NCBI GenBank assembly: GCA_913031145.1
Contig: CAJWCO010000023.1
Coordinates: forward strand, 1 to 37,991
Source: an uncultured Cellvibrionales bacterium
GTDB taxonomy: Bacteria; Pseudomonadota; Gammaproteobacteria; Pseudomonadales; Porticoccaceae
DNA: 37,991 bases
Direction: 5' to 3'
This document shows positions 1 to 37,991 of this stretch, piece by piece. The notes beneath the pieces were generated by a model. The model saw nothing but the letters and a program-made list of their open reading frames with translations, ran no database searches and was not told the DNA's origin. The first letter of the stretch is position 1, and every line of letters starts with the position of its first letter. The translations under genes were made by a program, and so were the position numbers.

Positions 1-153
1 TTGTGCCTCTTGAATATCGACGGTCAGTCGCGGCGGCGGCGGCGCTTCAGTGCGTACTGGTAAAGGTTTAAAGTAGAACGTTGCGCTAATAATGAGGCTT
101 CCCATGGCCAAAACTGCCAGCGTAACGATTAACTTTTTTCTCATCTTCGACAT
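1..153 (-). CDS. RND efflux periplasmic adaptor subunit (N-terminal fragment)
   Basis: Only the first 51 codons are inside the window; the gene continues past the left edge. The start ATG (153-151) follows an AGGTGG ribosome site with short spacing. The peptide begins MSKMRKK, then a hydrophobic helix at about residues 8-28, then FYFKP and a proline run followed by RLTVDIQEAQ. A short N-terminal anchor, a Pro-rich linker and the start of a beta strand are how membrane-fusion proteins of RND/HlyD efflux pumps begin. In that family the adaptor links an inner-membrane pump to an outer-membrane channel. The family call rests on this short stretch only; another single-anchor periplasmic protein is possible. 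Confidence 0.55.
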   Translation of the reverse strand, partial: MSKMRKKLIVTLAVLAMGSLIISATFYFKPLPVRTEAPPPPRLTVDIQEAQ

Positions 154-449
154 AATGCCACCTGTTTAAATATGCTGCTAATATGCCGCGCCACGAAAGC
201 GTAATAGGGTTATTTAGCTGATTACTGGGTTGATTCAAAGCTGAGTTTTACCCAGTAGAGCGTGTACAACAAGTGGCATAAATACCTCGACTTAAAGTAT
301 ACGTCGTTAGCGTTCAAAATAGTGCTCGTTGCTAGATCATTTTCACCCACTATTTATGACGTATTGCTAAATTTGGAGCGGACTCGAACGATGACAACTC
401 ACCGCTTGACCCTCAACAATAAAGCCCGATAAATCAAGGAATCCACGCA

Positions 450-1802
450 CTATTTGGAGCGCCTCGCGCGAAAGGATGTCACGTGGCCTGCTACCATTAA
501 TAAAAAGCGCACTCTAAACTCGGGGACTTGGTAAAATATCCACGCTAAAAAAAGTGCATTTAAAAGCGACAAGACGAGAAAGAATTCGGGGATTGTCCAG
601 CCGAGTAAGGTGAGGCAGGCGATACCTAGCAGGCTGCCCGATATCATAAAGACCGCGTTACAAATGTTATTTGCAGCAATGACTCGCGCGCGCTGACCGC
701 TGTCTGTGCGTCCTTGGATCATGGCATACAGCGGTACGATAAAAAAACCACCAAAGAGACCAACACAGCCGAGGTCAAGAAGAATATGTAGACCGTCCCA
801 AAGTTCGACAAACTGGAGGGGGGAGATTTTACCGATGAACGCTGTATTCTGCTGATAACTGAGAGATGTTAGATAGGTGTCGAGGCTAAATAAGCTTAAG
901 CCTATCGCTCCGAGCGGCACAATACCGGGTTCAACGCGATGGCCCGAAAGTCGTGTACAGAGTAAGCAGCCACACGCAACGCCTACAATAAATGCCGCAA
1001 GTAACAATGAGATGAGTTGCGGATCGCCGTGTAAAACGGCGACAGCAAAATTGGGTACTTGAGTCAAAAAGCACCCGCCAAATAACCAGAACCATGAAAT
1101 ACACAATATACAATAAAAAACAGTTCGGTTCTCACGCGCAAGCGCAAAGTTTGTGGCTGTGTCGCGAAGCGGGTTCCAGGTGATCGCGGCAGTCGTTGCC
1201 GCGGTTGGCGGTGCCGTTGGAATTTCGCGGCTACATAACCATCCAATTACGGCGACCGTAACAATCGCAGCGCCTAACATGAAGCGCCCATTTGGCAGTG
1301 CGATCAACCACCCGCCCAATAGTGTTCCCATCAAAATGGAAACAAATGTGCCCATGCCCACTTGAGCATTGCCTGCGAGCAGTTCCTCAGCACGAAGGTG
1401 TTGTGGGATGATGGCGTATTTTAAGGGACCGAAAAAAGTCGATTGAAGACCTAATAGGAACAATACGGTCAGCATCACGGGCAGGTGAAGCGTGTACAGT
1501 GAAAAACATGCGACTACCATAATTACAATTTCCGCAGCCTTAATGCGACGTATTAGCATTGCTTTGTCAAAGTTGTCTGCGAGTTGGCCAGCAGTCGTTG
1601 AAAACAGTAGGTAGGGAAGAATAAACAGTCCTACGGCAAGATTTGTGACAAAATCGGTGCTGTTACCGGACAGAGACACGACTTGACTCACGACAATCAC
1701 TAGGACGGCATTTTTAAATAAATTATCGTTCAGCGCGCCCAAGAACTGGGTGGCAAATAACGGTAGAAATCGTCGCTTTTGAAAAAGTTCGAACTGGCTC
1801 AT
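450..1802 (-). CDS. MFS transporter, LplT-like (lysophospholipid transporter family)
   Basis: A 450-residue, strongly hydrophobic protein with about twelve membrane segments. Near the N terminus it carries FLGALNDNLFKN (about residues 20-31), typical of LplT and of the transporter half of LplT-Aas fusion proteins, which move lysophospholipids across the inner membrane for re-acylation. No acyltransferase domain is attached or adjacent, so the substrate is inferred from family only. It begins 24 nt after the ubiD stop on the same strand, so it is probably the last gene of a rho-ubiD-MFS transcription unit, although no good Shine-Dalgarno is visible before the ATG. It ends with TAG at 450. Confidence 0.8.
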   Translation of the reverse strand: MSQFELFQKRRFLPLFATQFLGALNDNLFKNAVLVIVVSQVVSLSGNSTDFVTNLAVGLFILPYLLFSTTAGQLADNFDKAMLIRRIKAAEIVIMVVACFSLYTLHLPVMLTVLFLLGLQSTFFGPLKYAIIPQHLRAEELLAGNAQVGMGTFVSILMGTLLGGWLIALPNGRFMLGAAIVTVAVIGWLCSREIPTAPPTAATTAAITWNPLRDTATNFALARENRTVFYCILCISWFWLFGGCFLTQVPNFAVAVLHGDPQLISLLLAAFIVGVACGCLLCTRLSGHRVEPGIVPLGAIGLSLFSLDTYLTSLSYQQNTAFIGKISPLQFVELWDGLHILLDLGCVGLFGGFFIVPLYAMIQGRTDSGQRARVIAANNICNAVFMISGSLLGIACLTLLGWTIPEFFLVLSLLNALFLAWIFYQVPEFRVRFLLMVAGHVTSFRARRSK

Positions 1803-1826
1803 AAAGGTTTCGATTGAATACCTCTT

Positions 1827-3308
1827 TTACTGATTTTTTTCCAAGGGTATTTCCAAAGAATCCCAAATCTCATCAATACGCTCTTTAACGCGCTTATCCA
1901 TCGCGATGGGACGTCCCCATTCTCGCTGACTTTCGCCTGCCATCTTATGGGTTGCATCGAGTCCCATTTTGGAGCCTAGACCCGAAACGGGAGAGGCAAA
2001 GTCTAGGTAATCAATGGGCGTATTCTCGATTAAAAGCGTATCGCGCGCGGGATCCATGCGTGTAGTCATTGCCCAGATGACGTCCGACCACTGACGAATA
2101 TCAATATCTTCGTCGGTGACAATGACAAATTTTGTATACATAAATTGCCGTAAAAAAGACCATACCCCCATCATGACCCGTTTTGCATGACCTGGGTATT
2201 GTTTTTTCATACTGACAATAGCCAAACGGTATGAACAGCCCTCAGGGGGCAGATAAAAATCCACAATTTCTGGGAATTGTTTCTGTAAGATCGGCACAAA
2301 CACTTCGTTCAGAGCAACCCCGAGAATAGCGGGTTCATCCGGCGGGCGTCCAGTGTAGGTACTGTGGTAAATGGGGTCTCGCCTATGCGTCACCCGGTCG
2401 ACTGTAAATACAGGGAATTTCTCAACCTCATTGTAATAACCGGTGTGATCACCGAACGGACCTTCGTTGGCGTCTTCGCCAGGGTGAAGATGCCCTTCTA
2501 GGATATATTCGGCGCTGGCGGGCACCTGAAGATCGCTACCCAGACATTGCGCTACCTGTGTTTTCTCGCCCCGCAAGAGCCCTGCAAAAGCGTACTCCGA
2601 TAACGTATCGGGGACTGGCGTTACTGCACCGAGGGTAGTCGCAGGATCTGCTCCTAAAGCAACGGCGACCGGATAGGGCTTGCCGGGATGGCGAAATTGC
2701 CATTCACGGTAATCGAGTGCGCCACCTCGATGCGCCAGCCAACGCATAATAAGTTTATTTTTGGCGATTTTCTGCATCCGGTAAATACCTAGATTCTGTC
2801 GCTCTTTGTCAGGCCCTCGAGTGATGACTAACGGCCAAGTGACGAGTGGTGCTGCATCCTCGGGCCAGCAGGTTTGGATTGGCAATCGGTCAAGATTCAC
2901 TGCATCGCCTTCAAGTACGATTTCCTGACAGGGCGCACGACGCACAAGCTTGACCGGCATATTTAAAATTTGTTTGAAGTCATGGCGTTTTTCCCAGAGG
3001 TCGCGCCAGCCTTTGGGCGGTTCCGGCTCTTTCAAAAAAGCCAGTAATACGCCAATATCCCTCAGTCCCTGCAGGGTTTCCTGCCCCATACCCATAGCCA
3101 CTCGCTCGGGCGTACCGAAAAGATTGCACAACACCGGCACGTCATATCCTGTGGGGTTTTCGAAAAGTAGGGCAGGGCCGCCAGCCCGCAGTGTACGATC
3201 ACTGATTTCGGTCATTTCAAGGTAAGGGTCAACGGGTTGACGGACGCGAACTAACTCCCCACGCTGCTCGAGGAAGCCAATGAATTCACGGAGGTCAGCG
3301 TACTTCAT
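1827..3308 (-). CDS. ubiD: UbiD, 4-hydroxy-3-polyprenylbenzoate decarboxylase
   Basis: The enzyme decarboxylates polyprenyl-4-hydroxybenzoate in ubiquinone biosynthesis, using the prenylated flavin made by UbiX. The product is 493 residues, the usual size for UbiD (about 490-500). It starts [15 protein letters not shown] and carries the family blocks NLGIYRMQ (172-179) and [12 protein letters not shown] (281-292), which lie in the cofactor/metal region, plus a C-terminal block ending [11 protein letters not shown]. It begins 30 nt downstream of the rho stop, on the same strand, so it is probably co-transcribed with rho. UbiX is not in the window. Nothing appears broken. Confidence 0.96.
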
Positions 3309-3338
3309 GGGAGTCTCATTGATGCAGGTGGTAGCGGT

Positions 3339-4598
3339 TTATTTCCGCTTCATTGCGCCAAAGAATTCGTGGTTGTTCTTGTAGCCTTTAAGTTTTTCTA
3401 CCATGAATTCTACGGCGGCGAGGTCTTCCATGTCATGCAACAGTTTCCTCAAAATCCATATTCGCTGCAATTCTACTTCATCGATCAACAATTCTTCACG
3501 GCGCGTACCAGAGCGACGGATATTAATGGCTGGATAGACGCGTTTTTCGGAAATTTTTCGGTCTAGATGCAACTCCATGTTACCCGTGCCTTTGAATTCC
3601 TCATAGATAACTTCGTCCATTTTGGAGCCAGTATCCACCAACGACGTCGCTATGATAGTTAGGCTGCCGCCGTGTTCGATATTACGCGCAGCACCAAAAA
3701 AGCGTTTTGGTTTTTCCAATGCATGGGCATCGACGCCGCCCGTTAGCACTTTTCCGGAAGAGGGAATGACGGTGTTGTAGGCGCGCGCCAAACGGGTGAT
3801 TGAATCTAGCAGGATAACAACGTCACGCTTGTGTTCAACAAGGCGTTTGGCTTTTTCAATGACCATTTCGGCAACTTGGACATGGCGAGTGGGCGGTTCG
3901 TCAAACGTCGATGCGATAACTTCGCCGCGCACGGTTCGCTGCATTTCCGTCACTTCTTCTGGTCGTTCGTCAATTAGCAAGACAATAATGTAGCAGTCTG
4001 GATTGTTTCGAATGATAGATTGCGCGATGTGCTGCATCATAATAGTCTTGCCCGCTTTGGGCGGCGCTACGATGAGTCCTCGCTGCCCGCGACCAATCGG
4101 AGCTACTAAGTCAATAATGCGACCGGTGAGATCTTCGGTAGAACCATTGCCCGATTCCAACGTCAGCCGGTTGTCAGGAAATAAGGGAGTAAGATTTTCG
4201 AATAAAATTTTGTTTCGAACATTTTCCGGGGTGTCGTAGTTTATTTCGTCGACTTTGAGCATTGCGAAATAACGCTCGCCATCTTTGGGAGGGCGGATTT
4301 TTCCAGCTATCGCGTCTCCTGTGCGAAGATTAAAACGCCGAATTTGGCTGGGTGAGACATAAATATCGTCTGGACCTGCCAAATAAGATGAGCCTGCAGA
4401 CCGCAGAAACCCAAAACCGTCAGGAAGAATTTCTAAAACACCATTACCGTAGATGTCTTCGCCGCTTTTTGCATGGCGCTTTAGCAACGAGAAAATAATA
4501 TCCTGTTTACGCGATCTTGCGACATTGTCGAGACCAAGAGATTCCGCGAGCTGGATGAGTTCGCCAATGGGTTTAATTTTAAGTTCGGATAAATTCAT
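3339..4598 (-). CDS. rho: Transcription termination factor Rho
   Basis: Hexameric RNA-dependent ATPase that terminates transcription. The start chosen (4598) gives 419 residues, the E. coli length, and begins [14 protein letters not shown], aligning with the E. coli N terminus; an in-frame ATG ten codons upstream (4628) is possible, but that extension is not conserved. Neither start has a clear Shine-Dalgarno. Visible domains: N-terminal helical domain with RKQDIIF, the RNA-binding cold-shock motif DGFGFLR (60-66), Walker A APPKAGKT (178-185), and [15 protein letters not shown] with the Q/R-loop region [10 protein letters not shown] sigma70-type promoter lies about 130 nt upstream, leaving a long leader, as is usual for autoregulated rho genes. 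Confidence 0.98.
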
Positions 4599-4726
4599 AA
4601 GGAGACTTTTGAGGTTCGTCTGCAACATCGGATCGGTGTGAGCGCTTTTTCTAATGGTGTATATGATTGGAAGCCACCGCGTAGCGAATGGATCGTTATG
4701 AAAGTCAGCGGGGATTTTGTGGCCGA

Positions 4727-4754
4727 ATTATAACAACGCTCAGGTAAATCACAA
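4727..4754 (-). promoter_or_regulatory. Probable sigma70 promoter of rho
   Basis: On the minus strand a TTGTGA -35 element (4754-4749) is separated by 16 nt from a perfect TATAAT -10 element (4732-4727). It lies between trxA and rho and points at rho, giving an untranslated leader of roughly 120 nt before the ATG at 4598. The element match is seen; its use is inferred. Confidence 0.6.
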
Positions 4755-4792
4755 GCTCTTTTTTGGCGCCTTCAGAAACTACATATCGATCA

Positions 4793-5119
4793 CTACATAA
4801 AACTGTCCACGAACTCGACTAATTGCGTTTTCGAGAGAGCGCCGACCTTGGTGGCTTCAATATTACCATTCTTAAATGCGAGCAACGTCGGTATGCCGCG
4901 CACATTATATTTAGCCGCAGTTTCAGGATTACTATCCACATCAATTTTGCAGACTTTAACCTTGCCGACATATTCTTGTGAGATCTCATCTAAAAGCGGT
5001 GCAATCATTTTGCATGGCCCGCACCATTCCGCCCAAAAGTCTAAGAGGGTGGGTATGTCCGATTGTAATATTTCATTATCAAAACTCGCATCTGTAACGT
5101 GAACAAGATGATCACTCAT
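4793..5119 (-). CDS. trxA: Thioredoxin 1
   Basis: Small cytoplasmic dithiol-disulfide oxidoreductase of 108 residues, the normal TrxA size. The active site WCGPC is at residues 32-36, and the conserved cis-proline loop RGIPTLL and GALSK are present. The start at 5119 ([10 protein letters not shown]) is preferred to an in-frame ATG 16 codons upstream because it has an AAGGAA ribosome site about 9 nt away and matches family N termini. The trxA-rho arrangement on one strand is conserved in many gammaproteobacteria. An 84-nt gap separates it from hemW upstream. Confidence 0.96.
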
Positions 5120-5203
5120 AGCATTATGTTCCTTTGGGATAGTTGGGCAATAGAAGACAGCGGGCATATATTAACATTAGCGCTCTCTGGTCACCAAATA
5201 AAA

Positions 5204-6391
5204 TCACGCCTCGCTCGCGTCTATCCAGTCGCGTCTCGCGAATCGTTCAAGAACACTGTCTAAAAATCGGTAACCAAGAGGCGTCGCGCGTACTTGGCCA
5301 CTTTGCATACTGAGTAGCCCTTTCGCTTCTAGATCATGTATTGATTGCAAGAAACGATCGTTGTGTATTCCTGTGCGCGGGGAGAAAGATGTAGCTGGGA
5401 ATCCTTCTTTGAGTCGCAGCGCATTCATCATGAATTCCATCGGTCGCTCACCGAAGGGTATTTCTTTCGATCGCACCGCGCCGAGCGCGTGCTGAGACAA
5501 GTAATCGCCTGGCTGACGTGTCCTTTGCGATCGTACAATGGTTTGCCGATCCATGAGAGTTATCTTCCCATGCGCGCCTGCACCAATACCCAAATAGTCT
5601 CCAAACTCCCAGTAATTACGATTGTGTTTTGATTCACAGTTATTTTTTGCGAAGGCAGATACTTCATATTGACGGTAACCCCCGCTTTCAAGTTCGTCCA
5701 TTCCAGTGAGGTTAATCGTTGCGAGTCGGTCCTCGGCGGGAAGTTCAGGCGGGTGTGAATGAAAGGCTGTATTGGCCTCGATGGTGAGTTGGTACCAAGA
5801 GATATGTTCAGCATCGGCAGCCATTGCGCACTGAAGATCGTACGACGACTCCTCGTTTGTTTGCTGCGGTAAGCCGTGCATGAGGTCGATGTTAATATGA
5901 GCGAAATTGGCGGCGCGTGCAGCGTTAATGGCATCGTGAGCTTGCCGACTATTGTGCACTCTGCCAAGCCGAGCCAGATGGTCACTATTGAAGCTTTGAA
6001 TGCCTATCGACAGGCGATTGACACCTGCTTCACGGTAACTCTGAAAGCGGATTTGGTCGGCGCTGCCGGGGTTGGCCTCTAAGGTAATTTCAATACCGTC
6101 TTCAAAGCCTATTAATTCTTCTGCAGCGAGCAAAACAGCATTAATGGAATGTCCTGAAAACAGGCTCGGTGTACCCCCGCCAAAAAATATGGAGCTGATC
6201 TTGCGCTCCTGCACCCAGCCCAGGTCATTCTTAATGTCGGCAATTAACGCGTTTACATAGTTCTTTTCGGGAAGCGGGCCTGCGCTGGCATGAGAATTGA
6301 AGTCGCAGTAGGGACATTTTTTTTCGCACCACGGAATATGCACGTAGAGCGCCAGTGGGGGTAACTCTAACGGCCGTGCAGGTGGAGCCAT
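5204..6391 (-). CDS. hemW: HemW, radical SAM heme chaperone
   Basis: Radical-SAM protein formerly annotated as oxygen-independent coproporphyrinogen oxidase; HemW proteins bind and deliver heme rather than act as HemN. With the ATG at 6391 the protein has 395 residues. The cluster motif CEKKCPYCDF gives cysteines at 22, 26 and 29 in CxxxCxxC spacing, lacking the extra cysteine typical of HemN, followed by IFFGGGTPSLF and EANPGS. A TTG three codons earlier (6400) would overlap the rdgB stop codon; I prefer the ATG because LPPLALYVHIPWC then sits close to the N terminus, as in E. coli. It is tightly coupled to rdgB upstream. Confidence 0.93.
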   Translation of the reverse strand: MAPPARPLELPPLALYVHIPWCEKKCPYCDFNSHASAGPLPEKNYVNALIADIKNDLGWVQERKISSIFFGGGTPSLFSGHSINAVLLAAEELIGFEDGIEITLEANPGSADQIRFQSYREAGVNRLSIGIQSFNSDHLARLGRVHNSRQAHDAINAARAANFAHINIDLMHGLPQQTNEESSYDLQCAMAADAEHISWYQLTIEANTAFHSHPPELPAEDRLATINLTGMDELESGGYRQYEVSAFAKNNCESKHNRNYWEFGDYLGIGAGAHGKITLMDRQTIVRSQRTRQPGDYLSQHALGAVRSKEIPFGERPMEFMMNALRLKEGFPATSFSPRTGIHNDRFLQSIHDLEAKGLLSMQSGQVRATPLGYRFLDSVLERFARRDWIDASEA

Positions 6392-6396
6392 TGCGT

Positions 6397-7011
6397 TCAA
6401 TTACCACAGTGCGAGGGTAGGTCTCGAGCCTTTAACCCAGCGATTAGTTGCTTAAGCGCACGACCGCGGTGGCTAATTTGATTTTTCTCTACAGAGTTTA
6501 ACTCCGATGCGCGGGCGTTTTTTCCCGCGACGATAAACAGCGGGTCATAGCCAAACCCTCCGTCACCGCGACAATCGGTTGCGATAACCCCTTCCCAACT
6601 TGCCTGACAAATAAGGGGTGTCGGGTCCTCCGCATGTCTGAGATAAACGATAACGGCTTGGTACCGTGCAGTGCGCTCGTGTTCAGGGACACCGGTAAGG
6701 CGTTCAAGTAAATAGCTGTTGTTGTCTTTGTCGCTCGCTTGTTGGTTTGCAAAGCGTGCGGAGAATATACCTGGTGCACCGCGCAGGCAGTCGACTTCAA
6801 GACCCGAGTCGTCTGCTATTGCGGGCCGCAAGGCGACGCGCGCTGCATGTCGCGCCTTGATGAGCGCATTCTCCACAAAGGTCAGCCCCGTTTCTTCGAC
6901 CGATTCAATACCGAGGGACGACTGCGGTAAAACCGCAAAGCCAACGTCCGCTAATAGCTGCCGAAACTCGCGAATTTTCCCCGAGTTGTTGCTTGCTAGT
7001 ACAACATCCAT
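6397..7011 (-). CDS. rdgB: RdgB/HAM1 non-canonical purine NTP pyrophosphatase
   Basis: Hydrolyses dITP/ITP and XTP to monophosphates, keeping deaminated purines out of nucleic acids. The chosen ATG (7011) gives 204 residues beginning MDVVLASNNSGKIREF, matching the family, with an AGGCGA ribosome site upstream. In-frame ATGs at 7044 and 7101 would add unconserved residues and overlap the preceding gene. Hallmarks are ETGLTFVENALIKARHAA, ADDSGLEVD, the GGFGYDPLF nucleotide loop and SHRGRALKQL near the C terminus. It sits in the conserved metX-metW-DUF4426-rdgB-hemW string, 19 nt after DUF4426. Confidence 0.95.
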   Translation of the reverse strand: MDVVLASNNSGKIREFRQLLADVGFAVLPQSSLGIESVEETGLTFVENALIKARHAARVALRPAIADDSGLEVDCLRGAPGIFSARFANQQASDKDNNSYLLERLTGVPEHERTARYQAVIVYLRHAEDPTPLICQASWEGVIATDCRGDGGFGYDPLFIVAGKNARASELNSVEKNQISHRGRALKQLIAGLKARDLPSHCGN

Positions 7012-7030
7012 CGGTGAGTGTCGCCTATCG

Positions 7031-7477
7031 TTATTTGTCGACATACATAATCTTTTGAAACTTAAACGCGTAGGCAGGGGCAGCGCTGTCGGTTTTAACA
7101 CGAATCTTGAAGGTTAAAAAGTCTTCATTGTCAAACTCAAACGGCGCGATGTAATAGACGGTCGAGCCCTCTTGTATTTCGGTAAAGTCCAATTTTTTTG
7201 TTTGCTGCATAATATTCGAAAACTCGCCATAAATAATGATCGGCAGACCGGTGCCTAGTTTTTTGACCGCGGCAATGTTTACAACGCCTCGATCTACACC
7301 TCGAATAATGCCGTTGGCGCTGGCGATCTCTGCCGGTATAACGGTGCTTGGAAACGCGCTATAAAATATCTTTAAATCGCCATGGGTTTTGAAGGCATCG
7401 CCCACAACGGAAGTTGTCAGCAAGGCCGTCAGTAGCAATAGGAGCACGTGGGTTAACCGAAGCTGCGTTGTCTTCAT
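7031..7477 (-). CDS. DUF4426 family secreted protein
   Basis: A 148-residue protein of unknown function belonging to DUF4426, recognised from the pattern KTHGDLKIFYSAFPST, then RGVVNIAAVKK and EIQEGSTVYYIAPFEF. Residues 1-27 form a classic signal peptide (MKTTQLRLTH, then a Leu-rich core), so it should be periplasmic. The ATG at 7477 is chosen because it places the signal peptide at the N terminus and has AGAAAGG just upstream; a longer in-frame reading to 7645 overlaps metW and is unlikely. Genes of this family are regularly found between metW and rdgB in gammaproteobacteria, as here, but no role is established. Confidence 0.85.
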   Translation of the reverse strand: MKTTQLRLTHVLLLLLTALLTTSVVGDAFKTHGDLKIFYSAFPSTVIPAEIASANGIIRGVDRGVVNIAAVKKLGTGLPIIIYGEFSNIMQQTKKLDFTEIQEGSTVYYIAPFEFDNEDFLTFKIRVKTDSAAPAYAFKFQKIMYVDK

Positions 7478-7508
7478 GTGCCTTTCTACTCCATGCGTGT
7501 TTCGACAG

Positions 7509-8099
7509 TCATCGACTGAGGTGATAGATGGCTGTTTCGGTAAATAAATTCGGCCACAGATCTTTAATGTAACAGTCTGGTAGCCCTTCCGCGATATGCT
7601 GCCGGTGCAGTATACGGATATTCCTTTGACGGCACAGCACTTCAAAATCGGCGCAGGTAAACAAGTGAATGTTAGGGGTGTCGTACCACTGGTAGGCGAG
7701 CTGCAGAGTTACAGGCATTTGACCCTTTAGGGTCAGGTATAGACGGGTACGCCAGTGCCCAAAATTTGGAAAGGTGACAATGCATTCTCGACCTATGCGA
7801 AGCATTTCGTCTAATACAAGGTGCGGATAGCGCATGACCTGCAGTGCTTGCATCATAATGACGCTGTCGAAGCTGTTGTCAGCAAAGTTACTCAATCCAG
7901 AATTGAGATCTTGTTCGATGACATTGATATCTTTTTCGATACATTTTTGTATCGACTTGGGGTCGATTTCAAGCCCATAACCGTGGATGTTTAGACTATT
8001 TCTAAGACTTTGAAGCAGCGTGCCATCACCACAAGCAAGGTCGAGTACTCGGCTTTCCGAGCTCACCCATAGATGAACAAATGATTCGTCTGTCGTCAT
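7509..8099 (-). CDS. metW: Methionine biosynthesis protein MetW
   Basis: A 196-residue protein with a class I SAM-methyltransferase fold: SAM-loop motif VLDLACGDG (18-26), GLEID and a post-loop FPNFGHWRTRLYL block diagnostic of MetW. MetW is paired with MetX in many proteobacteria and is reported to support its acyltransferase activity; the exact chemistry is less clear. The start ATG (8099) overlaps the metX stop in an ATGA arrangement, indicating translational coupling and one operon. Confidence 0.94.
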   Translation of the reverse strand: MTTDESFVHLWVSSESRVLDLACGDGTLLQSLRNSLNIHGYGLEIDPKSIQKCIEKDINVIEQDLNSGLSNFADNSFDSVIMMQALQVMRYPHLVLDEMLRIGRECIVTFPNFGHWRTRLYLTLKGQMPVTLQLAYQWYDTPNIHLFTCADFEVLCRQRNIRILHRQHIAEGLPDCYIKDLWPNLFTETAIYHLSR

Positions 8100-9253
8100 C
8101 TGTTCGGTATCCTCAGTTGCGCTGCAACGCGCTTTAAATAGCCCCCAAGTGCTTGCTGATAGCGGGGGTTGGGCAATAAAAAAGCGTCATGCCCTTGATC
8201 GGAGTCAACTTCAACATAGGTGACATTTTTACCTGATGCGATCAGTGCATCGGTAATGTCTTTGGAGCATTGGGCTGGAAAGCGCCAATCACTGGTAAAC
8301 GAAATCACTAAGAATTTACATTTAGCATGCTGAAACGCGCTAACAGGGTCGTGTTGGTAATCTCGGGAAAGGTCGAAGTAGTCCAGCATTTTGGTGATTA
8401 GAATATATGAATTGGCATCAAATTCGTTAGAAAATTTATCGCCTTGATAATTTAAGTAGCTTTCGATCTGAAATTCAACGGGATCGGTCTTTCCAACCAA
8501 AAAATCGCCGATACGTAATTCTCGGCCAAACTTGTCGGCCATGGCTGTATCTGACAAGTAGGTTACATGTCCAATCATGCGCGCGAGTGCAAGACCGCGT
8601 CGTGGGACTTTGTCCGTCTGTGCGTAGCGACCTTCGTGAAAATCTGGATCTGATTTGATCGCGCGACGGGCTATTTCATTAAACGCAATATTTTGCGCAG
8701 ATAGCTTCATCGCGGACGCAATCACAATCGCATTAAGTAGTTTTTCGGGGTGCTCGATGGACCAGCGCATGACTTGCATTCCGCCGAGGCTACCACCCAC
8801 TACGGCTGCCCAGCAGTCAATATGATAATGAGCCATCAACAGATGCTGTGACGCCATCCAGTCCCTCGCTCGCAAAGGCGGAAAATCGGGACCCCAGACT
8901 TTTTCGGTCTGCGGGTTTTGTGACAAAGGGCCGGTGCTCCCAAAGCAGCTACCAATATTGTTCGGACAAACCACGAAAAAATGCTCTGTGTCGATCGCCT
9001 TCCCGGGTCCAATATAATGATCCCACCAACCGGGCTTTTTGTCGTCTGTATGCCACCCAGCGGCATGATGGCTGCCACTGAGTGCGTGACAAATTAAAAT
9101 AGCATTGGTGCGCTCGGCATTTAGCCTGCCGTAGGTTTCAACGCATAGGTCGTGCGCATCAAGCACAATACCACAGGCGAGTTTTAGTGGCGCTGTAATG
9201 GACACATGCTGTGTTTCAACTAGGCCAAGAGAGGATTCATTAGGTGAAGACAT
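8096..9253 (-). CDS. metX: Homoserine O-acyltransferase MetX
   Basis: Alpha/beta-hydrolase enzyme that acylates homoserine in methionine synthesis. It has 385 residues, with the nucleophile elbow GGSLGGMQ (Ser155), acid Asp322 in TSDWRF and His355 in QGHDAF forming the catalytic triad. The family includes acetyl- and succinyl-transferases. The Arg right after Asp322-Trp323 recalls the succinyl-specific MetX group of proteobacteria, so succinyl-CoA may be the donor, but I cannot settle this from the sequence alone. It is first in the metX-metW pair and divergent from the aldo/keto reductase. No clear Shine-Dalgarno precedes the ATG. Confidence 0.94.
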   Translation of the reverse strand: MSSPNESSLGLVETQHVSITAPLKLACGIVLDAHDLCVETYGRLNAERTNAILICHALSGSHHAAGWHTDDKKPGWWDHYIGPGKAIDTEHFFVVCPNNIGSCFGSTGPLSQNPQTEKVWGPDFPPLRARDWMASQHLLMAHYHIDCWAAVVGGSLGGMQVMRWSIEHPEKLLNAIVIASAMKLSAQNIAFNEIARRAIKSDPDFHEGRYAQTDKVPRRGLALARMIGHVTYLSDTAMADKFGRELRIGDFLVGKTDPVEFQIESYLNYQGDKFSNEFDANSYILITKMLDYFDLSRDYQHDPVSAFQHAKCKFLVISFTSDWRFPAQCSKDITDALIASGKNVTYVEVDSDQGHDAFLLPNPRYQQALGGYLKRVAAQLRIPNR

Positions 9254-9388
9254 GACTAGCTTTGAAGCTTAACTATTACCATAATTGTGCAGTCTAAGAG
9301 CGTGTTCATCGCAACGCAACTGCGAGGGCATTTATTTTACAGGCAACGGAAAATAGATGATGGACGGACCCGTCATTCGGAGAGATCA

Positions 9389-10435
9389 ATGCGTTATAAG
9401 AAATTAGGTAACAGTGCACAAGATGTTTCAATTATAGGGCTTGGGACGATGACATGGGGCGAGCAAAATAGTCGGCAAGAGGCTTTTCAGCAGATGGACT
9501 ATGCGATGTCTAAAGGCGTCAATTTATTTGATGCGGCAGAGCTCTATCCCGTCCCGCCCAAGCCAGAAACCGCAGGTAACACCGAGACGTACATCGGCGA
9601 CTGGATGGCCGATCGCGCGTGTCGCAATGCGGTAGTCTTGGCTACAAAGGTGGTGGGTCGTTCAGATGGACTGGGTGGGTCTGCGCACATTCGCGGCGGT
9701 TCGCGTCTGAATCGTGATCATATTCGCCGAGCGATTGACGGTTCTTTAAGCCGTTTGCGCACTGACACGATCGACCTCTATCAGGTGCATTGGCCCGAAC
9801 GGGTGACTAATTTTTTCGGACAGCGAGGTTATCGACACGCTCCCGATGATGATGCCATTGAGATAGGCGAAACATTGACCGCCCTTGGCGAATTAGTCGA
9901 CGAAGGGATTGTTAAGCACATCGGTATTTCCAACGAAACGTGTTGGGGCCTGATGGAATACTTGCGTTTATCGGAGCAGCGAGGCTTGCCGCGGGTAGTC
10001 AGTATACAGAACCCTTACAGTTTACTGGCTCGGCAATATGAGGTCGGACTGGCAGAAATGGGAATTCGTGAGTCAGTCGGATTATTGGCATACTCGCCAT
10101 TGGCGTTTGGCGTTTTGAGCGGTAAATACCGAAATGGTCAATTGCCCGACGGGTCAAGACTTGCGATGTTCAAACGGTTTTCACGCTATACCGGACCCTT
10201 GTCACAGGCGGCGACTGAGGCTTATGCACAAGTAGCCCGCCGCTATGACCTCACATTGACGCAAATCTCGTTGGCCTTTGTGTGTCGCCAGGACTTTGTA
10301 ACCAGCTGTTTAATCGGCGCTACAACGCAGGAACAATTGACCGAAAATATTGCCAGCTGCGAGGTTGAGCTGTCAGCAGATCTTCTTCAAGAACTAGAAG
10401 AAGTGTCCCACGCGCACCCTGACCCGGCAGCCTGA
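9389..10435 (+). CDS. tas: Aldo/keto reductase, Tas-like
   Basis: NADP(H)-dependent aldo/keto reductase of 348 residues, closely resembling E. coli Tas (346) along its length: GLGTMTWGEQNS near the N terminus, AELYPVPPKPET, DLYQVHWPERVTNFFG and IQNPYSLL. The AKR catalytic tetrad is present as Asp48, Tyr53, Lys87 and His134. Tas suppresses a tyrosine auxotrophy in E. coli, but its physiological substrate is unknown. The start at 9389 is chosen for its GGAGAG ribosome site and because MRYKKLGNSAQDVS aligns with Tas; the reading frame stays open upstream to 9287. It is divergent from metX and convergent with yggT, splitting a metX-yggT neighbourhood that is often continuous. Confidence 0.92.
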   Translation: MRYKKLGNSAQDVSIIGLGTMTWGEQNSRQEAFQQMDYAMSKGVNLFDAAELYPVPPKPETAGNTETYIGDWMADRACRNAVVLATKVVGRSDGLGGSAHIRGGSRLNRDHIRRAIDGSLSRLRTDTIDLYQVHWPERVTNFFGQRGYRHAPDDDAIEIGETLTALGELVDEGIVKHIGISNETCWGLMEYLRLSEQRGLPRVVSIQNPYSLLARQYEVGLAEMGIRESVGLLAYSPLAFGVLSGKYRNGQLPDGSRLAMFKRFSRYTGPLSQAATEAYAQVARRYDLTLTQISLAFVCRQDFVTSCLIGATTQEQLTENIASCEVELSADLLQELEEVSHAHPDPAA

Positions 10436-10462
10436 GTTCGGCATATTTTCGAGCGTCATCTT

Positions 10463-11011
10463 TCAGAAAAGAAGATGTTGCAGGAAATTCTCAGCCATCG
10501 GTAAAATTCGGTCGCGCAGTATCATCAGTCCGATCAGCGCGATCATGGACGATATATCGATAATACCAATCGGTGGAATTATGCGTCTAAAGGGTTGTAA
10601 ATAGGGTTCGGTAATCTGGCCAACGAGGACGATATGAGGGTGTTTCAAAGCGTCCAACCAACTGGCCAAAGCCACGATGATAATGCCCCAAAAATAAATT
10701 TCTATTAACCCCGCTATCACCTCAAAAATGGCCACAATGAAGTAGGTGGGGAGTTCATATAAACCGAGTCTGCCCTGCAAAACCAAAATCCATGCAAAGA
10801 GCCACTTGATCAAGATAGCCGCCATTAAGGCGGCAGTGTTTAATGTGCCCAGCGTCGGAAAAATACGATGTAGAGGCTCTACTACTGATCCCGTAAGCTT
10901 AAATATGGTCTGTGATAGTGGGTTAAAAAAGTCCGCTTGCACCCATTGCAACAACAATCGTAGTAAAAACAGCAGACTCAGTAGATGCAGTCCTAATTTG
11001 ATTACTTCCAT
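10463..11011 (-). CDS. YggT family membrane protein
   Basis: A 182-residue integral membrane protein with two copies of the YggT repeat: a first half with LLRLLLQW and PLHRIFPTLG, and a second with ALASWLDA and YLQPFRRIIPPIGIIDIS. Members have about four to six membrane segments and are linked by context to proC and yggS, with some evidence for a role in osmotic or potassium stress, but no defined activity. The ATG at 11011 is preferred to a GTG five codons upstream (11026); neither has a strong ribosome site. It lies about 50 nt after proC and is probably in its operon. Confidence 0.9.
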   Translation of the reverse strand: MEVIKLGLHLLSLLFLLRLLLQWVQADFFNPLSQTIFKLTGSVVEPLHRIFPTLGTLNTAALMAAILIKWLFAWILVLQGRLGLYELPTYFIVAIFEVIAGLIEIYFWGIIIVALASWLDALKHPHIVLVGQITEPYLQPFRRIIPPIGIIDISSMIALIGLMILRDRILPMAENFLQHLLF

Positions 11012-11065
11012 GGGTCTGTCATCCACTGTCGTAACTGAAGCACGCCGTGTACATAAATTGGCGTA

Positions 11066-11893
11066 TTATTTGGCAAAATCATCAGCCATTTCTTGTGCAC
11101 GGTCAACGGCTCCATTCATTGCGCATCGAAAAAGATCTTCGAGACCGCCGTTGTCGAATATTTGCAGGGCTCGCTCGGTGGTTCCGCCTGCTGAGGTAAC
11201 TTGACGGCGCAATTCAGCACAATCTACCTCTGCCGTCGCAGCCATTTTAGTAGCGCCGCGCGCCGTTTGTAAAACCAAATCGTAGGCGGCATCTTCAGAT
11301 AGACCCAACTCTTGTGCAATGCGCTGCATAATTTCAAAGATTAAGAAAAAATACGCAGGTGCACTCCCCGATACCGCAGTAACCGCGTCGATCTGTGTTT
11401 CGCTCGATAGCCAACTGACAACACCCACTGCTTTAAAAAGTTGATCGACGGACTTTCTCTGGTTCGTTGTTACCTGTGGGTTGGCAAAGAGGCCAGTTGC
11501 TCCTGCAAGGACCAAACTGGGGGTGTTGGGCATGGCCCTAATGATTGCAGTTTGTTCACCTAACCAGCGTTGTAGAGCACGGACTGGAACACCCGCGGCG
11601 ATAGAGATAACAGCACAGTTCGTTTTTAGCGACGGTGCAATACCTTTTGCTACGCTCTCAAGAATTTGTGGTTTGACCGCAAGAACGACAATGTCTGCGC
11701 CCTCGACAAGGGCATGGTTATCATTGATAGCCAAAATCTGGTGGCGTTCACGCATTTTTTTTCGCGTTGCCTCTCCGGGATCACTGGTGCGAATGAGGGC
11801 TCGGGGGTAGTCTTTGGCAATGAGGCCGCCGACGAGGCAAGAGGCCATATTTCCTCCACCGACGAAGGCTATTGATTGGTTATGTTCCGACAC
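11066..11893 (-). CDS. proC: Pyrroline-5-carboxylate reductase
   Basis: Reduces pyrroline-5-carboxylate to proline with NAD(P)H, the last step of proline synthesis. It has 275 residues, normal for ProC. The N-terminal Rossmann motif FVGGGNMASCLVGG is followed by VLAVKPQ, RAMPNTP, and the C-terminal dimerisation/active-site blocks AVSGSAPAYFF and QVTSAGGTTERAL. It lies 17 nt downstream of the yggS stop on the same strand, in the widespread yggS-proC-yggT order. Confidence 0.97.
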   Translation of the reverse strand: MSEHNQSIAFVGGGNMASCLVGGLIAKDYPRALIRTSDPGEATRKKMRERHQILAINDNHALVEGADIVVLAVKPQILESVAKGIAPSLKTNCAVISIAAGVPVRALQRWLGEQTAIIRAMPNTPSLVLAGATGLFANPQVTTNQRKSVDQLFKAVGVVSWLSSETQIDAVTAVSGSAPAYFFLIFEIMQRIAQELGLSEDAAYDLVLQTARGATKMAATAEVDCAELRRQVTSAGGTTERALQIFDNGGLEDLFRCAMNGAVDRAQEMADDFAK

Positions 11894-11910
11894 TATGATT
11901 TCCAGATTTC

Positions 11911-12615
11911 TTAACCATTGTTCGACACGCGCTGTCCAAATATATCGGTGCCTACTCGTAATATAGTTGCGCCCTCTAAAATGGCAGCCTCAAGATCGGC
12001 CGACATCCCCATGGAGAGAGTATCGAGTTTTTGAGAATTGTCCAGCCCGCGGTTGATCGTTGCCTGCAGAGTGCGCACGCGTTCAAAGGCGTTTCGTTGC
12101 ACCGTCTCGTCAGGGCTTGGCGCTGGGATCGCCATCAGGCCCCTAAGGCGAATTTGTGGCAGGTCGATGATTTCGTTCACCGCAGACTCCACAGCGTCAC
12201 ACTGCATACCCGCTTTGCTGGCTTCGGAGTCAAGATTGACTTGCAGACAAATATTTAATGGAGCGAAGTGCGGGTTTCGATGTTGACTGAGACGTTGCGC
12301 AATCTTGACACGATCGACGCTGTGCACCCAGGAAAAGTGATTGGCTACCAGGCGCGTTTTGTTGGATTGCAGAGCTCCGATAAAGTGCCATATGGCCGGC
12401 GTTTGCTCTAGCGCCGCGATTTTTTCCAGGCCTTCTTGCAGGTAGTTTTCTCCGAAGGTATGAATCTCAGCGGCCAGAGCCTGTTGTATTTCTGATGAGT
12501 CGCGGGTTTTACTCACTGCGAGTAACAAGATTTCGTTTACGTTTCTATCAGCACGTGCGGCCGCGGCTTGGATACGCTTACGTAAGTGAGCGATGCGTGT
12601 TGCTGTGGAAGTCAT
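11911..12615 (-). CDS. yggS: YggS/PLPBP family pyridoxal-phosphate homeostasis protein
   Basis: PLP-binding protein without known enzyme activity, involved in vitamin B6 and amino-acid homeostasis. With the ATG at 12615 it has 234 residues, equal to E. coli YggS, and the PLP lysine is Lys36 in LLAVSKTRDS. Also present are FGENYLQEG, WHFIGALQSNK, and LSMGMSADLEAAI for phosphate binding. A GTG start 19 codons upstream (12672) is possible, but its extension is not conserved. In many relatives pilT/pilU lie just upstream; here ruvX takes that place. Confidence 0.95.
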   Translation of the reverse strand: MTSTATRIAHLRKRIQAAAARADRNVNEILLLAVSKTRDSSEIQQALAAEIHTFGENYLQEGLEKIAALEQTPAIWHFIGALQSNKTRLVANHFSWVHSVDRVKIAQRLSQHRNPHFAPLNICLQVNLDSEASKAGMQCDAVESAVNEIIDLPQIRLRGLMAIPAPSPDETVQRNAFERVRTLQATINRGLDNSQKLDTLSMGMSADLEAAILEGATILRVGTDIFGQRVSNNG

Positions 12616-12702
12616 AAAGTTTTCGTGTCCGGTAACATCAGTGCAGCCAACTGTTGGCGTTGTTGAGTTCACGCAAAGCGATCCAAGGCTAACGCTTAGC
12701 CT

Positions 12703-13158
12703 CTAAAGTGAACTCTCTAACACAGGGTCAAGGCCCAGTGCTGGGTTGTCGAGCCAACTCTGAAGAATCAGGGCAGCGGCAATATGGTCGACCTTTTTAG
12801 TCGTGCGGTGATCGCTGTTATGGCTTGCCATTTTTGCTTCTCGACTGGTCAGCCTTTCATCTACCATTCTGGCGTGAATACCAAAACGTCCCTGAAGTTT
12901 ACGCGCAAATCGTCGAGCGCTATTGCTAAGTATACTTTCCGAATCATCCATATTGAGCGGCAGCCCAACGATAATTAAATCAGGTTGCCACTGTTGCATG
13001 AGCACGCCCACTTGGTCCCAGTTAGGCGTGCCGTTCTTGGCGCGGATGATCGTGAGGCCTGCGGCAGTGCCCGTCAAGGTCTGTCCTGTTGCCACACCGA
13101 TGTGCGTTTTTCCGAAATCAAACCCTAAAACGCTAGAATATGTTTCATGTTTAGGCAT
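12703..13158 (-). CDS. ruvX: RuvX/YqgF family Holliday junction resolvase-like nuclease
   Basis: RNase H-fold protein of 151 residues, associated in E. coli with pre-16S rRNA 5' end processing and proposed earlier as a Holliday junction resolvase. The fold's acidic residues are visible: Asp14 in LGFDFGKTHIGVA, Glu101 in VDERLTS and Asp124 in KVDHIAAA. IIVGLPLNMDDS is the usual central block. The ATG at 13158 overlaps the yqgE stop by 8 nt; a TTG at 13170 is less likely. It is coupled to yqgE upstream, the standard arrangement. Confidence 0.94.
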   Translation of the reverse strand: MPKHETYSSVLGFDFGKTHIGVATGQTLTGTAAGLTIIRAKNGTPNWDQVGVLMQQWQPDLIIVGLPLNMDDSESILSNSARRFARKLQGRFGIHARMVDERLTSREAKMASHNSDHRTTKKVDHIAAALILQSWLDNPALGLDPVLESSL

Positions 13159-13726
13159 GACCAGAGTCAAGTGACAAGCGGTTTAGGTCAATCCCGATCG
13201 ACGAGGCGGCTGCATGCGCACGATTTTCGCAATCCGTATTGAACATGATTGCGGAGTCTGCCGGGATTGTAAGCCAACTATTTTGTGCCAATTCGGTTTC
13301 TAGTTGACCTGCCCCCCAGCTGGAGTACCCCAGTGTTATTAACGGGTTTTTGGGCCCATTCCCGACGGCTATGTCAGTCAGAATGTCTTTCGATGCAGTT
13401 AGGCTGACATGATCCGAAATCGCGACTGTCGATTCCCACGTCTGCGAGCAATTTTCATGCAATATAAACCCACGGTCTTTCTGCAGAGGACCACCCGAGA
13501 AAATCGGTGAATCGCCGTTATCATCGCTATATTGCAATTGTAATTGATCAAATATTGCTTTCGCTGGAATATCCATAGGATCGTTGATAATTAACCCCAT
13601 CGCCCCATCTTCGCTGTGCTCGCATATATACACCACGGACTGGGCAAAGTTTGGATCATTGAGGCCTGGCATCGCCAGCAGGAAATGGTTCTTGAGGTTG
13701 GTCGCGGAATCGGTTTTTAGCTGCAT
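13151..13726 (-). CDS. yqgE: YqgE/AlgH family protein
   Basis: A 191-residue member of UPF0301 (YqgE/AlgH), recognised by NHFLLAMPGLNDPNFAQSVV, CEHSEDGAMGLIIN, FSGGPLQKDRGFILH and a LGYSSWGAGQLE block. AlgH was named for an effect on alginate production in Pseudomonas; the biochemical function is unknown. The ATG at 13726 matches the usual N terminus; an upstream TTG (13741) is possible but weak. It is paired with ruvX with an 8-nt overlap, which is near-universal in this class, and follows gshB by about 107 nt. Confidence 0.95.
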   Translation of the reverse strand: MQLKTDSATNLKNHFLLAMPGLNDPNFAQSVVYICEHSEDGAMGLIINDPMDIPAKAIFDQLQLQYSDDNGDSPIFSGGPLQKDRGFILHENCSQTWESTVAISDHVSLTASKDILTDIAVGNGPKNPLITLGYSSWGAGQLETELAQNSWLTIPADSAIMFNTDCENRAHAAASSIGIDLNRLSLDSGHA

Positions 13727-13833
13727 AACTCTAATATGCAACTTTTGCTGACGAAACTCAAGGCCTCTGAGTCGTGTTTTTCAACTTTTTCGGTTTTTAA
13801 ATCTGCCGTATGCGGACACCGCTTTTACGGGGC

Positions 13834-14784
13834 TTAGGCGCGGTGAGCATGGATGGCGGCCATCAATTGATCACCGATATTTGAGCCTATTTCCCGGTCT
13901 ATTTCTCGAACGCAGGTAGGGCTCGTAACATTGATCTCTGTCAGAAACTCGCCGATCACGTCGAGCCCGACGAACAGGAGGCCACGTGCCACCAGTGTTG
14001 GAGCAATTTGGGCGGCGATCCAGTGATCGTGAGTACTAAGGGGTTGCACCACACCCCGACCACCGACCGCAAGATTACCGCGAAAGTCATTTCCGCTAGG
14101 AATGCGCGCGAGGCAGTGCGAAATAACGTTACCGCCGACGACTAAAATACGCTTGTCGCCGTGGACGATCTCGGGTATGAAGCGCTGCGCCATAATGGTC
14201 TGTTGGCCTAATTGGGTGAGCGTTTCTAAAATAACATTGAGATTTTGATCCCCTTTTTTGACACGGAATATCGACGTACCGCCCATTCCGTCGAGTGGTT
14301 TGTAAATGACGTCTTCGTGGACGGATAAAAAGGCCGCTAAACGCGTTTGGTCGCGGCTAACCAGCAATGGTGGCGTGCATTGAGGGAATTCAGTAGCAAA
14401 AATCTTTTCATTGCAATCGCGGAGGCTTTGCGGCCGGTTGACGACATGACAGCCACGTTTTTCAGCCGCTTCTAAAATGTAGGTAGCGTAGATATATTCG
14501 CGGTCAAACGGGGGGTCTTTGCGCATTAAAATAACATCTAACGCGCAAAGATCCATAACGTGGCAGTCCCCGAGGGTGAACCAATGGTCAGGGTTAGCAA
14601 ATACTTCGAGCGCATACATTTCAGCGCGCGGTTGCGCAGACTCCAAAAACAACTGCTGGGGCTGCATATAAAAGAGTTTATAGCCTGCGCGTTGCGCGGC
14701 CAGTAGCAGGGCTAGCGTGGTGTCTTTGCGATAATTGATGTTTTCTATAGGGTCCATCACGACGCCCAATAATTTTCTAGCCAT
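13834..14784 (-). CDS. gshB: Glutathione synthetase
   Basis: ATP-grasp ligase joining glycine to gamma-glutamylcysteine, the last step of glutathione synthesis. The start at 14784 gives 316 residues, exactly the E. coli length, beginning MARKLLGVVMDPIENIN. Motifs: LMRKDPPFDREYIYATYILE, NRPQSLRDCNEK, KPLDGMGGTSIFRV (ATP loop), RFIPEI, DKRILVVGG, GNLAVGGRG and LTEINVTSPTCVREID (metal and substrate site). A longer open reading to 14826 lacks conservation. It is divergent from the acyl-CoA synthetase across about 200 nt. Confidence 0.97.
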   Translation of the reverse strand: MARKLLGVVMDPIENINYRKDTTLALLLAAQRAGYKLFYMQPQQLFLESAQPRAEMYALEVFANPDHWFTLGDCHVMDLCALDVILMRKDPPFDREYIYATYILEAAEKRGCHVVNRPQSLRDCNEKIFATEFPQCTPPLLVSRDQTRLAAFLSVHEDVIYKPLDGMGGTSIFRVKKGDQNLNVILETLTQLGQQTIMAQRFIPEIVHGDKRILVVGGNVISHCLARIPSGNDFRGNLAVGGRGVVQPLSTHDHWIAAQIAPTLVARGLLFVGLDVIGEFLTEINVTSPTCVREIDREIGSNIGDQLMAAIHAHRA

Positions 14785-14980
14785 GTTGTAGGAGTGCCTT
14801 AAAATAGGAAACGTGTGTCGCGCCATAAGTGTAACCCAGTCGTCTTTTAAAAACCGTTTTTTGGATGACTACCCACAGCCCCCTGATTGACGCTATCATG
14901 CGTCTATCGTGCGACTTCGTCCTGACATTTAGCTTCTGGCCGTTGCGTAAAAACATTAATCATTATCTTGAGGGAATCTA

Positions 14981-16603
14981 ATGCGTGGACTGATGATGGA
15001 CATGCCATTGACGATAACGTCGATTATGCAGCATGCGGACCAAAACCACAGTCAAGGTGAGATCGTATCCGTTACGGCGGACAACCCCGACCATCGATAC
15101 ACATATGCAGATGCATTTAGGCGCGTCCGTCAGTTGGCGAACGCTTTGGCAAAAAAGGGCTTGCGGCCGGGCGATCGGATTGCGACTCTGGCGTGGAATG
15201 ATTATCGGCACTTTGAGTTATATTACGCGGTATCCTGCGCCGGGCAGGTGTGTCACACAGTAAATCCGCGGTTGTTTCCTGAGCAAATCGAGTACATTCT
15301 GAATCATGCCGAAGATCGCTGGGTATTCGTTGACCCTATGTTTGTCCCGCTGTTAGAAAAATTACAAGACCGCCTTCCCGCGGTTGAAGGCTTTGTTGTG
15401 TTGACCACGGGTGCGTTGATGCCTGAGACAAGCCTGCGTAATGCGTGGGCGTATGAGACGTTCATTGAGGACCAACCGCAAACGTTCGACTGGCCAACTT
15501 TGGACGAGAACGATGCCTGTTCCCTGTGCTACACATCGGGCACCACGGGACATCCGAAAGGCGTTCTTTATAGCCACCGCAGCACTGTTTTACACACTTT
15601 GGTGAGTGCATTGCCTGACGTTATGGGTCTTTCATCTGCGAGTGTGATCATGCCCATTGTACCCATGTTCCATGTGAATGCTTGGGGGACTGCTTACAGC
15701 GCACCTATGGTTGGCGCAAAGCTCGTTTTTCCGGGACCTCAAATGGCCGATGGTGAAACGTTGACGCGCTTGATTAATGCAGAGCGGGTTGGTTATTCAT
15801 TAGGTGTCCCAACGGTCTGGTTGGCGCTGGTTAACTATCTCGATCACACGGGTAAAACGGTAGCGTCTTTGAAAACCGTCGTGGTTGGGGGAGCGGCCTG
15901 TCCTCTGTCGCTCATGCAGGCGATGGAGCGTCATGGAGTCTGGATGAATGTGGGGTGGGGTATGACCGAGATGAGTCCCCTGGGATCCCTAAACTACCGC
16001 GCACCTGCGCAATATGACTGGGAACAGCATCGAATTGATGACATGCGCGTTAGAGCTGGGCGAAATGTATTTGGGGTGGACATAAAAATTGTTGATGACA
16101 GCGGGGCTGCGTTGCCCCGCGATGGCCGCAGCGCTGGACTTCTGAAAGTTCGCGGGCCTTGGATCTGCAGTGGCTATTATCGACGGGATGATGACAGTTC
16201 CGTGGATCGCGAGGGCTGGTTTGATACCGGCGATATGGCGACTATCGCGCCCGACGGATGCTTGACGATTACTGATCGGGTAAAAGATGTGATCAAATCG
16301 GGCGGCGAATGGATTAGTTCGATCGACATTGAAAATGCGGCAATGGCGCACCCAGGTGTCAAAGAGGCCGCGGTCATTGGTATGTCCCATGATAAATGGA
16401 CCGAGCGTCCGCTGCTGTTGGTGGTGCCGAATACGGACGTTGTCGTGCAAGAACAGGATGTACTAAATTTTTTGAAGGACAAAATTGCACGTTGGTGGAT
16501 GCCCGATGCCTGCGTTTTTGTGGATACTCTGCCGCACACTGCGACTGGAAAAATTAGTAAAAAAGACCTGCGAGCGCTCTTTAAAGATTATCAGTGGCCC
16601 TAA
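14981..16603 (+). CDS. Fatty-acid--CoA ligase, AlkK-type (medium/long chain)
   Basis: Adenylate-forming enzyme of 540 residues that activates fatty acids to acyl-CoA. It resembles Pseudomonas AlkK from its first residues (MRGLMMDMPLTITSIMQHA) to the end. The AMP-binding P-loop is YTSGTTGHPKG (184-194). Other motifs are VPMFHVNAWG, GWGMTEMSP, GWFDTGDMATI, DRVKDVIKSGGEWIS and the C-terminal lysine region TATGKISKKDLR. GAGGGA lies 5 nt before the ATG, a strong ribosome site. A medium-chain preference is inferred from the AlkK-like pattern only. It appears to be a single-gene unit ending 91 nt before rpe. Confidence 0.93.
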   Translation: MRGLMMDMPLTITSIMQHADQNHSQGEIVSVTADNPDHRYTYADAFRRVRQLANALAKKGLRPGDRIATLAWNDYRHFELYYAVSCAGQVCHTVNPRLFPEQIEYILNHAEDRWVFVDPMFVPLLEKLQDRLPAVEGFVVLTTGALMPETSLRNAWAYETFIEDQPQTFDWPTLDENDACSLCYTSGTTGHPKGVLYSHRSTVLHTLVSALPDVMGLSSASVIMPIVPMFHVNAWGTAYSAPMVGAKLVFPGPQMADGETLTRLINAERVGYSLGVPTVWLALVNYLDHTGKTVASLKTVVVGGAACPLSLMQAMERHGVWMNVGWGMTEMSPLGSLNYRAPAQYDWEQHRIDDMRVRAGRNVFGVDIKIVDDSGAALPRDGRSAGLLKVRGPWICSGYYRRDDDSSVDREGWFDTGDMATIAPDGCLTITDRVKDVIKSGGEWISSIDIENAAMAHPGVKEAAVIGMSHDKWTERPLLLVVPNTDVVVQEQDVLNFLKDKIARWWMPDACVFVDTLPHTATGKISKKDLRALFKDYQWP

Positions 16604-16637
16604 ATGATGTCACTTTTCGTCGGCGGTTACGGTTTTA

Positions 16638-16666
16638 TTCGAGTCCATGTTAAAAATTGCTAAAAT
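16638..16666 (+). promoter_or_regulatory. Probable promoter of rpe
   Basis: TTCGAG (16638-16643), a 17-nt spacer and TAAAAT (16661-16666) lie 28 nt before the rpe ATG. The -10 is good and the -35 moderate. Whether it also drives the trp genes downstream is unknown. Confidence 0.4.
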
Positions 16667-16694
16667 AGGTTCTAACACAAAGGTAGATTGACCC

Positions 16695-17396
16695 ATGAAA
16701 GACTATGTGATCGCGCCGTCAATTTTAGCGGCTGATTTTGCGCAATTAGGCGCTGAGGTTGATAAGGTGCTCGCCAGTGGCGCGGACGTAGTTCACTTTG
16801 ACGTTATGGACCAGCATTACGTACCCAATTTAACGATGGGACCGATGGTCTGTAGCGCACTTCGCAAACATGGCGTGACCGCGCCCATTGACGTGCATCT
16901 TATGGTCAAGCCGGTCGATGATCTTATCCGACATTTCGCGGATGCGGGCGCCAGTTACATCACCTTTCATCCCGAGGCCTCGTTGCACGTCGATCGATCA
17001 TTACAATTAATTAGCGATCTCGGTTGTAAAGCGGGCTTGGTGTTAAATCCGGCAACAGGCCTTGATTCTGTGCGATGGGTCATTGACCGACTCGATATTC
17101 TTTTGATTATGTCAGTTAACCCGGGTTTTGGTGGGCAGGCGTTTATTCCACAAACTCTCGATAAATTGCGCGAGGCGAGGAATCTAATTGCCGACAGTGG
17201 CCAAGCTATTCGGCTTGAGGTGGACGGTGGCGTCGGCGTTGATAACATCGCTGACATTGCGCGCGCGGGTGCCGATATGTTTGTCGCTGGATCGGCTATT
17301 TTTGGGCAACCTAATTATGCGACCGTGATTAGCCAGATGCGTGATCAACTCGCAAGGGTAGGGGACGAGCTTGATTCGACGCAGGGTATCCAATAA
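16695..17396 (+). CDS. rpe: Ribulose-phosphate 3-epimerase
   Basis: Interconverts ribulose-5-P and xylulose-5-P in the pentose phosphate pathway. It is a 233-residue TIM barrel with the metal/acid-base residues in place: Ser9 in APSILAADF, His34 and Asp36 in [14 protein letters not shown], His68 in DVHLMV, and Asp in LEVDGGVG. The [11 protein letters not shown] loop for substrate phosphate is intact. In pseudomonads rpe is usually followed by gph and then trpE. Here trpE follows directly after 181 nt and no phosphoglycolate phosphatase is present. Confidence 0.97.
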
Positions 17397-17458
17397 GAGG
17401 CTCGCCCGTTTTAAGCACCATTAGCAACGAGCTATTGACCACCGTAAAGGAAAAAATA

Positions 17459-17521
17459 TTGCGTTATCAAAGCCCCTATCAGCTATGTTTAGTTCGCCAG
17501 TTGTGGCGTTGGCGTTATTAA
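17459..17521 (+). CDS. Candidate trp leader peptide (TrpL-like)
   Basis: A 20-codon reading frame between rpe and trpE begins with TTG (17459), 7 nt after an AAAGGA ribosome site (17446-17451), and ends at TAA 56 nt before the trpE ATG. Its end reads RQLWRWRY, with Trp codons at 17504 and 17510. Leader peptides with closely spaced Trp codons upstream of trpE are the sensor in attenuation control. I see no U-tract terminator between this frame and trpE, so a standard Rho-independent attenuator is not evident; Rho-dependent or translational control would be needed. Two Trp codons in 20 could also be chance. Confidence 0.4.
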   Translation: MRYQSPYQLCLVRQLWRWRY

Positions 17522-17577
17522 ACGAGCAGAGCAACTAGCAGGGCGATTAGGCCTTCCGACGCAACTAGGGACAAATT

Positions 17578-19053
17578 ATGAATGCCGCACAATTTGCGCA
17601 GTATGCGCAGCAGGATTACAACCGAATTCCGATCACTCGAGACGTCATTGCTGACCTCGAGACGCCCTTAAGCATCTATTTAAAATTGGCACATTGCGCT
17701 AACTCGTATTTGTTTGAGTCAGTGCATGGGGGTGAAAAATGGGGTCGTTATTCATTGATTGGCTTAAAGTCGACAACGGTCTTAAAGGTCTTTGGAAAGC
17801 AACTTGAGATTAGTCGCGAGGGTAAGCGAGTTAGACACTGCGAAACCAGCGATCCACTTGCCGATGTGGAAGCCTTTAGACAATCGTTTAGGGTGCCAGA
17901 CTTGCCAAATTTACCGCGCTTTGGTGGCGGTATGGTGGGTTATTTCGGTTATGATACGGTGCGTTTTGTCGAGCCTAAACTGGTCGACGGCGCACCGGTC
18001 GACAAACTTGGAACACCTGATATTTTGTTAATGGTCTCCGAGGAAGTCGCAATTTTTGATAATCTTTCAGGCAAGATCACGCTCATTGTGCATGCAGACC
18101 CTGCGGTAGAGTTAGCACTTTCTAAAGCGCAGTCCCGCCTTGATGTTTTACAAGCGCGGCTCAAAGCCGCGCCACCGCAGTTGGCAGATTTGAATCTTGA
18201 GCCAACTGACAGCGATGATTTTGTATCCAGCTTTGGCCGCGCGGATTACTTGCTTGCGGTCGATCGAGTTAAAGACTATGTTTTGGCGGGTGATGTGATG
18301 CAAGTCGTGCCCTCGCAGCGACTGTCAGCTTCGTTCACGGCACCGCCGATTAATTTATATCGCGCTTTACGACTCTTTAACCCCTCGCCTTATATGTATT
18401 ACCTCGACCTCGACGGGTTTCATATTGTAGGTTCCTCGCCTGAGGTGTTAGCGCGTTTGGAGGACGGCTTGGTGACGGTCCGGCCCATAGCGGGTACGCG
18501 CCGCCGTGGTTTGACGGAGTCCGAAGACGCGGCTTTAGAAGCGGAGATGTTAGCCGACCCCAAAGAGATCGCTGAGCATCTTATGTTGATCGATCTCGGA
18601 CGGAATGATGTGGGACGAATTAGCAAATCTGGCAGCGTAAAAGTGACCGAAAAAATGGTTGTAGAACGCTATTCTCACGTCATGCACATCACGTCTAACG
18701 TGGTCGGGCAGACGCGTTCAGGGACTAGTCCGATAGATGTTTTACGTGCAACGTTGCCTGCGGGTACCTTGAGTGGAGCTCCCAAAATTCGCGCGATGCA
18801 GATTATTGATGAGCTCGAGCCGGTAAAGCGGAATATCTACGGCGGTGCTGTCGGCTATATCGGTTGGAATGGCAATATGGATACCGCCATAGCGATACGG
18901 ACGGCCGTGATTAAGGATGGTCTTCTGCATGTTCAAGCGGGAGGTGGAGTTGTCGCCGATTCCGATCCGGCGTTGGAATGGGACGAGACGATGAATAAAG
19001 CGCGCGCGATTATCAAGGCTGCGGGCATGGCCGGAGGGAGCCGATCACAATGA
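17578..19053 (+). CDS. trpE: Anthranilate synthase component I
   Basis: Converts chorismate plus ammonia to anthranilate, the first step of tryptophan synthesis, together with TrpG. It has 491 residues, in the range of Pseudomonas-type Trp[20 protein letters not shown] near residues 46-64 is the Trp feedback-binding region. The chorismate-binding domain shows [43 protein letters not shown] and [17 protein letters not shown] lies 8 nt before the ATG. Its TGA overlaps the trpG ATG by 4 nt (ATGA). Feedback inhibition by Trp is expected from the intact Ser in the FES motif. Confidence 0.97.
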
Positions 19054-19631
19054 TTCTGATGCTCGATAATTACGACTCATTCACTTATAACATTGTGCAG
19101 TATTTAGCGGAATTAGGAGCCGATGTGCGGGTGTATCGTAACGACGAGCTGAGTCTGCCCGAGATTGAGGCGTTGGCGCCCGAGCGTATTGTAATATCAC
19201 CGGGGCCGTGCACGCCGAATGAAGCGGGTATCTCTATGGCAGTCATCAATCATTTCGCGGCTCGGATTCCGATACTCGGTATTTGTCTGGGTCATCAGAG
19301 TATCGCTCAGGCACTCGGTGGTGAAGTGGTGCGAGCAAAACGTGTCATGCACGGGAAGACATCGCCTATTTATCACGCAGGCCAGGGTGTGTTTCATACG
19401 TTAGAAAACCCGTTTACCGCGACGCGTTATCATTCTTTAATTGTCGCTCGCAACAGTTTACCGGAGGCCTTGGAAGTGACAGCGTGGACGCAAACTCCGA
19501 ACGGTGAGATCGAAGAAATTATGGCGCTTAGGCATCGGCACTACCCTCTTCAGGGTGTCCAGTTTCATCCTGAGTCAATACTCACCGAATATGGTCATAC
19601 GCTGTTAAAAAACTTTTTAGAGGATACCTAA
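19050..19631 (+). CDS. trpG: Anthranilate synthase component II (glutamine amidotransferase)
   Basis: Class I glutamine amidotransferase subunit supplying ammonia to TrpE; such subunits can also serve PabB. It has 193 residues. The catalytic triad is complete: Cys79 in [15 protein letters not shown], His173 and Glu175 in [10 protein letters not shown]. The N-terminal motif [14 protein letters not shown] is standard. Translation is coupled on both sides: it overlaps trpE by 4 nt and its TAA shares one base with the trpD ATG. Confidence 0.97.
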
Positions 19632-20665
19632 TGGATATTAAAACTGCATTAGCCCTCATAGTTGCTGGAAAAGACCTAGAGATAGAGGAAATGCGAGGGG
19701 CAATGCGGCAGATTATGACCGGTGAAGCGGATGATGCGCAGATTGGTGGTTTTTTAACTGGATTGCGCGTTAAGGGTGAAACCGTAGCCGAGATTACAGG
19801 CGCCGTCGAGGTGATGCGGGAGTTAGTCACGCCGGTGTTCGTCGACAATGATGATATTGTCGATATCGTGGGCACGGGGGGCACCGGTATGAACGTATTT
19901 AATGTGTCGACTGCTGCGAGTTTTGTGGTGGCCGCTGCGGGTGGGAGCGTCGCCAAGCATGGAAATCGGTCTTTTAGTAGCAAAAGCGGTGCGGCAGACT
20001 TGCTTCAGGCCGCTGGGGTCATCATCGATTTATCGCCAAGCCAAGTAGCGCAGTGTATTACCGAGCTTGGCATTGGCTTTATGTTTGCTCCTGCGCACCA
20101 CAGTGCGATGAAATATTCGGTGACACCGCGTAAGTCACTCGGCTTTAGAACACTATTTAATATCCTTGGCCCCATGACGAATCCTGCGGGTGCAAAGCGA
20201 CAGTTGGTGGGCGTTTATTCTAAGGCGTTGTGTTCGCCGATGGCTCAAGTACTGGGGCGTTTGGGGGCAAAACATGTCATGGTGGTGCATTCGGACGACG
20301 GCCTTGATGAGATAAGTGTTGCTGCACCGACGCATGTCGCTGAGTTTAAACAGGGGATCTTGCGAGAATACTCACTGCAACCACAAGATTTTGGTTTCAG
20401 TTCCACGGATCTAAGTGGATTGAGAATCGACAGCGCTGAGCAGTCTTTAGACCTCATAGTCGATGCGTTTGGCAAGCGCAAAGGTAAATATGCAGCGTTA
20501 GCTAGCGACATGATTGCGTATAATGCTGGCGCGGCACTGTATGTTGCAGGTGTTTCAAGCCAAATCGTAGAGGGCGTTGCACTGGCGCAGGACATCATTT
20601 CAAGCGGTCTTGCAGGAGTCAAAATGAACGACCTTGCAACGTTTACACACTGTCAGAGCGGATGA
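19631..20665 (+). CDS. trpD: Anthranilate phosphoribosyltransferase
   Basis: Transfers phosphoribosyl from PRPP to anthranilate. It has 344 residues, normal for TrpD, with the PRPP loop [17 protein letters not shown] (about 77-93), [17 protein letters not shown], and the [11 protein letters not shown] and [14 protein letters not shown] blocks. It overlaps trpG by a single base (TAATG), indicating coupled translation in a trpEGDC unit. It ends 59 nt before trpC. Confidence 0.97.
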
Positions 20666-20724
20666 GGCTCAATGAATTTTGTTGTATTTTGATACGCTAA
20701 GTCGATTAATGAGAGCACGTTTCC

Positions 20725-21525
20725 ATGGGTAACCCACCGACAATTTTGGGCAAGATACTCGATCGCAAAATCGTCGAGATTGAAAGCCGCCAACATCATC
20801 TATCGCTTGGTAGTTTGCGAGAAAAGAGTGCGTCTATGGGTCCCGCGCGGGGTTTCTCCAAGCGACTTCGAGAACGGGTTGCGTTGGGAGAGGCGGCTGT
20901 AATTGCTGAAATTAAGCGCGCGTCTCCCAGTCGAGGTGTGATTCGTGAGGATTTTGATCCAGTCTCTATCGCTATTAGTTACGCACGTGCAGGCGCTGCG
21001 TGTTTATCGGTGTTGACGGACGTGGATTTCTTTCAAGGGAGCGACGCTCATTTGACCGCGGTGCGTGCGCAGACCGATTTGCCCGTGTTGCGTAAAGATT
21101 TCGTAATTGATTCTTATCAACTCTACGAATCGCGCGTGATGGGCGCCGATTGTGTTTTATTAATTGTATCGGCTTTGCAGCCTAAGCGGCTTGCAGAGCT
21201 TTATCACTTAGCTCGCAGTTTGCAAATGGATGTGTTGATTGAAGTGCATGATGAAACCGAATTGGCGTTGGCTTTAGGTTTTGATGACGCCATCGTCGGG
21301 ATTAATAACCGTAACTTACATACGTTTGAAACGTCGCTCGAAACGACGTACCGTTTGTTGGATCACATACCGCCGCAGAGCTTAGTAGTGACTGAGAGCG
21401 GAATTCGTACGCGTGGTGACATTGCGGCGATGCGAGCGCGTAATGTCCACACATTTTTGATTGGTGAGGCATTTATGCGAAGTCCCGATCCGGGCGCTGA
21501 GTTGGCTGAGTTGGTTTCAGGTTGA
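20725..21525 (+). CDS. trpC: Indole-3-glycerol phosphate synthase
   Basis: Closes the indole ring from CdRP, releasing CO2. This is a monofunctional 266-residue TIM barrel, not fused to TrpF. Active-site residues are visible: Glu62 and Lys64 in AEIKRASPSRG, Lys124 in VLRKDF, Glu173 in LIEVHDE, then GINNRNLHTF and VTESGI. It is the last trp gene here; trpF, trpB and trpA are elsewhere. Its 3' end overlaps by 9 nt the extended frame of the convergent, broken CRP-family gene. The trpGDC-vfr neighbourhood is conserved with pseudomonads. Confidence 0.96.
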   Translation: MGNPPTILGKILDRKIVEIESRQHHLSLGSLREKSASMGPARGFSKRLRERVALGEAAVIAEIKRASPSRGVIREDFDPVSIAISYARAGAACLSVLTDVDFFQGSDAHLTAVRAQTDLPVLRKDFVIDSYQLYESRVMGADCVLLIVSALQPKRLAELYHLARSLQMDVLIEVHDETELALALGFDDAIVGINNRNLHTFETSLETTYRLLDHIPPQSLVVTESGIRTRGDIAAMRARNVHTFLIGEAFMRSPDPGAELAELVSG

Positions 21526-22215
21526 TTGACCTGAAGCCATTTTTAGTGTGGCGTCAAAAATAACCATGGTCTTCCCCATGCTGGACATTTGGCTATTTTT
21601 TTCGAGCTGCTTTAACACTCGCCCGACCATTTACCTCGAGCACCCGACTATAAGACCAATCTCTTGTCGCGTTATTTTTATTTGAATACCTTTTGGGTGC
21701 GTCATTGCGCTGGGTTGGTGGCAGAGGTCTAGGAGTGCCTGTCGAACACGCCCCGAGACATCGAGAAAGGTGAGATTACGGAGCTTGCGCGTGGTGTCTC
21801 TGAGACGTCTGGTGATTTGTCTATTAAGGGCGAGCAAAAAGTTGGGATGTTGAATACTTAATTGGCTAAATTTTTCGTAAGCGATTTCGGCAACGTCGCA
21901 GGCGGTCTTTGCACGCACCCATGTGCTGCAGGGCCTTTGTTCGAAAAGACCTAATGCACCGATAAAATCGCCGGGATTGAGATATTCGAGCATTAATTCT
22001 CGGTCTTCACCTTCATCCTCTAGAACCATGGTTGCGGACCGATCGATGATATAACGCAACGCGTTATCGACATGCCCCACGTATAAAATAGTCGTTTTGG
22101 CTGGATAATGCCGACGATGGCAATGCGATAAGAAAATATCTAAATTCTCAAGGTGCGGGGTTAGAGGTATAAGCGCCAAGTCAGCTCTCCCTATTAAATG
22201 ATGCGCCGCAGTCAT
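21517..22215 (-). pseudogene. Vfr/CRP-family regulator interrupted by an in-frame TAA
   Basis: From 22215 the frame encodes 194 residues closely resembling Vfr/CRP: HCHRRHYPAKTTILYVG, LNPGDFIGALGLFE, TFLDVSGRVRQALLDL and ITRQEIGLIVGCSR. It then stops at TAA (21633-21631). The same frame continues without a shift as MVGRVLKQLE, then GKTMVIF, to TGA at 21517, aligning with the rest of the CRP recognition helix and wing. The stop replaces the recognition-helix Glu (CRP Glu181), a one-base change from GAA. Two residues that contact cAMP in CRP also differ: Glu72 is Ala87 here and Arg82 is Cys96. The native C terminus is extended by about ten residues. Position after trpC matches Pseudomonas vfr. 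Pseudogene, sequencing error or readthrough are all possible. Confidence 0.85.
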
Positions 22216-22325
22216 TCGCCGCGCGAGTTTAACTGGTGCCTTGCTTAGTTAATATTAGTCAAGGTTTACATAACCGTCGGTTTTTTTGCACTTTTTTCTT
22301 TGAAGTATCTCGTTTTTTCGACTTT
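22216..22325. other. AT-rich upstream region of the CRP-family gene
   Basis: A 110-nt, T-rich tract on the plus strand with several runs of four to seven T, directly upstream of the broken CRP-family gene. TTGACT occurs on the minus strand near 22260, but I cannot pair it with a convincing -10. No gene is seen here. Confidence 0.3.
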
Positions 22326-22544
22326 TTAATCCGCTAATGAGTCGCGTAGGTTCGCGAACTTACTGCCTAGATCCAACGTTGAATCGACCGCTCGAGGCGT
22401 AATAACAAAGAAGGTAACGGCGGCGCCTTTTGGCGTTCTCGCGCCGAACATGCCAGTCATATGGGGCAAGTGGTCTTGCCATATGAATGCTCGTTGGTGG
22501 CTTACACGGCGCGCAGAACAAAAGGAACGGGGTCGCAGCTGCAT
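22326..22544 (-). CDS. Hypothetical small protein, doubtful
   Basis: A 72-codon open frame from ATG 22544 to TAA 22326. The product begins MQLRPRSFCSARR and ends FANLRDSLAD. I recognise no domain, signal peptide or membrane segment, and there is no Shine-Dalgarno before the ATG. It lies just downstream of a strong minus-strand terminator, so it would need its own promoter, and none is evident. The C-terminal half looks somewhat protein-like, the N-terminal half is Arg-rich and does not. It may be chance. Confidence 0.2.
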   Translation of the reverse strand: MQLRPRSFCSARRVSHQRAFIWQDHLPHMTGMFGARTPKGAAVTFFVITPRAVDSTLDLGSKFANLRDSLAD

Positions 22545-22556
22545 GGATTTTCAGAT

Positions 22557-22584
22557 AAAAAAAAGGAGCCTGAGGGAGGCTCCT
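22557..22584 (-). terminator. Strong Rho-independent terminator (minus strand)
   Basis: Perfect 8-bp stem AGGAGCCT/AGGCTCCT (22564-22571 with 22577-22584) and a 5-nt loop, followed on the minus strand by eight U (22564-22557). There is no U-tract on the plus side. It ends a leftward transcript that must start within 22.6-23.1 kb, where the only candidate is the short ORF at 22583-22762; the stem begins inside that ORF's stop codon. Confidence 0.85.
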
Positions 22585-22762
22585 AAAAATTCCTAATTTG
22601 ATTGCTAGGAAGGGGTTCGGTTAAGGCCGCCGATTTTGCAAGCCATAACCCTTCTTCAATATATGCGGCGGACCGCCATGAATCCAATGCATTATTTGCA
22701 TTTGTTGTATGTCCTGAGGTAATCAGACCGTCCTGTCGAAACCGTGCATAACACATAAACAT
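22583..22762 (-). CDS. Novel small protein (59 aa), unannotated size class
   Basis: A frame of 59 codons plus TAG, starting MFMCYARFRQDGL and containing NNALDSWRSAAYIEEGLWL and a tail ending SNQIRNF. It has a mixed, balanced composition with two Trp and paired Glu, unlike noise. The strongest support is position: its TAG (22585-22583) abuts the terminator hairpin, so something transcribed leftward ends exactly here. The frame is open upstream to a TAA near 22827, so the start is uncertain: ATG at 22762 or 22756, without a strong ribosome site. I do not recognise a family. No signal peptide or membrane helix is apparent. Confidence 0.45.
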   Translation of the reverse strand: MFMCYARFRQDGLITSGHTTNANNALDSWRSAAYIEEGLWLAKSAALTEPLPSNQIRNF

Positions 22763-23009
22763 ATCTAACTTTTTGCACGCGCGTTTAAATCGCCAAAACG
22801 AGGACGATCGGGTCTTTTTGAACGTTTAGCAACACGAGTACAGCAGTATTTTTGTAATACTGTGTCCTAGCCATGTGCCGATCTGCTTTTCCTTTGCGAC
22901 GTCGTGAATTTATTAATTGCCGCTAAAAAGCCATCACGGTGCTCGCCACGATCTGCTCTCCGACGACCGTATTATCGACGTTGAACGTATGTCTATCTCC
23001 GCCAGGCGC
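22763..23009. other. Gene-free stretch with a 19-bp inverted repeat
   Basis: No credible gene is seen on either strand between the small ORF and the LysR promoter. It contains CAGTATT-TTTGT-AATACTG (22844-22862), a perfect 7-bp inverted repeat about 80 nt upstream of the small ORF. It could be an operator or a short RNA hairpin. A 29-codon minus frame (22785-22874) spans the repeat but lacks a properly spaced ribosome site. Confidence 0.4.
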
Positions 23010-23038
23010 TTGACTTAAATATAAGCAAAACACATTAT
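23010..23038 (+). promoter_or_regulatory. Probable promoter of the LysR gene
   Basis: TTGACT (23010-23015), a 17-nt spacer and CATTAT (23033-23038) lie 46 nt before the LysR start codon. The stretch 23016-23060 is AT-rich and contains a second TATAAT (23051-23056) without a matching -35. Confidence 0.45.
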
Positions 23039-23084
23039 CCCTTTTAAGTTTATAATTTTATGGCATGACTTGTTGGGGTAAAAA

Positions 23085-24035
23085 ATGAATTTGCAAAAAC
23101 TATCAAGACTGGATCTAAATCTGCTCGTTGCATTGCAAGCACTCTTAGAAGAAAAAAGCGTAACTCGAGCGGCCCAACGCCTGTACATCACACAACCTGC
23201 GATGAGCCGCGTTTTACAGCGCCTTCGCCAGCAGTTAGATGACCCATTATTTACTCGCTCGGGAAATGAGTTGGTGCCAACGCCAAAAGCGAGCGATCTC
23301 AAGGCACGTCTTCCTAGGTTACTAGAAAATATTTTAGACATGGTCAGTAGTGGTGAGTTTGACCCTGCGGCATTCGTTGGAGAGGTCGTGATTGCAGTCC
23401 CTGAATTCTTTGCCATTTCGCTTGTCTCTAAATTGACTAAATTACTTAGTGAAACGGCGCCAGGGGTGGTGCTGTCGATTTCGAGCGATACTGATTCAGT
23501 CGAAGGGGAACTTGCCGCTGGCGTGCTCGACTTTGCAATTGATATTGATAAACCGTTGATCGACGATATTCAAGCGACGCATTTGACCAACTATCGGCCC
23601 TCTATCTGGATGCGCTCTGGTCACCCGTTGGCAAGTAAAGAAAACTTAACTCTGGATGAGATACTAGACTACCCATATGTTCAGTATTATTTATTGATTG
23701 CCAAGCGCGTTAGTGCTCGCACTGATGCACGATTTGACAAAACGTTGCGACGACTGGGTCTTAAGCGCAAGAAGGCGCTGGTTACCAAACAATTTATGAC
23801 AGCGATGGAGACCATCAGCGACACCGACTGTCTCATGGTTGCGGCGCGTTATGGGCATACTCTCGAAGCGGATATGTATCCAATAGTTCGAAAGAGTTTC
23901 CCGGCGGAGTTGCCCCACCAAGAAACCATTACCTTGGTCCTATTGCAACACACGCGGACGCTGGAATCTCCCATACACCAATGGATCCGTTTGGCCATCC
24001 AAAAGATTGTTGAGGAGCAGAACCAGTCGCGCTGA
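23085..24035 (+). CDS. LysR family transcriptional regulator
   Basis: A 316-residue LysR-type regulator. The N-terminal winged helix-turn-helix covers about residues 8-67 (LDLNLLVALQALLEEKSVTRA, with TQPAMSRVLQRLRQQLDDPLF). It is followed by an effector-binding domain with VVIAVPEFFA and a DFAIDI segment. DLNLL, and FTRSGNELVPT after the HTH, suggest the NodD/NahR/LeuO-like branch. Its target is unknown: it stands alone between the CRP-family gene and purD, with no divergent partner on its upstream side other than the 59-aa ORF on the opposite strand. GGGG lies about 7 nt before the ATG. The effector is not deducible. Confidence 0.9.
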   Translation: MNLQKLSRLDLNLLVALQALLEEKSVTRAAQRLYITQPAMSRVLQRLRQQLDDPLFTRSGNELVPTPKASDLKARLPRLLENILDMVSSGEFDPAAFVGEVVIAVPEFFAISLVSKLTKLLSETAPGVVLSISSDTDSVEGELAAGVLDFAIDIDKPLIDDIQATHLTNYRPSIWMRSGHPLASKENLTLDEILDYPYVQYYLLIAKRVSARTDARFDKTLRRLGLKRKKALVTKQFMTAMETISDTDCLMVAARYGHTLEADMYPIVRKSFPAELPHQETITLVLLQHTRTLESPIHQWIRLAIQKIVEEQNQSR

Positions 24036-24131
24036 GTTGTTGCTGGGTGCTCTGATTGGGCGCACTCATCCTCTCGTTAGCTCGATTAAACGGTCCTCGT
24101 ATGGGTTGCGTGTGCTCGATATGCTCGGGCT

Positions 24132-25442
24132 TTAATCGCGGTCCGGTTGAGATCCTTGTTCACGTTGAATCGCCCGCCATGCTATGTCGGTTCGATAGAA
24201 GAGGTCTTCACAGACAATCTTTTTGCATACTTCATATGCGTTCTTTTGCGCCTCGGTAACGTTGTCGCCCATTGCAGTAGCGCAAAGAACGCGTCCTCCG
24301 CTGATTACGGTGCGGCCATTCTCAAGAGCGCTCCCGGCATGAAACACCTTGCCATCGGCGATGATAGCGTTCGCGGTAGCCAATCCCTTAATAGGACTTT
24401 TCGAGGTGCAACGATCGGGATAACCCCGTGACGCCAATACAATACCGACCGCGGGTCTCGGGTCCCAAGCGGTTGATCCTTCGTGGAGTCGTCCCTGCAG
24501 CGCCAACAAGCAAAGTGCGACGAGATCAGAGCGCAATCGCATCATAATCGGCTGCGTTTCCGGATCGCCAAAGCGACAATTGTATTCAATCACTTTTGGC
24601 GATCCATCCGCTGTAATCATGAGGCCCGCATACAAAAACCCTGTATACGCATTCCCCTCGTCCGACATGCCTTTGACTGTCGGCAGAATCACATCATCCA
24701 TGATCCGTTTGTGGATGCAGGGTGTGACTACAGGAGCGGGCGAATAGGCACCCATACCACCTGTGTTCGGCCCTGTATCACCATTGCCTACACGCTTATG
24801 ATCCTGACTAGTGGCCATCGGTAAAACATTCGTACCATCGACCATGACGATAAAACTGGCTTCTTCTCCTTCGAGAAATTCTTCAACCACCACGCGGTGG
24901 CCGGCTTCGCCAAATTTATTACTCGCTAACATATCTTTGATCGCGTTTTCAGCCTGAGTGATATTTGTGGCGACGATAACGCCCTTACCGGCAGCCAAAC
25001 CATCCGCTTTAATCACAATAGGGGCGCCCTTTTTTTGCACATAGGCTAGCGCAGGCTCAACGCGGTCAAAGCATTGATAGTCACCCGTGGGTATTTTATG
25101 TCGAGCTAAAAAGTCTTTCGTAAACGCCTTCGAAGCCTCTAATTGCGCAGCGCCCTGACTGGGCCCAAAAATGGGTAATTCGCGGCGAGTAAAAAAATCG
25201 ACAATACCATCGACCAACGGTTGCTCGGGGCCGACGATCGTCAGCGAAATAGATTGCGCTTCGGCAAAACTGGCCAGCCCTTCGAAGTCATTTATGTTAA
25301 GTTCGACGTTTTCGATCCCCGGTTCCTGTGCCGTCCCTGCGTTGCCGGGAGCAACGAACACACCTTTCACTCCAGCACTGTTTAGCGCTTTCCAGGCTAG
25401 TGCATGCTCGCGACCGCCAGAGCCTATCACTAAAATATTCAT
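24132..25442 (-). CDS. purD: Phosphoribosylamine--glycine ligase (GARS)
   Basis: Second step of de novo purine synthesis: joins glycine to phosphoribosylamine with ATP. It is a 436-residue ATP-grasp enzyme: MNILVIGSGGREHALAWK, VGPEQPLVDGIVDFF, FGPSQGAAQLEASKAFTKDF, IKADGLAAGKGVIVA, TGGMGAYSPAPV and EYNCRFGDPETQPIM. An AAGGA site lies about 10 nt before the ATG. It normally follows purH directly; here a photolyase gene in opposite orientation separates them, so purD needs its own promoter in the 25443-25650 interval. Confidence 0.97.
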   Translation of the reverse strand: MNILVIGSGGREHALAWKALNSAGVKGVFVAPGNAGTAQEPGIENVELNINDFEGLASFAEAQSISLTIVGPEQPLVDGIVDFFTRRELPIFGPSQGAAQLEASKAFTKDFLARHKIPTGDYQCFDRVEPALAYVQKKGAPIVIKADGLAAGKGVIVATNITQAENAIKDMLASNKFGEAGHRVVVEEFLEGEEASFIVMVDGTNVLPMATSQDHKRVGNGDTGPNTGGMGAYSPAPVVTPCIHKRIMDDVILPTVKGMSDEGNAYTGFLYAGLMITADGSPKVIEYNCRFGDPETQPIMMRLRSDLVALCLLALQGRLHEGSTAWDPRPAVGIVLASRGYPDRCTSKSPIKGLATANAIIADGKVFHAGSALENGRTVISGGRVLCATAMGDNVTEAQKNAYEVCKKIVCEDLFYRTDIAWRAIQREQGSQPDRD

Positions 25443-25591
25443 GAGGTTTTAGTCCTTGCTAACTCTTTTCAATTATAACAGAGTAAGGAAGCGCACTTCC
25501 CAAAAAAGTCATCGAGGTGAGCCGAGAGTGGAGCCGCTTGCGTATGCTTTCGAAGGAGCATCAGGCGCACCAGCGCCACCATGTGTCTGCT

Positions 25592-25604
25592 GGGTGAATC
25601 ACCC
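25592..25604. promoter_or_regulatory. 13-bp palindrome upstream of the photolyase gene
   Basis: GGGTGA-A-TCACCC is a perfect inverted repeat 46 nt before the photolyase start, in the interval shared with purD. Its size suits a dimeric regulator half-site pair. I do not recognise a known operator, and chance cannot be excluded. Confidence 0.25.
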
Positions 25605-25650
25605 TTGTTATGTGGGTGTAATATGGCTAGCAAAACAGAGGATAACCAGT

Positions 25651-27093
25651 ATGTCACAAGCATCGAAAAGCCCCGTAATCATGTGGTTCCGTCAAGATCT
25701 TAGGCTTCGTGATAATCCGGCCTTACATGGTGCGTGCGCGCGCGGGTGGGTTCTGCCGATTTATATTTTAGATGATGTTAACGCGGGTGAGCATCAAATG
25801 GGCGCCGCTAGTCGTGGGTGGTTACACCATGCCCTGGCAAGTCTCAACGAGTCGTTGGCTCACCGCTTGCGGTTTTACTGTGGCGACGCAACGGTTTTGT
25901 TGCCTAAAATCGCAGAACATCACGGGGCGTCTGCGGTCTACTGGAACCGTTGTTATGAGCCGTGGCGTATTGCCCGTGATGGTGCACTTAAGATCCTACT
26001 TCGGGCCTCTGGCATTGACGTAGATACTCACAACGGCAGTTTACTGTGGGAGCCTTGGCAGGTACTAAAAAAAGACCGAACGCCTTATCGCGTCTTTACG
26101 CCCTATTATCGACGTGGGTGTTTGGAAGCCGACGGGCCGCGCGAACCCTTACCTGCGCCAGCTATCGGTGATGTCCCTCCGCCCGACCCAGATGGACAGG
26201 AGTGCACACTCGAGGGGCTTCAATTATTGCCGACTCTCAACTGGGCAGCGTCGTTATACAATCGTTGGGAGATCAGTGAGGATGCCGCGCAAGAACGTCT
26301 CGAAGATTTTGTAGCGAACGGTCTGCAGGATTATCGTGAGGGACGTAATTACCCAGATAGACCGAATGTCTCCCGGTTGTCGCCTTATTTCCATTTCGGC
26401 CAATTATCGCCTAATGCTGCTTGGCATAAAGCCAACAAAGCCGCTGCCTATGTGGGCGATCATGCCAGCCTCGACACCTTCTTGAGCGAGCTAGGATGGC
26501 GCGAGTTTTCCTCTTACCTACTCTATCACTTCCCACATTTACCGAGATCGAATTTGCAATCGCGATTTGATCGTTTTCCATGGAGAGAGGATCCTGACGC
26601 GCTAAAAGCGTGGCAGTTTGGGCATACCGGCTATCCACTCATTGATGCGGGGATGCACGAGTTGTTACAAACGGGTTACATGCATAACCGCGTACGTATG
26701 GTGGTGGGCTCTTTTCTCGTAAAAAATCTGTTACTCCACTGGCACAGCGGCGAAGCATGGTTTTGGGACTCATTAGTCGATGCTGATCTTGCAAGTAACA
26801 GCGCTAGTTGGCAGTGGGTGGCCGGTAGTGGTGCCGATGCAGCCCCTTTCTTTAGAATTTTTAATCCGGTCACTCAAAGCGAAAAATTCGATCCGGAGGG
26901 CGACTACATCCGTCGCTATGTTCCCGCACTTGCGCGGCTACCCAAAAAGTATATTCATGCACCATGGCTGGCTCCAAGCGATGTCCTTGCTGAGTTTGGC
27001 GTAACGCTTGGGACCACCTATCCAACACGCATCGTCGACATTAAAGCCTCCCGAGAGAGAGCGCTTGAGGCATTCGCTAAAATCCGCTCCTGA
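25651..27093 (+). CDS. phrB: Cryptochrome/DNA photolyase family protein (class I CPD photolyase-like)
   Basis: Light-driven repair of cyclobutane pyrimidine dimers using FAD and an antenna chromophore. It has 480 residues. The N-terminal photolyase-related domain starts VIMWFRQDLRLRDNPAL. The C-terminal FAD-binding domain has GWREFSSYLLYHFPH, WQFGHTGYPLIDAGM, GYMHNRVRMVVGSFLVK and NSASWQWVAGSGADAAPFFRI, including Asn and Trp residues of the FAD/electron-transfer site. The start at 25651 has an AGAGGA ribosome site; the frame is open upstream to 25456, but those residues do not resemble a photolyase. The gene lies between purH and purD on the opposite strand, which suggests insertion into an ancestral purHD operon. 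Confidence 0.93.
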   Translation: MSQASKSPVIMWFRQDLRLRDNPALHGACARGWVLPIYILDDVNAGEHQMGAASRGWLHHALASLNESLAHRLRFYCGDATVLLPKIAEHHGASAVYWNRCYEPWRIARDGALKILLRASGIDVDTHNGSLLWEPWQVLKKDRTPYRVFTPYYRRGCLEADGPREPLPAPAIGDVPPPDPDGQECTLEGLQLLPTLNWAASLYNRWEISEDAAQERLEDFVANGLQDYREGRNYPDRPNVSRLSPYFHFGQLSPNAAWHKANKAAAYVGDHASLDTFLSELGWREFSSYLLYHFPHLPRSNLQSRFDRFPWREDPDALKAWQFGHTGYPLIDAGMHELLQTGYMHNRVRMVVGSFLVKNLLLHWHSGEAWFWDSLVDADLASNSASWQWVAGSGADAAPFFRIFNPVTQSEKFDPEGDYIRRYVPALARLPKKYIHAPWLAPSDVLAEFGVTLGTTYPTRIVDIKASRERALEAFAKIRS

Positions 27094-27121
27094 TGCCCAG
27101 CATGTGTATGCCTTGATCTCT

Positions 27122-28696
<1,575 letters not shown>

Positions 28697-28716
28697 CGTG
28701 TCCTCTTTGTGATGTT

Positions 28717-28974
28717 TTATAACAAATCGTATTGTTTGAGTTTTTTACGGAGGGTGGCTCGGTTGAGGCCCAGCATAGCGGCAGCGCGGCTTTGGTTATG
28801 GCGGCTATACTTCATCACGGCCTCTAACAAGGGGGGTTCGACTTCAGCTAAAACTAATGCGTATAAGTCAGTCGTGCTTTGGCCATCTAGATCACTAAAG
28901 TAACGCGCCATGGCTTTGGCTGCGCTTTCACGCAGTGAGCCGTGTTCTTGTATAGTCTTCTTATTCTCAGACAT
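28717..28974 (-). CDS. fis: DNA-binding protein Fis
   Basis: Small nucleoid protein (85 residues) that bends DNA and activates stable-RNA promoters and site-specific recombination. The C-terminal helix-turn-helix is clear: [22 protein letters not shown], then [10 protein letters not shown]. The N-terminal arm and dimerisation helix precede it. The ATG shares one base with the dusB TGA, the classic dusB-fis operon in which Fis expression depends on dusB transcription. Twenty nucleotides separate its stop from the purH start. Confidence 0.97.
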
Positions 28975-29963
28975 CAGGCAGCGTATTCCCTCAAAGTCTG
29001 TGTATTATTAAGGAACAGACTCAGTGCTATTTTTTGTTGTCGTGCGCAATCAATTTTATTAAAACGTTGCATGAAAAGGCGTCCTTCCGGTTCTGCGTTC
29101 AAATACCAACCCATATGTTTTCTGACGATTCTGACCCCGCTGGGTTCCCCATAGAATTGGTGAACGGCGTCGAGGTGACGTGTCATAACTTGGGCTTTTT
29201 CCGTGAGTGATGGCGCCGCCATTTTTTTACCGTGCGTTAGGTAGTGATTAATTTGACGAAAAATCCATGGGTTTCCTTGTGCGGCACGCCCCACCATGAT
29301 TGCGGCTGCCCCTGTATGTTGAAGAACCCTGCTGGCCTTTTCAGGGCTATTCACGTCGCCATTGGCGAGTACCGGTATTTGCACTTTGGCGCACACTTCA
29401 GCGATCGTGTCATACTCGATCTCGCCAACAAAACGGCACGCCCGCGTGCGGCCATGGATCGCCAAAGCGGCGACGCCCGCGTCCTCCGCAATTTTTGCGA
29501 CTTTTACTGCATTCCTATGGTTTGTATCCCATCCTGTGCGGATTTTTAGTGTCACTGGGACTGCCACTGCATTAACGACCGCAGTCAGAATGTCCTGTAC
29601 CAACGGGGTGTCGCGCAATAATGCTGATCCGGCGGCACGTCGGCATACTTTTTTAGCGGGGCAGCCCATGTTGATGTCGATGATTTCGGCGCCGAGCGCA
29701 ACATTATATTGTGCGGCTGCAGCCATCATGTTCGGGTCGTAGCCAGCAATTTGCACTGACCTTGGGGCAGGTTCGTCACCAAATTGGGTACGAAGAGACG
29801 ATTTACGTGTCTGCCATGTAGTCGGATCGGCAGCTACCATTTCCGAAACAACTAAACCCGCGCCAAGCTCTCGACAGAGCTGTCGGAATGGGAGATCAGT
29901 GACGCCCGCCATAGGTGCTAGGACCGTTTGGTTAACAATATTGTAAGGTCCAATGTTATACAC
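28974..29963 (-). CDS. dusB: tRNA-dihydrouridine synthase B
   Basis: FMN enzyme reducing uridine to dihydrouridine in the D-loop of tRNA. It has 329 residues with a GTG start (29963). [16 protein letters not shown] begins the TIM barrel, [10 protein letters not shown] contains the catalytic Cys, LKIRTGW and [10 protein letters not shown] bind substrate and FMN, and [12 protein letters not shown] closes the barrel before the helical RNA-binding domain. It is first in the dusB-fis pair, 112 nt after prmA. Confidence 0.96.
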
Positions 29964-30075
29964 AGTGCAACGATCTCAACGCGTTCTAAATTACCTCATA
30001 GTAACCGGACTGCCGACGTTTAAAAAGCTCTGCGAAGAAAAAAGTCATGTCAATTTCTCTTCGACTGCGGCGCGC

Positions 30076-30957
30076 TCATGTCAGTCGCTTGTGGCCATGA
30101 AGTTGCGCCCAATCCGCAGACATTTTGGGGGTGTAAAAGGAAAAGTCGGAACTATAGGCGGCGCAAACTGTGTCAATCTGTTCGTTGAGAATGCCAGACA
30201 GGCAAAGTGCTCCGCTGTTGGTCGTCATGGCGGTTAACTGGGGTGCTAATGCAATCAAGGGGGCGGCCAGAATGTTTGCTAGCACAACTTGAGCGCTTGA
30301 ATTTTTCGGCAGTTCGTGTGGCAAATAGCACTGTAGGTTTGATTCTGGAATGCTGTTGCGCTCGGCATTGCTTCTCGTCGCTGCAAGTGCTTGAGGATCA
30401 TTATCGACGGCGATGACGTAAGATGCCCCCAACAAGAGCGCCGCAATGCCAAGGATTCCTGATCCACACCCGTAATCAATCACTGTTTTCTGACTCAGAG
30501 ACTGCCCGTCGAGCCATTGTAGGCACATAAAAGTGGTGGGGTGACTTCCTGTGCCGAAAGCCATTCCGGGGTCCAGGATTAAATTGACTTTGGAGGCATC
30601 AGGTGGCGATCTCCAACTTGGGCATATCCAGAGACGTTCTCCGCATCGAAGGGGGAAAAAGTCCTGCTTCCAAATATCCGTCCACTGCTTTTCTGCGAGT
30701 TTTTCCCAAGACAACTCAATGCCATCATGTTGGGTTTTGACGTGGGCGTCCACGTATTCTCTGTCTATTTGAGTTGTGTACAAGCCGGTTACCAAGCACG
30801 CATCCCACAGTGGCGTTTCACCGACCGCAGGCTCTAATATCGGCTGGTCAGCCGCATCTTGAAGGGTAATTGACAGTGCACCGGTCGCAAGGAGTGTCGC
30901 CTCTATGGTCTCACTATCAGCGCGGCAACAGCCAATTTTAATTTGAATCCACGACAT
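30076..30957 (-). CDS. prmA: Ribosomal protein L11 methyltransferase
   Basis: SAM-dependent methylation of lysines and the N-terminus of ribosomal protein L11. With the ATG at 30957 it has 293 residues, equal to E. coli PrmA, beginning MSWIQIKI. The C-terminal domain contains DPGMAFGTGSHPTT, the SAM motif VIDYGCGSGILGIAALLLGA, and VLANILAAPLIAL (NxL substrate motif). AAGGCGAG is the ribosome site. It starts 23 nt after the accC stop; the accBC-prmA-dusB order is typical of the class. Confidence 0.96.
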   Translation of the reverse strand: MSWIQIKIGCCRADSETIEATLLATGALSITLQDAADQPILEPAVGETPLWDACLVTGLYTTQIDREYVDAHVKTQHDGIELSWEKLAEKQWTDIWKQDFFPLRCGERLWICPSWRSPPDASKVNLILDPGMAFGTGSHPTTFMCLQWLDGQSLSQKTVIDYGCGSGILGIAALLLGASYVIAVDNDPQALAATRSNAERNSIPESNLQCYLPHELPKNSSAQVVLANILAAPLIALAPQLTAMTTNSGALCLSGILNEQIDTVCAAYSSDFSFYTPKMSADWAQLHGHKRLT

Positions 30958-30980
30958 AGAGATCTCGCCTTTTCGCTCGC

Positions 30981-32321
30981 TCAAAGGCCGAGCTTCTTCT
31001 CCAAGTAGTGAATGTTCACGCCGCCACGTTTAAATGCTGGGTCACGAACTAGGCTGGCATGGAGGGCGATATTCGTTTTGATCCCATCGATTAGCATCTC
31101 ATCAAGTGCGTTTGCCATTCGCGACATCGACGACGCTCTGTCACTTCCGTAGGTAATAATCTTGCCGATTAACGAGTCATAATGCGGAGGTACGCAATAG
31201 CCGTTGTAAATATGTGAATCCACCCGCACCCCGTTTCCTCCGGGGGCATGGTATGCCAGAATCTTACCTGGTTGTGGAAGGAAGGTCTCCGGATCCTCTG
31301 CGTTAATTCGGCACTCCAGGGCATGACCGCGAAAGACAATATCTTTCTGCTGGATACTCAAGGGTCGGCCGCTGGCGATGAGCAGCTGTTGTTTCACTAG
31401 ATCAATACCCGTGATCATCTCAGATACTGGGTGTTCAACTTGAATTCGTGTATTCATCTCGATGAAATAGAATTGGTCATCCTCATACAGAAATTCAAAG
31501 GTGCCGGCGCCACGGTAGCCGATCTGAATGCATGCATTTACACAGCTGGCATAGACCTGCTCGCGCAGTGCTTCTGGGATGTTGGGTGCTGGCGCCTCTT
31601 CGATGACCTTTTGGTGTCGTCGTTGCAGCGAGCAGTCGCGGTCTCCAAGATGAATAGCGTTGCCTTGTCCGTCGGCTAAAACTTGCACTTCGACGTGCCT
31701 AGGGTTTTGTAAAAACTTTTCCATGTACAGGGTGTCGTCCCCGAACGCTGCGCCTGCTTCTGCGCGGGTGATGGCGATGGCGTTCATCAGCGCTTGCGAA
31801 TTTTCAGCAACTCGCATTCCGCGGCCGCCTCCGCCAGCGGCAGCTTTAATGATCACGGGGTAGCCAATTCGCGCGGCGGTTTGCTGGAGGACAATTGGGT
31901 CATCGCCCAAGGGGCCGTCTGAGCCAGGAACCGTCGGCACACCCGCTTTTTTCATCGCGTTTATGGCAGCGACTTTATCGCCCATGATTCGAATGACGTC
32001 AGCAGTGGGCCCCACGAATATAAAGCCACTATTCTCTGCGCGCTCTGCAAAATCTGCACTTTCCGCTAGAAATCCATAGCCTGGATGAACGGCATTCGAA
32101 TTAGTAATTTCCATTGCGCTGATAATGGCGGGAACGTTTAGATAACTTTGGGCCGATGGATTGGGGCCGATACAAATCGCTTCGTCGGCGAGTTTGACAT
32201 GTTTAAGATTAGCGTCGATTTTGGAGTGGACCGCCACCGTCTTTATTTGTAGTTCTTTGCAAGCGCGAAGAATTCTTAAGGCAATTTCACCGCGATTTGC
32301 GATCAACACTTTGTCGAGCAT
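30981..32321 (-). CDS. accC: Acetyl-CoA carboxylase, biotin carboxylase subunit
   Basis: ATP-dependent carboxylation of biotin on AccB, the first half-reaction of acetyl-CoA carboxylase in fatty-acid synthesis. The ATG at 32321 has a CAGGAG site 5 nt away and gives 446 residues starting [18 protein letters not shown]. The ATP-grasp loop is [32 protein letters not shown] supplies metal and biotin residues. The frame is open upstream to 32432, into accB, but those residues are not homologous. It begins 19 nt after accB. Confidence 0.97.
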
Positions 32322-32340
32322 AGACACTCCTGCTGGTCGC

Positions 32341-32796
32341 TTAAATGAGCCTAAACATGGGCTGATCAAATTCGACGGGGTCGCCATCATCGACCAGTAT
32401 TTCAGTAATAGTACCTGCCGTCGTCGCTTCAATCTGATTCATCATTTTCATAGCTTCGACGATGCACAAGACGTCCCCAACGGCAACCGATTGACCAACA
32501 GTGACAAACGGGCCTGCTTCAGGCGCTGCCGCGGCATAAAAACTCCCAACCATTGGCGAACGGATCAGCTCGCCTTTTTCGAGTGAATGCTCCATGGGTT
32601 CGGCAGTGCTGGTCTTTGTCGCCTGCTGCAAGTGTGCAGGGGCGGGTTGCGGAGGGGGCATCGGCGCGTGAGCAGCCTGCACAATCGTCCCGCCGCGACT
32701 AATACGAACCGACTCTTCGCCTTCTTTTATTTCCAACTCGTTGATGTTTGATTCTTCTAGTAACTCAATGAGTTTTTTTACCTTGCGGATATCCAT
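32341..32796 (-). CDS. accB: Acetyl-CoA carboxylase, biotin carboxyl carrier protein
   Basis: Carries biotin between AccC and the carboxyltransferase AccAD. It has 151 residues: an N-terminal segment [17 protein letters not shown], a Pro/Ala-rich flexible linker (about 41-60) and a biotinyl domain with the modified Lys117 in VEAMKMMN. The thumb region is recognisable before the EAMKM motif. It starts only 2 nt after the aroQ stop and ends 19 nt before accC, so the three genes form an operon. Confidence 0.97.
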
Positions 32797-32798
32797 GC

Positions 32799-33257
32799 TT
32801 AATTGCCTTTGCTTTGATCAGTGTGACAGTGTTTTATGGCGGCTTGAAATGCGAGTTCATAACCTAATGCGCCGAAGCCGCTGAGCACCCCGACCGCAAT
32901 ATCGGAAAAATAGGATTGTTTGCGAAACTCTTCGCGGCAATGCACGTTTGAGAGATGAACCTCTATGAAAGGCAGTGCCACTGCCAACAATGCATCGCGG
33001 AGTGCGATACTACTGTGAGTAAACGCTCCTGGGTTCATAATGATGATATCGGTTCCGTCATGTTGCGCTTCATGGATACGGTCAATGAGCAAATGCTCAG
33101 CGTTGCTCTGAAAAGATTGCAACCGGTGTCCCACAGCTGAGGCGTTAGTTTCGAGAGCGCTAACAATGTCGTTGAGGCGCCCGCTCCCGTAGTGTTTGGG
33201 CTCGCGCGATCCGAGGAGATTAAGATTCGGGCCATTTAAAAGGAGTATGTTGGTCAT
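32799..33257 (-). CDS. aroQ: 3-dehydroquinate dehydratase, type II
   Basis: Dodecameric enzyme converting 3-dehydroquinate to 3-dehydroshikimate in the shikimate pathway. It has 152 residues from the ATG at 33257. The N terminus [17 protein letters not shown] is diagnostic. Catalytic Tyr23 (KHYGSG), Asn and His in [17 protein letters not shown] and the [14 protein letters not shown] lid are present. GGGG precedes the start. It heads the aroQ-accB-accC operon and thereby links aromatic and fatty-acid synthesis genes, as in many gammaproteobacteria. Confidence 0.97.
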
Positions 33258-33341
33258 TCGAGACCCCAAATAACAGAACGTAATTTGGATAGTCTGCACG
33301 AAAAAGATCAGAATGTCTATTAGTGTCCCTTAAATAGCTAT

Positions 33342-33493
33342 TTCGGCGAAATTCCCCGAAAATATCGTTTTTTCGAGCACTTTTCAATCCATTTTTAGAT
33401 GAGGCGGCATTTTCTCTGACGTTCGGCGAGAATGTGACACTTTTTGCACTCGATCTATGTAATTTCGCTGAAAATCCACGATCTTCGCTGAAA
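33342..33493. repeat. Four short TTCGSYGARA repeats upstream of aroQ-accBC
   Basis: TTCGGCGAAA (33342), TTCGGCGAGA (33422), TTCGCTGAAA (33464) and TTCGCTGAAA (33484) all point the same way in the 262-nt aroQ-dsbD interval. The last two are identical and exactly 20 nt apart, near two helical turns. Such spacing suits a regulator binding one DNA face. The function is unknown. Confidence 0.4.
33359..33387 (-). promoter_or_regulatory. Probable promoter of aroQ-accB-accC
   Basis: On the minus strand, TTGAAA (33387-33382), a 17-nt spacer and TATTTT (33364-33359) lie about 100 nt upstream of the aroQ ATG. The -35 matches five of six consensus positions, the -10 four of six. Confidence 0.4.
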
Positions 33494-33519
33494 TAAGGGA
33501 AAATTATGCAAAATTGGTG

Positions 33520-35289
33520 TTATTTTCGCGTATTTTGACTTTTTCCATAGAAGGTCGTCTGGATTTTCTGAGGGGACAGGATTTGATCGAGTATCTGCGG
33601 CTCTTGGTTGTCGCGACTGTAATAAACGTACAGCGGCACGCCCGTGCGTTGAAAACGATTGAGAAAAGCAGTGATCTCAGCGTCTCGACGCGTCCAGTCA
33701 GCTTTTAAATAGGTGATCTTTTGCTCTTTTAACGCACTATAAAAAGACTCAGAACTTAGAGCAACGCGTTCGTTGACTAAGCATGTGACGCACCAGTCTG
33801 CGCCCACGCTAATAAATACGGCGTGATTGTCGTTCAGCAGTGCGCCGAGTTTCGCCTCTGAATAAGCTTCCCATTGCCGAGGCTCAGTCTTCGTGGTGAG
33901 CATAGTTAGCGGCAAACCCAGTGCAATACCGAGGACAATAATTGCTGGAACTTTTGCTAGATACCGCGCTGAATTTACCTGTATTTTCCATAACCAAATA
34001 GACAAGCTGAGGAATACAAGCCCCAGCACGACGGACGCAACAACGTTCATATTGGTTTGTTTTCCGACGACCCATAGTAACCATACTGCCGTCATAAAAA
34101 GCGGAAATGCCATAGCCTGTTTGAAGTGATTCATCCACGCCCCTGGCCGCGGTAGTTTGTTGCGCCACGCGGGTATCCAGGTCAGTAGTATCAGTGGTAA
34201 CGCCATGCCGAGGCCGAGGCACGCAAACACCAGAAGAGACCATGCTACGGGTTGGGTGAGGGTAAATCCGAGTGCCGGACCCATAAAAGGCGCGGTGCAG
34301 GGACTCGCGACCGTTGTAGCTAAAATGCCCGTCATAAACGATGCGCGATAATTACTTCCCTGTGTGGTTTCATGTCCGAGGGCCATGACGCCAGTTCCCA
34401 ATTCAAACAAGCCCAGCAATGACAGCCCCATGAAAAAAAACAGGTAGATCAAGGCACTGACAAAGAGCGGTGATTGCAGTTGAAATCCCCACCCAATGGC
34501 ATCGCCACCCGCACGCAAAATCAGCATTAGCAGTGCGATTGCAACAAAACTTAGAATGACCCCTGCCGCATAGGAAATGCCGTGCAATCGATGGGTGGTG
34601 GACGTTCCGCTCGTGGTCACAAAACTCATTGCTTTTATCGTCAGCACTGGAAAGACGCATGGCATCAGGTTGAGAAGTATTCCTCCAATTACAGCAAATA
34701 TTAAGGTCAAACCTAGCGATAACTGATCATTGGGATTTGCCGCAGAAAATGCGAGTGGCCGGCTTGCAGCAGGAATTGCTTGGACGGAGGTAATGCCGCT
34801 TTGGAGGTCAATCTTGAGCCGTTGTTGTTGTGGGGGGTAACAGAGTCCCGCATCTGCACAGCCCTGAGACTCAATATCCACCGTGATATAGCGGACAGCA
34901 TTGATGAGTGGTATACGAATTTGCGCGCTTGAGTAAAACACTTCGAGGTTACGCGCAAAATAATCATCCCATTGATTAGTGCCAGATGGAAAACTTGGCG
35001 CACCTAGCTGGGTGCTTGTATCGCCGCCCATGAATTTGAATTTTTCTTTGTAAAGGTAGTAGCCCGGGGCTATGGTCCACTCCAGCAGTAACTCAGCGTC
35101 TGTTGCTGACGCGTTGAGTTGAAAAGCATCTTCAGCAGAGAGAAACGAGTTCCCTACGAAAGAGGCTCTGGGCGTGTCTGTTGCCTGGGGATTAAAATCA
35201 CCGAATACGGACTGCGAGGCTAAAACGAATACCGTTATGGCTAACAATCTGGTAGCGTGAAATAAACAACTTTTAGTGACGATTTTCAC
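33520..35289 (-). CDS. dsbD: Thiol:disulfide interchange protein DsbD
   Basis: Moves electrons from cytoplasmic thioredoxin across the inner membrane to periplasmic thiol proteins. It has 589 residues with a GTG start (35289), GGAGGT about 11 nt upstream. Layout: signal peptide (about 1-30), periplasmic alpha domain with Cys144 and Cys150, an eight-helix membrane domain (about 190-465) with Cys211 in MPCVFP and Cys331 in ASPCTAPF, and a thioredoxin-like gamma domain with Cys500-VT-Cys503. All six redox cysteines are present. A short ORF overlaps its start by 17 nt. In several relatives cutA lies just upstream; it is not here. Confidence 0.95.
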   Translation of the reverse strand: MKIVTKSCLFHATRLLAITVFVLASQSVFGDFNPQATDTPRASFVGNSFLSAEDAFQLNASATDAELLLEWTIAPGYYLYKEKFKFMGGDTSTQLGAPSFPSGTNQWDDYFARNLEVFYSSAQIRIPLINAVRYITVDIESQGCADAGLCYPPQQQRLKIDLQSGITSVQAIPAASRPLAFSAANPNDQLSLGLTLIFAVIGGILLNLMPCVFPVLTIKAMSFVTTSGTSTTHRLHGISYAAGVILSFVAIALLMLILRAGGDAIGWGFQLQSPLFVSALIYLFFFMGLSLLGLFELGTGVMALGHETTQGSNYRASFMTGILATTVASPCTAPFMGPALGFTLTQPVAWSLLVFACLGLGMALPLILLTWIPAWRNKLPRPGAWMNHFKQAMAFPLFMTAVWLLWVVGKQTNMNVVASVVLGLVFLSLSIWLWKIQVNSARYLAKVPAIIVLGIALGLPLTMLTTKTEPRQWEAYSEAKLGALLNDNHAVFISVGADWCVTCLVNERVALSSESFYSALKEQKITYLKADWTRRDAEITAFLNRFQRTGVPLYVYYSRDNQEPQILDQILSPQKIQTTFYGKSQNTRK

Positions 35290-35380
35290 GGTCTCTAACG
35301 ACCTCCAATTCGGTCTCTAGGTAAGTAGCCCAAAAATGGACGACCCAAACGCCCAAATAAGTGGTGCCAAGGCCTGACAT
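35273..35380 (-). CDS. Small predicted membrane protein upstream of dsbD, possibly frameshifted at its start
   Basis: A 35-codon frame (MSGLGTTYLGVWVV, then HFWATYLETELEVVRD) with one hydrophobic helix and a charged tail; its TAA lies inside the dsbD start region, suggesting coupled translation. Its own ATG lacks a ribosome site. However, the best Shine-Dalgarno of the interval, AGGAGG (35416-35411), precedes two ATGs (35405, 35402) in another frame that opens MMQHRSIF and reaches a T5 run next to the 35-codon frame. Removing one base there would fuse the two into a 43-residue single-helix protein. I do not recognise a family. Sequencing indel, programmed shift and chance are all open. Confidence 0.4.
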   Translation of the reverse strand: MSGLGTTYLGVWVVHFWATYLETELEVVRDRENRH

Positions 35381-35576
35381 TAAAAATGCTGCGATGTTGC
35401 ATCATAGGCACCTCCTCGAGCGCTGCCAGAAATTTTCGACACGCGGTTTTTTGCGCGCAACCCGCTGAGTATAGCAGAGTGATGCGAGATCTCGATCAGG
35501 CACAAACGCCAAAGTTTTATCCTGCTAGACAGGCGCTCCTTGTCCACCATGGTATACTTCCGCGGGAGGTGGGCGG

Positions 35577-36041
35577 ATGCTAAAAATTTTGTTTTTTGTC
35601 GTATGTTGGTTATCCCAAGCATGCTTGGCGGTCGAAGCAATCGCAGCGCGTTTAGTGGTGGAAAACGCTTCTATTCGGTCTATGCCGCCGGGTCAAACGG
35701 TGACTGCAGCGTATTTAACCATAACCAATCTGAATTCAATTCCGTGTACATTACATGCGGCATCTTCACAGATTGCTGAGCGCGTTGAATTTCATCGTCA
35801 TAGTCATAGCAACGGGATGATGCAGATGCGTAAAGTAGATTCGCTTGTTATCCCGTCGGGCAGTCAGCTTGTATTCCGCTCAGGTGGCTTACATTTGATG
35901 CTTTTTGGCGTTGATCTAGCGCAAGAAGCGAAATCTAATCCCATCGAGTTGGTCTTAGATACCCGAGAGTGTGGTCGAGTCGTCACCGAGGCACCATTGC
36001 AGGCATTGCGAAGATTGCCCAGTGCTGGATCAATGCAATGA
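35577..36041 (+). CDS. Copper chaperone PCu(A)C family protein
   Basis: Periplasmic Cu(I)-binding protein of 154 residues of the type that delivers copper to cytochrome oxidase. A signal peptide (MLKILFFVVCWLSQACLA) is present. The family copper motif H(M)x10Mx21HxM is exact: His73, Met84, His106 and Met108. GGAGGTG lies 7 nt before the ATG. Its TGA overlaps the start of the DUF2333 gene (ATGA). It is divergent from dsbD; co-location with a disulfide reductase is consistent with oxidase copper-site assembly, but this link is inference. Confidence 0.93.
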   Translation: MLKILFFVVCWLSQACLAVEAIAARLVVENASIRSMPPGQTVTAAYLTITNLNSIPCTLHAASSQIAERVEFHRHSHSNGMMQMRKVDSLVIPSGSQLVFRSGGLHLMLFGVDLAQEAKSNPIELVLDTRECGRVVTEAPLQALRRLPSAGSMQ

Positions 36042-37051
36042 AAAATTTCTTCTGGTGGAGAAAGGTCCCCAAGGGCGGCGATGGTATAAAGCGTTTACGC
36101 GATTGGCGTTTAGGGCACAGCGTCATGTTAGTGTCAGTCGTAATCTTGGCGGGGCTTATCGCTGTTGGTGCCTACTGGAGTCGCGAGCCCGATTTAGCTT
36201 CAGTTAGCCATCCCAATGCCGTCGATTTACCGTTAGGGGTTGCTACGGTAGAGAGTTTGGCGACAGTCATCGACGTATTGTTGCAAAAGCCCGGAGGCTA
36301 CCTAAGTAATGATGTGATGCCGCCAGGGGTTTGGCTGGACAATATTCCTAGCTGGGAGTTTGGCGTTCTGGTGCAGGTGCGAGATCTCAGTAAGGCGCTG
36401 CGTGAGTCTTTCAGTCGCTCGCAGTCGCAGTCAACTGAGGACCGTGATTTGGCCCTGGCAGAGCCTCGTTTTAATGTTGATCACCTCAGTTGGGCGGTGC
36501 CGTGGCCGGAGAGCGAATATGAAGAGGGTCAGACGTTTTTGCGGAATTATCGCGAACGACTGGACGCGGGTCAGGCAGTTCGCGGCGAGTTTTTCGCGCG
36601 CGCAGACAATTTACGGTATTGGCTTGCAACAGTAGAGACGCGTCTGGGAAGCTTGTCACAGCGCCTATCTGCGAGTGTCGGGCAGCCTCGCATAGATGGT
36701 CTTCCGCTGAGTGCAGATGCAGGTTTATCGGGGCAAAAAACCATAAAAACGGACTGGCACAGGATTGATAACGTCTTTTATGAGGCGCGCGGAACAATGT
36801 GGGCGCTAATACACTTTTTACGAGCAATAGAAATTGATTTTGCAGATGCTCTCGAGAAAAAGAACGCGACGACGAGCCTACAGCAGATTATTCGGGAGTT
36901 GGAGATGAGTCAACAATCGGTGAGTGCGCCGATGATTATGAATGGAAGCGGACTCGGCATTTTCGCCAACCATTCTCTGGTCATGGCGTCTTATGTCAGT
37001 CGCGCGAATGCCGCGCTGATCGATCTGCGTGAACTTTTAGCACAGGGGTAG
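36038..37051 (+). CDS. DUF2333 family membrane-anchored protein
   Basis: A 337-residue protein of unknown function. A cytoplasmic start (MKNFFWWRKVPKGG) is followed by one membrane helix at about 29-47 and a large periplasmic domain; PPGVWLDNIPSWEFGVLVQVRDL and RADNLRYWLATVETRLGSLSQRLS match the DUF2333 pattern. The ATG at 36038 overlaps the stop of the copper chaperone gene by 4 nt, so the two are translationally coupled. A longer reading from 35969 overlaps the chaperone gene and is unlikely. The role is not established. Confidence 0.88.
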   Translation: MKNFFWWRKVPKGGDGIKRLRDWRLGHSVMLVSVVILAGLIAVGAYWSREPDLASVSHPNAVDLPLGVATVESLATVIDVLLQKPGGYLSNDVMPPGVWLDNIPSWEFGVLVQVRDLSKALRESFSRSQSQSTEDRDLALAEPRFNVDHLSWAVPWPESEYEEGQTFLRNYRERLDAGQAVRGEFFARADNLRYWLATVETRLGSLSQRLSASVGQPRIDGLPLSADAGLSGQKTIKTDWHRIDNVFYEARGTMWALIHFLRAIEIDFADALEKKNATTSLQQIIRELEMSQQSVSAPMIMNGSGLGIFANHSLVMASYVSRANAALIDLRELLAQG

Positions 37052-37173
37052 TGATTCCCTCTTCGAGAGCTTCCGCAGCAGTTATCTTGTGAAGCACTGT
37101 TATTCACACACCTTGCTTCGCCGAAAGGGATCTGGATGCAAAAATTGCGGTATCCCTCACTTCGCCTGCTGAC

Positions 37174-37179
37174 TATACT
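37174..37179 (+). promoter_or_regulatory. Probable -10 element of the tRNA-Leu gene
   Basis: TATACT is followed by the GC-rich discriminator GCGCGAC, the pattern of stringently controlled stable-RNA promoters, 55 nt before the mature tRNA. A convincing -35 at 16-18 nt is not visible. Confidence 0.35.
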
Positions 37180-37222
37180 GCGCGACACAAACCACGTCAA
37201 CTCTATTTAGAGAGACACAATG

Positions 37223-37771
37223 TTAAAAGACATGCCTGGGTGGGGAAATTGGTAGACGCAACAGACTTAAAATCTGTCGAGAGAAATCTCGTGCCGGTTC
37301 GACTCCGGCTCCAGGCACCATAGTTATTTCTTCTGCTTGCCGATCGGGGTCGAACTTTGCGTTAAGTCCTTTGTTAGCAGTCCACCCGTAGCGTCTTGAG
37401 AAGTCTTCTTCGACTGTGCGTACTCGCGGAAAGAGTTCGCGGAGAACATCCTCAATGGTTCGTTGTAAATCGGGTCGTCCTTTGAAGCGGTCCTGGTAAT
37501 ACCCTTCGCCATTTGTTTGCCCTCCATTCCATTTGTTTTGAAGTAAATTACCATCACTTGTGAATCGAGAATGCGTGAATGTCTCGCCATTATCAAATGT
37601 TATATCACTTAATGCATTAAGTACAATTTTTTGAAAGCTGGGATCGGCTTTTTTTCGAGTATAATTAGGTAAAACATTTTCATCATATTTCGTAAAGTTT
37701 AAAACCCTAACACCTTCTGGAGAACTCACGAGCGATATGTTGTTACTATTAACTTCCGCTGGAATTGGCAT
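37223..37771 (-). CDS. Unknown island protein, frameshifted start, C terminus antisense to tRNA-Leu
   Basis: A coherent coding frame (RVLNFTKYDENVLPNYTRKK, then RPDLQRTIEDVLRELFPRV) with AT-rich codons unlike the neighbouring genes. I recognise no domain. At its 3' end it has no stop before the tRNA and is read antisense through it (GAGVEPARDFSRQ, a tail created by tRNA genes), stopping at 37223, so its natural end seems lost or displaced. The ATG at 37771 has no ribosome site. A good site, AGGAG (37824-37820), precedes an ATG at 37812 that opens MQLAGLTSPPKK but runs out of frame at a 7-base G plus 7-base T tract; one added base would join them. It is probably a foreign gene, partly degraded or phase-variable. 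Confidence 0.4.
   Translation of the reverse strand: MPIPAEVNSNNISLVSSPEGVRVLNFTKYDENVLPNYTRKKADPSFQKIVLNALSDITFDNGETFTHSRFTSDGNLLQNKWNGGQTNGEGYYQDRFKGRPDLQRTIEDVLRELFPRVRTVEEDFSRRYGWTANKGLNAKFDPDRQAEEITMVPGAGVEPARDFSRQILSLLRLPISPPRHVF
37234..37320 (+). tRNA. tRNA-Leu (anticodon UAA)
   Basis: An 87-nt type II tRNA. Acceptor GCCTGGG pairs with TCCAGGC, the anticodon arm is CAGAC-TTAAAA-TCTG with anticodon TAA, there is a long variable arm typical of leucine, a T-loop GGTTCGACTCC, and an encoded CCA end. It reads UUA/UUG codons. A mobile element appears to begin right at its 3' side, as is common for tRNA-Leu genes. Confidence 0.97.
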
Positions 37772-37888
37772 CGGTGTTTTTTTGGGGGGGAAGTAAGTCC
37801 GGCAAGTTGCATTTTTGATCTCCTGTCTGCATTACAATGAATTCTATTTATTTATGAATGTATACAATTATTAGGAATTATTAAAAAA
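37772..37888. other. AT-rich spacer with homopolymer tract and ribosome site
   Basis: Holds T7 (37777-37783) adjoining G7 (37784-37790), the ATG at 37812 with its AGGAG site, and a very AT-rich stretch (37830-37888) that could contain a minus-strand promoter (TTGTAT, 15 nt, TAGAAT). No tRNA-end repeat is seen here. Confidence 0.4.
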
Positions 37889-37918
37889 GCGGCCTTTCGG
37901 TGTTTTTTGAAAGGCCGC
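37883..37918 (-). terminator. Rho-independent terminator (minus strand)
   Basis: A perfect 10-bp stem, GCGGCCTTTC (37889-37898) with GAAAGGCCGC (37909-37918), is followed on the minus strand by six U (37888-37883). It sits 11 nt downstream of the stop codon of the gene entering from the right edge and ends its transcript. Confidence 0.85.
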
Positions 37919-37929
37919 GTTATCTAAAA

Positions 37930-37991
37930 CTATAATTCCAGTGCATTCACAATCGCGAACGCCTGCGATGGTTTAGTGTGAATATATCGAG
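37930..37991 (-). CDS. C-terminal fragment of a gene entering from the right, possibly a tyrosine recombinase
   Basis: The last 19 codons plus TAG of a minus-strand gene: RYIHTKPSQAFAIVNALEL. Tyr followed by x-His about 18 residues from the C terminus is how the catalytic tyrosine of many phage-type integrases is placed (YxH). With tRNA-Leu 600 nt away and AT-rich DNA between, an integrase is plausible, but 19 residues are too few to be sure. A terminator follows directly. Confidence 0.35.
   Translation of the reverse strand, partial: RYIHTKPSQAFAIVNALEL

Follow-up and report, generated by a model that had tools for sequence, protein, structure and literature searches.

A vfr/crp gene has very probably been inactivated recently in the studied genome, that of a marine bacterium, and is now a recent pseudogene on the reverse strand of the window, the whole stretch of 37,991 nucleotides that was analysed. 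A CRP-like reading frame runs from 22215 to 21517 (-) and is interrupted by a TAA codon at 21633-21631, after which the frame continues unchanged (MVGRVLKQLE...GKTMVIF). The stop occupies the codon equivalent to Glu181 of CRP, a position that is glutamate in 47/47 aligned intact orthologues. The alignment comprises a subset of the intact orthologues that exist, 46 from family and order genomes and one from the 'uncultured Luminiphilus' contig S_MB80. A sequence-only reading of this DNA had recognized a CRP/Vfr frame with a same-frame continuation and had located the stop at precisely the Glu181-equivalent codon; the structural matches and the conserved locus described below bear out the first point, and the comparison with relatives bears out the second.

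The part of the frame before the stop (21634-22215, -) scores 46.2 bits against PF00027 (cut-off 27.5) and matches the structures of Pseudomonas aeruginosa Vfr (7few, E = 5.8e-60) and Escherichia coli CRP (1cgp, E = 1.5e-58). The cyclic-nucleotide-binding domain lies at 21856-22116 (-). A complete Crp-type helix-turn-helix with its recognition helix is missing from the open frame, and the HTH_Crp_2 match (33.9 bits) appears only when the single TAA within 21517-22215 (-) is read through. In CRP, Glu181 recognizes the DNA half-site jointly with Arg180 and Arg185, according to an excerpt of PMC11253593. Conservation starts near codon 13 of the frame and an AGGGAG-like site lies upstream of a TTG codon at 22179, and translation therefore probably starts at this TTG and yields a product of about 182 residues (21634-22179, -), not the 194 first proposed. 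The truncated frame would contain the cyclic-nucleotide domain, the dimer helix, and the first part of the helix-turn-helix. Reading past the stop also carries the frame beyond the usual ...GTR end as a longer tail. The tail was considered as a second lesion and set aside as too weak, long tails being present in the intact copies of G065, G080, G091, G105, G110, and S_MB80.

The frame is convergent with trpC (20725-21525, +), an arrangement common to the intact relatives, and the opposite side of the locus is bounded by a conserved lysR-type regulator gene (23085-24035, +). The same order is found in G013 and other intact relatives (the G001 contig stops short of lysR), and the matching neighbors identify the studied frame as a vfr orthologue. 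A terminator-like hairpin after trpC (window 21512-21539, +) falls within the extended tail of the broken frame. The non-coding gap between vfr and lysR (22216-23084) is occupied in G001 and G013 by a divergently oriented OsmC-like gene (57.6 bits against Pfam OsmC in G013) that is present in 2/14 genus genomes and absent from the studied one; no OsmC remnant was recognized in these 869 bases (best match E = 0.88). OsmC loss was considered as a marker of vfr loss and rejected. The loci of G077, G088, G069, G065, G074, and G075 carry vfr without an OsmC match, and those of G018, G029, G016, and G117 carry the OsmC gene without vfr. Because the two losses are independent in relatives, a missing OsmC gene alone is no evidence of vfr loss.

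The gap also contains a conserved two-hairpin RNA element with an intrinsic terminator (22551-22635, -), a candidate small RNA for which Rfam has no family scoring over its cut-off at this position. Four of the 12 base pairs are changed on both sides in an alignment of eight sequences, and the single-sequence folding z-score is modest (-1.89). A covariance model built from these eight sequences of six genomes finds the element in 73/112 family genomes at E <=0.01, a threshold at which the weaker matches may be due to chance. In one genus it often occurs as two adjacent copies near vfr, and matches are also located at the locus in the vfr-less genomes G081, G070, G025, G018, and G029.

The premature stop is not the only damage to the gene. 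The position of Arg82 is arginine in 47/47 intact orthologues and cysteine in the studied copy, and the position of Glu72 is glutamate in 45/47, aspartate in the other two (G001 and G013), and alanine in the studied copy. An excerpt of PMC11253593 places Glu72 and Arg82 among the CRP residues that hold the cAMP phosphoribose. One glycine that is invariant in all 47 intact orthologues is replaced by arginine, and the equivalents of Ser83, Arg123, and Thr127 are retained. Counting the stop, 7 of 55 near-invariant columns are changed in the studied vfr; the maximum among intact copies is 4 (G080). In a smaller alignment the studied copy differed at 6/61 columns and the others at 0 to 4, except for the very divergent S_MB80 copy (L003), which exceeds the studied copy at 11/72. 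The stop removes the recognition helix, and the studied copy has lost cAMP-pocket residues that almost every intact copy retains. The gene is not the "otherwise well-preserved" sequence that it had first appeared to be.

Selection on vfr was analyzed with a codon model run on nine genomes using trpC as the control. The vfr omega on the branch of the studied genome was 0.064 compared to 0.036 elsewhere, a difference that is not significant (2dlnL = 0.60), and neutrality across the branch was rejected (2dlnL = 7.12), on a branch that is long (2.17) with synonymous change close to saturation. The trpC control omega was 0.0705 on the studied branch and 0.0910 elsewhere. Most differences between the studied vfr and that of G013 are at third codon positions (60, 27, and 131 at the first, second, and third positions of 211 each), and there are no internal gaps or indels before the stop. 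The rejection of neutrality, the intact pre-stop alignment with G013, and the third-position bias indicate that the pseudogene is recent, and the earlier suggestion of a very recent loss stands on an evolutionary scale. We read these codon comparisons as a gene that was under selection for most of its history and then failed late, and the time since its loss is probably a small share of the whole branch. The limits on the pseudogene reading include its single assembly and an omega on the gene's own branch that is not significantly above background.

Loss of vfr recurs across the family. Among the 14 genomes of the genus, intact vfr is present in G001 and G013, weak partial matches occur in G004 and G009, and nine others have none. 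trpC was located in 13/14, and trpC is followed by lysR with neither vfr nor OsmC between them in G002, G003, G004, G005, G006, G008, G009, G010, and G012; G007, whose contig ends within trpC, and G011, without a trpC match, were left out of the vfr-absence count. A search of 112 family genomes returned vfr matches in 90 at E <=1e-10 and in 86 at 1e-50, the broken studied copy included. Outside the genus, vfr is absent at the trpC locus of G081, G070, G025, G018, G029, G016, G117, G035, and G058, and matchless genomes without a whole readable locus (such as G034, G062, G071, G096, and G098) were left out of the loss count. A second broken copy was found in G076, a member of another genus, where vfr carries a frameshift, a stop, and a deletion (L086 4611-5149, -). 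Its close sister G077 has an intact vfr, and trpC, trpD, and trpE of the two genomes are 96-98% identical in DNA.

These states were mapped on a family tree of 47 selected genomes, 20 with vfr lost or broken, 26 with it intact, and G007 unscored. Parsimony gives seven changes, and the strongly supported branches force at least six. With an ancestral vfr and no regain allowed, the count is nine losses, which drops to eight if the genus's two vfr-less clades are sister groups. The G076 break is an independent event and one of the counted losses. The studied genome is placed beside G001, G013, and G007 with a support of 91 (SH-aLRT), or 69/84 in another tree, and its long branch makes this position unsure. 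Judged by eye, the matches across the family genomes do not support genome size as the driver of vfr loss. The description of the genome as streamlined is loosely right, but vfr is kept in relatives of about 1.4 Mb (G080, G085, and G110), and it is absent from G004 (2.6 Mb).

It is very unlikely that a truncated or read-through product still functions, perhaps by sensing ligand as a fragment or by pairing into dominant-negative dimers. Purifying selection along most of the branch and the uninterrupted alignment with G013 would suit such a product, but its pocket residues are altered, its recognition helix is gone, and no full CRP partner was found in the genome. The search for a second CRP/Vfr that had been proposed returned no other CRP-type DNA-binding protein above the Pfam cut-offs in the assembly, which is 97% complete. 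PF00027 is found elsewhere in one protein as a stand-alone domain without a helix-turn-helix, and HTH_Crp_2 is found at two places, each below the cut-off. G001 (contig 77) and G013 (contig 128) each have a further HTH_Crp_2 protein above the cut-off that was not found in the studied genome. Read-through is also opposed by the ordinary use of TAA as a stop in this genome, where it terminates 89/194 sampled stop-to-stop frames of >=300 codons and 5/10 neighboring window genes checked, and by the lack of a stop-reading tRNA among the tRNAs identified in the window and the sampled regions, together roughly one fifth of the genome.

Misreading of an intact gene during sequencing or assembly has at best a slim chance of explaining the stop. 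One or two wrong bases would suffice, the frame after the stop remains recognizable, and there is a single assembly; against this, cAMP-pocket residues and further invariant positions have changed independently in the same copy. In-frame interruptions also look uncommon in a 471 kb sample of the genome. A dicodon scan of this sample yielded 32 same-frame junction candidates, of which one, a class III cyclase gene described below, was examined by homology, and 24/32, this cyclase among them, have a start codon <=10 codons after the stop, as expected for operon neighbors; the scan is not an unbiased rate, since it missed vfr itself and included a contig-17 stretch picked for the cyclase. One of the other eight candidates, around L096 6786 (-), is a heavily broken remnant that we take to be transporter-like. 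Recoding or pervasive error was considered on the basis of the scan and thought unlikely. The extra residue changes and the repeated independent losses in relatives disfavor both a lone sequencing error and a truncated cAMP or ligand sensor, the two alternatives raised when the stop was first noticed. A long-dead pseudogene whose frame survived by chance would account for the several lost invariant residues, and deserves almost no credence given the absence of pre-stop indels, the third-position bias, and the rejection of neutrality over the branch.

The recent inactivation of vfr may be part of a wider decay. A dCache-HAMP class III cyclase gene on contig 17 of the studied genome (L083 7210-5048, -) is interrupted in frame by a TAG and a TAA, and the corresponding gene in G013 and G001 is uninterrupted over 742 codons. 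Its cyclase domain is still open, and a shorter cyclase is possible. The two in-frame stops, in a gene that was examined for its function, are suggestive of decay across the cAMP pathway. This receptor-type cyclase was considered as the ancestral partner of Vfr and rejected because of its rarity; at E 1e-60 it was found among the 112 family genomes only in G001, G013, and the studied genome, with a partial 35% match in G033. An intact class III cyclase is located on contig 36 (L085 3634-10283) near a DUF6272 gene, a SpoIIE gene, and a stand-alone cyclic-nucleotide-binding protein that retains a GE...R-type pocket, a module that presumably resembles SiaABCD. Class III cyclase-domain matches are present in 14/14 genus genomes. 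It is conceivable, though doubtful, that marine lineages of the family have repeatedly dropped CRP/Vfr and retained class III cyclases and stand-alone cyclic-nucleotide-binding proteins, uncoupling cAMP signaling from transcription; all cAMP effects would then run through non-DNA-binding partners. A census of strict TGTGA-N6-TCACA sites (sites/reversed control: G000, 2/0; G001, 0/0; G013, 1/1; G010, 5/2; G005, 5/0) was uninformative about regulon decay, vfr carriers being not clearly richer by eye than vfr-less genomes.

CRP is usually regarded as a core global regulator of the Gammaproteobacteria. The inactivation of vfr may have begun when the lineage ceased to need cAMP-CRP control; selection on the gene would then have relaxed and left it heading for removal, as in other lineages of the family. 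If a product is made, it would be truncated, lacking the recognition helix and carrying a damaged pocket, and would be inert as a cAMP-dependent regulator. The locus between trpC and lysR is intact, broken (the studied genome and G076), or without detectable vfr in different relatives, and the family thereby provides a natural series of vfr intact, just broken, and absent at one locus. The close pair of G077 (intact) and G076 (broken) opens the order and cost of vfr loss to study. Among the matches listed by a narrow search confined to one open library, none reported that Halieaceae had lost CRP/Vfr, and a word search of PMC10100682, on Halieaceae genomes, returned neither 'crp' nor 'vfr'.

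The studied copy shows an important regulator gene undergoing ordinary decay, caught at a stage that is unusually clear, and is not a new kind of system. The best solved match is P. aeruginosa Vfr (7few and 2oz6; 205 bits over residues 7-182 of the truncated frame), from which the studied frame differs by stopping before the recognition helix and by lacking the Glu72 and Arg82 equivalents. The vfr gene presumably adjoins trpC in Pseudomonas too. E. coli CRP/CAP (1cgp and others) shares the domain order at about 200 bits, whereas the cAMP- and DNA-contact parts of the studied copy are damaged or missing. The G001 and G013 genes are orthologues at the same locus with about 69% protein identity to the studied copy, and they differ in their intact frame, their OsmC-like neighbor, and the aspartate at the Glu72 position. 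The G076 gene is also broken, with cysteine at the Arg82 position, no OsmC match at the locus, and RNA elements present, but its frameshift, stop, and deletion mark a separate inactivation of the same regulator.
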